Shown in pieces: positions 1 through 64,000 of a stretch of 64,000 nt of DNA (position 1 is the stretch's first letter; each line of letters starts with the position of its first letter). The DNA comes from Methanosarcina barkeri 3 (GTDB lineage Archaea > Halobacteriota > Methanosarcinia > Methanosarcinales > Methanosarcinaceae), in assembly GCF_000970305.1 (NCBI RefSeq), contig NZ_CP009517.1, forward strand, positions 2,790,001 to 2,854,000, written 5' to 3'. A program made the translations under genes and the position numbers. The notes under the pieces are model-generated. The model did no database searches. It saw nothing but the letters and a program-made list of their open reading frames with translations, and had not been told where the DNA came from.

Positions 1-364
1 GCTAATAAAGAAAGTAGAGCAGAAGTACCGTGAACTTATGAAAGTAGGCTGTACGGGATGTAGATATTGTATGCCCTGTCCATCAGGAGTGGATATTCCA
101 TTATGTTTCGAAATGTACAACAACGTGTACATGTCCGGCAACGCAGACGAGACAAAGTTCTTTTATGCTGCAAGGCTGGGTGGTATTTTAGGTGGAGATC
201 CCGGATTTGCATCGCAGTGCGTACAATGTGGGGAGTGCCTTGAGAAATGCCCCCAGCACCTTGATATCCCAACGGTTCTCGAATCCGTTATAGAAGAACT
301 TGAAGGCTCTGACCTGGAAGAAAGAGTTGTCATGGTAAAGCAACTGTTCAAGAAGCAAACTTAA
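1..364 (+). CDS. Aldo/keto reductase, C-terminal part with 4Fe-4S domain (5' end outside window)
   Basis: The frame is already open at base 2 and the Met at 38 is internal, so the gene begins before the window. The visible part carries CxxCxxCxxxCP-like cysteine groups: CTGCRYCMPC near the start and CVQCGECLEKCP further on. This is the ferredoxin-like domain found at the C-terminus of the larger archaeal and clostridial aldo/keto reductases (predicted oxidoreductases of the aldo/keto reductase family). The NADPH-binding barrel would lie upstream. The protein is cytosolic, its substrate is unknown, and the ending QLFKKQT is followed by TAA. A hairpin 40 bases downstream probably ends the transcript. 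Confidence 0.8.
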   Translation, partial: LIKKVEQKYRELMKVGCTGCRYCMPCPSGVDIPLCFEMYNNVYMSGNADETKFFYAARLGGILGGDPGFASQCVQCGECLEKCPQHLDIPTVLESVIEELEGSDLEERVVMVKQLFKKQT

Positions 365-403
365 AAGTGAAGCGAAAACAACTCTAAGTGCCAAAAAACG
401 AGG

Positions 404-443
404 ATATTGTTTAAGCCGACTTTATAGGAAAACTAAACAATAT
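404..443 (+). terminator. Hairpin after the aldo/keto reductase gene
   Basis: ATATTGTTTA (404-413) and TAAACAATAT (434-443) form a perfect 10-bp inverted repeat with a 20-base loop, followed by TTCCATTTTTCG. The position 40 bases past the stop codon suggests transcript termination or 3'-end processing. Confidence 0.5.
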
Positions 444-497
444 TTCCATTTTTCGATGCTATCTTCATGTTTGAATTATATTCATTCAGCCGTAGAA

Positions 498-621
498 TTT
501 TAAAATAATTACCTCAATTGCAAAACAACAATCGGATAACTCTGAGAATCAAGTTTGTGTGAGTATAGCTCGAAACTCTAAAGAGTTCCCAGAAGAATAA
601 ATTGTTATCCAAAAACTTGAT
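498..621 (+). promoter_or_regulatory. Putative promoter and pseudoknot-capable leader upstream of larB
   Basis: A TATA-like TTTTAAAATA lies near 498-507, which would start transcription around 530. Immediately after come GGATAAC (534-540), ATCAAGTTT (548-556), a small hairpin AACTC/GAGTT (574-587), GTTATCC (604-610) and AAACTTGAT (613-621). The first pairs with the fourth element and the second with the fifth, so the order is A-B-A'-B', as in an H-type pseudoknot. larB begins 54 bases later. A second AT-rich box at 622-630 could be the real promoter, in which case the repeats would be DNA-level operator elements instead. Confidence 0.35.
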
Positions 622-674
622 ATTTAAATTGTTTACTCCTAAATCATTTAATTCTTTTAAGCAAAGGTTAATAC

Positions 675-1481
675 ATGGATCTTATTGACATACTTAAGGC
701 TGTTAAGGAAGGAAAAATGGATCTTGAGACTGCGGAGAAGCAGGCTCAAGGCCTGGGTTTTGTCTCCTATATGGATATAGCAAAGCTTGATTCCCACAGG
801 AAAAGCAGAACAGGAGTAATCGAAGCTATTCTTGCTGATTGTAAAGATCCTGATGATGTAGTAGAAATTGCAAGAGTCATGGTTTTAGAGAGCAAAAGAG
901 CCCTTATCACACGGGTTCTACCAGGGCATCTGGAAGCCTTAAAGCAGGCCTTTGGTCAGGATAAACTTGAATGGAACAGCAGGGCCCGCACAGTTGTTGT
1001 CCATGACGGGACGCCTGCACCCAGAACCGGTGGGGTCGTAGGATTCGTTTCAGCAGGTACGGCAGATATTCCGGCTGCGGAAGAAGCAAGGGTTGTAGCT
1101 TCAGAAATGGGTTGTGAGACAGTTGCAGTTTATGATGTGGGAGTTGCAGGAATTCACAGGCTTATCCCGGCACTGGATAAACTAAAAGCCAGGATGCCAG
1201 GAGCAATTGTCGTTGCAGCCGGAAGGGAAGGAACGCTTCCAACAGTAGTTTCGGGATTAGTTGATGTACCTGTAATCGGGCTTCCGGTTTCGACAGGCTA
1301 CGGAGCAGGTGGAAGAGGAGAAGCTGCCCTGCTGGCAATGCTCCAATCCTGTTCTACACTTGCAGTTGTGAATATTGATGCAGGCTTTGTTGCAGGAGCA
1401 TATGCAGCCAGAATTGCAAACATGATTGCAGCTGCCTACACACATGGCAAAGAAGGCGAGACAGAGCAGACAAGAGAGTGA
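675..1481 (+). CDS. larB: LarB, pyridinium-3,5-biscarboxylic acid mononucleotide synthase
   Basis: 268 aa. LarB carboxylates and hydrolyses nicotinic acid adenine dinucleotide, giving the pyridinium biscarboxylate mononucleotide that is the first intermediate of the nickel-pincer nucleotide cofactor. The N-terminal ~90 residues are helical (MDLIDILKAVKEGKMDLETA). The C-terminal half is a PurE/AIR-carboxylase-like domain with GFVSAGTADIPAAEEA (about residues 117-132), a GREGTLPTVVSG segment and a glycine-rich STGYGAGGRGE loop. Length and motifs fit the family. larC follows 219 bases downstream on the same strand, so the two are probably cotranscribed. The last codons (TEQTRE and stop) are part of a 55-bp tandem repeat that runs into the intergenic region. 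No larA is present in the window. Confidence 0.93.
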   Translation: MDLIDILKAVKEGKMDLETAEKQAQGLGFVSYMDIAKLDSHRKSRTGVIEAILADCKDPDDVVEIARVMVLESKRALITRVLPGHLEALKQAFGQDKLEWNSRARTVVVHDGTPAPRTGGVVGFVSAGTADIPAAEEARVVASEMGCETVAVYDVGVAGIHRLIPALDKLKARMPGAIVVAAGREGTLPTVVSGLVDVPVIGLPVSTGYGAGGRGEAALLAMLQSCSTLAVVNIDAGFVAGAYAARIANMIAAAYTHGKEGETEQTRE

Positions 1482-1660
1482 TAAGGGAATAAAAAGGAAT
1501 AAGAAACGGAATAAGACAGAGCAGACAAGAGAGTAATAAGGGAATAAAAAGGAATAAGAAACGGAATAAGACAGAGCAGACAAGAGAGTGATAAGGGAAT
1601 AAAAAGGAATAAGAAACGGAATGAAAAAGAATAAGAAACGGAATAAAAAGGAATAAAAAA
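1460..1660 (+). repeat. 55-bp tandem repeat spanning the larB 3' end
   Basis: Three near-identical 55-bp units start at 1460, 1515 and 1570 (GACAGAGCAGACAAGAGAGT...). The third decays into a purine-rich GGAATAA-type tract up to about 1660. The first unit contains the last seven codons of larB, so the array looks like slippage or unequal duplication of the gene's own 3' end, repeating its stop region (TGA or TAA) three times. Confidence 0.9.
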
Positions 1661-1700
1661 GGGAATAAAGTAAAGAAATCGAAACTCAGGAAAGAACTTT

Positions 1701-2891
1701 ATGAAAGCACTTGTATTCAACCCTTTTTCAGGGGCAGCAGGAGATATGATCCTTGGATGTACTCTCGATCTTGGGGCTGACCGAAAAATGGTTAAAGAGC
1801 TGATAGAAGCTTCTGTCGACGTATCCGTAGATATAAGAGAAGTCGTGAAAAAGGGAATAAAAGCCCTGGATGTCCGAATTAATGTGCCTGAAAAAGAGCC
1901 AGTCCGCAAATATCCGGAAATCCTGGACATGGTAAAGGCTGCAAAACTGCCCCCCAATGTGGAAGCAAGTGCTCTTGATATCTTTTCGAGGATGGCTGAG
2001 GCCGAAGCTTCAGTTCATGGGCAACCTGACCTTGAGAAACTTCATTTTCATGAGGTTGGTCAGAGTGATGCGCTTGCTGATATAATCGGCTCTTCGGCAG
2101 CTATCCATTCCCTTAACTGTGAATCTATTTACTGCACTCCTATAAACGTAGGCAGTGGAACAATTAAATGCGCACATGGAATTCTGCCTGTGCCAGCACC
2201 TGCAACCCTTGAGCTTCTCAGAAAAGGAAAATTCTATTTTAGGGGAGGGATCGAGCAAAAGGAACTTCTTACTCCTACAGGAGCTGCTATTCTGTCCCAT
2301 TTTGCAAGACCTCTGGAAGCTTTTCCTCAGGGCAGGGTAATTTCAATAGGTTACGGGGCTGGAGATTCCGAGCTTTCCGGACCTAATGTGCTTCAAGGAA
2401 TGCTATGCGAACTTGATTCCTGCCTGATTCCGGATATAATCGAGGTACTTGAAACTAATGCCGATGACGTGAGTGGAGAAGTTCTGGGGAATCTGTTCGA
2501 AGAACTGCTCACTATGGGAGCAAGGGATGTTGCAATTCTCCCGGCAACAATGAAAAAAGGCCGGCCTGCTCATGTTATTAAGGTCATTGCAAAGCCTGAA
2601 GATACTGCAAAACTCGCCCGGAAAATCATTATCGAAACAGGATCCCTTGGAGTTAGAGTTATTCCTACCAGACACAGACTGATGGCTGCCAGACGAATAG
2701 AACTGGTTCAGTTTGAAATAGAAGGGCAGATATATGAATCTGCAGTCAAGATTGCCAGGGACTCTGAAGGAATACTTCTTAATATTTCTGCCGAGTTTGA
2801 GGATTGCAAAAAAATCGCAAAAAAAAGCGGCATCCCTGTAAAAGAGGTTATGAGAAAGGCAGAGGAAGCTGCAAGAAAGACTTTTTCCTGA
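1701..2891 (+). CDS. larC: LarC, nickel insertion protein for the nickel-pincer cofactor
   Basis: 396 aa. LarC is the CTP-dependent nickel insertase (cyclometallase) that completes the nickel-pincer nucleotide used by lactate racemase and related 2-hydroxyacid racemases/epimerases. The N-terminus has the family signature NPFSGAAGDMILG (about residues 7-19) and a metal-binding-like LHFHEVGQSDALADIIG segment (about 113-129). The C-terminal half, LETNADDVSGE and GARDVAILPATMKKGRPAH, corresponds to larC2 of bacteria. In Lactobacillus plantarum larC is two frames joined by programmed frameshifting; here it is one uninterrupted ORF. It lies downstream of larB, with larE about 49 kb away. Confidence 0.93.
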   Translation: MKALVFNPFSGAAGDMILGCTLDLGADRKMVKELIEASVDVSVDIREVVKKGIKALDVRINVPEKEPVRKYPEILDMVKAAKLPPNVEASALDIFSRMAEAEASVHGQPDLEKLHFHEVGQSDALADIIGSSAAIHSLNCESIYCTPINVGSGTIKCAHGILPVPAPATLELLRKGKFYFRGGIEQKELLTPTGAAILSHFARPLEAFPQGRVISIGYGAGDSELSGPNVLQGMLCELDSCLIPDIIEVLETNADDVSGEVLGNLFEELLTMGARDVAILPATMKKGRPAHVIKVIAKPEDTAKLARKIIIETGSLGVRVIPTRHRLMAARRIELVQFEIEGQIYESAVKIARDSEGILLNISAEFEDCKKIAKKSGIPVKEVMRKAEEAARKTFS

Positions 2892-2932
2892 AATTCTCAA
2901 CATGTCTGAAATAAGTAACAAAGTAAAAATAA

Positions 2933-3054
2933 CTTAAAAAGTAAACAAATTAAAAAGTAAACAACTTAAAAAGTAAAAAAATATGATATTTTTAAAATGA
3001 ATGACGAAACCGAAAATAAAGCTGGAAAGCAAAAGCCTTAAGATCTGAGGCTTT
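2933..3054. terminator. Convergent 3' region: repeat tract and hairpin between larC and asd
   Basis: larC (plus) and asd (minus) converge here. A short tandem tract ACTTAAAAAGTAAACA-like occupies about 2933-2985. AAAGCCT (3032-3038) and AGGCTTT (3048-3054) form a 7-bp hairpin with T-rich sequence on the plus side, plausible as a bidirectional terminator. Confidence 0.45.
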
Positions 3055-3092
3055 CACTTTTCATTCTATTTTGCTTGTAAGCCATCAAGGAC

Positions 3093-4121
3093 TTAAAGTT
3101 TACCCATTGAATGCAGGAGTTCCGCGTTCAATACACTTGCTCCGGCTGCTCCGCGTATGGTGTTATGTCCCATTGCAATGTAGCGGATTCCTTCTCTTAT
3201 ACGGCCTACTGAAACGCTCATGCCTTTCCCCATATTGCGGTCAAGGCGCGGCTGAGGCCTGTCGATTTCTTCTCTGACAATTAAAGACTTTGAAGGTTCG
3301 GAAGGAAGTTCTTTCAGCCCTGGGTTAAAGTTCAGGAAAGCTTTCCTTACCTCTTCAGGCGTCGGTTTATCTCTCATTCCGGCCCATATGGCTTCGGTAT
3401 GCCCATCTGTTACGGGAACCCTGTGGCAGGAAGCACTGACTCTCATATCTGCAGGCACGATTTCAGAGCCGTTGAACTCTCCGAGCAGTTTTAAAGTTTC
3501 AGTTTCCATCTTCTGTTCTTCGCTTCCTATGTACGGAATTATATTGTCATAAATTGCCATTGCGGCAACTCCGGAAAAGCCTGCCCCTGAGATCGCCTGC
3601 ATTGTGGCTACCTGTATGGTTTCGAGCCCGAACTGCATAAGGGGCTTTAAGGTAACGGTCATGACAATCGTGGAGCAATTGGGATTTGTAATAATATATC
3701 CATCCCATCCTCTTGCATCCTGCTGGACTTCAAGAAGCCCTAGATGTTCCGGATTTACCTCAGGAATCACAAGAGGTATGTCCTTTTCCATCCTGTAAGA
3801 TGAGGCATTGCTTGCCACTGCAAATCCGGCTTTTGCAAATTCGGGTTCCACTGTCAGGGCAAGGTCTGCAGGAAGTGCCGAGAACACTACGTCCGCATCT
3901 ACGGTTTTTGGATCCACCGGAACAACTTTAATATCTTTAACGCTTTCCGGCATAGCTGTATCTAACCTCCAGCCTGCGGCTTCTTTATATGTTTTGCCGG
4001 CGCTTCTCTCGGATGCTGCAAGGGCTGTAATTTCAAACCAGGGGTGGTTTGCAAGTGCTTCTACAAATCTCTGCCCAACAGCGCCTGTGGCGCCTAAAAT
4101 ACCCGCTTTAATTGCTACCAT
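3093..4121 (-). CDS. asd: Aspartate-semialdehyde dehydrogenase
   Basis: 342 aa. Converts aspartyl phosphate to aspartate semialdehyde with NADPH, the branch point to lysine, threonine and methionine. In methanogens the semialdehyde is also the donor for the alternative shikimate route started by ADH synthase, encoded at 11.7 kb here. The NADP-binding loop [10 protein letters not shown] is at residues 10-19. The catalytic cysteine is Cys149 in ITNPNCSTI, and a conserved [11 protein letters not shown] segment follows at about 238-248. Size matches the archaeal/fungal-type Asd. Start ATG at 4121 has a purine-rich CCGGAGGTAGC stretch about 8 bases upstream, a good ribosome-binding site. Confidence 0.95.
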
Positions 4122-4152
4122 TTAAAAAGCTACCTCCGGAAAGATAAGAGTC

Positions 4153-4250
4153 ATTGATAAAACTGATTGATAAAACTGATTGATAAAGCTGATTGATAAA
4201 GCTGATTGATAAAATTGATTGATAAAGCTGATTGATAAAACTGATTGATA
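4153..4250. repeat. 13-bp tandem repeat (ATTGATAAAACTG), about 7.5 copies
   Basis: The unit ATTGATAAA(A/G)CTG repeats head to tail with one or two substitutions per copy between the asd start and the ferredoxin 3' end. There are no unique spacers, so it is not CRISPR. Confidence 0.9.
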
Positions 4251-4301
4251 AAAAAGAAAAAGAAAGTTGGAATAAGTAGGTTATTCCAACTAGTTATCGT
4301 T

Positions 4302-4484
4302 TTACTCTTCTACTTTAATTGCCTGGTTCGGGCATGCTTCCTCACATGCACCGCATTCTACGCACTCGTCATTGTCGACTACTGCGATTCCCTTCTCTTC
4401 ATCAAGAGCGATTGCATCATTGGGGCATTCATCGACACAGCTTCCACATCCGGAACATTCATCTGCATTAACTGTTGCTGGCAT
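4302..4484 (-). CDS. 2[4Fe-4S] ferredoxin
   Basis: 60 aa, acidic. Two full CxxCxxCxxxCP motifs place cysteines at residues 10, 13, 16, 20 and 41, 44, 47, 51, the clostridial-type 8Fe-8S pattern. It is a soluble electron carrier of the kind that serves CO dehydrogenase/acetyl-CoA synthase, Isf and other ferredoxin-linked enzymes. The start is supported by AGGAGTG about 9 bases upstream and a TATA-like GGTATATATCG near 4515-4525. A paralogue of almost the same layout lies at 29641-29820. The actual redox partner cannot be read from context. Confidence 0.93.
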
Positions 4485-4720
4485 ATTTATTCACACTCCT
4501 TTTTGATTGCTCGATATATACCTGGAAATTAAATAGTGCGTTTTGAAACTTCCATAGGATATCGAAAAGTTTGGTCATAACGCCATTGACAAGACAAACA
4601 TAAAAACTTATCGCTTTTTAGCAAAAGGAAGCTTTCTAAAATCAGGATGGAGTTAACCACCCAACAATTAGAAAATCACATTGAAAGTTGCAAAATAAAG
4701 GGAAAATTAAAAAAGCTTAT

Positions 4721-5029
4721 TTAACACACTGAATCGTGCATGGCAATTCCAGCATCAGTCAGGCGATACATTCCTTCTTCGAGTTTCAGAAAGCCTTCTT
4801 TTAATAGGAAATCCATGTGGAACTTAAAGAAGAAGTCATTTAATCCGGATTCTTCCTTTAGCTGTTTTTCAGTCTTTCCAAAGATTCCAACAATCCTCAG
4901 GAGCTTTCTTCTTGCAGGATTTATGGAAATCTTTTCCATCATCATATGTTCCAGTTTGACAGCTTCTCCTTCGGTAGGCTCGCTTTTGTTCTCGAAATAA
5001 ACATCAAGTTCATCGATTTCCTCGCTCAT
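4721..5029 (-). CDS. Small winged-helix-like protein, function unknown
   Basis: 102 aa. The acidic N-terminus (MSEEIDELDVYFENKS) is followed from about residue 32 by a pattern like a winged helix: INPARRKLLRIVGIFGKTEKQ..SGLNDFFFKFHMDFLLKEGFLKLEEGMYRLTDAG. The last part resembles the recognition helix and wing of archaeal MarR/ArsR-like regulators. A GGAGT ribosome-binding site lies 7 bases before the ATG. It stands alone between the ferredoxin and the CobW gene, on the same strand, so a role in regulating one of them is possible but not shown. Confidence 0.75.
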   Translation of the reverse strand: MSEEIDELDVYFENKSEPTEGEAVKLEHMMMEKISINPARRKLLRIVGIFGKTEKQLKEESGLNDFFFKFHMDFLLKEGFLKLEEGMYRLTDAGIAMHDSVC

Positions 5030-5191
5030 ATTAGTACTCCTTTAGTTTTTTGTATTTATTGAAATCAACCCTTTTTTAAATAGTTGCAACAGGGATGAGT
5101 GTGATTACAACCCTCTAAATTAAGTAGTGGGTTCCTACCGTAGCTTTAAGTTTAGTTGTAAGTTTAGCTTGAAATTAACTTTGAGTTCAGC

Positions 5192-5288
5192 CTTAAGTTC
5201 AGATTTAGATTAGCTTTAAGTTCAGATTTAGATTAGCTTTAAGTTCAGATTTAGATTAGCTTTAAGTTCAGATTTAGATTAGCTTTAA
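5192..5288. repeat. 23-bp tandem repeat (TTTAAGTTCAGATTTAGATTAGC), about 4 copies
   Basis: Four almost perfect direct copies lie just downstream of the CobW gene, preceded by degenerate copies back to about 5145. There are no spacers. Confidence 0.9.
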
Positions 5289-5306
5289 GTTAAGCCTGAC
5301 CTATTT

Positions 5307-6407
5307 TCAATCGTCTTTCCTGTATATATTAACCTTGCATATTTGCTCATGTGCATGTTCACCATGACTCTCAGAGTGAGCACCAGTATCATGTTCATGA
5401 ACTTCCTTTTTAAAGATAAAACCTGATTTCTCGAGATTTCCTTCAAGAGTACTTTCAATTATCTCTATTAGTTTAGATTTTGGGACCTTTGTAACTGCAG
5501 AAAGCAGTCTGAGTTCTGTTTTCTTATCTTCCAGGTCAGGGAGAAGTTCTACTTGAGGCACTTCTTTAGAAGAAGTTACACTGCCCTTAACTGCAGACTC
5601 TGGAAGTTTCATGGAAAGCTTTACATGCCCTACAAACTCAGGGTTAACTTTCCGAATCCTGTCCTGAATGGTCTGAAGATTTTCTTCTACGAAACATGCA
5701 CTTTCTTCAGGACTGAAGTCCTGTGATCCAAGTGTATAGAGAACTGAGTAAGCCGAAACCTCCGAAAACTCAATGGAATTTTTCTTTTCCAGGGAAGGCT
5801 TCTTAAATCCAGGTATATCGAGAAGGAGAAGCAACTTTTCGAATTGATCATCTTGATGCTTTGCAGAAAATTTCAGAAGCTGAGCTTCAGGGTTTATATC
5901 ATAGAGCATTTTCTCAGCAGCCAGGACAGTTTCTACAGGTGTTACATCAATCTTGTTTATGCCGAGAATTTCAGCATCTTTTATCTGCGTCTCTACGAAC
6001 TTCGGGATCTCTTTTGCCTCGGTCCCGAACCGTACAGGGTCTATAAGGGTTACTATCGGGGAAAAGGATAGCTCAGAGAGTCCCATTGTTTCGATTTCGT
6101 CCCGTATCTGACCAGGGAAGGCGATTCCTGTCGGTTCGATAATAACAATGTCAGGCATAAACTCTTCCTCAAGGGTCTGAAGGGTATACTGCATGCTTAT
6201 CCTAAGTGTACAACAGATGCAACCACTTGTAAGCTCCTCAGTTACAATGCCAGGCCTTGTAAGCATATCCCCATCAAGCCCAATTTCCCCTATTTCGTTT
6301 ACAATAATTGCAATCTTTTTCCCTGCGTTACTTAGCTGCCTGCTGATTCTCAGTATAGTGGTCGTTTTCCCGCTTCCAAGAAAACCTCCTATGATCATGA
6401 CTTTCAT
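5307..6407 (-). CDS. CobW/CobW_C-type GTPase (G3E family metallochaperone-like)
   Basis: 366 aa. G3E GTPases of this type load metals or help mature metalloproteins. The P-loop GGFLGSGKTT is at residues 7-16, and the CxCC metal-binding motif typical of COG0523 proteins is at 63-66 (CICC). An NKID GTP-specificity motif lies near the middle, and the tail (about residues 338-356) is rich in histidine (HEHDTGAHSESHGEHAHE). The metal could be Zn, Co or Ni. A GGAGAG site precedes the ATG, and a TATATATA-like box lies around 6470-6482. Family known; client protein not determinable. Confidence 0.88.
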   Translation of the reverse strand: MKVMIIGGFLGSGKTTTILRISRQLSNAGKKIAIIVNEIGEIGLDGDMLTRPGIVTEELTSGCICCTLRISMQYTLQTLEEEFMPDIVIIEPTGIAFPGQIRDEIETMGLSELSFSPIVTLIDPVRFGTEAKEIPKFVETQIKDAEILGINKIDVTPVETVLAAEKMLYDINPEAQLLKFSAKHQDDQFEKLLLLLDIPGFKKPSLEKKNSIEFSEVSAYSVLYTLGSQDFSPEESACFVEENLQTIQDRIRKVNPEFVGHVKLSMKLPESAVKGSVTSSKEVPQVELLPDLEDKKTELRLLSAVTKVPKSKLIEIIESTLEGNLEKSGFIFKKEVHEHDTGAHSESHGEHAHEQICKVNIYRKDD

Positions 6408-6527
6408 GTTTCTCTCCTTTTTTCAATAATGAAATTGTTTTTTAGACGGTCGAGAAGTATAATCTATTTTAAGATATATATAAAATTGACAGTGCCACTC
6501 GGATCAGCAGAGTAAAATGCAAACCTT

Positions 6528-6896
6528 TTTTAAAAACTGCTTGACCGCAAGCCTTTTCAAAAAAGGCTTGAGCGAAAACCCCTGATAACGTTAAATTCGA
6601 AAAACTTATCCCCTAACCCTATAGGCGTGATCACAAGCCTTTTTTAAAAAGGCTTGAGCGAAAATAGTGCATGAAATTCTTCCTCTGGTAACGGAGTGAT
6701 CACAAGCCTTTTAAAAACGCTTGAGCGAAAATAGTGCATGAAATTCTTCCCCTAGTAACGGCGTGATCACAAGCCTTTTTTAAAAAGGCTTGAGCGAAAA
6801 TAGTGCATGAAATTCTTCCCCTAGTAACGGCGTGATCAACCGGCGCAACAGTTGCGGGTCAGCGGTTGCAGGTCAACGGTTGCGGGTCAACAGGGT
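6528..6896 (+). repeat. Composite palindromic repeat, copy 1 (longest)
   Basis: It starts with A-type hairpins (CAAGCC..AAAA..GGCTTG) and CCTATAGGCGTGATCAC. Three units of about 68 bp follow (CACAAGCC at 6632, 6701 and 6768, each followed by GCGAAAATAGTGCATG). It ends in a B module, GATCAACCGGCGCAAC then GGTTGCGGGTCAAC repeats. Related copies are at 23.1, 41.9, 54.2 and 60.4 kb. No coding potential is evident. Confidence 0.85.
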
Positions 6897-7140
6897 CAAT
6901 TTATAGATTGAAAAGCTGTTTTTCAATTACTGATGAAGATGAATTTAGAAAGTCTCAGCTTTTCTCCCGGCTGCACCTGGACAACATGCGCTCTGGATCA
7001 AGAAGAGTATTCAAGGGGAAATTCAAACAAGGGGAAACTCAAACAAGATGATCTAAGTTGTTTCCATAGTAAGGGCAGTCGATATGATATGTTAAGTTAT
7101 TAGAAAAAAGACTAGCAATATGATTTTAATAGAAAAATAG

Positions 7141-7325
7141 ATTGCGTTCTCATCAAAGAACCTGGAAGTTCTGAACGGTTTTAAGAGATTTTGTTTATGT
7201 GGGAAGAGATACTGAGGTACTAGACTCACGGGTTGCGAGCTTTGGTTAATTCTCTTTCCGTTTTATCCCCTTACCTGTGGAGTAGATATTAATGAATGGG
7301 GTGTTAAAGGGATGAGAACGCAATT
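7141..7325 (-). ncRNA. Probable independent small RNA gene, about 185 nt
   Basis: The ends form a perfect 14-bp stem: ATTGCGTTCTCATC (7141-7154) with GATGAGAACGCAAT (7311-7324). Inside are an AGAAC/GTTCT hairpin (7156-7171), an AACGG/CCGTT plus AAGAGATT/AATTCTCTT stem and a TAC-TGAG-GTA hairpin. On the minus strand a TATA box (7344-7350) sits about 25 bases before 7324, so transcription would start at the closing stem. The 3' side runs into CTATTTTTCTATT, a T-rich archaeal terminator. No ORF is convincing. Methanosarcina mazei is known to express trans-acting sRNAs, but I cannot match this to a named one. Confidence 0.6.
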
Positions 7326-7904
7326 CATACTATGCACTTACAGTATATAATATTTTTAGCACAGAATGTTATGCAATTATCTTGATGTTAACATATCATT
7401 ATAATTTCAGTCCATCCCAATAAGTTTATACGACCGTTATAACATTATCATATACCTGTATAAGTGGGGCTTCCACACCTTATTTATCAACTAAACTGAG
7501 GTATGATTGATAAATCTATGTAAAAGAATGTTTTTTTGGATATATGTGAAAAAATCAGTTTGAAAGAAAAAACGGAGTATCTGTCTAACCTTAATTTTCA
7601 GATTTGGGGGGATAAATTTAAGGCAAAAATTAGGATGAGCTTCCCTAGAATAAGGGATAAGGTAAGGTCTGGAAATTTCTTCTAGTATTGAGTTAGCTAA
7701 AAACAATTTAATTTATATCAACAGAATAATTTATATATCCCTTAGTCAAGATGAGAGAAAATAAAGAAGCTGCAGAACTAGATTTATCCTGGAATCACTT
7801 AGTGATCAGTCTCTTGTATTAATTTTACGGTCACTTAGTAGTCGCTTGATAATTACTTTAAAGTACCTTGTGGTCACGTTATAATCACTCGCAGGAGCAT
7901 TTGC
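7326..7904. other. Intergenic region, small RNA to radical SAM gene
   Basis: AT-rich. It holds an imperfect hairpin at about 7460-7483 (ATAAGTGGGGCTTCCACACC and TTAT) and a TATATATCCC-type promoter box near 7728-7738, suitable for the plus-strand radical SAM gene. Short TCACTTAGT-like repeats follow. I see no convincing gene. Confidence 0.4.
7344..7357 (-). promoter_or_regulatory. TATA/BRE promoter of the small RNA
   Basis: Read on the minus strand, AAAAATATTATATA combines an A-rich BRE-like part and a TTATATA box, 20-26 bases upstream of the proposed RNA 5' end at about 7324. Confidence 0.5.
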
Positions 7905-8900
7905 ATGCAAAGCAAGCTAATCACGCCGGAAATAAAAGCTTTCCTTATTTCAATTGGTTCGGTTTCCATAGATTCCTCACTTATCCCACGGGCTCGAGGT
8001 TCAACTGCGGGTCCGGGGGCAGGTACGAGTTCAGTTTTTTTCAGGTCTGGAGAAAAACGGGTGAGACTCAGCATAAGCAAAGACTCCCCACTTTCAATTT
8101 TGAAAGTTGAAGGTGAAGGAAATGTTGGAGTTTTTTACCAAGGAAAAGAGCTAGTAAGGGGAAAACTTGAGCGCGCCCCTGCACACTGCCCTGATCAGGC
8201 TTTTATAACCCTTTGTGAAAGATGCGTGTTTGACTGCAAATACTGTCCTGTGCCTAAGTTGCAGGGGCATGTTAAGAGTGAGGAAGAGGTTCTTAGTATA
8301 GTTGAGGAGGTTTTGCAGGCAGGAAACCTGAAAGCTATTTCCCTTACCTCGGGCGTTGAAACCTCAATAGAAGGAGAGGTTGAGCGTGTGCTCAAACTGC
8401 TTCCTGCTCTCAAAAAGTACGATGTTCCTATTGGAGTTTCGGTGTACCCTACAGAAGGGTGTTCCAGAAAATTCTATGAAGCAGGAGCTTCTGAAGTAAA
8501 ATACAATGTTGAAACTATGGACAGGAAAATATTCAAAAAAGTTTGTGGAGATCTGTCCCTTGATTATATTCTGGATAGACTAAGGGAGGCTGTGGACGTT
8601 TTCGGAAAAAATCGAGTTTTCAGTAATTTTATAATAGGGCTTGGGGAAAGTGACGATTCTGTAAGAGATGGAGTCGAGGCCCTTGCGCAAATAGGAGTGA
8701 TTCCTATTCTGAGACCGATAAACCCACATCCTCTGAGAATAGAAGATTGCTTTATGGAACGTCCGTCCTCTGACCGCCTTTTAAAGCTTGCAAAGCTCGA
8801 AGCCGAAATACTCAAAAAACACGGGCTCGATCCAGGGCTTGCAAAAACCATGTGCCTGAAATGTACAGGTTGTGACCTTGTTCCTTTTATTGATTTTTAA
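7905..8900 (+). CDS. Radical SAM protein of unknown function
   Basis: 331 aa. The CxxxCxxC cluster motif (Cys107, 111, 114; CVFDCKYC) in the N-terminal third is typical of radical SAM enzymes, preceded by Cys104. A TSG/IGxS-type barrel follows (LTSGVETS, PIGVSVYPT, NFIIGLGE). The C-terminus has a second cysteine cluster, MCLKCTGCDLVP, which could bind an auxiliary Fe-S centre. The N-terminal segment TAGPGAGTSSVFF is glycine-rich. The start codon follows a GCAGGAGC site 8 bases upstream. The fold resembles biotin-synthase-like and methanogen-specific radical SAM proteins, but I do not recognise the reaction. It is not obviously in an operon. Confidence 0.85.
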   Translation: MQSKLITPEIKAFLISIGSVSIDSSLIPRARGSTAGPGAGTSSVFFRSGEKRVRLSISKDSPLSILKVEGEGNVGVFYQGKELVRGKLERAPAHCPDQAFITLCERCVFDCKYCPVPKLQGHVKSEEEVLSIVEEVLQAGNLKAISLTSGVETSIEGEVERVLKLLPALKKYDVPIGVSVYPTEGCSRKFYEAGASEVKYNVETMDRKIFKKVCGDLSLDYILDRLREAVDVFGKNRVFSNFIIGLGESDDSVRDGVEALAQIGVIPILRPINPHPLRIEDCFMERPSSDRLLKLAKLEAEILKKHGLDPGLAKTMCLKCTGCDLVPFIDF

Positions 8901-9198
8901 TTTCCACATTTTTATTTTTCTTTCGAAAATTTGATTTTATTCTCAAAGATCCAGTCTTAAATGAGACTTGTGCATTTGAGCAGTTAAATCAAACACAAAA
9001 ACCATTTCAGTAAACCTTCATATCAAGCAACTAAAGGCTTAACGCTATCGATTTTCATTTCAATCACACATATTCCTGCTTTTATTCTTTAAGAGGAACC
9101 CCATTGTTTCCACTGGAGAATTTCACAAATTAATTTTTTTACAACTATTAATTAGTTTACTTTTTTCTTTGGCATGAAAGTACGTGATTATTTGTTTT

Positions 9199-10443
9199 TC
9201 ACGTACTCTCTTGTTCCTTTTTTCCCATAATTGCGATAATACCACTAATTATTGTTATCCTTTCATCAACCGAGAATATCTCGGTTTCCACAATCTTCCT
9301 CTTTTGAACTTCTCCTTTTTCATACCCTGTTTCATCTTGGTACATCTCATCCTTTGTGATAAGATGCCATATTATTGTTGCAATTTTCCTTGCCAGGGCA
9401 ATAATTGCCTTTGCATATCCAATTGACTTCTTTTTCCTGTTAAAAAATTCTTTTAACCTGCTATTCTTCTTTCTTGCTGCTGCTTGAGCAATCTGAGTTA
9501 GAATCCACCTTGCTACTTTTGATCCTCTCTTAGTGATTCTTCCGTTATGATATTTATCTGCAGATTGATACACATTAGGAACTATTCCAAGCCACGAAGC
9601 AAGCTTATCTCCCGTTGGAAAATCACTAAAACTTCCTATTTCAGCAATTAGAGTCGCTGCACCAAGTTCTCCAATACCTGGAACTGACATTAAAATCTCC
9701 ATTTCCCTTTTATGCTTTTGATAAGCATAATTGAAAATTTCCCTTTCTAGAGTCTCAATCTCATCATCTAAATGTTTTATAAGGTTAAGGCATATCTGAA
9801 GCCTGATTGCAGCACTCTGGGATATTTCTCTGTCAAGAATATCTCTTATCTGAACAGCTTTTTTCCGAACATTTGGAGAAAGATATTCTATAATCTGGTC
9901 AACGTTTTTACCTGAAGATATTCCTGCTAGAATTGCTCTACCATTTTTCCCAAAAATGTCAGTAAGCACATCACCCAGATGTAACATTTCGGAAGAAAGA
10001 ATAGCATGAGATTCATTTTTAATATCTGTTCTTTTTCTTACCAGAGTTAACCTGAGCCTAACATATGACCTGAATTCTCTATGCCTTTTTGGAAAAACTC
10101 TCGATGGTTGAATCATTTTATTCAATGCAAGTTGTGCAATTACTTCTGAGTCTATTTTATCAGTTTTTTTATGTGTAAATGCCTTCATATCCCGAGCATT
10201 TCCAACTATAACAGGCAAATGATCTGTCAATGCCCCATAAATCGGAACCCAAAAATCACTTGTTGATTCACAGGCTACAACGTCACATTTTTCTGATGTT
10301 ACCCAATTTTTAAGGTTTAAAATCCCATCATCATCTCTGGCAAAACGTTGTTGCTGTTTTTCACCGGATCTACTCAGAATTGTAGCAATAAAAAAATGTT
10401 TGTGAATATCTAAACCACAAGATTTGTTTATTTCCCCTTCCAA
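9199..10443 (-). CDS. IS110-family transposase (DEDD recombinase)
   Basis: 414 aa, full length. The N-terminal RuvC-like DEDD domain begins GLDIHKHFF and includes VACESTSDFW and KTDKIDSEVIAQLA. The C-terminal Transposase_20 domain has MSVPGIGELGAATLIAEIG, then GDKLASWLGIVP and the serine-bearing NGRITKRGSKVARW segment. These two domains with a central coiled-coil linker define IS110 recombinases, which are directed by a bridge RNA encoded in the element's non-coding end. The reading frame is intact, so the element could still be active. Confidence 0.95.
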   Translation of the reverse strand: MEGEINKSCGLDIHKHFFIATILSRSGEKQQQRFARDDDGILNLKNWVTSEKCDVVACESTSDFWVPIYGALTDHLPVIVGNARDMKAFTHKKTDKIDSEVIAQLALNKMIQPSRVFPKRHREFRSYVRLRLTLVRKRTDIKNESHAILSSEMLHLGDVLTDIFGKNGRAILAGISSGKNVDQIIEYLSPNVRKKAVQIRDILDREISQSAAIRLQICLNLIKHLDDEIETLEREIFNYAYQKHKREMEILMSVPGIGELGAATLIAEIGSFSDFPTGDKLASWLGIVPNVYQSADKYHNGRITKRGSKVARWILTQIAQAAARKKNSRLKEFFNRKKKSIGYAKAIIALARKIATIIWHLITKDEMYQDETGYEKGEVQKRKIVETEIFSVDERITIISGIIAIMGKKEQEST

Positions 10444-10617
10444 TTTAGATTACTCCATCATTTCAAGGACAGTAGAATTGCCTCAAAGGCAATTTGGCAT
10501 TCGTGATCAAAGTCACATCTGGGCCTTCGATGGCAATTCAAGGGTTAGTTTTTTGACGGTTTCGGAGAACCAAAGTAAAAACAACCTTCCTGTCCAAGGT
10601 AATGATGGAGTTAAATT
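10442..10617 (-). ncRNA. Candidate bridge RNA of the IS110 element
   Basis: A long imperfect inverted repeat, ACTCCATCATT..GGACAG (about 10450-10472) against CTGTCC..AATGATGGAGT (10590-10612), encloses about 117 bases. Inside is a perfect 7-bp hairpin AATTGCC-TCAAA-GGCAATT (10476-10494), another GGCAATT copy at 10532 and a GTGA/TCAC hairpin (10503-10515). It lies directly upstream of the recombinase start, where IS110 (not IS1111) elements carry the bridge RNA. I could not see a guide loop matching the flanking TTTCCACTGGA motif by eye. Confidence 0.5.
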
Positions 10618-10930
10618 CTAAAAAAGGTAAGGAAATAAGACTTTCATTCTCTGGGCATGTTATTCGAAGAATATCATGTGTGTTTTTTGTTATATTTCTA
10701 TATATTTTTTGAATTTGTTTCCCAAGTTTTAATATTTATGTGAAAATTGATTTATTTTATTTTTGATGCTAGTTTTAAAAGTTTTAAAGTCCCTTTATGT
10801 CCAATTCTTTCTTATATAATTCATGTATAATTTGCTTACTATACTCAAATATTTGTTTTCTTACTCGCATTAACTCTTATCTTTTAATTTTCACTACTGA
10901 GAATTTTAGTACCCCCTTATTTCCACTGGA

Positions 10931-11286
10931 ATCTATGGATTAACAGTCGGTTTTTTCTAAAATATATACACCCTAGTTTAATTCAGGCTTTTTCAAGCAA
11001 ACGCAAAAGTATCTGAAAAAAGTTCATGCCAAGTAAAGCATATTTTCTCTTACTCGACATTTTCTCGTTTATCCTCCTGTGTTTTTCTTTTATCATTCGT
11101 TCTGCATTAGCACATGAAATGACTTTGAGTCAATTTGTTCTTAAAATAATGTTCTTGATAGCTATTTACAAGATTATAACTTAGAGTTGTAAGAACAAAA
11201 GAATAAAACTAGAAATTTTAAGGATGATAGTTCCAAAAAAGGAGACTGAATTTTGGGAAATAGCAAGCTATGATAGAAATAGCAGG
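10931..11286. other. AT-rich intergenic region downstream of the IS110 element
   Basis: No gene is recognised. A 25-codon minus-strand ORF (10983-11060, beginning MSSKRKYALLGMNFF) follows an AGGAGG sequence 13 bases upstream, but its length is too small to support. The segment may be a decayed insertion-sequence remnant. Confidence 0.3.
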
Positions 11287-11343
11287 CTATGAGTAATAAA
11301 CTATGAGTAATAAACTATGAGTAATAAACTATGAGTAATAAGA
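11287..11343. repeat. 14-bp tandem repeat (CTATGAGTAATAAA), four copies
   Basis: Four exact or nearly exact head-to-tail copies in the gap between the IS110 element and the ADH synthase gene. Confidence 0.9.
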
Positions 11344-11691
11344 GTGGACCTGGAATATAAAATTTCAAGATTTTTAACCCGAACTTTTTCTTTTTCGAAA
11401 ATTCCCAAGTCCTATTCACATTTATTAAGTTTTATTCATAAATCTAATTCATATTCATACATCTTAGTCATATTCATACCTAATTATATGGGTACGTTTA
11501 GCACAGTACTCTGGAAGGGAGATCTGTATAAAAAATTTATACCCGTTTGTTTCCACTGGAAAGGGTGAAACTCATAAGAGTGAAACTGGACCTCCTAACC
11601 TTCTTCTTTCTATTTCGACTTAAATTTCGCTTGTTCCTTGAGATTAAACTTTAGCTTTGAATTCTTACATCAAGCTTTTTAACCTTCAGGC

Positions 11692-12498
11692 TTACTTACC
11701 CAACTTCGATAGTTCTTCCGCGCTTACGCCTTCATGAACCACTTTTGCAATTCTTCGGACAAGGCCTGTAGGGTCCTGCGCCTGGAAAACATTTCTTCCT
11801 ATGGCAACTCCCTTTCCTCCGGCTTCGAGAGATCCTTCGATCATTTCCAGCAGTTCCTGTTCAGAATCCATTTTTGGACCACCTGCGATGATCACGGGTA
11901 CAGGGCAACCTTCAACTACTTCTTTAAAAGTATCAGGATTTCCGGTATAGTTTGTTTTGATTATATCGGCTCCAAGTTCGGCTCCGATTCGAGCTGCATG
12001 TTTTACGACATCCACATCGTATTCAGAACGAACTTTTTTCCCACGCGGATACATCATTGCAAGGAGGGGAATTCCCCATTCGTCACACTTTCCTGCCACA
12101 TAACCTAGCCCCTGCAGCATTTCATATTCGTCTTCAGCTCCGACATTTACATGAACTGATACGGCATCGGCTCCGACTTTTATAGCTTCTTCCACGGTTG
12201 TTACCAGAACCTTATGGTTCGGGTCAGGAGAAAGAGAAGTTGAAGCTGAAAGATGTATTATAAGGCCCACATCATGCCCGTATCCACGGTGTCCGTACTT
12301 CGCAAGCCCCATGTGCCCGAGTACGGCATTTGCCCCACCTTCTGCGACCTTGTTTACAGTTTCCTGAAGATTTTTAAGCCCTTTAATTGGACCTGCACCT
12401 ACACCATGGTCCATAGGAATAATAATTGCATTACCTGTATTTCGGTTGAATATACGTTCCATCCTTACGGATTTACCTATAGTGTTCATAGGTTGCAT
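11692..12498 (-). CDS. 2-amino-3,7-dideoxy-D-threo-hept-6-ulosonate synthase (class I aldolase family)
   Basis: 268 aa. In methanogens lacking DAHP synthase this enzyme joins a 6-deoxy-5-ketofructose phosphate unit with aspartate semialdehyde, the first step of the archaeal aromatic amino acid route. The sequence is a class I FBP-aldolase-like barrel: [15 protein letters not shown] near the N-terminus, MMYPRG (about 149-154) with the conserved Tyr, the Schiff-base Lys181 in DIIKTNYTG, and phosphate-binding IIAGGPK and [10 protein letters not shown] loops. A TTTATATCC box at 12512-12520 would start transcription near 12491, so translation may begin at the second Met (12489) on a nearly leaderless mRNA. 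A simple aldolase role is the alternative. Confidence 0.88.
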
Positions 12499-12669
12499 AT
12501 TTAGAATTACAGGATATAAACTTTATCAGTATATTCTCTAAGGAACTAAATATCAGGATTTCTTTTGCTCACTTTTCGCGAGTTCGATTCTCGGGAACTA
12601 GAGGCTAAAAAATATAGATATTAAGGGAAAATTCAAGGATAAACTATATAAAATAAAGTAGATAGAAAG

Positions 12670-12836
12670 ACGATAAAAACGGTTAAAAAGATTAAAATGG
12701 TTAAAACGATCAAAAAAATTAAAAATGTTGAAAACGAGTATAAAGACTAAAAAAACTAAAAGGTTAAAAAGACTAAAAAATTAAAAAGGTTGAAAAAGTT
12801 AAGCAGGTTGAAAAAGTTTAGAAAAAACTTATACGC
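12670..12836. repeat. Degenerate AAA-rich repeat tract
   Basis: Irregular 10-14 base units built on GGTTAAAAAGATTAAAA and GGTTGAAAAAGTT fill the gap between the ADH synthase start and the dUTPase-like gene's 3' end. It has very low G+C and no coding potential. Confidence 0.75.
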
Positions 12837-12847
12837 TTTTTGATAAC

Positions 12848-13363
12848 TTATTTTATATTTTCGTTCTGATAAATCCCTGAATACCCATTTTCTACTTCAC
12901 CGTCCAGAGTATAGAATAAGAGCTGCATAATTCTGGCATCTTTTTTCAGCCTGAAACCTGCAGTGTTGTAAACCACCAGCATCGACTCGCTGCGACCACT
13001 GTACCCTGCATCCCATACTGCGGTTTCAAGAGTGGCTCCGCAGCGGATAAGGGTTGACCGCGGTTTTGCAATCGCAGCAAGGTTCATGGGAATATTCACA
13101 ATCTCATTGAAAAGTACCTTATAAATTCCTTCGGGCAGGTGAATCCAACCATCATTCCCGAATTCAAGGGTTTTCCCATCCGGAAGCTTTCTTTCAGAGT
13201 TATCAAAATCCACAGCCCCAGAACCCTCTATTGTTTTCACTTCTTTCAGGGTAAGTTCGAGTCCGTTAGGTTGAGTCTGGGTTTCTATATCAATGGCATT
13301 TTCAAGTAAGGGAGGCTTTGCCTGTATAAGTTTTTTCAGTTCGGTGCTGGATAGAAGAGTCAT
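12848..13363 (-). CDS. dUTPase / dCTP deaminase-family protein
   Basis: 171 aa. Members of this family hydrolyse dUTP to dUMP and pyrophosphate, deaminate dCTP, or do both, keeping uracil out of DNA. Visible motifs are the KPRSTLIRCGA phosphate-binding segment (about residues 99-109) and AVWDAGYSGRSE (about 113-124), equivalent to the uracil-binding hairpin, followed by a conserved VVYNTAGFRLKKDARIMQLLF segment. The arrangement is closer to archaeal dUTPases than to classical bacterial Dcd. The C-terminus is short. It is a single-gene unit. Confidence 0.82.
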   Translation of the reverse strand: MTLLSSTELKKLIQAKPPLLENAIDIETQTQPNGLELTLKEVKTIEGSGAVDFDNSERKLPDGKTLEFGNDGWIHLPEGIYKVLFNEIVNIPMNLAAIAKPRSTLIRCGATLETAVWDAGYSGRSESMLVVYNTAGFRLKKDARIMQLLFYTLDGEVENGYSGIYQNENIK

Positions 13364-13622
13364 CGGAACTGTAATTGTAAAGACTCTTTATTACTGTTTC
13401 GGATTTCATGTTATAATTTATCTTTTCTAAATTCTTTCTTTTTTGATTTTATAATTCTTTCCTTTTTGATTTTATTATTGATTTACTAATATTATTATCT
13501 TTATTATTTTAGACAAGAACTTATGAAAAGGTTTATTCTTTTCAGGTAAATAACCACTATCTATTAAGATATTCAAACTAATGTTCAATTGGGTTTAATA
13601 AAGAGCTTACGAGAGGCTTCTA

Positions 13623-15815
13623 ATGATAACAAAAAGATCTATTCCATGTGTAATTTTCTCTATAGTTCTTATCTTTTTATTAATAGACTGTGCCCTGGCT
13701 GCCACGAGCGGCACTTCGGGTATTTCCACAAAAGATAATTCATGGAGTTGCTCCAAGGAAATCCTAATTACCGAGAATGCAGGTAAAGACCTGCAGGGGT
13801 ACCCTGTAGCTATTATTTTGAACTCCTCGAATTTCAATTTTTCAGAGGCAAAAAGTGATGGCTCTGACCTTCGATTCTCCTCAGGAGATAGAACACTCAA
13901 CTACTGGACTGAGACCTGGGATCCTGAAAACGAATATGCTCTAATCTGGCTCAGGCTTCAGTCTCTCTCTGCGAACCAAACCGTTAAAGTCCTCATGAGG
14001 TACGGGAACCCAGGGGCTGAAGCCGTAAGTAGTGGAGAAAAAACTTTTGATTTTTTTGATGATTTTGAGGGCAATAACCTTAATGAGCTGGACTGGAACG
14101 CTGAAAGTGCTGGAGGAGGTTTGGTTGAGGTTAAAAACGGGATCTGTAATGTCTCAGCTCCTAAGGTTCACGCCTATGACTCCTCTATGATTTATAGCAA
14201 AAAAAGTTTTGAAATCAACTCTATGTTTGTGGTCAAAAGAATGAAAGTCACCACAGGTACGGACAATAGAGGACCTGTATTGCAGCAGGGTTTCATAGAC
14301 CAGATAGACAGCAAAAAAAACGAAATCAAGCATGAGACCGAGCTTGCCAACGAAAGACAGGTGGACCTGGAAACAATTAACAGGAAGCAAAAAAACAATC
14401 TCTATGATCTTACTGACGTCGATGTTCCTGAAGGGGAATGGTATGTCTCAGGAATTGCCTGGTATGAGGAAAATAATACTCGCAAAGTATCGTGGTTTAA
14501 AAACGGTGTTCGTGATCCGAAAATGGACTTTGCCTCAAATGATTCCGTAACCAACATCCCAATGCATGTTTACCTGTATACCGCTTCTTACAAGGACTCC
14601 TCAAAGAATACAGGCTACATGGCAGCCGATTATGTACTGGTTCGGAAATTTATCGGAAACGAACCGACTGTAAAGATAATTTCAGCTCAGGAAGAAGGCA
14701 AAGTTTCTTCAGAAAGCGTTTATAAGAATAATTCTGAAAACTCTATGAAAAATCATTCAGAAGGTACCTCTGAACAAAGTATTTCTGAAAATAACTCTGA
14801 AAACATCTCTGAAGATAACATTAAGTATAGTTATAAGAACAGATCTGAAAATATTTCCAAGCCTCAAAACACAGCTGAATCCGAACTAAATTCCGAAGAA
14901 TCTGCTTCCGAGGGAGTTTCGCAGGCTCAGAAAAAAATGGCTCCGAACGAGACCAGTACTCCGGAACGCCCATTTTCTGAATACGATATCGGAACTTCCG
15001 GAATCAGACTTTCTTCCCCGTACGAGTTCGATTTTTCTGACCTTGTAAATGAATTGAACTCCTCAGGCATAGATACGATTTTCCTTAGCGTAAACAGCGA
15101 AGACGTATGGCAGTATGAACGCTTTGTAAAAATGGCCCATGAAAAAGGGATTTCCGTAGATGCCATGCTCCTGGAAGACGTAAATTGTACAAAAAAAGGA
15201 ACTGATGACCTCTGCAAAAAATCTCTGGATACAGTACTTGATTATAACGAAAAATCCCTTGCTCCCTTTGATGGGATTGTTATCTATGTAAACTCTTCTA
15301 CCTGGAACGGCTCTAAAGAAAACGCAATAGACTATAGAGCACTATTTCAAATAGCTAATAAAGAAGCAAAAGAAAACGTATCCATCTCAGCAAGCCTTCC
15401 GCTTAATTATACTGCGTCACAAATCAAAGAAATTGCTCCTTTTGCAGATTTCTTCATTATCAGAGCTTACTCCGGCGAAAATAAAGAGCTTAATTCCGTT
15501 TCAAGTATCGTTGACACCGTTGCCCTCGAAATGGGAGAAATAAGAGGTACTGGATCAAGAGGAATAATAGAAATCTCTGTGGAAGAAGGCTTTAAGGATA
15601 AATATTCAATACAGCAGCTTTTTACCGGCCTGGCAGATTATTACTCCAATGATTCGACTTTCCTGGGAGTCTCGGTTTTCAACTACGATACATATAAAGG
15701 ACTGCCTCAAACACAGCAAGAAGAGAAGGAATCTGTAATTCCCGGATTTAAAACCCTTACAGTGATTCTTGCGGGGCTTGGAGCTTTTACCATTTTAAAA
15801 GGAAAAAGAAATTAA
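13623..15815 (+). CDS. Secreted DUF2341 protein with glycosidase-like C-terminal domain
   Basis: 730 aa. The N-terminal signal sequence (ITKRSIPCVIFSIVLIFLL, cut near ALA) is followed by a DUF2341 domain (about residues 40-345), a jelly-roll-like module of archaeal and bacterial surface proteins. A linker rich in Ser, Glu and Asn (about 355-450) contains many N-x-S/T sequons (NNSEN, NISEN), probably glycosylated. Residues 460-690 resemble a TIM-barrel putative glycosyl hydrolase (DUF4015-like: SSGIDTIFLSVNSEDVWQYE, SISASLPLNY, FFIIRAYSGE). One hydrophobic helix (VILAGLGAFTIL) and KGKRN end the protein, anchoring it in the membrane. The substrate is unknown. Confidence 0.8.
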   Translation: MITKRSIPCVIFSIVLIFLLIDCALAATSGTSGISTKDNSWSCSKEILITENAGKDLQGYPVAIILNSSNFNFSEAKSDGSDLRFSSGDRTLNYWTETWDPENEYALIWLRLQSLSANQTVKVLMRYGNPGAEAVSSGEKTFDFFDDFEGNNLNELDWNAESAGGGLVEVKNGICNVSAPKVHAYDSSMIYSKKSFEINSMFVVKRMKVTTGTDNRGPVLQQGFIDQIDSKKNEIKHETELANERQVDLETINRKQKNNLYDLTDVDVPEGEWYVSGIAWYEENNTRKVSWFKNGVRDPKMDFASNDSVTNIPMHVYLYTASYKDSSKNTGYMAADYVLVRKFIGNEPTVKIISAQEEGKVSSESVYKNNSENSMKNHSEGTSEQSISENNSENISEDNIKYSYKNRSENISKPQNTAESELNSEESASEGVSQAQKKMAPNETSTPERPFSEYDIGTSGIRLSSPYEFDFSDLVNELNSSGIDTIFLSVNSEDVWQYERFVKMAHEKGISVDAMLLEDVNCTKKGTDDLCKKSLDTVLDYNEKSLAPFDGIVIYVNSSTWNGSKENAIDYRALFQIANKEAKENVSISASLPLNYTASQIKEIAPFADFFIIRAYSGENKELNSVSSIVDTVALEMGEIRGTGSRGIIEISVEEGFKDKYSIQQLFTGLADYYSNDSTFLGVSVFNYDTYKGLPQTQQEEKESVIPGFKTLTVILAGLGAFTILKGKRN

Positions 15816-15860
15816 GCAAAGAGAAAGTGGCTCGAAAACTAAACTCGAGCAGAGATGACA

Positions 15861-15887
15861 GAAAAAAGCCAATTTTTGGCTTTTTTC
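15861..15887 (+). terminator. Terminator of the DUF2341 gene
   Basis: GAAAAAAGCC (15861-15870) pairs with GGCTTTTTTC (15878-15887) over 10 bp with a 7-base loop, 45 bases after the stop codon. Confidence 0.75.
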
Positions 15888-16202
15888 TATTTCCTTTTAA
15901 GTATCTCATTTTAATTTACTTCTTTTTAATTTATCGTCATTTAATTAAGTTATTTTCTTTTAGTTTAATTTATTTAGTTTGTTTTATTTTAACTTAATTG
16001 ATTTAATTTCACTTCTTTTTAATTTAGTTCGTTCTTTTCTTATTCCATCCCCTTTTTCTCTTCGGTTATCATTTTCCTGATGGATTTATAAAACGACTTA
16101 CTTTCTTCCTCTGCTTTCTTTCTTCCATTATCTTCTTTCTGTTTTCAATCGAAATCTCAGAGAAACTTATACATTTAGTTCAGAAAGAGAAATCTTTTTA
16201 TT
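15888..16202. other. T-rich intergenic region
   Basis: Degenerate TTTAATTT/TTCTTTT tracts with no ORF or clear fold. It must carry the promoter of the flavoprotein gene, but no TATA box stands out. Confidence 0.3.
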
Positions 16203-16880
16203 GTGGTTGAACATTTATACTTTTGTTACTCTGTGAAATTTGAATTTTTTAAACATTCAAACGGGGGTTTTAGAATCAAGATTCTTGGATTGGTTGGTAG
16301 TCCTAGTATTAATGGAAACACTGCAAAGCTTGTAAATGCAATTCTCGACGGAGCTGCCGAAAACGGTGCAGAAAAAGTAATTTACAACCTAGCTTCTCTA
16401 AACATCAAAGGTTGTGACGCCTGCTTCAGATGTAGGGAATCAGGCTGCTGTGCAACAGACGACGACATGCAAGAACTTTACCAAGAAATCATGGCTGCAG
16501 ACACTATTGTACTCGGTTCTCCTGTTTACATGTGGCAGATGACTGCCCAGACCAAACTCTTAATTGACCGCCTGACAGCCTTCTTAAAACCTGATTTTTC
16601 AAGCAGACTTGATAATAAAAAATTAATCCTTATTTTTTCCCAGGGAAGTTCGGATAGGGATGCCTTCAAACCATATTTTGAATACACAGCCGGCCTTCTT
16701 TACTATCTCGGCTTTGATGTACTGGAAACCGTTATTGTAGCTGGCACCGATAATCTTGAAGTCTCATTCAGGCCCAAGTTGCTTGAAAAAGCAAGAGAAC
16801 TCGGAAAATTGGTCTCGGGTTCCCCTCTTTCTGGTTCTGAGTTCAGAAGAGGTGAGTCAAGCTTGATCCCGCTTCTTTGA
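16203..16880 (+). CDS. Iron-sulfur flavoprotein (Isf family)
   Basis: Up to 225 aa. Flavodoxin-like NADPH-dependent FMN reductase fold with LGLVGSPSINGNTAKLV binding FMN phosphate. The compact cluster motif CDACFRCRESGC (C-x2-C-x2-C-x4-C) binds one 4Fe-4S centre, as in Methanosarcina thermophila Isf, which takes electrons from ferredoxin and can reduce O2 or H2O2. GSPVYMWQMTAQTKLLIDR is the second FMN loop. The start is unclear. The GTG at 16203 adds 28 residues that do not look like the family. Homologues usually start MKILGLVGSP, but the codon at that point is ATC (16275), 6 bases after a GGGGGT site. Confidence 0.85.
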   Translation: MVEHLYFCYSVKFEFFKHSNGGFRIKILGLVGSPSINGNTAKLVNAILDGAAENGAEKVIYNLASLNIKGCDACFRCRESGCCATDDDMQELYQEIMAADTIVLGSPVYMWQMTAQTKLLIDRLTAFLKPDFSSRLDNKKLILIFSQGSSDRDAFKPYFEYTAGLLYYLGFDVLETVIVAGTDNLEVSFRPKLLEKARELGKLVSGSPLSGSEFRRGESSLIPLL

Positions 16881-17038
16881 ATTTCTTGCCTTTATTCTCT
16901 TTTACTTCCTGTTATTACCTTTTTAATCGGTTTTACTCATTTTAATCGGTTTTACTCATTTAAGGCTTTTTTCTCCTTTTAGATTCCATATTTTAGATGC
17001 CAGGTTTCTTTTTTGGACCTCAAAAACTCATCTGAATG
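16881..17038. other. Intergenic region with a short direct repeat
   Basis: Two copies of TTTAATCGGTTTTACTCA at about 16922-16960, then T-rich sequence that may terminate the flavoprotein transcript. Confidence 0.4.
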
Positions 17039-17215
17039 TTATATAATCCCAGCTTCACCTTCAAGCACTCCTTTCTTTAATTCCAGTGCTATAAATGTTT
17101 CAACGTAATGCACCGAAAGGATCTGTCATTCCCAGGGTATTTGCCTGCCTGAACCCTAATTTGGAATAGTATTCAGGATGTTCCAGCACTATTCTTGACA
17201 CTTTTATTTGATATA
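17039..17215 (-). pseudogene. Remnant of a GNAT acetyltransferase (frameshifted fragment)
   Basis: On the minus strand the frame through 17189 reads ...SRIVLEHPEYYSKLGFRQ and then ANTLGMTDPFGA. A one-base shift near 17110 lets the reading continue as HYVETFIALELKKGVLEG and then EAGII to a TAA at 17039-17041. The pieces match the C-terminal part of YhbS-like GNAT N-acetyltransferases (HPEYYxxLGF and a following FxALEL segment). The N-terminal two thirds are missing and a stop lies just upstream, so this is a decayed relic. Confidence 0.7.
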
Positions 17216-17451
17216 TCTATTAACAGTAGAGAACCTCAGCCCGGATTCTGGAAGGCTCTAATCAATATTGTAAAATTATTTTATAAAAATTATCTAACTG
17301 ATTACTGAGTCATATATTTCATTCAGTAGAATTTATATGGTTGAGAGATTCATTTAAAGAAAGTTTAAGGAAAAATCAATTTCATCCGGATCCATAATTC
17401 TACACTTCCTCCGGCCTTTCCCTATAAAATCTGTAAAAAGGAGTTCCGTTT

Positions 17452-18663
17452 ATGATTCCCCTTTTCAGTGCAGGAAAACTCGCGTTTGGAAGCATTAAAA
17501 GTGCAAAACTGCGTTCGACCCTAACAGTGCTTGGAATCGTCATAGGAGTTGCAGCCGTAATTGCAAATGTGTCTCTTGGAGCAAGCTTCAACCAGCATTT
17601 TACAAACGAAGTGACTAATATAGGCTCGAACTTCATTTATATTCAGGGGATGCAGCCCAAGCTATTTTATGACAATGAATTGAAGATCGTTGAGAACACA
17701 CCCGGAATCTTGGGAGTTTCTCCTTTGAAGTCACAAACTGCAGAAGTCACGTACATGTCCGAAACCAAAAATATTTTAGTGAGCGGAGTCGGTAAATCTT
17801 ATGATGAAGTGGCAAACACAAAGCTTCAGAAAGGAGACTTTATCACTGACAACGATGGGTACGTAGCGGTTATAGGGTACAAGGTTGCAAACGAGAAATT
17901 CGAAAGGAACATCTCGGCTCGGAATTCTATAAACATAACCTTCAGAGTCGGAGAAGATGAAAAAGTTACAAAGACCTTTAAAGTTAAGGCAATAATTCAG
18001 AACCCGGAAAACACTGTTATCCAGGCATATGACGATAACGAAGCCATTATTATCCCAATAGATATCATGAACGAGATTCTTGGTGAAAAAGATTATGGCG
18101 GGGCTTTTGCAATGGCTGATGACCCTGCAACGGTTAAGGAGACAGCTGATGAAGTTGACAAGCGCCTTGCCCGAAATTTCGGTATTTCCGAAAGGGAATT
18201 TGAAGATAAAGATTCGCGACCTTATTATCTCCTCAATCAGGCAGAAGTACTGGAACAGACGGATATGATGGCAGCAGCCCTGAGTTCTTTCCTGACAGCC
18301 GTTGCGCTAATCTCGCTGCTGGTTGGCTCTATAGGTATCATGAATATCATGCTCGTAAGCGTAACTGAAAGGACAAGAGAGATAGGAGTTCTCAAATCCC
18401 TTGGATTTACAGGCTTTGACATTCTTTTCCTTTTCATGGTAGAATCAATTCTGCTAGGAGTTTTCGGAGGACTCCTTGGTAGTACTGTAGGAATAGCAGG
18501 TGCGTATAGCGTTGAAACCCTCCTCAAACTGCCTGTCGTCTTTCCGTTCAGCCTCAGTGCAGCCGGGTTCTTCGTGGCTGTTTTCGTAGGCTTTGTCTCA
18601 GGTGTCTACCCTGCAAGAAAAGCCGCAAAAATGAAGCCAATAGACTCACTAAGGCACGAGTAA
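17452..18663 (+). CDS. ABC transporter permease, MacB/FtsX type
   Basis: 403 aa. An N-terminal helix (LTVLGIVIGVAAVIANVSLG, about residues 23-42), a large extracytoplasmic MacB periplasmic core domain (about 45-270), then three C-terminal helices around residues 280-310, 325-355 and 365-395 with the FtsX signature TERTREIGVLKSLGFTG between them. It ends VSGVYPARKAAKMKPIDSLRHE, typical of the family. Such permeases work with a LolD/MacB-type ATPase to export peptides or lipids or to transmit mechanical signals. No ATPase gene is adjacent, so the partner must be elsewhere. The ATG at 17452 follows an AAAAGGAG sequence with 7-base spacing. Confidence 0.88.
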   Translation: MIPLFSAGKLAFGSIKSAKLRSTLTVLGIVIGVAAVIANVSLGASFNQHFTNEVTNIGSNFIYIQGMQPKLFYDNELKIVENTPGILGVSPLKSQTAEVTYMSETKNILVSGVGKSYDEVANTKLQKGDFITDNDGYVAVIGYKVANEKFERNISARNSINITFRVGEDEKVTKTFKVKAIIQNPENTVIQAYDDNEAIIIPIDIMNEILGEKDYGGAFAMADDPATVKETADEVDKRLARNFGISEREFEDKDSRPYYLLNQAEVLEQTDMMAAALSSFLTAVALISLLVGSIGIMNIMLVSVTERTREIGVLKSLGFTGFDILFLFMVESILLGVFGGLLGSTVGIAGAYSVETLLKLPVVFPFSLSAAGFFVAVFVGFVSGVYPARKAAKMKPIDSLRHE

Positions 18664-18741
18664 AATTCAGCAAAAATTGAAATGAATAATCTAATTAAGA
18701 ATTCTTGACGGGTTTTTATCCAGTAGTTTATTTAATTCATT

Positions 18742-19587
18742 TTACCCGATTATTTTTCTGTCTTTATTTTTGACTTCCCCGCTGCCTGAAACCTGCATGT
18801 TGAACTCTTCCGGGTTCCCTCCATAGAATACATTTCCACTTCCGCTTATATTAGTGTCAAGTTTCCGGTTCGCGTAAACGTTTGCATTTCCCGAACCCCT
18901 GATACTTACTCTGGTCACCTCGGTCCTAAGTTCAGGGGCGTCAACATTTCCCGAACCTCCGATATCTATTTCGTGTGAAGAGGCATTGCCTTTCAGGAGG
19001 ACATTCCCAGAACCGGAAATCAGGCTCTTCAGAGAGCTGGTATTTGTCTCCAGTTCGATATCACCTGAACCTGTGATTGCGAGATCCAAGTTTTCGGAAT
19101 CAATTGGCGTAGATCCTATAATATCCCCAGAACCACTGAGGGAAAGGCTCCGGACTTTTTCCATCCCTGCATAGATCTTAATAGTTTTCTGAGGGCGGAT
19201 ACATTTTTTCGCACGAATTTCCAGAACTCCATTTTCTACATTGGTCTCTAGGAGGGGCAGGATGTTATCTTCTGCTTCGATTCTAAGGCTGCTGTTCCCT
19301 TGCTCTATAAATACATTTCCTGAAATACGTGAATCCAAACTGTGAAAAGGTTCAATACTGCGGGTTATAGTTTCCACATTTCCTGAGCCACGTTCGCACT
19401 CATATTCCGCACATCCGCTTTCAGCCATCACCGCAGCCAGCAACAGGATTCCCAGAAGAAAAACAGAAATCCCTGCATGCTTTGTTAAGTTCACTTTTCC
19501 TTTCATTTTCCCAATCGATATTTTTTTCCATCTTACTTTTCCTGCCCTCTCAAGCCATTTTTTCATTCCCTTCTCATTTCCGGTCAT
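18742..19587 (-). CDS. Putative lipoprotein with GIN (DUF2807) adhesin-like domain
   Basis: Up to 281 aa. A hydrophobic signal (ISVFLLGILLLAAVMA) ends at a lipobox-like ESGC, suggesting a lipid-anchored surface protein. The mature part is built of repeated SGSGxI/V motifs (LSGSGDI, ITGSGDI, ISGSGNV, IGGSGNV, IRGSGNA, ISGSGNV, VSGSGEV), which stack as a right-handed beta helix in GIN/DUF2807 proteins. Function is unknown; this family is widespread in Bacteroidetes and found in some archaea. The true start is probably an internal Met close to the signal (MKGKVNLTKHAG), since the first 27 residues are unusually basic. Confidence 0.8.
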   Translation of the reverse strand: MTGNEKGMKKWLERAGKVRWKKISIGKMKGKVNLTKHAGISVFLLGILLLAAVMAESGCAEYECERGSGNVETITRSIEPFHSLDSRISGNVFIEQGNSSLRIEAEDNILPLLETNVENGVLEIRAKKCIRPQKTIKIYAGMEKVRSLSLSGSGDIIGSTPIDSENLDLAITGSGDIELETNTSSLKSLISGSGNVLLKGNASSHEIDIGGSGNVDAPELRTEVTRVSIRGSGNANVYANRKLDTNISGSGNVFYGGNPEEFNMQVSGSGEVKNKDRKIIG

Positions 19588-19704
19588 ATCTCTATCTCCA
19601 TCATATCTTTGTCCCTTTTCCTTTGATATCGTTCCTTTCAGGCACCCTCATATCCTGATAGAAGTGAGGAGCAGAGTCATGGAGGAATACTCATAGTATG
19701 TTTG

Positions 19705-19781
19705 CTTCGAGGTTTTTATTCTAGCTCATTTTGTCTCCGGGTTTTAAAGAGCGGCATAAGAACTGATGCCTTACCTCGAAG
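19705..19781 (+). other. Structured intergenic element, 77 nt
   Basis: CTTCGAGGT (19705-19713) and ACCTCGAAG (19773-19781) are a perfect 9-bp inverted repeat. Inside, GGCAT (19753-19757) and ATGCC (19766-19770) form a second hairpin. The plus strand continues GTTTTTAA, like a terminator. It may be a small RNA or part of the upstream region of the DUF2807 gene. No tRNA features fit. The rest of 19588-20297 is AT-rich without recognisable genes. Confidence 0.4.
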
Positions 19782-20297
19782 TTTTTAACTGAATAATAGT
19801 AATAGACCCTCTTAGATTCGCTACCAAACTGGAACTTATTCCTCCTTTTTTCAGACAATTAACTAAGGTATTAGTTTCTCCAAAAAAATTACTTTTTCTT
19901 TTCAGGTTAAAATCCAATTAACCTTCCTAAAAACCGCAAATTTTATTGAAAAGTACTTATAATCCTCTTCTGGCTATGTATTATGAAGGCTCCGCTTATA
20001 CCACAAAACGAAGACTTAAACGAAGATTTCAAATAAAAATTGTTATCCAAAATATTAAACTTTTTGAGATGAGATCTTGCAGGCAAATACTTACAAGGAA
20101 CTCTGTCCAAAATACTGTTCTTTAGCTGTACTTTTACTGGCATAACTGTAAGTTACGTCATTACAGAAAGAAAGGAATTACAAGCCTTCTCTGAATGAAG
20201 AAGTCAAGAGAGAGTTAAAACTATATTTTTAAGGGATTTTAAGGGCATATAGCCTTAAATAGGCCAGATTAAAAGTATTGAGCATTCAAATCGGATT

Positions 20298-20746
20298 TTA
20301 ATGGAAAAGGAGCTTGGAAATTATGAAGACCAGGATAAAAAGTCCAAAACCCATCTGGATGAGTACTTTCCTACGCTCAATGGGCTCTTTTTTGGCTTTA
20401 ACCGCTCCGTAGCAGACCTGCCACAATTCGATTTCGAAGGGAAAAAACAGCGGCCACAAGTAGATCCAGCTTTGCAGGTTTCCTGTTAAGTACTGATAAA
20501 AGAGAACGAAGCCGAGCATATTGAGAGTCCAGCTTAAAGAAGCAAGCCATTCTCCGAGTTTACTGTCGGATTCCATAGCCGTGGAGAAGAAAAATATCCC
20601 CATTACTAGAAGATAAAAAGGTAGAGTAAACTTTCTAGGGTTAATTTGTTTAAAAACGATAACTGCAAAGGCTGCCGCAGCAGTATAAAGACAAATACAG
20701 CGATTATTATACTGTGGTCTTTTCTCCCTGTCAGATCCTCTCCCAT
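20298..20746 (-). pseudogene. Small multi-helix membrane protein gene, apparently frameshifted
   Basis: From the ATG at 20746 the protein begins MGEDLTGRKDHSIIIAVFVFILL. Around CTGCTGCGGCAGC (about 20675) a one-base frame change is needed to continue as AAAFAVIVFKQINPRKF and then TLPFYLLVMGIFFFSTAME. Joined, these give a smooth first membrane helix. The unshifted alternative (start 20756, 152 aa) has an implausible N-terminus, QYNNRCICLYT. The rest shows four to five membrane segments and no known domain. Either a real frameshift mutation or a sequencing error. Confidence 0.6.
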
Positions 20747-20896
20747 GCTGACCCAAACTAACAGGTTTATTCCTGAAACATTATTTATACCAATTATTAT
20801 ATAATTCTTTATAATTATAGTTTTTATTTCATGATTTTACTCTATAGTACGTAATTTATTATTTATTATCCGTGCACAATTATATACAAAGGGGGT

Positions 20897-21334
20897 TTGC
20901 AACTGGCACAGAAAATGGTTGAAAAATCTGAAGATGAATGGAAAAAAGTACTTACGCCTGAACAATATCATGTCCTGCGGCAGAAAGGCACGGAAAGACC
21001 CTTTTCCGGTAATCTGTACTATAATAAGGAAAAAGGAGTTTACACCTGTGCTGCATGCGGGCAAGAACTCTTTTCCTCGGGCACAAAGTTCGAATCCGGA
21101 ACCGGTTGGCCAAGTTTTTACGATGTAATTTCCAGTGACAAGGTAAGGCTTAAAGAGGACACTAGCTATTTCATGAACAGGATAGAAGTAGTATGCTCCC
21201 GTTGCGGAAGTCATCTAGGTCATTTATTTGAAGACGGCCCTGCACCAACTGGAAAACGCTACTGCATTAACTCCGTTTCTCTTAATTTCAAGAAAGAAGG
21301 GGAAGAAGGCAAGAAAAACGAAGAAAAAGAATAA
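20897..21334 (+). CDS. msrB: Peptide methionine-(R)-S-oxide reductase MsrB
   Basis: 145 aa if started at TTG 20897, 139 if at ATG 20915. Repairs the R form of methionine sulfoxide in proteins. It has the SelR fold with zinc ligands in two CxxC pairs (Cys51/54 CAAC and Cys100/103 CSRC), the ESGTGWPSF and [10 protein letters not shown] motifs, and catalytic Cys123 in [16 protein letters not shown] stretch ends at 20896, too near the TTG for usual spacing and too far from the ATG; a CTG at 20903 has ideal spacing. The basic Lys/Glu tail is poorly conserved. Not to be confused with the Msr regulators at 27-29 kb. Confidence 0.93.
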
Positions 21335-21419
21335 GAAGTTTTTTGTCAAGTGTTTTTTCAAAAAACTGATTCCAGGATTCGTAGATTTACATGTTTGGGA
21401 GAGGAGGGTAAGGTGAAAC

Positions 21420-21614
21420 TTGAAGCTAGAAAAAATACACGCCGAAATAATTGGATTCCTTATCTTCTTAATTTCCTATGTTTTATTTTTTAATGTATTG
21501 CTTTCCGTTAAAGGAGTAGAGCCCTCAATTTATGTTCCAGGGACGCTCATTTTTTCCCTCTTAGGATACTGGTTGGGGGGAATCCTATATGATAAGTACT
21601 CAAGACGGAAATAA
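21420..21614 (+). CDS. Small two-helix membrane protein, unknown
   Basis: 64 aa. Two hydrophobic segments (IIGFLIFLISYVLFFNVLL and a second, TLIFSLLGYWLGGILY) separated by a short loop, with a basic end KYSRRK. It starts with TTG at 21420 preceded by an extended purine site GGAGGGTAAGGTGA. No family recognised. It stands between msrB and the HAD gene in the same direction. Confidence 0.6.
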   Translation: MKLEKIHAEIIGFLIFLISYVLFFNVLLSVKGVEPSIYVPGTLIFSLLGYWLGGILYDKYSRRK

Positions 21615-21733
21615 AAAGAAAGTTCATCAAAAAATAGTAAACTACAACAGTTTAATATATATCTACATAGAGATTTTACTGAACTTCGATTTTTCATAAT
21701 ATTTATTATAGATTATAACAATCTATTGAATAG

Positions 21734-22378
21734 ATGTTAAAAGCAATAATTTTTGATGTGGATGGAGTGCTTGTGGACTCCATGCCTTTCCAGGCCGAAG
21801 CCTGGGTTAAAACCTTTAAGGAAGTTGGCATTAACATTACCAGGGAAGATATTTATGAGCTTGAAGGCTCAAACAACAAAAGATTAATTGAGTTAATTTT
21901 CGAAAAAGCTGGAAAAGAGCCTGAACCCTGGCATTTAGAGCAACTGCCTGAAAAGAAGCGAGAAGCCCTGGAATTTGACCGGATAAAGCCTTATGAAGGT
22001 ATTATGAATTGCCTTGAGGTATTGAAACGACACTTCAAACTCGCTCTGGTCTCAGGGTCACACAATGATACAGTAAACAAAATTGTTAATAAGTATTTTT
22101 CTAACTATTTTGATGTCATAATTACCGGGAGTGACCTTGAACGTGGAAAACCGAATCCTGACCCTTACCTCAAAGCCCTTGAGAAACTTGACCTGACAAA
22201 AAATGAGTGCATAGTAATTGAAAATGCACCTCTGGGGATAACTGCCGCCAAGAGAGCAGGGCTTTATTGTGTTGCAGTTGCGAGTATGCTTGAGCCTGAA
22301 AAGATAGAACATGCAGATCTCGTGCTCGAAAACCATGCTGCCCTTTTCAAGTACCTGAAAAGCCTCATTGAAAAGTGA
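21734..22378 (+). CDS. HAD-superfamily hydrolase, beta-phosphoglucomutase-like
   Basis: 214 aa. HAD motif I DVDGVLVDS (Asp8 nucleophile, Asp10 acid/base), motif II LVSGSHND near residue 97, motif III Lys in RGKPNPDP (about residue 137) and motif IV VIENAPLGITAAKRAG. The inserted cap (residues 17-80) is the helical type of the phosphoglycolate phosphatase/beta-phosphoglucomutase group. It probably dephosphorylates or isomerises a sugar phosphate or 2-phosphoglycolate; the substrate is not predictable. The ATG lies only 5 bases after AATAG with no strong ribosome-binding site, and a TATA-like ATTTATTATAG lies upstream. Confidence 0.88.
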   Translation: MLKAIIFDVDGVLVDSMPFQAEAWVKTFKEVGINITREDIYELEGSNNKRLIELIFEKAGKEPEPWHLEQLPEKKREALEFDRIKPYEGIMNCLEVLKRHFKLALVSGSHNDTVNKIVNKYFSNYFDVIITGSDLERGKPNPDPYLKALEKLDLTKNECIVIENAPLGITAAKRAGLYCVAVASMLEPEKIEHADLVLENHAALFKYLKSLIEK

Positions 22379-22407
22379 TTATGGTTTTTCCGGATTATTT
22401 TCTTCAC

Positions 22408-22533
22408 TCAGCCGGATTTGCAGAAGTATTGAAGAAACTGGAGAGATTTTTCACAAATTTTCCCTGTTAAAGTTTTTTCAAACATTTCTCTTACAGCGTG
22501 AGTCCCGTCCAGTTCTCTGGCAAGTCTTCGCAT
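22408..22533 (-). pseudogene. 41-codon ORF, possibly a gene fragment
   Basis: Reads MRRLARELDGTHAVREMFEK and then TLTGKICEKSLQFLQYFC to a TGA. The composition looks protein-like and unlike the surrounding AT-rich DNA, but there is no ribosome-binding site and a stop lies four codons upstream. It may be the end of a decayed gene. The rest of the gap 22379-23594 contains AT-rich sequence and the composite repeat at its right end. Confidence 0.25.
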
Positions 22534-23126
22534 CTCTTGTTTTTATTTCATTATCTTCCATCTTCGACAATTTCTCGAATAAATTCTAGAACAAGTTCTA
22601 GTAAGGCCTCCTGAGGTGTAGAATAACTGAATATTAGTAAAACTGATCACCTCAAGTGACTGTTCCATATACAACCATATATAGGAGTTCTTTTTTGAAA
22701 AAACAGGCTGAAATTCAGCATTAGAAATTATTGCAAAATTGCTGAAAAAGCCTCCATCTACAAAAACTTACTATCCTAAAACTGAGTTATGTTAAGAGTT
22801 CAAAATTAAAAGAAGAAAGAGTAACATGGGAGAGTTATTTAAACTCCTCATTGATGGCACGGTTTTTAGTCTGTTCGTATATTTTTTTTGTCCCACGCTA
22901 CTAACTATAGATAGTTCTCCCACATATATATGTTTTTTCTTTTTTTCTATATAATTATTAAATTGGATATATTTTTATTCCTTATGAATGTAATTTGTTC
23001 CTTATAATTAGTTTTACGATATTTAGACTTACACAACTTTATTTATTTTACGTATTAATTTATATTGTTTTTCTTTTTAATCAATTTATCAAATACCAGA
23101 ATAATTCGCCCTGCATTCTCAAGCGG

Positions 23127-23394
23127 TTTTTTGAAAAGACTTAATTGCAAGCCTTTTCAAAAAACTGCTTGACCGCAAGCCTTTTCAAAAAAGGCTTGAG
23201 CGAAAACCCCAGTAACATTTGGATTTGAGAGCCTTATCCCCTAACCCTATAGGCGTGATCACAAGCTTTTTCAAAAAAGGCTTGACCGAAAATCACTGCT
23301 AAATCTAAAACATCGCGACGGCGTGATCAACCGGCGCAACGGTTGCGGCCCAACGGTTGCGGGTCAACGGTTGCAGCCCAACGATTGCGGTATG
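23127..23394 (+). repeat. Composite palindromic repeat, copy 2
   Basis: A-type hairpins CAAGCC-TTTTCAAAAAA-GGCTTG, then CCCTATAGGCGTGATCAC, a second A hairpin, and a B module GTGATCAACCGGCGCAACG followed by GGTTGCGG repeats. The B module ends about 200 bases after the mtaB stop codon, on the mtaB 3' side. Confidence 0.85.
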
Positions 23395-23594
23395 ATCAAG
23401 TGGAGAAAGCTTGAGAGTATAAACGCTGTAAATTAAAAATGCAAGGTTCACATGCAAAGTTAAAGTGAGTTATACAGGAGCAGAGAATAGGAGGAAATAA
23501 AAATAGCACTCAAAAACAAACTAAAGACTATAAGAAACATTAAGATTTTGCTGATTTAAGACAACTTAAAAAAAAGAGAATCGGAGAGTTCGGC

Positions 23595-24980
23595 TTAGAA
23601 GCCGTAGTTCTCCGGCAGGAAGACTTTAACTTCACTCTTATATTTTGTAAGGCAGTCGTCCATGAACTTGTCCATGTCATCTGGAAGAGCTTCGAGAGAT
23701 GCTTTTGCGTCTGCGAGTGCTTTGGCTTCGAACCTGGAGAGCTCAAGCTTGCCAGCTGCACCTTCTTCGACAATGTTGCAGCATTCAACTGCAGCATTCT
23801 TTGCTCTGAGGTAGATGTTGTCTCCGTCCTTAACAATTGCCTGACCGACTCTGTATGCGTTGTCATATGCAAGCACATAGGCCTGGGGGTCTCTGTATCT
23901 GTCGGAGAGCATGAGAAGGTCCCTGAGAATCTTTTCGTTCTTGGTTTCAAGAGCGGTGTTCATGAGGGCACAGTCGTATGCAAGGGACTCGGACCAGCAC
24001 TGGACAGTTGTACCGCCGAATTCACCGTGATACTCAACAGACTCGTTGGACCAGCAGTCACAGCACTGCATAATGAGGTTACCCATTACGTCAGAGTGGG
24101 CGCAGGTTGAGGTCTTACCTTCCTGGGTCATTGGCATACCTGTGATGGCTTTGACAACGACGTTTTCATATCCGCAGTCCTTACCTGGACCAACAGCGCC
24201 GCTTTCGTATGCAACAAGGGATCTTGGAGCAGAGATTGCTCTTGCAAGGATTGCAAGGGTGTGTGCGAGGTTCTTGTCGAGCAGTCCACCGCCGATGAAC
24301 ATTGCGGTGTTTGCCTGGGCACAGTCTGTGTCACCTGCAGAAACAGTTCCGGTCTTCTTTGCAATTGCGGAGATGTCTGACCAGATGAGTTCCATGTCAA
24401 TGGAACCGAGACAGCCGATTGCGTAGAGCATACCAGCGATGTCGTTCCTAAGAACTGCATAGTCGAATACTTCCTTACCACCCATTGATTCAACGGAAAG
24501 CAGGTCAGCACCGGCTTTTGCGCATTCTTCGAAGGCTTCGAGGAAGACAGAGTACTTGTCGCCTCTGAGCTGGAGGAAGTCCCTGTTCTCACGGATGTCA
24601 CCGATTGTGTGGCGGAGTGCACACTTTATACCATATTCGTCATGGAACTCTTCCATGATGGTCTTCTGAGCGTGTGCAACTTCTGCTCCCCAGGAGGGGT
24701 TGTTGGACATCTGCTGAACGTGTTCGGTTTCGAGGATAACTGCTGGGAAACCAACCTGAACCATTCTTGACATAATGTCGGTTGTGATCCTCTCGTATTC
24801 TTTTACGAGTTTTTCTTTGGATGAACCGGCTTCAGGTCTAGGAGCGTAGTTAATTTCAGGAATTGTGTAACCTGCACCGATCTCGAGGTCGAGACCTGCC
24901 TTTACAGGATACTTGGATACGCCGAAAGTCATTTCGTCTGCGCTTGCGTATGCCATTGAAGTGTATCTTTTTGCTGCCAT
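23595..24980 (-). CDS. mtaB: Methanol:corrinoid protein methyltransferase MtaB
   Basis: 461 aa, full length. Transfers the methyl group of methanol to the Co(I) corrinoid of MtaC, the first step of methanogenesis from methanol; it forms a complex with MtaC. The zinc ligands known from Methanosarcina barkeri MtaB are at the same positions: Glu164 (LSVESMGG), Cys220 (SAGDTDCAQ) and Cys269 (VGPGKDCGYE). The gene starts 10 bases after the mtaC stop with a strong GAGGTGA site, so the two are translated from one operon mRNA. Codon use and G+C are higher than the surroundings, as expected for a highly expressed gene. Methanosarcina genomes usually carry several mtaCB copies; this is one. Confidence 0.98.
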   Translation of the reverse strand: MAAKRYTSMAYASADEMTFGVSKYPVKAGLDLEIGAGYTIPEINYAPRPEAGSSKEKLVKEYERITTDIMSRMVQVGFPAVILETEHVQQMSNNPSWGAEVAHAQKTIMEEFHDEYGIKCALRHTIGDIRENRDFLQLRGDKYSVFLEAFEECAKAGADLLSVESMGGKEVFDYAVLRNDIAGMLYAIGCLGSIDMELIWSDISAIAKKTGTVSAGDTDCAQANTAMFIGGGLLDKNLAHTLAILARAISAPRSLVAYESGAVGPGKDCGYENVVVKAITGMPMTQEGKTSTCAHSDVMGNLIMQCCDCWSNESVEYHGEFGGTTVQCWSESLAYDCALMNTALETKNEKILRDLLMLSDRYRDPQAYVLAYDNAYRVGQAIVKDGDNIYLRAKNAAVECCNIVEEGAAGKLELSRFEAKALADAKASLEALPDDMDKFMDDCLTKYKSEVKVFLPENYGF

Positions 24981-24990
24981 TTAACTCACC

Positions 24991-25767
24991 TCAGTGCTTG
25001 TGGAATTTATCTCTTAACGTTGCGACATCTTTGGTACCTGCGATGATTGCATCAGCAATCTTGGGGGCATCAGCGGCTTCTTCTCCATATACACCAAGTG
25101 CAAACTGAGATACGAAGTCCTGGTTAACTGCACCGCCACCGCATGCGAACGGAATCTTATATCCTTTCTCGAGGAGTTTGTCGTTAACTTCCTTGAATGC
25201 ATACATTGTGGTGGTCATGAGTGCAGTACCTGTGACCATAATTGGGTTGTTTTCAGCAACTGCCTTGAGAACTTCGTCCACAGGGACGTCCCTTCCGAGG
25301 TCAACCACATTGTAACCGTTTGCCCTGAGGAGAGCGGTAACGATGTTCTTTCCGATGTCGTGAACGTCACCTTCTGCAACATGGCAGACAACAGTTCCCT
25401 TGGTTACAGGAGCAGTTTCGGAGTTTTCCTTACAGAATTCGATACCTTCGAGCATGGCGTCAGCGGACATCATGACATTTGGAAGGAAAATGATACCTTC
25501 ATCATAGAGTCTTGTGACAACGCCCATACCGACCATGAGAGCGTCATCGATAAGTGCAATTGGGTCCTTGCCTGCATCGATTGCAGCCTGGAGACCTTCG
25601 ATAACGTCATCTTCTTCTCCTTCGAAGATGGCTTTTGCGATCGGATAAATCAGTTCGTCCTTAGGATAGATTTCTTCTGCGGCTTCTTCAGGCGTCATTG
25701 CCTTTTCCAGAGCCACATTGTATCTGGTTAAAATCTTTTTCAGACTTGCCTCTGTAAAGTCCAACAT
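24991..25767 (-). CDS. mtaC: Methanol corrinoid protein MtaC
   Basis: 258 aa. Carries the 5-hydroxybenzimidazolylcobamide that accepts the methyl group from MtaB and passes it to coenzyme M through MtaA. An N-terminal four-helix B12-binding cap (about residues 35-115) is followed by a Rossmann-like B12 domain. The DxHxxG cobalt-ligand motif is at residues 134-139 (GDVHDIGK, His136), followed by VTGTALMTTTM and GGGAVN loops. GGAGGT lies 9 bases before the ATG. The first gene of the mtaCB operon, it is preceded by a long structured leader and divergent from two Msr-type regulators. Confidence 0.98.
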   Translation of the reverse strand: MLDFTEASLKKILTRYNVALEKAMTPEEAAEEIYPKDELIYPIAKAIFEGEEDDVIEGLQAAIDAGKDPIALIDDALMVGMGVVTRLYDEGIIFLPNVMMSADAMLEGIEFCKENSETAPVTKGTVVCHVAEGDVHDIGKNIVTALLRANGYNVVDLGRDVPVDEVLKAVAENNPIMVTGTALMTTTMYAFKEVNDKLLEKGYKIPFACGGGAVNQDFVSQFALGVYGEEAADAPKIADAIIAGTKDVATLRDKFHKH

Positions 25768-26115
25768 ATTTTTAAACCTCCGTCTTGGTTTTTGGCAAAA
25801 AGGTCGTTACCGTTACCGGGTCTGCAGTCCCGGATATGTTCGGTGTCGTGAGGTTCCGGCTTTACCTCCGTGAAATCATTTCTTTCGAAGGTACTCAGCC
25901 CTGGAAAATCTACAGATAATCCATTCTATAGAATTCTATCTTCAGATTATCCTCAGGATCTACCAGCGAAAGAATTTTTTCTTTTCACCGGAACTTTTCC
26001 TTTTTGATTGATTTCGTGTCTGCTAATGCTGACACGCCTTTACAGCATTATTAGGGGAGATTATCACATATACCATAACCGATGGAAATTTTTTCCCGGT
26101 TTTTATAGTGCAATA
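25768..26115 (-). promoter_or_regulatory. mtaCB promoter and structured 5' leader
   Basis: The 270-310 bases before mtaC are richer in G+C than the region beyond and fold well. CGTGTC/GACACG (26015-26036, with inner GC pairs) would lie near the mRNA 5' end. GATAATC/GATTATC (25914-25951) encloses palindrome ATAGAATTCTAT. GAGGT/ACCTC lies around 25850-25878, and CCGGG/CCCGG at 25816-25833. Candidate TATA boxes on the minus strand are TATAAAAA (about 26104-26112) and GGTATATG (about 26067-26074). Long leaders and post-transcriptional control are known for mta operons of M. acetivorans. Confidence 0.6.
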
Positions 26116-26265
26116 TTGGGTCTAAAATTTTGAATCAATTGTGAAGCTTTTTACCCTGAAATTTTATGCGCTCATTTATCTAGAGATATTGATACTAAAT
26201 TTTTGAAGTGGAATTCAATGGTACAAGGTATCTGCCTTTCAAATGAGTGAGTTATTAGAACAAGC

Positions 26266-26530
26266 TGTCAGAATGAGGTATTAGAGTGAGGTATTAGAGT
26301 GAGGTATTAGAGTGAGGTATTAGAGTGAGGTATTAGAGTGAGGTATTAGAGTGAGGTATTAGAGTGAGGCATTAGAGCGAGTTGTAGAACGAGGTATCAA
26401 AGTGAGGTATTAAAAGCAAGTTGTTAGAATGAGGTGTTAGAGCAAGTTGTTAGAATGAGGTATCAAAGTGAGGTATTAAAGCAAGTTGTTAGAATGAGGT
26501 ATTAAAGCAAGTTACTAAAATGAATGTTAG
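26266..26530. repeat. 13-bp tandem repeat (GAGGTATTAGAGT) with degenerate continuation
   Basis: About eight near-perfect copies to 26380, then looser GAGGTATCAAAGT and GCAAGTTGTTAGAAT variants to about 26530. It lies upstream of the mtaCB promoter and of the msr-type gene. Confidence 0.9.
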
Positions 26531-26966
26531 AGTGAAGCATTAGATACGTGAAAGAGAAACATATTAGAATTCTTTAAACAATGAGATTATTCAGATAAAG
26601 CCTATCAAAAATTTCAATGATCATACTGTCCTCTTTCAGCTTTACATAACTTGATTATTCTGCTATTTAAGATACTGACAACTTCAAAGTGTATCTAACG
26701 CTACTGTTTTTAGGATAATCAGGAATTATTTTAAGACTGCTTGAATTATATTGTTAAGACGCCTTCACGTTTAAAATTATTAATCCAAACTCTTTTATAT
26801 AAATGGATATATCGAATCTCAATGTATGGCACAAACGCTTCTTCCTATTCAGGTCGTACAAAGTCAGAATGAAACTCGAATTTATATCTGTCTTTGTGTG
26901 GAGATTTTAGTGTCACATGATACGTAGATTTCATATTAATATAAAAACGCGATAGAAGTGGTTTGA

Positions 26967-27821
26967 ATGCAACATGAGTTAATAGATGTAGTATTTCGTT
27001 CCCAGAAAAGAAGAGACCTCCTTTTACTCTTGGGAGAGAAACCAAGAACAATGGAAGAAATTAAGACCCTTCTTGATGTTTCTCCCACGGCTATCTTACC
27101 CCAGATCAAAAGGCTTACAGACAGTGACCTTGTAATTCAAAAAAATGGCAACTATGAATTGACAGATATAGGAGACCAGGTCTTTAAAAAAGTCCAATCC
27201 CTTGTCAATGTCCTTACTTTACTCGAACAAGACAATTACTGGATCGAACACGATCTCAGTGGAATTCCTAAATACCTCCTCGACAGAGTAGGAGACTTAA
27301 AGGACTGCAAGCTGGTTGAACCTGATCCTAGCCAGATATTTGAGCCGAGTACGGAACTTTTGAATTTCTTCTCCTCATCACGTTATCTGATGGTATTTTC
27401 GTCTTTCTACAGGCCTGAGTTCCTTCCACTTTACACCAGGCTTGGAAGACTGGAGTCAGATGTTACCCTTATTTTCACAGAGTCAGTACTCGAAAAAATT
27501 ATGCAGAATTATGAAAAGAAAGTAAGAAAACTTGCCACAATGCAAAATACCGAGCTTTTTGTCTGTAATGACGGGGTCAAGCTGGCTGAACTTATGGTCT
27601 CAGACCGTGGCATGATAATTTCTCTCTTTGACAACAACGGGAGATTTTATTATGAATACATGTCCTGCTCCGAACCTGAAGCCATAAACTGGGCAAAGGA
27701 ACTAATAGAGTTTTATAAATCCAGAGCCTGGAAAATCGAGAACGAACAATATATTGATAATTTTATTAGTACAGCCGAGAGCGAAGCTCTTCAGGAATCC
27801 ATGCTGTTCAGCCTTAACTGA
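26967..27821 (+). CDS. Msr-type transcription regulator (ArsR-like winged helix, DUF1724)
   Basis: 284 aa. The N-terminal winged helix (about residues 5-75: LIDVVFRSQKRRDLLLLLGE, TMEEIKTLLDVSPTAILPQI, LVIQKNGNYELTDIG) is joined to a DUF1724 C-terminal domain (about 120-260). Proteins of this family (MsrA-E in M. acetivorans) activate or repress particular methanol or methylsulfide methyltransferase operons, so the divergent mtaCB operon is the likely target. A TTAATATAAAAA box at about 26934-26945 lies 22-33 bases before the ATG, so the mRNA is almost leaderless. Effector unknown. Which Msr protein it corresponds to is not resolvable here. Confidence 0.88.
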   Translation: MQHELIDVVFRSQKRRDLLLLLGEKPRTMEEIKTLLDVSPTAILPQIKRLTDSDLVIQKNGNYELTDIGDQVFKKVQSLVNVLTLLEQDNYWIEHDLSGIPKYLLDRVGDLKDCKLVEPDPSQIFEPSTELLNFFSSSRYLMVFSSFYRPEFLPLYTRLGRLESDVTLIFTESVLEKIMQNYEKKVRKLATMQNTELFVCNDGVKLAELMVSDRGMIISLFDNNGRFYYEYMSCSEPEAINWAKELIEFYKSRAWKIENEQYIDNFISTAESEALQESMLFSLN

Positions 27822-27830
27822 TAAACAAAG

Positions 27831-27950
27831 CAACAGGTTTGCAAAGTAGTTTGTAAGGCAATTTGCAAAGCAGCTTGTAAGCCAGTAGTTTATAAAGCAA
27901 TTTGCAAAGTAGCCTGTAAGCCAGTTGATAAGACAGTTTGTAGAGGCATA
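27831..27950. repeat. Imperfect about 39-bp repeat between the two Msr-type genes
   Basis: CAATTTGCAAAG(C/T)AGC(T/C)TGTAAGCCAG units recur with a degenerate copy on either side. Confidence 0.7.
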
Positions 27951-28008
27951 AGTCTTCAGAATCAAACTCCAGAACCGCTTCAGAATTCCTTTTCGGAGGC
28001 TAAATTGA

Positions 28009-28800
28009 ATGAGTACAGAACTTCAGTTAATAGACACAATTTTTTTTTCGGATAAGAGGAAAAATTTGCTTTTACTCCTGAAGGATGGGCCAAAGACAAT
28101 TGAAGAAATTAAGAGGGGGCTTAAAGTTAGTTCTAGCCCCATAATGGCCCAGATCCGAATCCTGCTCAAAGAAGGAATGCTGGTGCAAAAGGGAGACAGT
28201 TATTGTCTCTCTGTAAAAGGAAAGCTTATTGTCCCAAAAATGGAACCTCTTCTTTCCACTTTCCAGGTCTTTGACGAAAACCATGACTATTGGGCAAGGC
28301 AGAACTTGCGGACTCTTCCTCCTCACTTGCTTGACCGAATTGGAGAACTTGGCAGTTGTAAGGAACTTTTACCTGAGAAAACCCATATTTTTGATTACCC
28401 TCCTGAAATTATGGACCCTCTTTACAAGTCCAGAACAGTGATGGAGATTTCTTCAATTTTCCGTCCTGGATATCCGAGTTTATATCTTGACCTTGCAAAA
28501 AGAGGGATTGAGGTTTCACTTGTTCTGGAAAGGCAAATCTATGAAAAACTGGTTTCCGATTACAGGGCAGATGTGGAAGATTTCTTGAATCTTAAAAATA
28601 CATGCCTTTTTGTATGCGACCAGAAAATTGAGCTTGCTTCCAGCATTGTTACAGATCGCTTTATCTCGCTGTCCATGATCTCTAAAGAAGGAAGATACTA
28701 TAACCATGAAATGATAAGTTTTGAGAAAAGCGCACTTGTATGGGGTCAAGAACTTATTAACTATTACAAAGATCTGTCCGAACAAATAACTCAAATTTAA
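28009..28800 (+). CDS. Second Msr-type transcription regulator (DUF1724)
   Basis: 263 aa. Same architecture as the gene upstream: winged helix (LIDTIFFSDKRKNLLLLLKD, TIEEIKRGLKVSSSPIMAQI) and DUF1724 sensor domain ending with GRYYNHEMISFEKSALVWGQ. The two proteins share organisation and many positions but have diverged, so this is an old tandem duplication. GGAGG lies 10 bases before the ATG. In M. acetivorans, pairs of Msr proteins act together on one mta operon; the pairing here next to mtaCB suggests the same. Confidence 0.88.
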   Translation: MSTELQLIDTIFFSDKRKNLLLLLKDGPKTIEEIKRGLKVSSSPIMAQIRILLKEGMLVQKGDSYCLSVKGKLIVPKMEPLLSTFQVFDENHDYWARQNLRTLPPHLLDRIGELGSCKELLPEKTHIFDYPPEIMDPLYKSRTVMEISSIFRPGYPSLYLDLAKRGIEVSLVLERQIYEKLVSDYRADVEDFLNLKNTCLFVCDQKIELASSIVTDRFISLSMISKEGRYYNHEMISFEKSALVWGQELINYYKDLSEQITQI

Positions 28801-28823
28801 CTTTTTAATTAAATTTAATTTCT

Positions 28824-29014
28824 GATCAGTTTAGTTTTTGATCAGTTTAGTTTTTGATCAGTTTAGTTTTTGATCAGTTTAGTTTTTGATCAGTTTAGTT
28901 TTTGATCAGTTTAGTTTTTGATCAGTTTAGTTTTTGATCAGTTTAGTTTTTGATCAGTTTAGTTTTTGATCAGTTTAGTTTTTGATCAGTTTAGTTTTTG
29001 ATCAGTTTAGTTTT
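28824..29014. repeat. 16-bp tandem repeat (GATCAGTTTAGTTTTT), about 12 copies
   Basis: Twelve nearly perfect head-to-tail copies, the most regular array of the window, between the second Msr gene and the DNA glycosylase. No spacers. Confidence 0.95.
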
Positions 29015-29078
29015 CAGTCAATTTAGTCATTTTCGTTCCCAAAGCTTGAAATAACCCAAGTTCCAGCTTACTTAAGCA

Positions 29079-29558
29079 ATGAAAAAGCAAGGTTTCCCAG
29101 CAGTCGTTGACGAAAATACTAAAATCCTGATTTTCGGGTCTCTTCCAGGAGATGTTTCTATCAGGAAACATCAATACTACGGTCACCCGGGCAACGATTT
29201 CTGGAGGCTGCTTGGCAATATTATCGGAGAAGACCTCCAGAACATGAGCTATCAAAATCGGCTTGAAACTCTGAAGCGCAATAAAATAGGACTCTGGGAT
29301 GTTTTCAAAGCCGGAAAAAGGAAAGGAAGCGAGGATACAAAAATAAAGGACGAAGAAATAAACCAATTTTCAGTACTGAAAGACATGGCTCCGAACCTGA
29401 AACTTGTCCTTTTTAACGGAAAAAAATCCGGAGAATACGAACCGATTATAAAAGCAATGGGATATGAAACAAAAGTCCTCCCCTCGTCAAGCGGAGCAAA
29501 TCGGCGATCTTCAAATAGTAGAAAATTAGAATGGGAAGCAGCTTTCAAGCGCTATTAG
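29079..29558 (+). CDS. Hypoxanthine-DNA glycosylase (uracil-DNA glycosylase superfamily, family 6)
   Basis: 159 aa. Excises deaminated adenine (hypoxanthine) from DNA; the family was defined from Methanosarcina barkeri. Motif 1 is LIFGSLPGDVSIRKHQYYGHP with an adjacent GNDFWRLL (residues about 17-45). Motif 2 is VLPSSSGANRR near the C-terminus, in place of the HPSP(L)S of other families. The enzyme lacks the Asn or Asp of family 1 motif 1, as expected for family 6. The start ATG has no good ribosome-binding site. The upstream 16-bp array separates it from the Msr genes. Confidence 0.9.
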   Translation: MKKQGFPAVVDENTKILIFGSLPGDVSIRKHQYYGHPGNDFWRLLGNIIGEDLQNMSYQNRLETLKRNKIGLWDVFKAGKRKGSEDTKIKDEEINQFSVLKDMAPNLKLVLFNGKKSGEYEPIIKAMGYETKVLPSSSGANRRSSNSRKLEWEAAFKRY

Positions 29559-29640
29559 GCCATTCTTGCTTAACTATCTCCCACTCTTTTGAATATTTTT
29601 TGTTAAAGAGTGAACTTTGAATAATTTCAGTTTTTTCAGG

Positions 29641-29820
29641 TTATTTGACTTCTATAGCCTGTATGGGGCAAACTTCCTCACAGGCTCCGCAGTCTACACA
29701 TTCTTCTTCGTCTACGACCGCACAACCTTCGTCCTCATCGATAATAATTGCTTCTACAGGACACTCTTCCACACAAGTCCCGCAGCCTGTACATTCTTCT
29801 TTCTTGACTTTTGCTGGCAT
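29641..29820 (-). CDS. 2[4Fe-4S] ferredoxin
   Basis: 59 aa. Two CxxCxxCxxxCP motifs: [12 protein letters not shown] at residues 10-21 and [12 protein letters not shown] at about 41-52. It begins MPAKVKKEE, very like the ferredoxin at 4302-4484 (MPATVNADE), and is equally acidic. A GGAG site lies 6-7 bases before the ATG. A low-potential electron carrier; likely a paralogue with a different partner or growth-condition role. Stands as a single gene, convergent with the glycosylase. Confidence 0.93.
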
Positions 29821-30046
29821 CTTATTGCTCCTTTATTTTTCCAACATTTTTCATACTTTTTTTATGTATTCTATTCAGGTCAGTATTTTGAACCAGTGTT
29901 TTTAAAGCATATCCGAGATTTAGAATCTAAATTAGTCTGAAGCCCAGGTTACCCTGAACCTATTTTTAATTATGTCATTTTAAATATATAAATCTGAGCA
30001 TATCGTTTTCAACCATTTTCCAGGCAAAGTTATTTCTGTTCTTTTT

Positions 30047-32014
30047 TCACTTGCCAATAATTCGAGTTTTTTCCAGCCGATCCAGAATTTCAAGCAACTT
30101 CTTCTTGAGCCTGTTGGCTTCTCGAATCTGCCTGAGATAAGCCTCCCATTCTTCAGTCTTTCCAATAGATTCCAGTGTCTCCTTTATTTTTCGGAGGTAC
30201 AGTGATGCTTCTTCATATGAGCTTACTTTTGTTTTGGAGACCAAGTCTTCTGCAATGTTTTTCCAGATTCCGATCGCAACCTCAGGATATTTGTCCTTTA
30301 CAGCATTTGCAATTTCTTCTTCCAAGGTGAATCTTCTGGTTTTTTCAGCTTCGCCTTTGCCACTTTTAAGCTCTCCATACCAGTGAATTACCTCGTCAGC
30401 ATTATCTTCTTGAATAGCTATCTGTATCAACAGGTCAAGGACAGGAGGTTTAATCTTTTCTAACGATTCCGTATCCAGCAGCCCTGTTTTTGGAAGAATG
30501 CCAGGAAGGATTGAAAATTCTTCTGTAGTTTTGGGCTGATTGGCTGGCAACTTTCCACTTCTCAAATACTGGAGAGCAGCCTCTCGGATTTCCTTCCATT
30601 TTCCAATCTTTCTAGCGGCTTTTTGCATCCGAATATAGCTGGATAGTTGTGGAAACCTGAAAAACTCTTCAGTCTCAAGAGCAGCTACAAAAAGCCAGTT
30701 TTCCTCATTCTCTTTAACTTCAATAAGGATTTGCAAGAGCTCGTAGGCGGTACCAGGTTTATATTCCCTCAGTTTTTTGATTCCTCTATAAATCCATTCT
30801 TCTGCTCTCTTTTTTTGCCCGAAATCGAGCAGTTCTCTGACAAGCCTTGTATAATTACCTGTCCTTTCAGCTTCGAGTTCGGAGATCGGAATAATCTCTT
30901 CGGAAAGCCCGGCTTTTCTCAAGGCATCGATAAGCCTGTCAACAACATAATCTCGTTCCCAGGATGACTCGTACAGGATATCTGTTTCTGTTTCTGTTTC
31001 TGTTTCTGTTTCTGTTTCTGTCTCTTTTTTAATTTTCTGCAATCTGACTTTCAAGGCTTCTGCAAATAGCTTCCACTCTTCCTGAGTATGAGTTTCTCTC
31101 CAGATAGAAGGTTCATTAAGAATGCTATAATCATCTTTTAGCTCAAGTTCAAGGGCGTAAAGCATTTTCTCATGTGCAGAAAGAGAGGACTGAGATAAAG
31201 CTCTAAATACAACATCCATGCAGCCGGAAATTTGTGTTCCTACATCCCCTTCTTCATCATACTCCTCAATTTCTTTATACCTATCCATGAGCTCTTTTCC
31301 GATATCAAGTATCTCATCAGGATGACCTGAATCAAGGAGACTTTCCAGCCGAACCTGTACCTCTGAAAAATCAGGTATTTCTTCGCCTTCGTAACTCCAG
31401 AAATCAGGATGAGAGCTCTTCAATTCTCTCCAGAGCTCATCCAACTCGGAATAGATGCTCCCAATAATTCCTTCCGGATTTTTGATTGCAAGGTTCTGGC
31501 GGTCTCTCAGATACCTGCCAAGCATGTTATCTTTTTTCGCAAACGTTGTCAGTATCTCAATTAATTCCCGTTTTTCCAGTTTTTCCAGATACTCGCGGAG
31601 AACCTTTGAAGAATCTTCGGCCTCATAGGCTTCAGAAATTTCGGTTCCTACAAATCCTCTTCTGGATCTTTTAATAAGGATGTCTTCCTCAGGAACAACA
31701 GGTACATCTTCTCCCTGCTCAACACGGTCAAGATACTCAAGTACGGCTGCAACTCCGTGTTTACAGTCATGTCCGACAGGGCAGGTACAGACCGAACTTA
31801 GTTTTCCGTTTTTCAGGAAAACTTCTGTGAAATACTCTATTGTCCCCTCTACCCGAGCTACCAGACTACCTGAGTATGTGCATTTTATTTCTTTTACCCG
31901 CTCCTCTTCCTGGTATTTGATCCCCTTTGCAGTTGCTTTCCCTCCGGCCCAATCCTGGAGATCACTCCATTTAAGTTCCTTGAAGGTCCGGGTAGTTTTG
32001 CTTTCTTCTGGCAT
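30047..32014 (-). CDS. SWIM zinc-finger protein
   Basis: 655 aa from the start chosen here. The SWIM motif CTCPVGHDCKH (C-x-C-xn-C-x-H) is about 50 residues into the preferred frame. The long remainder is helical, rich in Glu/Lys and resembles the repeat architecture of bacterial and archaeal SWIM proteins of unknown function, with a Glu-Thr run of about six pairs coded by a CAGAAA repeat. An upstream Met (32098) opens the frame earlier, but TTTATATAAA at 32023-32034 is a good TATA box within that extension, so translation probably starts at MPEESKTTRTF (32014). DNA or protein binding via zinc is likely; cellular role unknown. Confidence 0.8.
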   Translation of the reverse strand: MPEESKTTRTFKELKWSDLQDWAGGKATAKGIKYQEEERVKEIKCTYSGSLVARVEGTIEYFTEVFLKNGKLSSVCTCPVGHDCKHGVAAVLEYLDRVEQGEDVPVVPEEDILIKRSRRGFVGTEISEAYEAEDSSKVLREYLEKLEKRELIEILTTFAKKDNMLGRYLRDRQNLAIKNPEGIIGSIYSELDELWRELKSSHPDFWSYEGEEIPDFSEVQVRLESLLDSGHPDEILDIGKELMDRYKEIEEYDEEGDVGTQISGCMDVVFRALSQSSLSAHEKMLYALELELKDDYSILNEPSIWRETHTQEEWKLFAEALKVRLQKIKKETETETETETETETDILYESSWERDYVVDRLIDALRKAGLSEEIIPISELEAERTGNYTRLVRELLDFGQKKRAEEWIYRGIKKLREYKPGTAYELLQILIEVKENEENWLFVAALETEEFFRFPQLSSYIRMQKAARKIGKWKEIREAALQYLRSGKLPANQPKTTEEFSILPGILPKTGLLDTESLEKIKPPVLDLLIQIAIQEDNADEVIHWYGELKSGKGEAEKTRRFTLEEEIANAVKDKYPEVAIGIWKNIAEDLVSKTKVSSYEEASLYLRKIKETLESIGKTEEWEAYLRQIREANRLKKKLLEILDRLEKTRIIGK

Positions 32015-32208
32015 ATATGAGTATTTATATAAAAGGGATATAAAAGTAAACGTATAGTCTCTATGATATAATTCAGTGTTTTGGAGATCCAATTGCAAGT
32101 CACATTGCTGAGGACGAAACCTTGTTCCGGATGTTAACTGCTTAGCTAGTGTAGAGTTGCTGAAACTAGACTTGAAATTAGAACGAAGTCAGAAACCTGA
32201 CTTAGTTT

Positions 32209-33294
32209 TCAACTCGCATTGGTTTTTTCCTTTGAGTTTTCCAGGAAAACATATATTATGCCACTATGAATTATAAAATATACTCCGGTTTCTGCATCAT
32301 AGATTACGCGTTCATTCATATCAACAGCAGCATCTACAAGCTCCTGGAGAGAAGATATCTCAACTCTAATAAGGAAATTTATATTTTCGGGAAGTTTACC
32401 TTTGCTGACAAGTTCCTTAAAAGGTAAACGTCTTTGTTCTATTTCCAACTTCTCGATATATGATGACTCAGTCTTTTTCATCTTTCTGCAGGAGAGAATA
32501 GTCCCTACAAGAACTATACTGAGCAGAAAAATAGGTAGTGGTTTTTTAATGCTTGACAGTGACGAGTCTTTCTGGACTCTAATCTTTTTATATAAAGCAG
32601 TACTTTCATTAAACTCCAGTTCTTCAGGCATCTGATAGTATGAAGAACCCATCACTAACGGTATAGCAAAATCTTTTGTGTTGTTGACATATTTTCCGTT
32701 AACTTGTCCTTCACAGTTGACACGAGTTATGATTTCTACTGTTGCCCCCTGTGGGTACTTGAGCTGGTCCTGCACACCTTTGACCATTGACTGTATTTCG
32801 GATACATTAATGGAAAATTTTTCGGTGATAGGCTCGTCATTTTCAATATCAACCGCTCTTTTAGACTTCAAAGGAAATTCTTTTTGCCAGAAGATTGTGT
32901 CTTCTTTTCCTTCTTCCTCAGCTACTTCTTTACTGGTTGCAACAATGACTGTCTCTCTTTTTACGCTGATATTAGCAGAATCCGTAGCTTTAAGGCGGTA
33001 TGTGAACGAAACATCAACAGTAGGGGATACTGCAAAAAAATACGCAGGCTTTCCCATTTCAAGTACAGTTCCGGTTGTATAAAGGGGATTAGACTTCGTT
33101 ACAGGCGCTGTATAAGTGTACGAGCCATACTGCGTATAGGAAGAAACTATTTTCTCCCTTTCTTCGTAAGCGTCCCCTGCATATGCTTCATAAGTCCAGA
33201 GCCCGGAAAAAATCATAATTACTCCGAATATAAGGATGAGTATTCGAAACCTATCAATTACTGAATTTTTAAGCTTAAGGAGTGCAATCTTCAG
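32209..33294 (-). CDS. DUF5305 membrane protein of the surface-fibre locus
   Basis: About 361 aa as extended. DUF5305 proteins occur beside SipW-type signal peptidases and TasA-like proteins in archaea. The first helix (RFRILILIFGVIMIFSGLWTYE) is needed as a membrane anchor, but the only canonical start (ATG 33216) cuts it in half. The frame stays open to a TAA at 33316, and a GGGGGT site (33306-33301) is followed by ATT (33297) and CTG (33294), the likely starts. The outer domain (to about residue 260) is beta-rich with a FWQKEFPL segment. A second helix (PLPIFLLSIVLVGTILS) precedes a cytoplasmic tail that may be a YjbH/peptidase-like assembly domain. Role inferred from context. Confidence 0.75.
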   Translation of the reverse strand: MKIALLKLKNSVIDRFRILILIFGVIMIFSGLWTYEAYAGDAYEEREKIVSSYTQYGSYTYTAPVTKSNPLYTTGTVLEMGKPAYFFAVSPTVDVSFTYRLKATDSANISVKRETVIVATSKEVAEEEGKEDTIFWQKEFPLKSKRAVDIENDEPITEKFSINVSEIQSMVKGVQDQLKYPQGATVEIITRVNCEGQVNGKYVNNTKDFAIPLVMGSSYYQMPEELEFNESTALYKKIRVQKDSSLSSIKKPLPIFLLSIVLVGTILSCRKMKKTESSYIEKLEIEQRRLPFKELVSKGKLPENINFLIRVEISSLQELVDAAVDMNERVIYDAETGVYFIIHSGIIYVFLENSKEKTNAS

Positions 33295-33416
33295 AATCTT
33301 ACCCCCATTTTTCCCTTATAGTGTAGTATTTGAACATTTAAATCTTTTGTTGAGTGTTGAGTGTTGGATGGTATCTATTACCTAGATAATTTATTGGTTG
33401 AAGGTAAAAAATAGAG

Positions 33417-33670
33417 AAACGATAGACATAGAGGTGATAAACATAAAGATGATAGACATAGAGGTGATAAACATAGAGATGATAGACATAGAGGTGATAG
33501 ACATAGAGATGATAGACATAGGAGTGATAAACATAGAGATGATAGACACATAGAGGTGATAAACATAGAGATGATAGACATAGGAGTGATAAACATAAGA
33601 TAGACATAGAGGCGATAAACATAAAAATGATAGACATAGGAGTGATAAACATAAAAATGATAGACATAGA
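33417..33670. repeat. Tandem repeat GATAGACATAGAGGTGATAAACATAGA, about 9-10 units
   Basis: Units of about 12 bp (GATAGACATAGA / GTGATAAACATA) alternate as 24-26 bp higher-order repeats between the DUF5305 gene and the signal peptidase 3' end. Open frames within it (VYHLYVYHLY patterns) are artefacts of the repeat. Confidence 0.9.
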
Positions 33671-33705
33671 GTTGGGTTTAGCCGCGGTTGGTTCTTCTCG
33701 TAAGT

Positions 33706-34737
33706 TTATCCCAGGTTGAGAGTCCTCTTACTCTGTGCAAGCAGCCAATGAATCAAGATCTTTTTTCTATGCGATCTAGCTCCCAATTTTCGGCACCAAA
33801 AGGGAGACAGAAGCAATGTAAAGGCTGATACATAAAGCAAGATACCGAAAGCAGTAGGGAGATAAGGACTTATTTCCGCAAGCTCAGTTATCCAGAAAAC
33901 CGGCAATATATAAGGTACTGTACTCAATTTTGCAGGGGTATTTCCAGGTGCAATAACCAGAGTTGAGTTGGCTGGAGGAATAACTCCGTACCAGTGCTCA
34001 ATAGCAAACTTTTGCTCCGGATTATCGGGTGTGAAAACATACACAGATGGTAGAATTCCAGAGTTTTCTACTTTGTACTCTTTCTCCAGGACTACAGGTC
34101 CATTTCCTTCCAGATTTTGCAAGAATATGCCTGTAAAAACAAACCCACTTATAAAAATAAGCGCAGCCAACCGTATTCCGTCGAGTACATAAGAAGTGCG
34201 CCTGGCAACTTTTTTCTGCTCTCGTTCGAATTTTCGAGCTCGAGCTGGAGAGCTGTACTTAAGAATATTCTTTGATTCATCGAGGATTATCAGGCCTGCA
34301 GGCAGAATAACAGTCAGGAAAAACAGATTCGTATTTTTGGAGGCTTCAGGCAAATGTCCGGCAAATGGAATAACAAAAGTCAGTTTTCCCACAACATCGG
34401 ATGCAGGGACTTTAAAGTCATCTATTTCCTCATTTGCATCCCCCTTCGTCTGGAAGACACGTTCTTTTCCTTCCTGTATATTTACAATCCTGTGCGTTAC
34501 AAGACTGTCAGCTTTCTCTCCAGTACCCCGGAAAACTACAACATCCCCTACCGTAAGTTCATCCGTACTGATCGATTTTGCAACTATCATATCTCCTGGC
34601 AGTACTAGCGGCGTCATACTCCCGCTCAGCACAATCAGGGCTTGCGATGAACCTGTAAAAAATGGAATTAAGGAATTGACAAGAAACACTGCAATCAGAA
34701 AGATAATTGTAGCCTGTATAATTTCTCTCTTCTTCAT
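33706..34737 (-). CDS. Signal peptidase I, S26B/SipW type, with large C-terminal extension
   Basis: 343 aa. The catalytic serine is in VLSGSMTPLVLPGDMIVAK (about residues 36-54); archaeal/eukaryal-type enzymes use His instead of Lys, here DSLVTHRIV. A GDANEEIDDFKVPASDVVGK segment completes the core. The N-terminal anchor helix precedes it, and residues about 130-330 add two or three more helices around a beta domain (NSGILPSVYVFTPDNPE). It likely cleaves the signals of the neighbouring TasA-like proteins. Start 16 bases after the second stop codon of the upstream gene, with GGGTGA as ribosome-binding site, so these genes are translated together. Confidence 0.88.
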   Translation of the reverse strand: MKKREIIQATIIFLIAVFLVNSLIPFFTGSSQALIVLSGSMTPLVLPGDMIVAKSISTDELTVGDVVVFRGTGEKADSLVTHRIVNIQEGKERVFQTKGDANEEIDDFKVPASDVVGKLTFVIPFAGHLPEASKNTNLFFLTVILPAGLIILDESKNILKYSSPARARKFEREQKKVARRTSYVLDGIRLAALIFISGFVFTGIFLQNLEGNGPVVLEKEYKVENSGILPSVYVFTPDNPEQKFAIEHWYGVIPPANSTLVIAPGNTPAKLSTVPYILPVFWITELAEISPYLPTAFGILLYVSAFTLLLSPFWCRKLGARSHRKKILIHWLLAQSKRTLNLG

Positions 34738-34753
34738 GTTTCATTTTCACCCG

Positions 34754-35806
34754 CTAATTCTCAAGAGGAGTTTCCTGTGTGCCAGGGTTCTTTTCTTCAG
34801 TATCTATTACAGAAGTGTCCGAACCCTGACTTTCCATAGTGCCTGTCACAGATTCCTGGCTATCTACAGACCCTTCCTATGTTTGACTATCTTCCAGTTT
34901 TCGACTATCTTCATGTGCTTGACCATCTTCTATGTCTATTACAGGTGATTCCTGTTCTACAGGTGACTCCTGTTCTTTCTGGCCCTCTTCATCTTGCCTC
35001 TCTTCTACATCCGTTACGGAAATTTTCTGGCCATCATAGCCCTCTTCTTCGGAGTCTTCAACAGCTGGTTCCTTTGCATCCTGGCTCTCTTCTTTAGTAT
35101 CGATTGTAGAAGCTTCTGGAGTATTCTGATTTTCTTCTTCATTTGTTACAGGTTCCTGACGGTCTACAGATTCTGCCTGCGTTTGACTATCTTCTGCTTC
35201 TGTCAAAGGTACTTCCTGCTCAACTTCCTGTTCGTTCTGACTGGACTCTTGATTCGTCTTAGAGATTTCCGTAACATCCGAATGATATTTCGGACCCGTT
35301 ACAAAACTCTTCACAGATCCATCGTTCATAACAATGTTAATGGTGAACGGAGACAGATTCGAAACACTGCTGTCAAAACAGAGATCAAGTTTTGCAGAGG
35401 ATCCGGCTTCAAGCAGATAATCCTCCCCATCCACAATTTCCCCTACTGACCGGCTACCGCTAAAGAACTCGTTCCCGTCTATGCCTATACTCGTTATATG
35501 GCTTGAACCCTCTAGAGTAGAGTCCCACCATACCTGAAACTTATCAATAGTCACATTCTGGGTATCACTTACATCAAGAGTGATTCCTTGAAGTTTTTCG
35601 CCGTTTCCGGTGAGTTTGCTGTCGGATACAACAAGGAAGCTGGATTCGTTGTTCCACGTACCTCCCTTTATTGTGTTTCCGGTACTGTACTCCATGTCAC
35701 TGAAGTAAGCAAAGGTATTGTCTGTCAAACAGGCGAATGTAATTTCAGATAAAACGAGAGGGGTTAACATCATGCCAAAAAGTATTATTTTATCGAACGC
35801 CCTCAT
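34754..35806 (-). CDS. TasA-like secreted protein with acidic repeat tail and in-frame UAG
   Basis: The conventional frame ends at TAG 34877-34879 after 309 residues, but the same frame continues for 40 more codons to TAG at 34754-34756. The N-terminus has a signal helix and a SipW-type mature start (FAYFSDMEYSTGNTIKGGTW) close to the TasA/CalY pattern. A beta domain follows to about residue 170, then an acidic tail of imperfect repeats. One reads SQTQAESVDRQEPVTNEE and on to STIDTKEESQ; the other SQT-UAG-EGSVDSQESVTGTME and on to SVIDTEEKNP, so UAG replaces Gln. Methanosarcina can read UAG as pyrrolysine. Readthrough would add the tail and bring the stop 16 bases from the next gene. Confidence 0.75.
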
Positions 35807-35836
35807 GTTTATCCCCCTTTATCTTCCTTAATTTAT

Positions 35837-36331
35837 TTATCTCTCTATTAATCGAATAATCTCACGTAACTCATGCACGATCAGTGTCAGTGCAGGGAAG
35901 ATTACAAGCAATAAGAGTCCCTTAGAAGTTCCTGCAAAGTGAACAAGTTCACCCAGGTATGGGATCTTGAAATACATAACTCCTATCACGTCTTCAGGAG
36001 TGACAATGTAGCCGTCTGCCTTTGTGTATGCGTCCCCTTTTGTCCTGTACCCCCCGATCTCCACTCCCACTATCCGGTGTGTGACTATAAATCTCTGATT
36101 TTCTTCAAATGTATGATAATAAGACACTATATCCCCAACCACAGGCTGCGTTTTTGTAGTGTCAACCACAATTATATCACTGGATGTTATTGTGGGCTCC
36201 ATACTGCTTCCTGTCACAGTCATGAACTTGACTGGACCTGTAGGAACCATGGTTGCAACTATAGGTACAAGGATGACGATAAATATCAACCCGATAAAAA
36301 ACTTTATTATTTTCATATACTCTCGTGCCAA
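35837..36331 (-). CDS. Signal peptidase I, compact SipW type
   Basis: 164 aa. N-terminal anchor (FFIGLIFIVILVPIVATMV), catalytic Ser in TVTGSSMEPTITSSDIIVVD, catalytic His in RFIVTHRIVGVEIGGYRTKGD, a box E-like TPEDVIGVMYFKIPYLG and a C-terminal helix LLLLVIFPALTLIVHELREI. Small size typical of the archaeal/eukaryal group. A second signal peptidase in the same cluster suggests that the two process different substrates or act together. A start at the internal Met (MKIIKFF) is possible. Confidence 0.88.
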   Translation of the reverse strand: MAREYMKIIKFFIGLIFIVILVPIVATMVPTGPVKFMTVTGSSMEPTITSSDIIVVDTTKTQPVVGDIVSYYHTFEENQRFIVTHRIVGVEIGGYRTKGDAYTKADGYIVTPEDVIGVMYFKIPYLGELVHFAGTSKGLLLLVIFPALTLIVHELREIIRLIER

Positions 36332-36425
36332 AAATAGAAAGGGAAGGGAAATTCGCAGTTTTCTCTTTTTGCTTCCTTTCCTTCTAATTGCTCTGTTACT
36401 GACTTAGGTTCTACTGACTTGGATC

Positions 36426-37052
36426 TTATTTCAGGTCAAACTTCATTGTCAATATACATTCATCTCCCTGGTAGTCATTTGGAGCACTTTCATCGAAACG
36501 TACTTCCATATCGAAGTCTATGGGATAAGTCTGCCCAGGTCCTGGCGCATCCAGATTATCCAGCGTTATGCCATTGAGATCTGCAAGGTCAATGTAACCG
36601 TTTACGTTTCTGTCAGTGATAACAGATGAAACCCCGTCTTTAACAAGATTTCCAGAACTTACTCCCGATCCATATTTAATATATGACATTGATACAACTT
36701 TCAAGTACTCATCCATCCCATCAGCACCATTGAGTGTATCGCTTTCTTCATTTGCTCCTGCTTCATAGCCGGGATCTCGACAAACAGTTGAGAATGCGAT
36801 CTCTACGTGATCTGCAACAGTTCCATTGTTGTGTAAGTTAAGCTGACCAGATTTATAGTCCCCAGGAACCATATTAGTGAGCGTCCACTCATGGTCAATG
36901 ATTGGACCATGATCCGTTATGTACAGATCCATTGTTCCAGCAGTAATTGTACTTCCTGAAGCTGTCTCAACATCTGTGAAAGATGCCCATGTACCTGCAG
37001 AAACTAGAAGAAGTACAAAAGAAATTAACAAAACTGAAGGTATCACTTTCAT
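36426..37052 (-). CDS. TasA/CalY-like secreted protein (SipW-dependent signal)
   Basis: 208 aa. Signal helix SVLLISFVLLLVSAG then TWASFTDVETASGSTITAGT, the conserved start of mature TasA/camelysin-family proteins, followed by DLYITDHGP. The jelly-roll beta domain contains VPGDYKSGQLNLHNNGTVADHVEI, as in the family. Family members polymerise into fibres by strand donation. It is secreted and processed by a SipW-type peptidase. Overlap with the next gene is absent (83-base gap), same strand. Confidence 0.85.
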   Translation of the reverse strand: MKVIPSVLLISFVLLLVSAGTWASFTDVETASGSTITAGTMDLYITDHGPIIDHEWTLTNMVPGDYKSGQLNLHNNGTVADHVEIAFSTVCRDPGYEAGANEESDTLNGADGMDEYLKVVSMSYIKYGSGVSSGNLVKDGVSSVITDRNVNGYIDLADLNGITLDNLDAPGPGQTYPIDFDMEVRFDESAPNDYQGDECILTMKFDLK

Positions 37053-37135
37053 TTCTGATGCCTCCTTAAAACTAATGGGGATAAATCCCCACTAGTTAAT
37101 TTTATTCATCACTGGTTACTAGTTAATCTTATTCA

Positions 37136-37684
37136 TCACTGGTTGAGAGTAAATTCCAGGTCAAATTCTAAAATATCACTCTGAATCTCGTTGCCAGCAT
37201 CACTAACTGCATAATTAATGGTTAAAGTTTTTTCCTCAGCACCAGCAAGAGTTCCGAGATTTTCGTCAGAGAGACCTGCTATAGGTCCCTGGTAGAGAAG
37301 GGTCGCTCCATCATAAATTGATATAGTTATTGCACTACCAAGCTCACCATCAGCAGCAGTAGAATCAACTGCTTGTTCAGCATCATTCATACCATTTTCA
37401 TCTTCTACTATATTGGCAGAACTTACAACAAGGTTTCCACTAATAGTTCCAGCGTTTTTGACTGTAATAGTTCCTGCAGTACCTTGGGCATTAGGAGCGA
37501 CATCCCCGATACTAAAACCGGTAATTCCGTCTAAGCCATTTAGTTTGAGATCTAATGTTCCAGCTGTAAAAGTGTTTCCATCACTTGTTTCACTGTCACT
37601 GAATGCTGCCCATGTTCCAGCTCCTGCGACAGTTGCAACTACACCAATAATTAGCACGCTCAAAAGCATTTTCTTGTTAAGCAT
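37136..37684 (-). CDS. TasA/CalY-like major fibre subunit candidate
   Basis: 182 aa from the preferred Met (MLNKKMLLSVLIIGVVATV). The mature start is AGTWAAFSDSETSDGNTFTA then GTLDLKLNG, an almost perfect TasA/CalY signature. The remaining beta domain includes VKNAGTISGNLVVSSANI. First gene of the surface block, acidic, probably the main fibre subunit. The GGTGG site lies 7 bases before the ATG at 37684; the frame opens earlier with MIDQIGGKK, which is less likely. An array of about 108-bp repeats lies directly upstream. Confidence 0.87.
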   Translation of the reverse strand: MLNKKMLLSVLIIGVVATVAGAGTWAAFSDSETSDGNTFTAGTLDLKLNGLDGITGFSIGDVAPNAQGTAGTITVKNAGTISGNLVVSSANIVEDENGMNDAEQAVDSTAADGELGSAITISIYDGATLLYQGPIAGLSDENLGTLAGAEEKTLTINYAVSDAGNEIQSDILEFDLEFTLNQ

Positions 37685-37720
37685 TTTCTTTCCACCTATT
37701 TGATCAATCATATTATTGTC

Positions 37721-38275
37721 AATTTACTCCCCGATTGATGTAAGGAAAAGAGAAGAAGACCGTTTCTGGACTAGATTTTTCGCTCTTCATCCCCCACTCC
37801 CGCAATCTAAGAGTTATTCATTTACCATCAACTCATTTACTCCTTGATCGTTGCAAGGGAAAGAGGAAAGAAAGAGGAAAACCTATATCTAGGCTCGATC
37901 CTTCTCCCAGCCCTTGCGATCCAGGTTAATTTAACTCATTTACTCCTCGGTCACTGTAAGGAAAAGAGAAGAAACCCATTTCTGAGTTGATCTTTCATCC
38001 CCACTCCCACGATCTGTAATTGATCAATCTGATTTTCAGTTGTCAATTTGCTCCCCAATCGTGGCAAAGGAAAGAAGAAAAACCCATTCTGGACCTAGAG
38101 CCCATTTCTGGACTTCATCCTTTACCCCTTCACCCCTGTTTGATCCGAGGAATTTACTCATTTACTCCCAGATCACTGCAAAGGAAATAGATGAAGCCCA
38201 TTTCTTGGCTCGATCCTCCACCCCACTCCCGCGATCTGAGCTATTCCCACCTATGGCTCGTATGGAGATAGTTAT
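37721..38275. repeat. Five degenerate repeats of about 108 bp upstream of the TasA-like operon
   Basis: Copies begin near TTTACTCC or TTTGCTCC at 37723, 37836, 37937, 38044 and 38160 (spacings 113, 101, 107, 116). Each holds GATC..TGCAAGGGAAAGA-like, CCCATTTCTGG and CCCCACTCCC-GCGATCT parts. They occupy the upstream side of the TasA-like operon and could be operators or duplicated leader elements. Confidence 0.75.
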
Positions 38276-38686
38276 TGGCAAATTAGTCGAAGTTCTGGGC
38301 TATTAAGAGGAGATTAACATTAGTAAGAGGCACTGTAGGTTCAGCAGGAAAGTAACAGTAGGTTAATGTTAGGATGCTCTAGAAAAGGATAGATTACCTG
38401 GACGCCAGGGAAAAAGTCTATAATTTTTAGTGTAAATTCCTGCTTGTTCAGAACTTGTTTATATACTGCTTTGCAAGTGAGCAAAGAAAACTTAGGAAGA
38501 GGTAAAGCCTGGATATACTGCCTGTGCCCTGAGAGAACAAAAAGATTCCGGGAAAAATAGAAGATTTAAGTCGTTTCAATTCTTTAATGATGGGTTACCA
38601 TCATCAGAATACGTTTCGGAAAAAACTAAAAAGGGAACCGATAACCGGTTTTGACCGATTTTCGGTTGCGTTGCAAACATGGAGAG

Positions 38687-39229
38687 CTATTCTTCAAGCT
38701 TGCGGACATGGCGCAGATGGGCGGCTGAGGATACAAAGAAGGTTATGCTTGTAAAGAGCATCCACTGGAGGCTTGAGATCCACTGGATCAAACCTGTAAA
38801 AATCGTGACACTGCCGACAATAGCAAGTGCACTCAGGCCAAGATAGAACTGGCTCCAGGGGATGTCCCCTTTTTTGACGGTTTCCATGTAAACATCAAAG
38901 TCCCGAGAAGCAGGAAGAAGTTCTACAGTGTCCTGCTCCCTATTGTAGGCAATGATTCCAAGGCTTTCCATTTTTGGAATATGTGTCTGGAGCAGTGAAA
39001 TATATACACTTTTTCTTACGTTACTCTTCGGCTCTTCTGTTTGAGACTCAACACGAGCAATTTCTTCGGACAGAGAACGTATGCTCTGGCTTCCCTGAGT
39101 GCGGAGAAATTCAAGAACATACCTTCTTCTGTCGTTTTGTAGTACTCCAAAAATATCGCTTTTTGACAGCTGCGGTTGCATCTGCATACTTCTTTGCGAA
39201 TTACCTGTATAATTTACACTCTCAGTCAT
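38687..39229 (-). CDS. DUF7344 winged-helix membrane protein
   Basis: 180 aa. N-terminal winged helix (about residues 24-100: SKSDIFGVLQNDRRRYVLEF, VYISLLQTHIPKMESLGIIA) as in the DUF7344 family of archaeal regulators. Two C-terminal membrane helices (LGLSALAIVGSVTIFTGLIQ and LQWMLFTSITFFVSSAAHL) end in a short basic tail RHVRKLEE. It may be a membrane-bound regulator for the surface operon or the pilus genes downstream. A GGGGTG site precedes the ATG. A short ACCGA/TCGGT hairpin follows the stop at about 38654-38666. Confidence 0.8.
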   Translation of the reverse strand: MTESVNYTGNSQRSMQMQPQLSKSDIFGVLQNDRRRYVLEFLRTQGSQSIRSLSEEIARVESQTEEPKSNVRKSVYISLLQTHIPKMESLGIIAYNREQDTVELLPASRDFDVYMETVKKGDIPWSQFYLGLSALAIVGSVTIFTGLIQWISSLQWMLFTSITFFVSSAAHLRHVRKLEE

Positions 39230-39861
39230 GAGTACACCCCACTCTTAATGAATTTGAATCTATACTCAGACATATAAACTTTTTTAATCTGTATACTATA
39301 TATTTTTATGAAGATGTTGTTCACTAAAATCCTAAAATTTTTAATTAATTGAGATATTATATTTATCCGGGTAATCATATCGAAAACAAGAAAATAAAAG
39401 AAGAACAATAGATATTATAGCCACAGAATGCTGATTTTAAATTTATTTACTGGCAAGAAGATCTTAGGCTTTATGAAAAACATAGATTTTATATTACGGA
39501 TTTAATAAGGAAAAAAGAGGTAATCAAGCACATAACTTTTTATGACAATTTACTTAAACTAATTATAATTAATTTGAATAAATACTTATTTTAGCCCATT
39601 AATAGACAAAATTTATATCTAATGAGAGATTTTTGCTAAGAGTGTCAACTGCGTTGCAACTGATACATCACCTCTTTTCTGACATAGATATTATTGTACC
39701 GCGACTCCGAAATTGATTCATAAAACTTGACTTTTAAATAGATTTAAAGATAGTTTTTTAAGAAATAAGAAATAGATTTTGGAACTGAAGCACTTGAAAC
39801 CTCCAATAAAACATAGAGTTACATAAGCCATAAAATTCAAAAACAAAACAATTGGGAAAGA
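39230..39861. other. AT-rich intergenic region before the pilus platform gene
   Basis: No gene. It includes several TATA-like boxes and a TGCGTTGCAA motif (about 39652) also present near 38664, possibly a shared operator for the two flanking units. Function not evident. Confidence 0.3.
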
Positions 39862-41844
39862 TCAAACAAACATAGTGAAAACCACGTAAGTTATTATTAC
39901 CATACTTACACTGTATTTCAAGCCCAGATATACCGATCCCTGTCCCATCTTCCCGGCGATAATTCCGGAAGTGAAAGCTTGTACCAGAGCGGAGTGGAAC
40001 ATAAGCATACTGTATTCTTCTACATTAAAATATCCGCCAATTCTTCCCATTCCCTGTGAAGAGGTAGCGAAAGAAGCAGTTTGAGGGAAGAAATTAGTAG
40101 CCAGGATATAAACTATGAAAAGGAAAACGAAGAAGGCTACATAGATCGTAACAACGTAGACCACCATTGATGATGAGCGTTCTTTTTTCATATCCTCGTC
40201 ATTTCTAGCCTGTTTAGCAGTAATCGAGAGTACGTTTTTAAGGTCACTTGTAGACTCATTTGCTTTTACTAGAATATGAAGAGTTCGGCTTGAAGAAGGT
40301 GTTCTTATGTTGCTCTCAAGGTTCATAAGGGCTTTAGATGTGGAAGTGCCCCAGGAAAGATCTTCCTTTAAGTTTTTAAGTTCTTTACTAAGGATTCCCA
40401 GTTTAGATTCAGCTATTATTTTTAAGGAATTTGCAAGCATAATCCCGGACTCGTTCATACTGGAAAGACTTTTCAAAAAATCAGGCATTTTCTCGTCAAT
40501 TTTGCGCATCCTCCATGCCTTGATTTCATAAAAAATTATAAAAGGAATCAGGGCAACGACAATAAAAATGACAAAATAATCATCAACAGCAGTAATTAAC
40601 GTTATGGCACTGTCAGTGACATGGTCAAAACCTATGTTCAGGTGATGGAAACTAGAAAAAAGTCTGTTTCTAAGGTTTCTTGGAAGTTGAGTAAGATAGT
40701 ACACTCCAAGCGGAACGCCGAAGAAAAACGTGTATCTTGGCTCATTCCTGATAGTCCTGTAAGGGTTGAACACCATGTCTCTGAACCTATAAAGTTTCCT
40801 GTACAATAGGTACGTTTTTCTCCTTTTCTGCTCCTCCTCTTCAGTAAGCCCGGAATTAACTTCTGGGATATCGGAAAGGTTTATTGTAAAACTGCGAACA
40901 TTACCTTTTTTCGGAGCAATGGAAAGTTCTCCCATAGTATCGAGAAGTACTAAATATAGCAGGGTTGCAAGAGGTAATATCACATAAATAAGCATGTAAA
41001 GAATCTGAGCTGAAGCCGGCCGGAAAAATTGTAGTACAACAAGGGTTACCATTATGAAAAGAGGGCCTGCAACAAGACCTGTCACGTAGATTTCGGCAAG
41101 TACGTCAAGTCTTTGTAACAGGTTTTTATTTGCCATCTCGGCCAGACCCTGATATTGCTCGGACTTATTTTTTATATATTCGGTAATAGTTCCGCTGCTT
41201 GAAACAATGATCAGTCCATCAATAAAGTCTTTGAAAATTTCTGAAGGGGTGCGTTCCTTGGAAACTTTAAGGGAACTTATGAAATCCTTTCCCAGGTAGT
41301 CCATATCTCTTACAATATAGGAGATTTCCTCTGCAGTTGCGCCAAATATGTATGCATGTCTGCTCAAAGACCTGAACACATCATAAATTGACATACCTCC
41401 TTTTGTCAGAGCATACATATAGTTTATCGCCGGAAGCATGGATTTATCGATAGAAGCTTGTCGATTATTAGCCTGAAAATAAGGATAAATATACGCTACA
41501 AGAAACACAGCAAAAAAACTTACAAGAAACAGTATAAGACCAACTAGAACTGCGAGAAGATATACATATCCACCTGCAATGTCGGCACGTCTAGGATCTA
41601 CAAAAAAGCTAAGTCGGGAAACTGGGTCCCCAAAAATTTTGAATCCAAACCATAAGCCAAAGGTTCCTGTGGCAATTCCTGCAATTACTGAGTACATTAA
41701 AGTAGAAGCAAGGTATTGGTCTACTGACATAGAGATATGAGAATAGCGTATTTTTACTTTTAAATCTTGGAAATATTCTTTATTTTTATAGAAAAAGTCC
41801 CCATAAAACCGGTATGCTAGTTCATCCAGAATAGTATAAGTCAT
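39862..41844 (-). CDS. Type IV pilus/Tad-type membrane platform protein (TadC/GspF/FlaJ-like)
   Basis: 660 aa. Two T2SSF-type domains, around residues 120-245 (INYMYALTKGGMSIYDVFRS) and 440-600 (DFLKSLSSMNESGIMLANSL), separated by helices and a cytoplasmic linker. Eight or nine membrane helices, with the last pair near the C-terminus (YLGLKYSVSMVIITYVVFTMFV). Paired with the ATPase encoded just upstream, it would form the core of an archaeal type IV pilus, archaellum-like or Tad secretion machine. A GAGGGGG site lies 4 bases before the ATG. No pilin, prepilin peptidase or accessory FlaCDEFGH genes are near. Confidence 0.87.
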   Translation of the reverse strand: MTYTILDELAYRFYGDFFYKNKEYFQDLKVKIRYSHISMSVDQYLASTLMYSVIAGIATGTFGLWFGFKIFGDPVSRLSFFVDPRRADIAGGYVYLLAVLVGLILFLVSFFAVFLVAYIYPYFQANNRQASIDKSMLPAINYMYALTKGGMSIYDVFRSLSRHAYIFGATAEEISYIVRDMDYLGKDFISSLKVSKERTPSEIFKDFIDGLIIVSSSGTITEYIKNKSEQYQGLAEMANKNLLQRLDVLAEIYVTGLVAGPLFIMVTLVVLQFFRPASAQILYMLIYVILPLATLLYLVLLDTMGELSIAPKKGNVRSFTINLSDIPEVNSGLTEEEEQKRRKTYLLYRKLYRFRDMVFNPYRTIRNEPRYTFFFGVPLGVYYLTQLPRNLRNRLFSSFHHLNIGFDHVTDSAITLITAVDDYFVIFIVVALIPFIIFYEIKAWRMRKIDEKMPDFLKSLSSMNESGIMLANSLKIIAESKLGILSKELKNLKEDLSWGTSTSKALMNLESNIRTPSSSRTLHILVKANESTSDLKNVLSITAKQARNDEDMKKERSSSMVVYVVTIYVAFFVFLFIVYILATNFFPQTASFATSSQGMGRIGGYFNVEEYSMLMFHSALVQAFTSGIIAGKMGQGSVYLGLKYSVSMVIITYVVFTMFV

Positions 41845-41878
41845 ATTCCCCCTCTTAAGCAGCTATATTCTTGTATAG

Positions 41879-42030
41879 CAACCGTTGCGCCGGTTGATCA
41901 CGCCGTCATAATGTTTTAGGTTTATCAGTGTTTTCGCTCAAGCCTTTTTTGAAAAGGCTTGCGATCATGCCGTCGTGTTGTTTTAGATTAGCAGTGTTTT
42001 CGCTCAAGCCTTTTTTGAAAAGGCTTGCTC
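41879..42030 (-). repeat. Composite palindromic repeat, copy 3
   Basis: Reads, in the opposite orientation to copies 1 and 2, CAACCGTTGCGCCGGTTGATC then ACGCCGTCATAATG, and two A hairpins CAAGCCTTTTTTGAAAAGGC. The right edge touches the stop codon of the TadA-like gene (42031), with no spare bases. Confidence 0.85.
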
Positions 42031-43707
42031 TTAAAAAGCCATATTCTGTATCATACTTTCCAGAGTATCGTTTTCTATAGCTTCCATAACCATCTTTGGA
42101 TGAATCTGGTATGCCTGAACTACAATGGACACCTGAATATAGTTTCTTATGTTTTTTTCGTACATATAAGCCAGAACTTTTCTTCGGTTTTCCATCTCGT
42201 TTCCTAACTGACTGGTATCCCATCCTCTTACAGTCATAATTTCCTGTAGAACATGAGAATCTCCTACCTTAACGAAGCAGTCCTCCTGAGGATCCCAATT
42301 GAAAAGCTCATTTATACCTAAATCTCCTGTTTCAGGATCGACATTCAGGACTTCGACAAGACTTCGGGTTCGCCGAACTCTTTTTTCTTCTATGTACACT
42401 TGTTCCTGAATACAGAGCACATTTAGAGATTGCAACATAACGTGAGGCACGTTTATTGGCTCGTGAGTGAGCCTGTTTACAACGGTCTGTACATCTCCCG
42501 CATGCATTGTTGAGCTTGTTGCATGTCCTGTTGACATTGCCTGGAAAAGAGTGAGAGCTTCACTGCCTCTTACTTCACCTACAATAATATAGTCCGGACG
42601 CTGCCTGAGAGCAGCTCTCAAAAGATCGTACATTGTAATTTCTCCCGAAGAATCTGCAGCAAAACCCTCCCTTGCAACCCCGGAAACCCAATTATTATGG
42701 TAAAGTAAGAGTTCCCTTGTATCTTCGATAGAGACTATTTTCGTTGTAGAAGGCATGAATAAGGATGTAGCGTTCAGTATAGATGTTTTTCCTGACGCTG
42801 TTCCACCTGCAAAAAGCATATTATAGCTATTTTCGATAGCCAGCCAGAAATATACTAGCATGTCAAGGTCGCACGTTTTATAGCCAAGCAGGTCTATAGG
42901 AGTCATTGGATCTTTCCTGAACTTACGGATAGTAAAAGAACTGCCTCTAGGAGTAATCTCTCTTCCCAAAACAGCTTGAAGTCTTGAACCGTCGTGAATT
43001 GTCGCATCCACAATTGGCTGGCTTATAGAAACGTGTTTATTGTTCAACTGGCACATCTTGATTACGAGAGCATCAAGTTCCTCTTCTTCAAAAGTAATAT
43101 TACATTCAATATTGAGATATCTGCTATGATAAACATAAAGAGGGATTCCCACTCCATCACATGAAATATCCTCTATATAAGGATCATAAAGGAGAGGATT
43201 GATTTTCTCGTAGCCCAGCAAATTTCTTCTGAGATAATACATAATTTTTAAAATTGAGGCCTTCGGAATGTCAGCTTTATAACGTTCAAGAAGAAAGAGA
43301 GTTCTATCTACAAGAAACTCATCTTTTTCGGATGTGGAATGCGTAGAGCCAAGAACCAGGATATCCTGAAAATCGTCATAAATTCTTTCGATGAGCTCTT
43401 TTTCAAATTTTGTAAGAGAAGGCTCAATAAGCCTGTAATATGTCGATCTACGGTCTTCCAGGATCGACACAAAAGTGTAGGGTTCTTGAAGCCAGTATCT
43501 TTCGAGTTCTTTTAACCCGTGAGGAACTATAAAATCTACAAGAGATCCTTCTTTTTCCGGATCGTAAACTGGTAAAACTCTCAAAGGTTTATCAAAGCAA
43601 CTTCTAACTTTTGTTACAACTTCTGCGATAGACTTATAGTCACCCTTTTTCTCCAATAACTCCGAAATAAATTTATTCTTCGCTAGCATTTCTTTTATAT
43701 CGTCCAA
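42031..43707 (-). CDS. Type IV pilus/Tad-type secretion ATPase (TadA/FlaI/GspE-like)
   Basis: 558 aa. Walker A GGTASGKTS at residues 301-309, Walker B IIVGEVRGSEA at 374-384, a STMHAGDVQTVVNRL histidine box (about 398-412) and an Asp box DGSRLQAV (239-246). The N-terminal region (to about 180) includes ISELLEKKGDYK and a YRRLIEPSLTKFE-type helix bundle, as in archaeal ATPases. It drives assembly or retraction of pilus fibres with the TadC-like protein downstream. The start is TTG at 43707 with GAGG 9 bases upstream; the next Met is 6 codons later. The stop codon abuts the composite repeat. Confidence 0.9.
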   Translation of the reverse strand: MDDIKEMLAKNKFISELLEKKGDYKSIAEVVTKVRSCFDKPLRVLPVYDPEKEGSLVDFIVPHGLKELERYWLQEPYTFVSILEDRRSTYYRLIEPSLTKFEKELIERIYDDFQDILVLGSTHSTSEKDEFLVDRTLFLLERYKADIPKASILKIMYYLRRNLLGYEKINPLLYDPYIEDISCDGVGIPLYVYHSRYLNIECNITFEEEELDALVIKMCQLNNKHVSISQPIVDATIHDGSRLQAVLGREITPRGSSFTIRKFRKDPMTPIDLLGYKTCDLDMLVYFWLAIENSYNMLFAGGTASGKTSILNATSLFMPSTTKIVSIEDTRELLLYHNNWVSGVAREGFAADSSGEITMYDLLRAALRQRPDYIIVGEVRGSEALTLFQAMSTGHATSSTMHAGDVQTVVNRLTHEPINVPHVMLQSLNVLCIQEQVYIEEKRVRRTRSLVEVLNVDPETGDLGINELFNWDPQEDCFVKVGDSHVLQEIMTVRGWDTSQLGNEMENRRKVLAYMYEKNIRNYIQVSIVVQAYQIHPKMVMEAIENDTLESMIQNMAF

Positions 43708-44067
43708 ACTCTCGTCCTCAGGTTTTTTCTTAGGTCATATAAGATGAACACATTAAAAAAACTTTGTATGTTTAATCTGGATTCTGTTAAACGATAATGT
43801 ATCCTAATTAAAATTTCAAAAGAAGGATGCTGGTTTTCTTGACACTAAATCATTTTCATGAGGAAATGCTTGTACGTCAAAAAAATTTCAATAAATTTAT
43901 TTATAATTTAGAAATTGGTTGTGTCCTTGAGTTATTAACTTATTTTAACGTTGAGTTTATTCCAAAACCAACTTATTTTCAAAAATAAAGTTTCAGAATT
44001 ATTTTCTATAATCTAAAAACAGTTCAGGAAGACTCTATTAGTGACCAAAAAAATAATTGATCACATG

Positions 44068-44134
44068 TGGAGTTTAAAGAACTTGTTAACGTTCAAAATG
44101 CGGAGTTTAAAGGACTTGTTAACGTTCAAAATTT
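44068..44134. repeat. 33-bp direct repeat, two copies, in a 480-base gap
   Basis: GGAGTTTAAAG(A/G)ACTTGTTAACG followed by TTCAAAAT, twice. The rest of 43708-44193 is AT-rich with no recognised gene and must hold the TadA-like promoter. Confidence 0.85.
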
Positions 44135-44193
44135 CAGTTCAATAACTTAGGGATATGATCCAATAGTATAAGCATGCATAGAAGGCTGGAAAT

Positions 44194-45003
44194 TCATTGT
44201 TTTTTAGCAATTAAATATATTCTTTCAAACTTTAAGTTAACCATTCCTGAACTATCTGCCTGTTCTTTAATAGCCTCTTTAACCAGTTTACGAAAAACAC
44301 TGATATAATCGTCTGTCAAAGTAACTGTGTAAAAAGACTGGTTTAAGTAACCGTTTTCAGCTCCTGATTGATATATTTTATATGCTTGTTCAACAGAAAA
44401 GAGATTTGATTCTTCCCGAAGTTCACTATAAATTATATCAAACCCGTAACTCATAAAAAGCCTCTCATATTCTTCCTTGCTGTCAAAGAAAAGCCACGGG
44501 CTTTTAAAGTGACTAAATACCTCTCGTGTATATGGATGCATACGGATCTTTTCTATTGCTGAAATAAAGTTAGGGCAATAAGATTGAGTAGCTGGAGCCT
44601 GTACTCCTATTCTACCTCCTTCCTTAAGCACATTAAAACAACGCATCAATACTTGTTCTGGTTTTTGAAACCATTGAAAACACGAGTTACACACAATGAC
44701 ATCATATTTTGTATCTAGCTCAAAACTTTCAGCATCCATGACAGAATATTTTAAGTTGGGAAGCTCTTTACTGGAGCTTACTGCTTGCTCTATCATGCCT
44801 TGAGAAACATCGATGCCCTGTACGGTTCCTTTTGTAATTTGTGCAATTTTTTTTGTGATATGACCTGGTCCGCAGCCTATATCAAGTACGTCTTCTTCAG
44901 GTTGAATTGATAATAAATTCAAGAGAACTTCAGAGGCTGACTTTTGAACCAATGCATTATCTGCATATGTAAAAGCTTTGGAATTAAAATTAACTTCCGA
45001 CAT
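44194..45003 (-). CDS. Class I SAM-dependent methyltransferase
   Basis: 269 aa. The N-terminal Rossmann half has motif I VLDIGCGPGHITKKIAQI (about residues 39-56), an acidic GIDVSQGMIEQA loop and motif post-I DVIVCNSCFQWFQKPEQVL. It resembles BioC/Trans-aconitate-type and menaquinone methyltransferases. The C-terminal part (about 165-250) varies and could set the substrate. No operon; substrate unpredictable. GTGAT lies about 8 bases before the ATG. Confidence 0.83.
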   Translation of the reverse strand: MSEVNFNSKAFTYADNALVQKSASEVLLNLLSIQPEEDVLDIGCGPGHITKKIAQITKGTVQGIDVSQGMIEQAVSSSKELPNLKYSVMDAESFELDTKYDVIVCNSCFQWFQKPEQVLMRCFNVLKEGGRIGVQAPATQSYCPNFISAIEKIRMHPYTREVFSHFKSPWLFFDSKEEYERLFMSYGFDIIYSELREESNLFSVEQAYKIYQSGAENGYLNQSFYTVTLTDDYISVFRKLVKEAIKEQADSSGMVNLKFERIYLIAKKQ

Positions 45004-45043
45004 AGTTTAATCACTTTTTTTAAATGAGTATTTATGTTATTTA

Positions 45044-45156
45044 GGACTTACGCGATTGAACTGGGAAATAAACATGTTTTAACCTTCAGTTATTTAAAAC
45101 ACAGGTTTTGGATTATTGTCTGTTGTGCTTGATTTTGTATCCCAAGTGCGTAATCC
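45044..45156. mobile_element. MITE-like remnant with inverted ends
   Basis: GGACTTACGCGATTG (45044-45058) and CAAGTGCGTAATCC (45143-45156) are imperfect inverted repeats (GGAxTTACGCxxTTG) about 110 bp apart. The ends resemble those of insertion sequences common in Methanosarcina (GGACTTACGC). There is no ORF between, so this may be a non-autonomous or decayed element. No clear target duplication. Confidence 0.4.
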
Positions 45157-45254
45157 AGGAACGTATTATTTAAAAGCAGAATTGACTGTCAAAAGGTTTT
45201 TTTCATGAGTAACAGGCATCTTGAAAATTGTGTATTTATTTAAACCATGTCACG

Positions 45255-45300
45255 CCATATCACATTGTTTTCACTCAAGCTTTTTTTAAAAGGGTTGTGT
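45255..45300 (-). repeat. Partial copy of the composite palindromic repeat
   Basis: TTTTCACTCAAGCTTTTTTTA and following AAAGGGTTG resemble the A module, preceded by a CACGCCATATCACATTG remnant of the joining region. It sits directly after the SufS-like gene's stop codon. Confidence 0.5.
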
Positions 45301-45301
45301 C

Positions 45302-46483
45302 TCAAGAGACGAGTGCCTTGAGCCCTTCAACCGCATTTACCAGTATATCTACTTCTTCCTCGGTATTATAAAGTGCAAAAGAAGCTCTTACAGTGCTGTT
45401 TACTTCCAGGAAGCGAATAGTTGGGATTGCACAGTGATGCCCACTCCTGACACAGATTTTCCTTGTCTGGTCAAGGATTAAAGCAACATCGTGGGCATGA
45501 AGACCTTTTACGTTAAACGGTACTACCCCTACCCTGTCTTCAGGCCCGTAAACCTCTACATGTTCGAGTTCGGAGAGCCTTTTTGCAGCTTCCCTTGACA
45601 ACCTTATTTCATGTGACTCGATTTCCGGGACCCCTATTTTTTCTACATATTCGACTGATCTTCCTAAACCTATAACTCCAGGAATGTTTGGAGTTCCGGC
45701 TTCAAAACAGGCCGGAGAAGGTTCCAGCACGTAAGTATATCCGTCAACATCCGAAACCGTACCTCCTCCCACCAAGGCACTATCGAGCACATCTGGTTCT
45801 TTGATATAGAGGACGCCTGTACCCTGAGGTCCAAGCAGGCCTTTATGTCCGGCAGTTGCAAAAAAGTCACAGTTCAGGTCTTTAAGGCTCACAGGCATAT
45901 GTCCTGCAGATTGAGCCCCATCGACAAGGACTTTTATGTCGTACCTGTGAGCAAGTTTAGTAATATTCTTTACATCCTGGACGGAACCGAAAACATTTGA
46001 AACATGATTAATGGCTATCAGTCTGGTTTTCTCAGTAAAGGCTTTCTCTATCGAAGAGACATCGACTTTTCCCTTACTGTCTGGATTTACAATCGTAACC
46101 TTTACCCCTTTTTTCTGCAGGCGCAGCCAGGGCAGAAGATTAGAATGGTGTTCTAGCACAGTTGTAACGATATGGTCTCCAGCTTCCCATGGGTAACTGT
46201 TTGCAATAAGATTGATTCCTTCAGTGGTATTTTTCGTAAGAACGGTCTTCGAAGGCTCAGCATTCAGGAAACGAGCAATGGTTTCCCTTGCATCTTCATA
46301 GCGGTTCGTAGCTTCCCTTGCCAGACGATGGGCTCCTCTCCCATGATTACCAGCATACCTGTAAAAGTACTCGACCATAGCTTCAACTGCAGGTATCGGA
46401 GTCTGAGTAGTTGCCGTACTGTCAAGGTACACGACTTCTTTAAGAACAGGAAAATCTTCACGGACCGCATATACGTCGTACAT
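45302..46483 (-). CDS. Cysteine desulfurase, SufS/CsdA class
   Basis: 393 aa. PLP-dependent enzyme that releases sulfur from cysteine for Fe-S or thio-modification. The PLP lysine is Lys214 in TAGHKGLLGPQ, and the persulfide cysteine is Cys351 in VRSGHHCAIP, both as in group II (SufS-like) enzymes. Further motifs are TKNTTEGINLIA (83-94), LEHHSNLLPW (110-119) and GAQSAGHM (189-196). No SufBC genes are adjacent. The upstream small protein (46526-46684) shares the direction and ends 42 bases before the start, so the two may form an operon. Methanogens often obtain Fe-S sulfur from sulfide, so the true role could be other. Confidence 0.93.
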   Translation of the reverse strand: MYDVYAVREDFPVLKEVVYLDSTATTQTPIPAVEAMVEYFYRYAGNHGRGAHRLAREATNRYEDARETIARFLNAEPSKTVLTKNTTEGINLIANSYPWEAGDHIVTTVLEHHSNLLPWLRLQKKGVKVTIVNPDSKGKVDVSSIEKAFTEKTRLIAINHVSNVFGSVQDVKNITKLAHRYDIKVLVDGAQSAGHMPVSLKDLNCDFFATAGHKGLLGPQGTGVLYIKEPDVLDSALVGGGTVSDVDGYTYVLEPSPACFEAGTPNIPGVIGLGRSVEYVEKIGVPEIESHEIRLSREAAKRLSELEHVEVYGPEDRVGVVPFNVKGLHAHDVALILDQTRKICVRSGHHCAIPTIRFLEVNSTVRASFALYNTEEEVDILVNAVEGLKALVS

Positions 46484-46525
46484 GCTTCTTTTTTAGGGAC
46501 GAGAAATAAAAAAAGGTTTTGCAGG

Positions 46526-46684
46526 TTATTTACCCTGCACCCCGCCTATCATAAAGCGGTAAAGGTCTAGTTCATCTGAGTCCAGGTTGTCGGTACGGCC
46601 TTTTACAACGGCATGATAACCATTTTCCTGGTGTTTACGTCTATATTCTTTTCTTTTTCCGTATTCATGCTTTAATTCACTCAT
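46526..46684 (-). CDS. Small charged protein upstream of the cysteine desulfurase
   Basis: 52 aa: MSELKHEYGKRKEYRRKHQE (residues 1-20) then NGYHAVVKGRTDNLDSDELD and an ending LYRFMIGGVQGK. Basic first half, acidic second. AGGAGG lies 7 bases before the ATG at 46684, a textbook site; a longer frame from 46849 exists but has no such site. No known domain. The tight link to the desulfurase gene points to a partner, for instance sulfur acceptor or regulator, but this is not shown; it has no cysteine. Confidence 0.65.
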   Translation of the reverse strand: MSELKHEYGKRKEYRRKHQENGYHAVVKGRTDNLDSDELDLYRFMIGGVQGK

Positions 46685-47134
46685 AAATTTTCCTCCTGTC
46701 TCTTCAAAGTTTGCGCTTACATGCGGGTTAAAGTAGTCCTTGGAATTCGAGGGCCCTGCAATCTGGTTAAAGTTCCCGTTCTTTTCGGAAGCGGTAATTG
46801 AATGCAGGTTAGAATTCCCAGCCCCTCCAGAGAGTTCAACCAAAATCATTCTCTAATTCTCTGTGGACATATTCCTGCAATAAGGTTCAGAGCCTTCAAT
46901 CCTTTGGATAAAACCTAAAAGCAGGCCAGAATTCTATTTCCAACGGGCTAAAAACCCCACAACAGCGCAGCGAGCGTTGTTCTTACCCACAAATAGTATT
47001 AATTGTAAATCGTTGTATATATTGATTTCGGAATTTCTTTTAGATTCGTTTGAAATTTTTTAATTAAATGAAACTTTATGAGCGAACAATTGGAATAGTT
47101 GTCTTTTTTACCTCCAGAAACCTGTATCAGAAGT
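46685..47134. other. Intergenic region with a hairpin
   Basis: ACAAC-A-GCGCAGCGAGCG and TTGT form an imperfect stem-loop at 46960-46984 inside AT-rich DNA. It may be the promoter and leader of the 52-aa protein/desulfurase unit or the downstream end of the DUF531 gene. No gene visible. Confidence 0.3.
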
Positions 47135-47683
47135 TTATTTTTTAGTTTCAAGATTTGCCATGAGCCCTGAGAGATGAGCCGGAATTGCCCCTATTGCAGT
47201 ACATGTCTCAAGAGAAAGTCCTTTACAGGTAATATCCAGGTGGTATTTTCCTCTCTCGAAAAGTTCCTTAGGAAGCCCTTTGTGCCCAAGCCCTACAAGA
47301 AATAGAAATGAACGACTTCGAAGAGCTTCTTCGGCAATATTTACAGGTGTAACCTGTCTTTTTGGATCAGGTTTTGAGGTGGTTATTACAATTTCCCCAA
47401 ACTGAGAGGGAAATCCCTTTTTTGGAAGATCGGAGACTGACAAATGGTTTTTCTCATAAAGAATTTTGAGATAACTTCCCGATTCTCCTATTGTGGTTTT
47501 TTCCATTACATAAGCAACCAGTTCTTCTGCACTCATCTTGAAAGGAAAATCGTAAAGGGCTAAGTGGAATCCAAAAGCATGGCAGATCGGAGCAGCTCTT
47601 GCAATTGCACGATAATGTGCATCGAGAACTTTGATCTTATCATAGGTGTTTACTATTCCAAGGGTGAGCATAAGGTGCTTCAT
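47135..47683 (-). CDS. DUF531 protein, SPOUT-like
   Basis: 182 aa. An archaeal DUF531 family member, with the family's core LVGLGHKGLPKELFERGKYH followed by LDITCKGLSLETCTAIGAIP in the C-terminal third, reminiscent of the knotted SAM-binding end of SPOUT RNA methyltransferases. The N-terminus is MLTLGIVNTYDKIKVLDAHY. Biochemical function is not established; a tRNA or rRNA methylation role is an inference from the fold. Single gene; the start lacks a clear ribosome-binding site. Confidence 0.75.
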   Translation of the reverse strand: MKHLMLTLGIVNTYDKIKVLDAHYRAIARAAPICHAFGFHLALYDFPFKMSAEELVAYVMEKTTIGESGSYLKILYEKNHLSVSDLPKKGFPSQFGEIVITTSKPDPKRQVTPVNIAEEALRSRSFLFLVGLGHKGLPKELFERGKYHLDITCKGLSLETCTAIGAIPAHLSGLMANLETKK

Positions 47684-48741
47684 TATCTTTTTTCGTAAAA
47701 TAATGTTTCGTCAACTTTTAGTGATTTTCTTAAGTTTTTCGGGTTTTAATAACTTCTTGAGCAGTCAGTTACTTAGGCAGCATTTAAAACAATGGCTTTC
47801 AAATTAGATAAAAAGGAATCAAACTCCTGTTTTTCGGATTTGAGATTTTACGATTTAACTCATAGTAAAACAAAAAACAGAAGTTTGACAGAGTAACCTA
47901 AATCCGAATTCATTATAGTTTTGTGTTTAATAACTCAGGTTTCCTGTGAAAACTGATTATAAATTCCACAGTAGTTTTTATCCAGTGTTTTTGTACATGT
48001 GTAAGAATTATCCTTATACCCAACACATCTTAACCTGTATTCACATTTATTATGAAACAGATTTGTTGTCCCAAAAGCTATGTTAAAAAATTTCATATAT
48101 TAAATTATACTGTTTACATATTTAAATTTATCAAACCGTAAAAGATTACTAAACTTTTCTCACTATTGTTTTAACTTATTATATATCGGTTTTATAAAAT
48201 TATCTAGAACTTGCTTTGTTCTGAATTATCAGGAATTTTCAGGATCATTTTTCTATATTTAATTAACTATTCCAATTATGAGATTCAAAAACCAAATTGT
48301 GAGTTTCTATATCGATATATGTCCAAGCTCCCCACTTTTTATGCTTATATATGTAATTGTTTTTCAATAATAATTGTTTTAGCATGAGAATACTGCCATC
48401 TGCAAACATTTTCATTGTTTATGCCTGTTGTTCAAAAAATATCATTGCGTTTTCAATAATAATGCTCATTTTTTGGAGAGCTTAATATTTCGCCTGTACT
48501 AGCGATACATCACTAAAAAACTGAAAAACGCCAAAATTTCTTGCTTACGATTTCAATTATTTTCAATATTTATCAATTGAATGCCTAATTCTTCAATAAA
48601 ATACCTTATAATTTTTTAATATTAAATATTTGACACAAAAAGTAAGAATAGGGCAGATAATACTTCAAATTAGCTTAAAAATAAGTTAAACAATTGGATT
48701 TTAAGATCAGTTATTGAAAATTGTAAAAAGGTAGTTCTCAA
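47684..48741. other. AT-rich gap of more than 1 kb
   Basis: I see no gene. A TTTTCAATAATAAT motif occurs twice, at about 48360 and 48453, in similar TGTTTTT/GCGTTTT contexts. Several TATA-like boxes are present but no ORF deserves them. Confidence 0.3.
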
Positions 48742-48778
48742 ATCTGAAAAAAAGGACTACTTTCACCTTTTTTCAGAT
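48742..48778 (-). terminator. Terminator hairpin of the PKD protein gene
   Basis: ATCTGAAAAAAAGG (48742-48755) pairs with CCTTTTTTCAGAT (48766-48778), a stem of about 13 bp with a 10-base loop, about 65 bases after the stop codon. Confidence 0.65.
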
Positions 48779-48841
48779 CTGATCAACGATTATACATACC
48801 CTTTAGCCTTGATTTTTTTCTTGTTTTTTAGTTAGAAATAC

Positions 48842-50470
48842 TTATTTTTTGGAAACTGTAATATATCCAGCCATAGTTTTAGTGTTGCTGCCTTTAGCAT
48901 TCTTTACTGTTAAGCTGACAGTATATTTTCCGGCTTTACTATAGGTATGTGCAGGATTCTTAGCTCTTGAAAATTTTCCATCTCCAAAACTCCACTTCCA
49001 TGTGGTTGGCGATCCTGTACTCTTGTCAGTAAACTGTACTTTCAGAGGGACTTTTCCTGAGGCAGGTTTCACAGAAAACGCAGCAACAGGTTTTGTAGGA
49101 GCGGGATTTACAATTATGTAATTCTTTATTGTTTTCGTATTGCTTCCTGCAGCATTCTTTACCATTAAGCTGATAGTATATTTTCCTGCTTTACCGTACG
49201 TGTGTACAGGACTCTTAAGTGTTGAAGTTTTACCATCTCCAAAAGTCCATTTCCAGGTAGTTGGTGAGCCTGTACTCTTATCGGAAAACTGCACCTTAAG
49301 GGGCACGTTTCCTGAGGTTGGAGATGCAGAAAATGAAGCAACAGGTGGTTTTGGCTGTGATACATTTGAAACAAAGCCAATGTAAATATCAGGATTTCCA
49401 TTTCGTATATCTGTCCATACTATCCTGTCACTATAGATCTCTGGATCATACTGATCTGATTTGTTAGTAGTGTGACATTCCTGACCAGTGGACAAATTAT
49501 ACATGTAGATATCCCGATTTCCGTTGCGATCATCCTCCCACACTATCCTATCACTATAAATTGCAGGATTCCGTGAAGCGGATGGATTGGTAGTGATCTG
49601 AGTTTCCTTTTTAGCAGAAAGATCGTACATATAGATATCATAGTTTCCATTGCGATCATCTTCCCATACAATCCTGTTACCGTAAATAGCAGGAGAACAT
49701 CCTGATGCGTGGGTAGTGATCTGAGTTTCCTTTTTAGCAGAAAGATCGTACATGTAGATATTGGTATTGTCGTTTTCATCGGGGAAATTCGAGCAGTATA
49801 CTATTTTATTACCATAAATATCAGAGTAGGCTGCATTTACATTAGTAGGAATCTGGGTTAGTTTTTTAGTGGAAAGGTCATACATTAAGAGAGCACCCCA
49901 AGTCGTAAATACAATCTTGTCACCGTAAACTGAAGCACTATCGAAGGCATCACTTAAAGTAGTGATGAGAGTTTTCTTATTAGTTGAGAGGTCTTGAATA
50001 TACACACTACCATTTTCGCTGTCAGACCAATCCTGCCACAAAATCTTGTTTCCGTATATAGTAGAAAAAAATGCATGTCCAGTGTTAGTAATCTTAGTTT
50101 GCTTTCTGGTCGAGAGGTCATATAAGTAAACATCAGATTTTTCATTGTGAGAATCTGTCCACGCAATCTTGCTACCATAAATAACAGGGTCGGACTGCTC
50201 TGACTTACTATTGGTGATTCGAGTTTCAGTGATCTTGAGCGCAGCAGGTTGCATAGATTCCGTGGCTATATTAATTCCTTCTGTAGATAATTCACTTAAA
50301 ACAAGTTTGTCCTCAGAAGATTCTCCTGTTCTACTGCTGATATCCGATGGAGCAATAGTTTGTGGGTTTTGTTCAGGAGACGCCGATGCCATGGATAAGG
50401 CATACATTAAAAGTAAAATCATGGCTATTGAAGCTAAAGCTATTGAACGAGCTTTTTCTGTCTGTTTCAT
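48842..50470 (-). CDS. Secreted TolB-like beta-propeller and PKD-domain surface protein
   Basis: 542 aa. The signal helix (SIALASIAMILLLMYALSMA) is followed by a beta-propeller of about seven blades (residues 85-365) with repeated IYGNKIVWxDxRNGNxDIY and LSTKKxTQIT motifs typical of WD40-like/TolB proteins of Methanosarcina. Two PKD domains follow (about 375-455 and 460-540): FSASPTSGNVPLKVQFSDKS and VKPASGKVPLKVQFTDKS, each with WKWxFGDGK. The gene has no anchor; the protein is probably secreted or S-layer-bound. Its ribosome-binding site is AGGAAGGA. The related DUF2341 protein at 13.6 kb is a separate surface protein. Confidence 0.9.
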   Translation of the reverse strand: MKQTEKARSIALASIAMILLLMYALSMASASPEQNPQTIAPSDISSRTGESSEDKLVLSELSTEGINIATESMQPAALKITETRITNSKSEQSDPVIYGSKIAWTDSHNEKSDVYLYDLSTRKQTKITNTGHAFFSTIYGNKILWQDWSDSENGSVYIQDLSTNKKTLITTLSDAFDSASVYGDKIVFTTWGALLMYDLSTKKLTQIPTNVNAAYSDIYGNKIVYCSNFPDENDNTNIYMYDLSAKKETQITTHASGCSPAIYGNRIVWEDDRNGNYDIYMYDLSAKKETQITTNPSASRNPAIYSDRIVWEDDRNGNRDIYMYNLSTGQECHTTNKSDQYDPEIYSDRIVWTDIRNGNPDIYIGFVSNVSQPKPPVASFSASPTSGNVPLKVQFSDKSTGSPTTWKWTFGDGKTSTLKSPVHTYGKAGKYTISLMVKNAAGSNTKTIKNYIIVNPAPTKPVAAFSVKPASGKVPLKVQFTDKSTGSPTTWKWSFGDGKFSRAKNPAHTYSKAGKYTVSLTVKNAKGSNTKTMAGYITVSKK

Positions 50471-50919
50471 TTATCCTTCCTCTTTCCCTTCTTTCAGTGC
50501 TTACTATTCCTCGGAGTTGTCGAAATAGAGCATTGATAAACTGAAAATTAATAAGCTGAACATTGGTAAACTGAACATTGAGAAACTGAGCATTGATTTT
50601 GATTGCAACCAAAAACAATTACTAAACAACACGGAAAAATCAAAATTTTTTAATTAAAATTCCAATTATTTGCAATGGTTGTTAAAGTAATAGAAATAAT
50701 GTCCCGATATAAAATACTATTGAAATCTTTTTCGCTCTTTTGGAATTTTTCAAAGTCAGGTATTAATTCAGCTAATAGTTGACCTATAGACCAAAAATTC
50801 AGAATATGGAAAAAGACTCTTATTTCCTGTTTTTTTGAAAGAAAAGATAATAAATAGTTTATTAGGTAGAGATTTATGTTGAGGTTTGGGAATTGAGGCT
50901 TAACAATTGAACTGAAAAT
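50471..50919. other. Intergenic region with a 15-bp degenerate repeat
   Basis: At about 50535-50595, four units of about 15 bp (CTGAACATTG(A/G)TAAA) recur, giving the pseudo-coding pattern FLNVQFTNVQLINFQ on the other strand. The rest is AT-rich with no recognised gene. Confidence 0.6.
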
Positions 50920-51363
50920 TCAATGTTTACAAGAATATTTCAACGCGTGCTGCGTACACTTCTCAAAATGTTCACAATTTTCGCAATCTTCCCAGACAGA
51001 TAACTTTTCAGAATTCTCTATTTTCTTAAAATTTAGTTTTTCAAAAAAGATAGGAGCAGTTGTCCTGACATATAAGTCGCAACATTGATCCCCAATAGCT
51101 GTTAGAAGATATTTAACAAGCCTGGTTCCGATCCTTTTTCCCCTGAAGTTCGGATGGACTGCAATAGAATGAATCTCCAGAAAATCCTTACCGTAGGATT
51201 TGGATTTAATAAGAGCAACACAACCGACAATATTCCCATCGAGTTCAGCCAGCATGAAATTTTCAGGTTCAAGTCCCTCCATGTCAAGAAAGTAAGTTGA
51301 TAGGAGCCTCTGAATTGCTAGCAGATCTGATTTACTGGCTTTTCGGATACAGATCTCTTTCAT
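50920..51363 (-). CDS. GNAT-family N-acetyltransferase
   Basis: 147 aa. Acetyl-CoA-binding motif A in LEIHSIAVHPNFRGKRIGTR (about residues 63-82), followed by a short beta-bulge region DLYVRTTAPIFFEKLNFKKI similar to ArgA-type acetyltransferases. The C-terminal tail holds five cysteines (DCENCEHFEKC, YSCKH) that could bind a metal. Substrate unknown (glutamate or peptide N-termini are possible). The ATG has an AGAGATC stretch rather than a strong site. Confidence 0.82.
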   Translation of the reverse strand: MKEICIRKASKSDLLAIQRLLSTYFLDMEGLEPENFMLAELDGNIVGCVALIKSKSYGKDFLEIHSIAVHPNFRGKRIGTRLVKYLLTAIGDQCCDLYVRTTAPIFFEKLNFKKIENSEKLSVWEDCENCEHFEKCTQHALKYSCKH

Positions 51364-51389
51364 AATTTTTCTTATCCCTATTTGTTATA

Positions 51390-51660
51390 TCTTTATTTGT
51401 CGTATCCTTAATTTTCGCATCTTTAATTTTCGTATTCTTAATTTTCGTATTCTTAATTTTCGTATTCTTAATTTTCGTATCTTTAATTTTCGTATTCTTA
51501 ATTTTCGTATTCTTAATTTTCGTATCTTTAATTTTCGTATCTTTAATTTTCGTACCCTTACTTACCGTACCCTTACTTACCGTACCCTTACTTACCGTAC
51601 CCTTACTTACCGTACCCTTACTTACCGTACCCTTACTTTTCGTATCCTTATTTTTCTCAT
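51390..51660. repeat. 15-bp tandem array with two sequence blocks
   Basis: The first block (about 51405-51555) repeats TCTTAATTTTCGTAT (with CCTTAATTTTCG variants). The second (about 51555-51640) repeats CCTTACTTACCGTAC five or six times. The two blocks share the same 15-bp period with different fixed bases, suggesting local homogenisation. The array lies between GNAT and larE. Confidence 0.92.
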
Positions 51661-51688
51661 CCTTATTTTTTTGCTTGTTTTCTGGTTA

Positions 51689-52507
51689 TCAGGTTTTCTT
51701 CAAGGTGTAAGGTTCATCCATGCTCCCACTCCGAAAGCCCTCAAGATCAAGAGTTACGTAATCAAAACCCAGGGATTTCAAATGCCGTGAAATTTTCTCT
51801 CTTTTCAGCAAAGCATTTTCCAGTTCATTCTGTGTGACTTCTATACGAGCGAGGTTCTCGTGCATCCTGACCCTAAATTGGGTAAAACCCAGGGAAAAGA
51901 GAAATTCTTCGGCTTTTTCTAGTTTCTGGAGAGACTCTGTCGTTATTGGCTGACCATAGGGAATACGGGTTGCAAGGCAGGCTGCAGACGGTCTGCTAGC
52001 TGCTGAAAGATGAAGTTCGAAAGCAGCTTCCCTGATTTCCTCTTTTGTCACGTTAAACTTTACGAAGGGAGAGAAAACCTTTTCTCCGGCTTCCTGGACC
52101 GCCATATACCCTGGACGGTTTTCCCCATGTATTTCAGAGAAATTAGTGCCCTCAAGTACAACATCATATCCTGCTTTTTCCGCAAAGTCCATCAGGGTTT
52201 CAAGCAAGGCTTTTTTACAGAAATAGCACCTGTTTAGTGTGTTTACGGAGAAATAAGGAAGGCTCAACTGGGAGAAAGAAAGGACCTTGTGCTCAATTCC
52301 AATCTCACAGGCTGTCTCAACAGCTATTTCAAGTTGTTTCCTTGGGAAAAGTGGGGAATTTATGGTTACGGCAAGAGCCTTTTTTCCAAGTACCTCAAAA
52401 GCAAGAGCTGCAAGAGTGGCACTGTCTACTCCTCCTGAAAATGCAATGATCGTACTTCCTCTGGCTTTTATAGCCTCCTTTATAAGTTCTATCTTTTCAG
52501 TGACCAT
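51689..52507 (-). CDS. larE: LarE, ATP-dependent sulfur-transfer enzyme for the nickel-pincer cofactor
   Basis: 272 aa. PP-loop ATP pyrophosphatase that adenylates the pyridinium biscarboxylate and inserts sulfur. SGGVDS is at residues 24-29. Cys177 in SAACLATRIPYG corresponds to the sacrificial Cys176 of the Lactobacillus enzyme. Cys94 and Cys97 (NRCYFCKK) make a three-cysteine set, which in some LarE proteins holds a 4Fe-4S cluster carrying the sulfur instead; this would spare the enzyme. larB and larC are 49 kb away at the window start. A TATA box (AAATATATCTT, about 52530) precedes the ATG. Confidence 0.92.
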   Translation of the reverse strand: MVTEKIELIKEAIKARGSTIIAFSGGVDSATLAALAFEVLGKKALAVTINSPLFPRKQLEIAVETACEIGIEHKVLSFSQLSLPYFSVNTLNRCYFCKKALLETLMDFAEKAGYDVVLEGTNFSEIHGENRPGYMAVQEAGEKVFSPFVKFNVTKEEIREAAFELHLSAASRPSAACLATRIPYGQPITTESLQKLEKAEEFLFSLGFTQFRVRMHENLARIEVTQNELENALLKREKISRHLKSLGFDYVTLDLEGFRSGSMDEPYTLKKT

Positions 52508-52779
52508 TATTAACGGGTTTTTAGCTAATAAGATATATTTATTTGCCAGCCCTATTGTCAGGTAGCTTGAAACAATCTGAAAAAATTATGTTTTACCTAA
52601 CGGACGTTATTTTTAAGTTTGAGAATCTTCTCAAATAGCGGTATCTTGAAATCATTATAATGTTTTTATTACCAAAGCTTTGTTTCAATCAAAGTCTTAT
52701 TTATTATAATATTAAATTAAAGAGCAGATTTGCCTGAACGGCAGAATTATCATTCAAGTTACAAAGATGGAGACTTTAC

Positions 52780-54138
52780 ATGGCATTATTCGGAACTAAT
52801 GGTGTACGTGGTATCGCCAATGAATATATAATTCCAGAACTGGCTACAAATTTAGCCAGAAGTCTTGGTACATATATGGGTTCAAAAGGTACGGTTGCTA
52901 TAGGCTGCGATACCCGAATTTCAGGTCAGATGCTGAAGTCTGCCGCAATCGCCGGGGCTCTTTCAACAGGTCTGAACGTAATTGACGTGGGAACAGTTCC
53001 TACTCCTTCTATTCAGTATTATGTGCGTGATTATGCCGATGCCGGAATAGTTATTACCGCATCCCACAACCCAAGACAATATAATGGAATCAAGTTAATT
53101 GCTGGAGATGGTACGGAGTTTCCAAGAGATGGAGAAAGGGAGATCGAAAAAATATACTCTTCTGGAAAATATTCTACTGTATCCTGGGAGAAAACCGGTA
53201 GCTTCAGGATCGATCCGGGTGTCAATGAATACTATATCAAAAATGTTATCAAGGCTGTAGATGCCGAAAAGATTCAAAGCAGTAAACTCAAGGTAGTTGT
53301 TGATACAGGTTGTGGAGCAGGTTCGCTCACTCTTCCTTTCCTGCTCAGAGAACTGGGCTGTAATGTGCTGACCCTTGGAGCTCAGCCAGATGGAACCTTT
53401 CCCTGGCGAAATCCCGAACCCACCCCCGATGCTCTAACCGAGCTCTCCGAACTTGTGAAAATGACAGGTGCCGATCTCGGAGCAGCCCATGATGGTGATG
53501 CAGATAGGATAGTCTTTATGGATGAAAATGGCGAGTTCTTAAATGAAGAGGTTCTGCTTGCCATGATGGCAAAATATATGCTTGAACGCGAAAAAGGACC
53601 CATAGTAACTCCCGTTAGCTCTTCACAGAGAATGGCTGACGTAGCAAAAGAAGAAGGTGTTGAGCTTTACTGGACAGCAGTCGGATCCATCAACGTTGCC
53701 CGAAAAATGATGGAAGTAAATGCAGTATTCGGAGGCGAGGGTAATGGAGGCCTTATTTTCCCCAAACATCAGTATTGCAGGGATGGAGCAATGGCCTGTG
53801 CCAAAATACTTGAAATTCTGGCTAGCGGGAAAAAACTTTCCGAGCTCGCCAAGAGTGTACCTCAGTATTTCAACGCAAAAACCAAAGTTCCCTCTGTAAA
53901 CACGCAGACCACAATGGAAAGAGTAAAATATGAAGCTTCAGGCCTCGGGTTTAAGATGGACACCATTGACGGAGTCAAAGTCTGGTATGAAGACGGCTGG
54001 GTCCTTATCCGTCCGTCTGGCACGGAACCGATATTCCGAATCTTTGCCGAAGCAAAAAAGCAGGAAAGAGCTGAAGAACTCATGCAGGAAGGCCTTCAAA
54101 TGGTTATAAGAGCAGAAAAAGCTTCAATTTCCAAATGA
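52780..54138 (+). CDS. Phosphoglucosamine mutase / phosphomannomutase
   Basis: 452 aa. Alpha-D-phosphohexomutase with four domains: the catalytic phosphoserine Ser95 in ITASHNPRQYNGIK, the metal-binding loop DGDADRIVF (about 238-246), the sugar-binding GGEGNGG loop (about 324-330) and the phosphate-binding PSGTEPIFRIFAEA at the C-terminus. In archaea such enzymes provide UDP-GlcNAc and GDP-mannose precursors of S-layer glycans. Start FGTNGVRG is conserved. GGAG lies 8 bases before the ATG. Stands just after larE (divergent) and before the composite repeat. GlmM and phosphomannomutase activity cannot be told apart from the sequence. Confidence 0.92.
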   Translation: MALFGTNGVRGIANEYIIPELATNLARSLGTYMGSKGTVAIGCDTRISGQMLKSAAIAGALSTGLNVIDVGTVPTPSIQYYVRDYADAGIVITASHNPRQYNGIKLIAGDGTEFPRDGEREIEKIYSSGKYSTVSWEKTGSFRIDPGVNEYYIKNVIKAVDAEKIQSSKLKVVVDTGCGAGSLTLPFLLRELGCNVLTLGAQPDGTFPWRNPEPTPDALTELSELVKMTGADLGAAHDGDADRIVFMDENGEFLNEEVLLAMMAKYMLEREKGPIVTPVSSSQRMADVAKEEGVELYWTAVGSINVARKMMEVNAVFGGEGNGGLIFPKHQYCRDGAMACAKILEILASGKKLSELAKSVPQYFNAKTKVPSVNTQTTMERVKYEASGLGFKMDTIDGVKVWYEDGWVLIRPSGTEPIFRIFAEAKKQERAEELMQEGLQMVIRAEKASISK

Positions 54139-54161
54139 GCCTGGATTTCTTTAGGATTTTC

Positions 54162-54390
54162 GATCAACCGTTGACCCGCAACCGTTGCGTCGGTTGATCA
54201 CGCCTATAGGGTTTGGGGATAAGTTCCTCAAATCCAAATGTTACTGGGTTTTCGCTCAAGCCTTTTAAAAAAGGCTTGTGATCACACCTATAGGGTTTGG
54301 GGATAAGTTTTTTCAAATCCAAACGTTTCGCGGGTTTTCGATAAAACCTTTTCTCAAAAGGTTTTCGGTCAAGCAATTTTTTCAAAAGGC
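54162..54390 (-). repeat. Composite palindromic repeat, copy 4
   Basis: B module GATCAACCG..CGGTTGATC (a 9-bp inverted repeat around CCGTTGACCCGCAACCGTTG) starts 25 bases after the phosphomutase stop codon. It is followed by ACGCCTATAGGGTTTGGGGAT, A-type hairpins CAAGCC-TTTTAAAAAA-GGCTTG and TGATCACACCTATAGGGTTT, to about 54390. Confidence 0.85.
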
Positions 54391-54481
54391 TTGCGGGAAA
54401 GCAGTTTTTTCAAAAGCTATTATTAGAAAACTTGTCAGACAATCTTTTTATTATCTGACAGCTTTTTGATATCCAGATACC

Positions 54482-55750
54482 ATGACTTTTAGAGCTTTTA
54501 TTGACCAGTTAAAAGAAAATGGAAAACTGGTAGAGATTTTCCAATCTGTGTCTCCAAGGTTTGAGGCTTCAAGAATTGCAAGAGCCGCAAAAGCCCCGGT
54601 TTTATTCCATAATATTTCGGGTTCAAAAGTCATAATGAACCTGCTTGGATCAAGAGACGAACTGGCCTCCATGCTTGGAGTTCCTAAAGAAGAAATTATA
54701 AGGAGGCTTTCTGAAGTTTCTCCTGAGGGCGAAGTACGGCTGGTGTCAGAATCTCCAACCCTTGAGGTCATAGAAGATCAGGTTGATCTGACGAAACTTC
54801 CTATACTCACGCATTTTGAAAAAGACGGAGCTCCTTATATAACGGCAGGAATTGTTGTTTCCGAGTACGGAGACACAATTAATGCTTCAATTCATCGGCT
54901 TATGCTAGCAGGAAAAGATAAACTTGCAGTTCGCCTGGTTCCTCCAAGGCATACTTATCTGCTTCACAAAAAAGCCGCTGAAAAAAGCGAACCTTTGCCT
55001 GTTGCAATCGTGCTTGGCTGCGACCCTACAATCATTTATGCGACTTCCACACGGGTTCCTGTAGGAAAAGAATTCGAATACGCAGCTGCTCTGCGAGGAG
55101 CTCCTGTTGAGCTGTTTGAGTGCGCAAACGGGGTAAAAGTTCCTCATGCCGAAATTGTGCTTGAAGGCTATATTGATCCTGTAGAAAAGATTGATGAAGG
55201 ACCTTTTGTAGACATCACAGGAACATACGATGTTATAAGAAAGGAACCTGTTATTCATATTACTCGAGTTATCCATAGAAAAGACCCGATCTATCACGGA
55301 ATTCTGCCAGCCGGTCCTGAGCACCTCCTGATGATGGGGGTACCTTACGAGCCAAGAATTTACAGGGCTGTCGGTGAGGTCACGACGGTCAAAAACGTAG
55401 TATTGACAGAAGGAGGATGCTGTTATCTCCATGCAGTCGTTCAGATCGAAAAACAGACTGAAGGAGATGGAAAAAACGCTATTATGGCGGCCTTTGCAGC
55501 ACATACTAGCCTTAAGCATGTAGTGATTGTGGACGAGGATATAAACATTTTTGACCCTAACGATGTCGAGTTTGCGATTGCCACGAGGGTGAAAGGAGAT
55601 GTGGATATTCTTATTATCCCCAATGTCCGGGGTAGTTCCCTTGACCCGCGAGGAGCTCCTGATGGAACGACAACAAAAGTGGGAATTGATGCTACAAAAG
55701 TGCTTATAGAAAAAGAAAATTTTGAAAGGGCAGTAATTCCGGAAGAGTAA
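54482..55750 (+). CDS. UbiD-family decarboxylase, anhydromevalonate phosphate decarboxylase
   Basis: 422 aa. Prenylated-FMN-dependent UbiD-like enzyme. Family features are the N-terminal domain (TFRAFIDQLKENGKLVEIFQ) and a C-terminal catalytic domain with ATSTRVPVGKEFEYAAALRG and EGPFVDITGTYD. In Methanosarcina this protein decarboxylates trans-anhydromevalonate 5-phosphate to isopentenyl phosphate, a step of the archaeal mevalonate route. It is followed by the aconitase X subunits that make its substrate, which supports the assignment over generic UbiD. Starts with ATG at 54482; no strong ribosome-binding site. Confidence 0.9.
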   Translation: MTFRAFIDQLKENGKLVEIFQSVSPRFEASRIARAAKAPVLFHNISGSKVIMNLLGSRDELASMLGVPKEEIIRRLSEVSPEGEVRLVSESPTLEVIEDQVDLTKLPILTHFEKDGAPYITAGIVVSEYGDTINASIHRLMLAGKDKLAVRLVPPRHTYLLHKKAAEKSEPLPVAIVLGCDPTIIYATSTRVPVGKEFEYAAALRGAPVELFECANGVKVPHAEIVLEGYIDPVEKIDEGPFVDITGTYDVIRKEPVIHITRVIHRKDPIYHGILPAGPEHLLMMGVPYEPRIYRAVGEVTTVKNVVLTEGGCCYLHAVVQIEKQTEGDGKNAIMAAFAAHTSLKHVVIVDEDINIFDPNDVEFAIATRVKGDVDILIIPNVRGSSLDPRGAPDGTTTKVGIDATKVLIEKENFERAVIPEE

Positions 55751-55793
55751 ATAAAATTATTTTAAGCATCTGGCAATTACCGAGTGAATTTCA

Positions 55794-57011
55794 ATGTATC
55801 TTACAAAAGAAGAAGAACAAATCCTGAACGGAGAATCCGGGGAGACTCTAAGGCAGGCTATCGAAATCCTGGTAGCTCTTGGAGATATTTACGGTGCAGA
55901 TAGACTTATCCCAATTAAAAGCTCTCAGATAGCAGGGGTCTCCTATAAAACCATGGGCGATGCAGGCCTTGAATGGATTTCAGACCTGCAGGGCAAGGTT
56001 AAGGTCCCTTCGATTCTGAACCCTGCAGGGATGGATCTGCAAGACTGGAAAAGGCTCAGGATTTCACCCGAGTTTGCGGAAAAGCAGAAATTGATTGTTC
56101 AGGCATATGAAAAACTGGGAATTCGGTGCGAGTGCACGTGCACGCCCTATAATCTCGAGGGTTTTAACGTTGGTTACGGTGACCATCTTGCATGGAGTGA
56201 GTCATCAGCTGTCTCCTATGCAAATTCCGTACTTGGAGCCAGGACAAACCGGGAAGGTGGACCTTCAGCCCTTTCTGCGGCACTTCTTGGAAAAACTGCA
56301 AATTATGGATTCCATCTGGACGAAAACCGTATGCCTGAGATTTCATTTGATGTAGGGTATTCACTAAAGGGATCGGATTACGGTGCACTCGGTTATGTAG
56401 CTGGCAAACTTGCAGGAAGCAAGGTGCCTATTTTTCATCTAAGGTGTACTCCGGATGCGGATGAGTTAAAAGCGCTAGGAGCTGCAATGGCAGCGTCAGG
56501 AGCAGTTGCCCTTTACCACGTTAAAGGAGTCACGCCTGAGATTTGCAGGATGGATTTTGAAGAGCCGACGGAAAAAATAACTATTGAGAAAAGTCAGCTC
56601 GACGAGGTTTACGAAGGCCTGAGAAAAGCCTGCAAAGAGCCAGAACTGATAACCATAGGATGCCCTCACTGCTCGGCAGCAGAGCTTGAAAAGGCAGCCG
56701 AACTCCTGAGAGGGAAAACGGTTTTAAAAGAGTTCTGGATCTTTACCTCAAGAAAACTTGCAAAGCTCCATCCTGAGTACATCAAGACTATAGAAAAAAG
56801 TGGAGCTAAGGTTGTCTGTGATACCTGCATGGTAGTTTCTCCTGCTACCAACAGCTATTCCTGTGTCATGGTGAACTCAGGAAAAGCGCTTGCTTACGTA
56901 CCAGGGATGTGTGGAGCTGAAGCAGTATACGGAAGTATGGAAACATGTGTTGAGGAAGCAATCGGTGAGACAACAAAGAAGGTTGCAAAGAAGGCAGGTG
57001 GTTCTAATTAA
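55794..57011 (+). CDS. Phosphomevalonate dehydratase large subunit (aconitase X, DUF521)
   Basis: 405 aa. The Fe-S-containing aconitase X family enzyme removes water from mevalonate 5-phosphate to give trans-anhydromevalonate 5-phosphate. Candidate cluster cysteines are in CECTCTPYNLEG (about 116-127), IGCPHCSAAELEK (about 289-301) and CDTCMVVSPATNSYSCVM (about 342-359). The start MYLTKEEEQILNGESGE is typical of the family. It lies 43 bases after the UbiD gene and overlaps the small subunit gene by 14 bases, giving a three-gene operon. Confidence 0.92.
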   Translation: MYLTKEEEQILNGESGETLRQAIEILVALGDIYGADRLIPIKSSQIAGVSYKTMGDAGLEWISDLQGKVKVPSILNPAGMDLQDWKRLRISPEFAEKQKLIVQAYEKLGIRCECTCTPYNLEGFNVGYGDHLAWSESSAVSYANSVLGARTNREGGPSALSAALLGKTANYGFHLDENRMPEISFDVGYSLKGSDYGALGYVAGKLAGSKVPIFHLRCTPDADELKALGAAMAASGAVALYHVKGVTPEICRMDFEEPTEKITIEKSQLDEVYEGLRKACKEPELITIGCPHCSAAELEKAAELLRGKTVLKEFWIFTSRKLAKLHPEYIKTIEKSGAKVVCDTCMVVSPATNSYSCVMVNSGKALAYVPGMCGAEAVYGSMETCVEEAIGETTKKVAKKAGGSN

Positions 57012-57435
57012 ACTTAAAGGCAGGACAATTTCCAGAGGATGTGCAAGAGGAGAAGTACTTCTCTCCATAGACCCCATCTCTTTCCTTGGCAGTGTAGACC
57101 CGAAAACAGGGGTTATAATTGAAGAAAACCACGCCCTTGAAGGAAAATCAATTCAGGGTAAAGTTCTTGTTTTTCCCCACGGCAAAGGCTCTACAGTCGG
57201 CTCGTACGTTATGTATCAACTCAAGAAAAACGGAGTCGCTCCTTCAGCGATAATAAATCTGGAAACCGAACCCATAGTTGCAGTTGGAGCCATTATTTCC
57301 GAAATCCCACTTGTTGATATGCTTGAGAGAAACCCTTACGAAGTATTAAATAATGGAGACTTTGTTGTGGTTAACGGAAGTAAAGGATATATTGAACTTA
57401 TCAAACAGGAAACAAATAAAACTGAATGTAATTAA
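56998..57435 (+). CDS. Phosphomevalonate dehydratase small subunit (DUF126)
   Basis: 145 aa from the chosen GTG. The frame from 56890 is open but upstream of this point runs inside the large subunit gene. At 56998 GTG follows GAAGG and yields VVLIKLKGRTISRGCARGEV, matching the DUF126 start. Visible motifs are GKVLVFPHGKGSTVGSYVMY (the substrate-binding loop with Ser/Arg-like residues) and EPIVAVGAIISEIPLVD. It completes the aconitase X heterodimer. Overlap with the large subunit gene implies translational coupling. Confidence 0.9.
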   Translation: MVLIKLKGRTISRGCARGEVLLSIDPISFLGSVDPKTGVIIEENHALEGKSIQGKVLVFPHGKGSTVGSYVMYQLKKNGVAPSAIINLETEPIVAVGAIISEIPLVDMLERNPYEVLNNGDFVVVNGSKGYIELIKQETNKTECN

Positions 57436-57553
57436 AATTGAAGAAATAATTAGCAAACGAAAAATGATAATTTAAGTTCTGAAGTGAACTGATAAAGTTG
57501 AAAAGGGATAAATCTAAAAAACAAATCTTAAGCTGGGATATAGGAACTCAAAA

Positions 57554-58666
57554 ATGAACCAGGAAAACCATAAAAAAGGCAAAGGAAAATTCAATGCCGA
57601 AGAAACGGTTTCACGTTTATATCCTTACATAGTCAGGGTATTCGACGTTTATGAGGTCCAGAATTCCGGAGAAGCGCTTTACTTCTATGGAACTCCTCGA
57701 ACCAGTAATGAAAATATTACGGGAGAACTCTGGGAGCCTTTACAGCAGTTTGGTTTTAGCTGTACTCTAAAGTACGAGCTTGGAGAATACGTACTGCTGG
57801 TTTTTCCTGAAAAGAAGACAAAGGAAAAGACCTGGATAAACCTTGTCCTTTTCATAGCAACCTTTTTTACAACTATGGTTTGCGGAGCCTGGATGTCAGG
57901 AGCAGACCTCGAAAGCGAGCCCTTCCAGCTTTTCCGAGGCTTACCGTTTACCCTTGCGATAATGGCAGTTCTTGGTTCCCATGAGATGGCTCACTATGTA
58001 ATGGCCAGATACCATGGAATGAAGGCATCTCTTCCGTATTTCATTCCTTTCCCAACTTTTATTGGCACAATGGGAGCGTTAATTCGCTATAGAGGACCTG
58101 TGCCAAGCCGAAAAGCACTTTTTGACGTGGGAGTTGCAGGGCCACTGGTAGGGCTGTTTATGTCAGTTGCGGTTACGGTAATAGGACTTAACCTTGAGTC
58201 GCCTGCAGTAAGCCCCCTGTCGGATTCTATGATGCTTGGTCTTGGCTTACCTCCTCTTTTCGTATTTATCCAGAAACTTGTCGGAGCTACAGGAGAAAAC
58301 CTTCATCCCGTAGCCTTTGCAGGTTGGGTAGGAATGTTCGTAACCCTGCTCAACCTTCTCCCTGCTGGACAACTTGACGGTGGGCACATCCTCAGGGCTA
58401 TGCTGGGTAAGAAAGCGGAAAAGATTTCATTTATGATGCCTCGTGTCCTGTTTCTGATAGGACTTTATGTAATTTACTGGATGAAAGAAGACGGATTCAT
58501 ATGGATATCCTGGGCCCTTTTCCTCTGGATTTTTGCTGCGGTAGGGCATCCATCTCCTCTGCACGATAAAGTCGAACTGGACAAAAAACGCATCCTATTA
58601 GGGATTATTACCTTTATTCTGGGCTTACTCTGCTTTACTTTAATACCTTTTAAACCGATTCCCTGA
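57554..58666 (+). CDS. M50-family (site-2-protease-like) metalloprotease
   Basis: 370 aa. Zinc-binding HEMAH at 143-147 in a membrane helix, followed by a family motif NLLPAGQLDGGHI (about 264-276) with the third ligand Asp. Several helices (VLFIATFFTTMVCGAWMSG at residues 98-116, LFDVGVAGPLVGLFMSV, LFLWIFAAVGHPSP, ILGLLCFTLIP) fit the intramembrane S2P fold. The N-terminal ~90 residues are a soluble domain. Such enzymes cleave membrane-bound regulators, but no candidate substrate is adjacent. The ATG follows a GGATATAGGA purine stretch. Confidence 0.88.
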   Translation: MNQENHKKGKGKFNAEETVSRLYPYIVRVFDVYEVQNSGEALYFYGTPRTSNENITGELWEPLQQFGFSCTLKYELGEYVLLVFPEKKTKEKTWINLVLFIATFFTTMVCGAWMSGADLESEPFQLFRGLPFTLAIMAVLGSHEMAHYVMARYHGMKASLPYFIPFPTFIGTMGALIRYRGPVPSRKALFDVGVAGPLVGLFMSVAVTVIGLNLESPAVSPLSDSMMLGLGLPPLFVFIQKLVGATGENLHPVAFAGWVGMFVTLLNLLPAGQLDGGHILRAMLGKKAEKISFMMPRVLFLIGLYVIYWMKEDGFIWISWALFLWIFAAVGHPSPLHDKVELDKKRILLGIITFILGLLCFTLIPFKPIP

Positions 58667-58711
58667 AAAATATGGATTTTTAAAAACGGAGGAAAAAACG
58701 GAGGAAAAAGT

Positions 58712-59851
58712 ATGAACGTGCACTTCCGGTATAGTAAGAAAAACTCTTACAGCTTTGCGGTCCTTTCGCCTTTACTGCCGGAAGCCGGTTTTGTAGACAG
58801 GCCTGTAGACGGAATCATGCTCTACAGTTTTACAACGCGCCAGGCAGCAAAGGTATTTATGGAAGTGAAAAATGCAGGCACTGATTCTGTTTTTATTGCT
58901 GGAGGACCTCACCCATCCGGTGCTCCAGAAGAGACACTTGAATACTTTGACTATGTCGTGATAGGGGAAGGAGAGGAAACCCTTCCGGAACTTGTGAAAA
59001 TGGTTCAGGAAAAGGGAGATCCAGAAAAAGTACCTGGCATTGCGTATAGGGAAGCAGAAACGGGTAAGGTTGTTATGACTGCGAAAAGGCCTTATGCAAA
59101 CCTTGATTCCTACCCCTGTTTTGACCCTCATAAACTCCGTGCCCCTATTGAAATTAGCAGGGGATGTCCCTGGGGCTGCAAGTACTGTCAGACTCCCAGG
59201 CTTTTCGGAAGAGAAGTAAGACACAGAAGCATAGATTCGATTATGAAAAACGCAAGGTACTATGATGATCTTCGCTTTATAGCCTCCAATGCCTTGGGTT
59301 ACGGAAGTGACGGAATTCACCCCAGGTTTGACAAAGTGGAAAAATTGCTTTCCGCACTTCATAAACTGCCTGATAAAAAAATCTTTTTCGGGACTTTTCC
59401 TTCGGAAGTGCGTCCTGAGTTCGTAACCGATGAATCGGTTGAACTCGTGAGAAAATACTGCGCAAACGATAGCCTTAGTGTTGGAGTTCAATCAGGCAGT
59501 GACCGAATTCTAAAGGAGATCAGGAGAGGGCATACTGTTGGAGACAGTATTTCAGCAGTCGAATGCTGTCTGGAGCATGAAATTGTTCCGGCGGTTGATT
59601 TCATCTTCGGTCTTCCCACCGAAACCGAAGAAGACCAGGAAAAAAGCCTTAATCTTGTTCGCTGGATTTGCAAGAAAGGAGGCACTGTAAGGGCCCATTA
59701 CCTAACTCCCCTGCCCGGAACTCCATATGCATCGGCTGTTCCTTCAGAAGTAAGTGATCAGGTAAGGCGAGAGCTTGGAAAGCTTGCCCTTGGGGGCAAA
59801 CTTACAGGATACTGGGAAAAACACCGAAAATTTGAAAAAAAGCCAAGTTAA
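58712..59851 (+). CDS. Radical SAM protein with B12-binding-like N-terminus (TIGR04013-type)
   Basis: 379 aa. The N-terminal domain (about residues 30-110) resembles cobalamin-binding proteins but lacks a DxHxxG motif: VDGIMLYSFTTRQAAKVF, VFIAGGPHPSGAPEETLEYF, YVVIGEGEETLPELVKM. The cluster motif CPWGCKYC gives Cys152, 156, 159. The barrel includes VGVQSGSDRILKEIRRGHT and DFIFGLPTETEEDQEKSL. It belongs to the methanogen B12-binding/radical SAM group of unknown reaction. The upstream ACGGAGGAAAAA sequence is duplicated, giving two overlapping ribosome-binding sites. Distinct from the radical SAM at 7.9 kb. Confidence 0.88.
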   Translation: MNVHFRYSKKNSYSFAVLSPLLPEAGFVDRPVDGIMLYSFTTRQAAKVFMEVKNAGTDSVFIAGGPHPSGAPEETLEYFDYVVIGEGEETLPELVKMVQEKGDPEKVPGIAYREAETGKVVMTAKRPYANLDSYPCFDPHKLRAPIEISRGCPWGCKYCQTPRLFGREVRHRSIDSIMKNARYYDDLRFIASNALGYGSDGIHPRFDKVEKLLSALHKLPDKKIFFGTFPSEVRPEFVTDESVELVRKYCANDSLSVGVQSGSDRILKEIRRGHTVGDSISAVECCLEHEIVPAVDFIFGLPTETEEDQEKSLNLVRWICKKGGTVRAHYLTPLPGTPYASAVPSEVSDQVRRELGKLALGGKLTGYWEKHRKFEKKPS

Positions 59852-60398
59852 GAAATCAGGTTAAAAGCCGGTATGAAATTTCAGTACCGACTTCTAAACC
59901 AAATCTCACTGTTCTTGATTCAGTAAATCCCCTGGGATATTTGAGCACAATTTATTTATTTATTTATTTATTTATTTATAGTTACTTACTTTTGAAATTT
60001 ACGCACATACTATCTACTCTTACTTTGTTACTACTTTCTCCTATCAACTCCATAACCTGAATTCAAGTTTTAATCCATAGTTTTTATTTTGACTAAATCT
60101 CAATTTTATAAATTTATTTGCTGGTCCTAAACTTTCGATTGATCTTGTGCTATCGGCTGTTCCTTTAATCAAACAATACTTTGAGTTTCTACTATATCCT
60201 CAGTTTAGAATGTATACTTTGAGCTTAGGAGGCTCATATACTAACATAATTTTTTAGGGAGAACCTTTCATTTATAATTTCATATGTAATAAAGTAATCA
60301 ATCTATTTATAATTTGTTGCTACTAATTTAAAATTAAAGTACACTAATCAAGTAAAAGTCAGTCAAGTTCTGTAATCTGCTTTTGAAAATTGTTTGCC
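59852..60398. other. AT-rich gap with an ATTT microsatellite
   Basis: An (ATTT)n run of seven or eight units lies at about 59949-59980. No gene is seen between the radical SAM gene and the composite repeat. Confidence 0.6.
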
Positions 60399-60580
60399 TG
60401 CAAGCCTTTTCAAAAAACTGCTTGACCGAAAACCTTTTGAGAAAAGGTTTTATCGAAAACCCGAGAAACGTTTGGATTTGAAAAAAATTATCCCCAAACC
60501 CTATAGGCGTGATCAACCGGCGCAACGGTTGCGGGTCAACGGTTGCGGGTCAACGGTTGCGGGTCAACGGTTGCTACAAA
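60399..60580 (+). repeat. Composite palindromic repeat, copy 5
   Basis: A hairpins CAAGCC-TTTTCAAAAAACTG and AAACCTTTTGAGAAAAGGTTT, then CCCAAACCCTATAGGCGTGA, then a B module with CAACCGGCGCAACGGTTG and three GGTTGCGGGTCAAC repeats, ending about 60 bases from the citrate synthase stop codon (B module toward that gene's 3' end). Confidence 0.85.
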
Positions 60581-60636
60581 AAACATTTTTAAAAAAAGCT
60601 TGACAAAAGATAAAAGGATAATCTTAAAAGATAATT

Positions 60637-61704
60637 TTAGCATTCATCAAGCATGAAAGCCCTGGGCCTTATGATCTTTTTCTTCTCGTACTGATCAAAG
60701 CAGTGAGCTATCCAGCCTGAAACCCTGCCGATTGCAAAGATCGATGTTGCAAGTTGAGGAGGAATATCCATATATTTGTAAATAACTCCCGAGTAAAAAT
60801 CAACGTTAGGATAGATTGGCTTTCCTTTCTTTTCTACAAGTTCACGGATAACAGTATTTTCTACTACTTCGGCAGTGTTGTACCAGTGCATATCCCCCTT
60901 TGCTTCTGCGAGTTGTTTAGCAAGCTGCTTGAATATCGTGCCTCTAGGATCGTAAGTTTTGTAAACTCTATGTCCAAAACCCATAATTTTTTCTTTTTTA
61001 CTTAGTTTATCGAGGACGTAATTTTCTGCGTTTTCTGGGCAAGCAATTTCTTCGATCATAGTCACGACTTCTGCCCTTGCCCCTCCGTGCAGAGGACCTT
61101 TAAGGGTGCAGAGCCCGGAAACAACAGCAGAATAGAGATCCGAAAGAGTAGAGGCAGTAACTCTTGAAGAAAAAGTAGAGGCATTTAATTCGTGTTCGGC
61201 ACTGAGAATGAAGTCTTTCTCCATGACCTCAGCCTCCAGCTGAGTTGGTTTATTTCCTCTTAACATATACAGAAAGTTAGCTCCGTGGGATAGGGATGGA
61301 TCAGGAGGTACAGGTTGTTTTCCGTTTGCGATTCTAAAATATGCAGCAACTATGGTTGGTATCTTGGCAATTAACCTTATAGCTTTTCTCATATTTCCTT
61401 CGGGAGAACTGTCGTTAATATCCGGATCGAACTGTGATATAAAAGAAACGATTGTACGCAGTGCTTCTATAGAGTCAATATTGAAATTGCACATACGGAT
61501 AACGTCTATCACCTCCCTGTTAACTTCACGCTCCCCATGCAGGCAGGCTGCATACTCGGCAAGTTCCTGATCTCCGGGAAGCTCTCCCTGGATAAGCAGA
61601 TAGGAAACGGCATCATAGGGAAGCTCAACCAGCTGGTTAATGTCTATCTCCCTGTATTTCAGAATGCCCTCTAACCCATCTATGAAACAGATATTTTTAC
61701 TCAT
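60637..61704 (-). CDS. Citrate synthase
   Basis: 355 aa from MSKNICFIDGLEGILKYREI. Condenses oxaloacetate and acetyl-CoA; in Methanosarcina this opens a partial oxidative TCA branch to 2-oxoglutarate. Catalytic histidines are in LHGGARAEVV (with LKGP) and MGFGHRVYKTYDPR; the catalytic Asp is in PNVDFYSGVIYKY. GAGGT lies 6 bases before the ATG at 61704; a GTG 4 codons upstream would overlap that site, so the ATG is preferred. Size is typical of the archaeal/Gram-positive short form. The aconitase gene follows (upstream on the minus strand), so the two may be cotranscribed. Confidence 0.93.
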   Translation of the reverse strand: MSKNICFIDGLEGILKYREIDINQLVELPYDAVSYLLIQGELPGDQELAEYAACLHGEREVNREVIDVIRMCNFNIDSIEALRTIVSFISQFDPDINDSSPEGNMRKAIRLIAKIPTIVAAYFRIANGKQPVPPDPSLSHGANFLYMLRGNKPTQLEAEVMEKDFILSAEHELNASTFSSRVTASTLSDLYSAVVSGLCTLKGPLHGGARAEVVTMIEEIACPENAENYVLDKLSKKEKIMGFGHRVYKTYDPRGTIFKQLAKQLAEAKGDMHWYNTAEVVENTVIRELVEKKGKPIYPNVDFYSGVIYKYMDIPPQLATSIFAIGRVSGWIAHCFDQYEKKKIIRPRAFMLDEC

Positions 61705-62040
61705 TTTATACCTCACAGTTATGCCAAGAGGATTTTCAAAAAACTTTAAAGTTTGGGGAATCCTCTGCTTATATGTGGAAAATTCAACGCGAAGGGTCTT
61801 ATAAGACCCAAAAATAGGGGTGACAATGCATTCCTATTATCGTCGAATAAGTATATTAAATTTGTTGAAATTATATCTTGAGAGCTTTATAATTATTTTT
61901 TTGATATTAAGGATGCTGCGGCCTTAAACCTCTCGGTTATATTAAAAATGAAATGTGTTCTTTTCAGAAGAAAGTTTTCCTCAAAAAGCTTGTTAGAATT
62001 AAAACAACTTATTATAACTCTCTTTCCGATAAGGAAAAAG
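61705..62040. other. Intergenic region between aconitase and citrate synthase
   Basis: AT-rich with no gene. The short interval and terminator after aconitase suggest that citrate synthase has its own promoter, probably around 61860-61900. Confidence 0.3.
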
Positions 62041-62091
62041 AAAAGGTTTCAAAAAAACAGGAAGTTTTATGTAAAGTTTTTGAAACCTTTT
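62041..62091 (-). terminator. Terminator hairpin after the aconitase gene
   Basis: AAAAGGTTTCAAAAA (62041-62055) and TTTTTGAAACCTTTT (62077-62091) are a perfect 15-bp inverted repeat with a 21-base loop, 40 bases after the aconitase stop codon. Its AAAAGGTTT arms resemble hairpins of the composite repeats. Confidence 0.75.
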
Positions 62092-62130
62092 CAAAAAAGT
62101 TCTTCATCTAATTCAAGAACTAGTAACCTG

Positions 62131-64000
62131 TTATTTTTTCTTCACCGAATCCCGCAGAAACTTATGCAAAATTCCGCCGTTCATGTAATATTCGATTTCC
62201 ACAGCCGAATCCAGCCTCAAGGTTACCTGGAACTGAACTTCGTCGCCATTTTCGTCCTTTGCCCTTACTGTAAGTTCTCCATGAGGCTCCATGTATTCAA
62301 TACCCAGAATATCATAGCTTTCCTTTCCTGTTAGACCCAGAGTGTCGGCATTCTCGCCTTCTTTGAACTGCAACGGAAGAACTCCCATCCCGACAAGGTT
62401 GCTTCTGTGTATACGCTCGAAAGACTCAGCAATAACTGCTTTAACTCCGAGCAGGAATGTACCTTTGGCTGCCCAGTCCCTGGAACTGCCTGTCCCATAT
62501 TCCCTTCCTGCAATAACGATCAGAGGAGTATTATTTTCCGCATAAAGCATAGATGCATCATAAATAGGAATTCCCTCGCAGAGCTCCTCAGGGAAGTCTT
62601 CTTTCCGAGAATGGTATACGGTCCACCCTCCTTCTCTGTCCACGAGCCTGTTCCTGAGCCGAATATTCCCGAAGGTTCCACGCATCATTACCTCATGATT
62701 ACCCCTTCTGGACCCATAAGAATTGAAATCTTCCGGGCTCACACCCCAGGAAATCAGGTACCTGCCTGCAGGACTATCTGAAGGAATATCCCCTGCAGGA
62801 GAAATATGGTCCGTGGTAATGCTGTCCCCGAAAAGAGCCAGAACTCTTGCACTCTTTATATCTTCAGGTGAAGGTGGAGCAAGTGGGAAATCCATGAAGT
62901 ACGGAGGCTCCTGAATATATGTGGACATTGGGTTCCAATCATAGAGAGTACCTGTCGGGGCTTCCAGTTCTTTCCAGCGTTTAGGGCCCTCCAGAGCGCC
63001 TGAATACTCTTTTTCGAACATTGAAGGTTTGATGCTGTTCTTTTCGGCATTCTTTATCTCCTCCTCTGCAGGCCAGATGTCCTTGAGGTAAACCGGGTGC
63101 CCGTTGGGATCATAAGCAAGAGGATCGTTTTCGAGGTTGATATTCACAGTACCTGCGATTGCATAAGCCACAACAAGAGGCGGAGAAGCAAGGAAGTTTG
63201 CTTTGACAAGCGGATTAATTCTTCCTTCGAAGTTTCGGTTTCCGCTGAGCACGGCTGCAACAGTAAGGTCATTTTCCTGAATCTCTTGTGAGACTTTCTC
63301 AGGTAAAGGCCCGCTGTTCCCTATACAGGTTGTACAGCCGTACCCAACCTGGTGGAAACCGAGAGCTTCAAGATAGGGCAAAAGGCCTGCAGCTTTCAGA
63401 TACTCTGTCGCTACCCTTGAGCCTGGTGAGAGACTTGTTTTTACAAAAGGCTTGACGTGCAGGCCCTTTTCTACAGCCTTTTTTGCTAGCAGTCCGGCTC
63501 CTATCAGAACTGAGGGATTTGAGGTATTGGTACAGGAAGTAATTGCTGCAATTACTACGGAGCCGTGTGTTACCCTGAAGGCCTTCTCAAGAACTCCTGC
63601 TTTTTCCTCTTCTGCAACAGGAGTTTCAGGTTCCTCTACGGGTGTCCCTCCGTCTTCTATCCAGCGCTGGTAGGCAGGATCCTGGGAAAGTCCAAGTCCT
63701 GACTCTTTCTTTCGGATAAATGTCTGCCGCATAGTTTCACGGTAGTTTTCAGGCACTTCACTTAAGAAGAGCTGGTCCTGAGGACGTTTTGGACCTGCAA
63801 GGGAAGGTTTTACCGTGCTCATATCAAGTTCAAGGGTAGTGCTGAAGACAGGGTCAGGCTTGTGAGTCGAATAGAGAAGACCCTGGGCTTCCAGATACCT
63901 TTTCACAAGGTCAACCTGATCTTCACTCCTGCCAGTTCTTCGCAGGTAATCAAGAGTCTCATCGTCAGGCGGGAAAATTCCAAGAGTTGCACCATATTCA
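62131..64000 (-). CDS. acnA: Aconitate hydratase, AcnA type (5' end outside window)
   Basis: At least 623 residues are visible; the frame is still open at the window edge (EYGATLGIFPPDDETLDYLR), so the first ~270 residues are missing. The GTG at 63906 is internal. Cluster cysteines lie in TSCTNTSNPSVL and YGCTTCIGNSGPL; further conserved parts are GDSITTDHISPAG, NSYGSRRGNHEVMMRGTFGN and GREYGTGSSRDWAAKG in the swivel domain. Converts citrate to isocitrate, working with the citrate synthase downstream. Full length of the monomeric bacterial-type AcnA is about 900 residues. A 15-bp terminator hairpin follows the stop. Confidence 0.95.
   Translation of the reverse strand, partial: EYGATLGIFPPDDETLDYLRRTGRSEDQVDLVKRYLEAQGLLYSTHKPDPVFSTTLELDMSTVKPSLAGPKRPQDQLFLSEVPENYRETMRQTFIRKKESGLGLSQDPAYQRWIEDGGTPVEEPETPVAEEEKAGVLEKAFRVTHGSVVIAAITSCTNTSNPSVLIGAGLLAKKAVEKGLHVKPFVKTSLSPGSRVATEYLKAAGLLPYLEALGFHQVGYGCTTCIGNSGPLPEKVSQEIQENDLTVAAVLSGNRNFEGRINPLVKANFLASPPLVVAYAIAGTVNINLENDPLAYDPNGHPVYLKDIWPAEEEIKNAEKNSIKPSMFEKEYSGALEGPKRWKELEAPTGTLYDWNPMSTYIQEPPYFMDFPLAPPSPEDIKSARVLALFGDSITTDHISPAGDIPSDSPAGRYLISWGVSPEDFNSYGSRRGNHEVMMRGTFGNIRLRNRLVDREGGWTVYHSRKEDFPEELCEGIPIYDASMLYAENNTPLIVIAGREYGTGSSRDWAAKGTFLLGVKAVIAESFERIHRSNLVGMGVLPLQFKEGENADTLGLTGKESYDILGIEYMEPHGELTVRAKDENGDEVQFQVTLRLDSAVEIEYYMNGGILHKFLRDSVKKK

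Follow-up and report, generated by a model that had tools for sequence, protein, structure and literature searches.

In a secreted-protein gene of Methanosarcina barkeri 3, codon 310 is an in-frame TAG where the two close orthologues have CAG (Gln), and the gene continues behind it for 40 intact codons in a host that carries the complete gene set for decoding UAG as pyrrolysine (Pyl). The comparisons described here, which start from a 64,000-nucleotide stretch of the genome (the window), make it probable that we are dealing with a recent, near-neutral change from CAG to UAG in a disordered acidic tail, and that the gene yields a terminated protein of 309 amino acids together with some of a 350-amino-acid protein containing Pyl.

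The full ancestral reading frame (34754..35806, minus strand), delimited from the frame itself, the orthologues, a model and codon usage, starts with the ATG at 35806 and runs through 309 codons to the TAG at 34877..34879 (minus strand) and from there through 40 further codons (34757..34876, minus strand) to the terminal stop at 34754..34756 (minus strand), which is again TAG, a point that the sequence-only reading preceding this analysis did not mention. That reading had correctly seen that the frame stays open for 40 codons past the first TAG. An open run of this length is by itself weak evidence of coding; about 10% of the ORFs ended by TAA or TGA also stay open for at least 40 codons past the stop. 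The extension is counted as real because of its homology and its codon usage, not because of the open run alone. Read in frame it has a codon-usage score of 0.26, much like the 0.27 of the remaining tail; the two alternative frames score 0.07 and −0.05. The alignment of the extension with an earlier internal repeat, also proposed from the letters only, was confirmed: there is an ungapped direct repeat of 51 nt with 80% identity, one copy of which (34844..34894, minus strand) contains the TAG, which faces CAG in the partner copy (35144-35194), a single C-to-T change. Apart from the TAG the gene is intact. It carries one in-frame tandem duplication of 18 nt (34940..34975, minus strand; EQESPV twice), which the other two orthologues lack. 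The tail of the protein lengthens and shortens by repeat units.

The orthologues compared are those of M. spelaei MC-15 (L015) and of the metagenome-assembled genome UBA11020 (L016), in which the gene order is the same as in the window; a search throughout the genus Methanosarcina found the repeat tail shared with these two only. Both have CAG at codon 310, followed by the same 40 codons (37 of 40 identical to those of the window gene in M. spelaei and 39 of 40 in UBA11020) and by TAG as stop in the corresponding position. It had been suggested that orthologues all ending at the TAG, with unrelated sequence after it, would speak against an extension; the opposite is seen. Since both orthologues have CAG and the same 40 codons, comparison of the three genes shows that the ancestral gene encoded the full-length tail and that the change to TAG occurred in the window lineage alone. 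No other change within the last 41 codons belongs to that lineage, the remaining differences lying on the other two branches. An attempt to estimate dN/dS over the extension had no power, there being four variable codons in total. Because the changes are so few, selection after the UAG is not measurable, and the extension appears to be too young to display either selection or decay.

In principle the TAG could be an error of sequencing or assembly, the true base being C, and it does rest on one base of one assembly. This is improbable: the genome (4.56 Mb) is one contig of 99.99% completeness, the change is a transition rather than an indel in a homopolymer, and elsewhere the gene is clean.

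Two observations concern the surroundings of the TAG. The tail before it is nearest to that of M. spelaei (2 of 120 codons differ, versus 21 to UBA11020; window positions 34650-34880 compared), whereas after the TAG and into the adjoining signal peptidase gene the window is nearer to UBA11020 (1 of 40 codons differing, versus 3 of 40 for M. spelaei). A recombination breakpoint near the TAG is possible. The ATG of that adjoining gene lies at 34737, 16 bases from the terminal TAG, and is preceded by GGGTGA at 34752-34747, exactly as had been claimed. This spacing was rejected as evidence for read-through because the full-length ancestor already had it. In the window gene a second read-through, at the terminal TAG, would lengthen the reading frame by 64 codons. 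In M. spelaei (L015:6033-6041) the terminal TAG shares its reading frame with the signal peptidase ORF downstream (TAG CGG GTG ... ATG AAG AAG), and a ribosome passing it would join the tail to the signal peptidase, whereas the window has the two in different frames.

The protein was initially taken for a TasA-like structural fibre protein, an assignment that is not supported. In a Pfam search it matched no family, the TasA/camelysin family (PF12389) included, above the cut-off; the TasA/camelysin-family proteins are two of its neighbours. It consists of a signal region, a beta-rich domain (approximately residues 30–175) and an acidic, Glu/Gln-rich repeat tail (residues 184–350), all within 34754..35806 (minus strand). 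The N-terminal signal region contains the motif FAYFSD..YS.GNT...GTW, as do the TasA-type neighbours. The structure model (mean pLDDT 45) is beta-rich at residues ~71–171 only, at low to moderate confidence, and Foldseek returned generic beta sandwiches, with no TasA among the matches listed. The tail before the TAG is 25% Glu and 13% Gln with a net charge of −35, and is predicted to be disordered. With the model for SipW-dependent signal peptides (TIGR04088, cut-off 19 bits) the window protein scores 9.9 bits, which is below the cut-off, and a relative (G006) 21.4 bits, which is above it; the protein family as a whole is likely to belong to this class.

The genes around it were assigned by family models and are all on the minus strand. 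Downstream lies an archaeal signal peptidase I with similarity to SipW (33706..34737) and upstream a second one (35837..36331), followed by two TasA/camelysin-family (PF12389) proteins with SipW-type signal peptides (36426..37052 and 37136..37711). The last gene of the conserved cluster, which is present also in both orthologous loci, encodes a DUF5305 protein (32209..33216). In this context, accessory protein of a SipW/TasA-type cluster is a more fitting description of the window protein than TasA. In this respect it resembles TapA of the tapA-sipW-tasA operon of Bacillus subtilis, likewise a secreted accessory protein encoded beside SipW- and TasA-type genes and likewise composed of a folded domain and an unstructured C-terminal region. 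This does not mean that the two are related in sequence: with the TapA model (TIGR04087, cut-off 80 bits) two relatives of the window protein score 12.7 and 15.3 bits (E = 0.07 and 0.011), which is not significant.

To judge from more distant Methanosarcina relatives, which end directly after the folded domain (L008/L013 and L009) or carry a shorter tail (L007), the protein can probably do without its final 41 residues. It is conceivable, if rather unlikely, that UAG is here simply a stop, that only the 309-residue protein is made and that the extension is a fresh remnant which has not yet decayed. Tail length varies freely among species, and, as no more than an analogy, in B. subtilis deletion of the unstructured C-terminal region of TapA leaves biofilm formation unchanged (PMC10151520). 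The gene's own last codon is a TAG that serves as stop, and TAA too trims C-termini between these genomes, for example at codon 399 of 411 (L151/L085) and at codon 143 of 150 (L044/L128). A total lack of read-through would be unexpected, however, in a host with the full Pyl system, which is known to suppress ordinary UAGs without special context.

That the host decodes UAG as Pyl, as had been supposed, is borne out by its genome, which judging by the orthologues is that of a Methanosarcina near M. spelaei. It contains pylT, the gene for tRNA-Pyl with a CTA anticodon (tRNA-Pyl(CUA)), PylS, PylB, PylC and PylD, all above their family cut-offs, and three copies of mtmB with an in-frame TAG. In MtmB, MtbB and MttB, Pyl is thought to be catalytic. 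These methyltransferases are like the window gene in having an in-frame UAG in the same genome, served by the same tRNA-Pyl; they differ from it in that their UAG is conserved, whereas that of the window gene is new and unconserved. TAG is the stop of about 4% of the long ORFs (11 of 265). A scan for coding on both sides of a TAG, covering 1.61 of the 4.56 Mb, found clear cases in mtmB (2), in an mttB-like and an mtbB-like gene (both named from their sequences by eye), in pcm, in a transposase-like frame and in the window gene; the remaining TAGs in the 1.61 Mb resemble ordinary stops. UAG is thus ambiguous in this genome, meaning stop or Pyl, because pyl genes and TAG-bearing methyltransferase genes are present while other TAGs act as ordinary stops. 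When coding was judged more strictly, continuation into coding-like sequence was seen for 4 of 33 TAG ends versus 15 of 804 TAA/TGA ends (Fisher p = 0.005), an excess that comes mostly from known or conserved cases. When premature TAG was compared with premature TAA/TGA between the window genome and M. spelaei, the approximately 157 matched genes gave too few clean events to reveal whether TAG is tolerated more readily than TAA or TGA.

Two in-frame TAGs outside the window gene deserve mention. At G000:C1:3082327 (minus strand) a TAG after about 100 codons is followed by an open frame of 302 codons, transposase-like by appearance; transposases of the UAG-bearing kind are mentioned in a review (PMC2933860). 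The HerA-like ATPase of M. spelaei (L135, G028:C24, minus strand, ~8435-6138) has a mid-gene TAG where the window genome (L091:7392-9704) has AAG (Lys), with about 168 codons of intact frame past it; the sequences at the site, GATAAG versus GAATAG, differ in two adjacent bases, and an error in the draft is possible.

The gene pcm, for protein-L-isoaspartate O-methyltransferase (L095:4549-5355, minus strand; G000:C1:2644549-2645355), was predicted to encode a Pyl protein in M. barkeri already in 2005 (Chaudhuri and Yeates, PMC1242214). The TAG is codon 192 of 269, and 11 Methanosarcina genomes (relatives L166-L171 and L173-L176) have it at this very position, others carrying Arg, Lys, Glu, Gly, Ser or Tyr. 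In the 11 genomes the mean dN/dS is ~0.09 over the 74–77 codons past the TAG versus 0.13 over the 100 codons before it, and a stop at codon 192 would cost more than a quarter of the enzyme. Because the UAG is kept in 11 genomes and purifying selection acts downstream of it, it is very likely that UAG outside the methylamine genes is productively read in this lineage. Like the window gene, pcm lies in the same genome, has its UAG outside methylamine metabolism and continues as coding sequence after it; unlike the window gene, whose UAG occurs in one genome only, it combines wide conservation with strong purifying selection. By these comparisons pcm is the stronger case, and provides strong evidence for conserved UAG read-through outside methylamine metabolism.

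For the window gene it could be argued that selection maintains Pyl at codon 310, or else a regulated balance between the short and the long protein linked to methylamine growth. The extension is intact, and the RNA past the UAG folds better than shuffled sequences (z = −3.6). This reading is nevertheless highly improbable. The UAG is present in one genome only, the Gln orthologues are otherwise the same, and the tail appears to be dispensable across the genus. The RNA structure was considered as a Pyl signal (PYLIS-like) and set aside: the stem, about 50 nt downstream, is formed by the CAG orthologues too and is hence apparently not linked to the UAG, and an Rfam search gave no match resembling a Pyl insertion element. 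The codon is not conserved, the final stop is again TAG, and most or all of the tail is missing from relatives in other species; a role for Pyl at this site is not evident from the sequences.

The near-neutral change to UAG that we consider probable would have proceeded as follows. A recent mutation turned CAG into TAG in the gene of a secreted surface-cluster protein, within the part that encodes its disordered C-terminal tail. When the gene is expressed, the majority of ribosomes probably terminate after codon 309, leaving LEDSQT as C-terminus, and a minority would insert Pyl by means of tRNA-Pyl(CUA) and thus complete the ancestral protein of 350 residues with Pyl310, from which the tryptic peptide LEDSQT-Pyl-EGSVDSQESVTGTMESQGSDTSVIDTEEK is predicted. 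The size of this minority (20–30%) is taken from a published reporter figure: according to a review, a UAG placed in a reporter gene is decoded by M. acetivorans as Pyl at ~20–30% and mostly terminates translation, and the PYLIS element is not essential for Pyl insertion (PMC2933860). The UAG would persist by neutral drift if it is nearly harmless both to lack the final 41 residues of the tail and to carry Pyl in it. Read-through at codon 310, its rate and its neutrality are what we infer from the gene comparisons and the published work. A point against this explanation is that the extension ends in TAG too: efficient general read-through would spoil the terminal stop as well.

There is a precedent in tRNA-His guanylyltransferase (Thg1) of M. 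acetivorans, which according to the same review carries a non-essential Pyl (Heinemann 2009, via PMC2933860). As described there, Thg1 is like the window gene in that the UAG occurs in one species and sense codons in its relatives, that the host has pyl genes and that Pyl is not evidently needed. The two differ in that Pyl was physically observed in Thg1, whereas in the window protein it is predicted from the gene, and in that the one is a site in an enzyme and the other a site in a probably dispensable disordered tail. Further UAG candidates were described as neutral drift in a survey from 2013 (PMC3639795).

A new mechanism is not indicated by the UAG of the window gene, which qualifies well as a candidate neutral UAG/Pyl site. 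It is very doubtful that the share of tails carrying Pyl and the last 40 residues in this surface-cluster protein depends on the supply of Pyl-tRNA; if it did, the archaeal cell surface would change with growth on methylamines. If the UAG is translated, one secreted, non-enzymatic protein would join the few Pyl proteins outside methylamine metabolism. What we have here is a sense-to-UAG change caught at its start, with the ancestral codon known, the last 41 codons otherwise unchanged on the branch and a host that decodes UAG, and it is relevant to the spread of UAG as a sense codon among Pyl-containing organisms and to the way in which UAG should be annotated in them.
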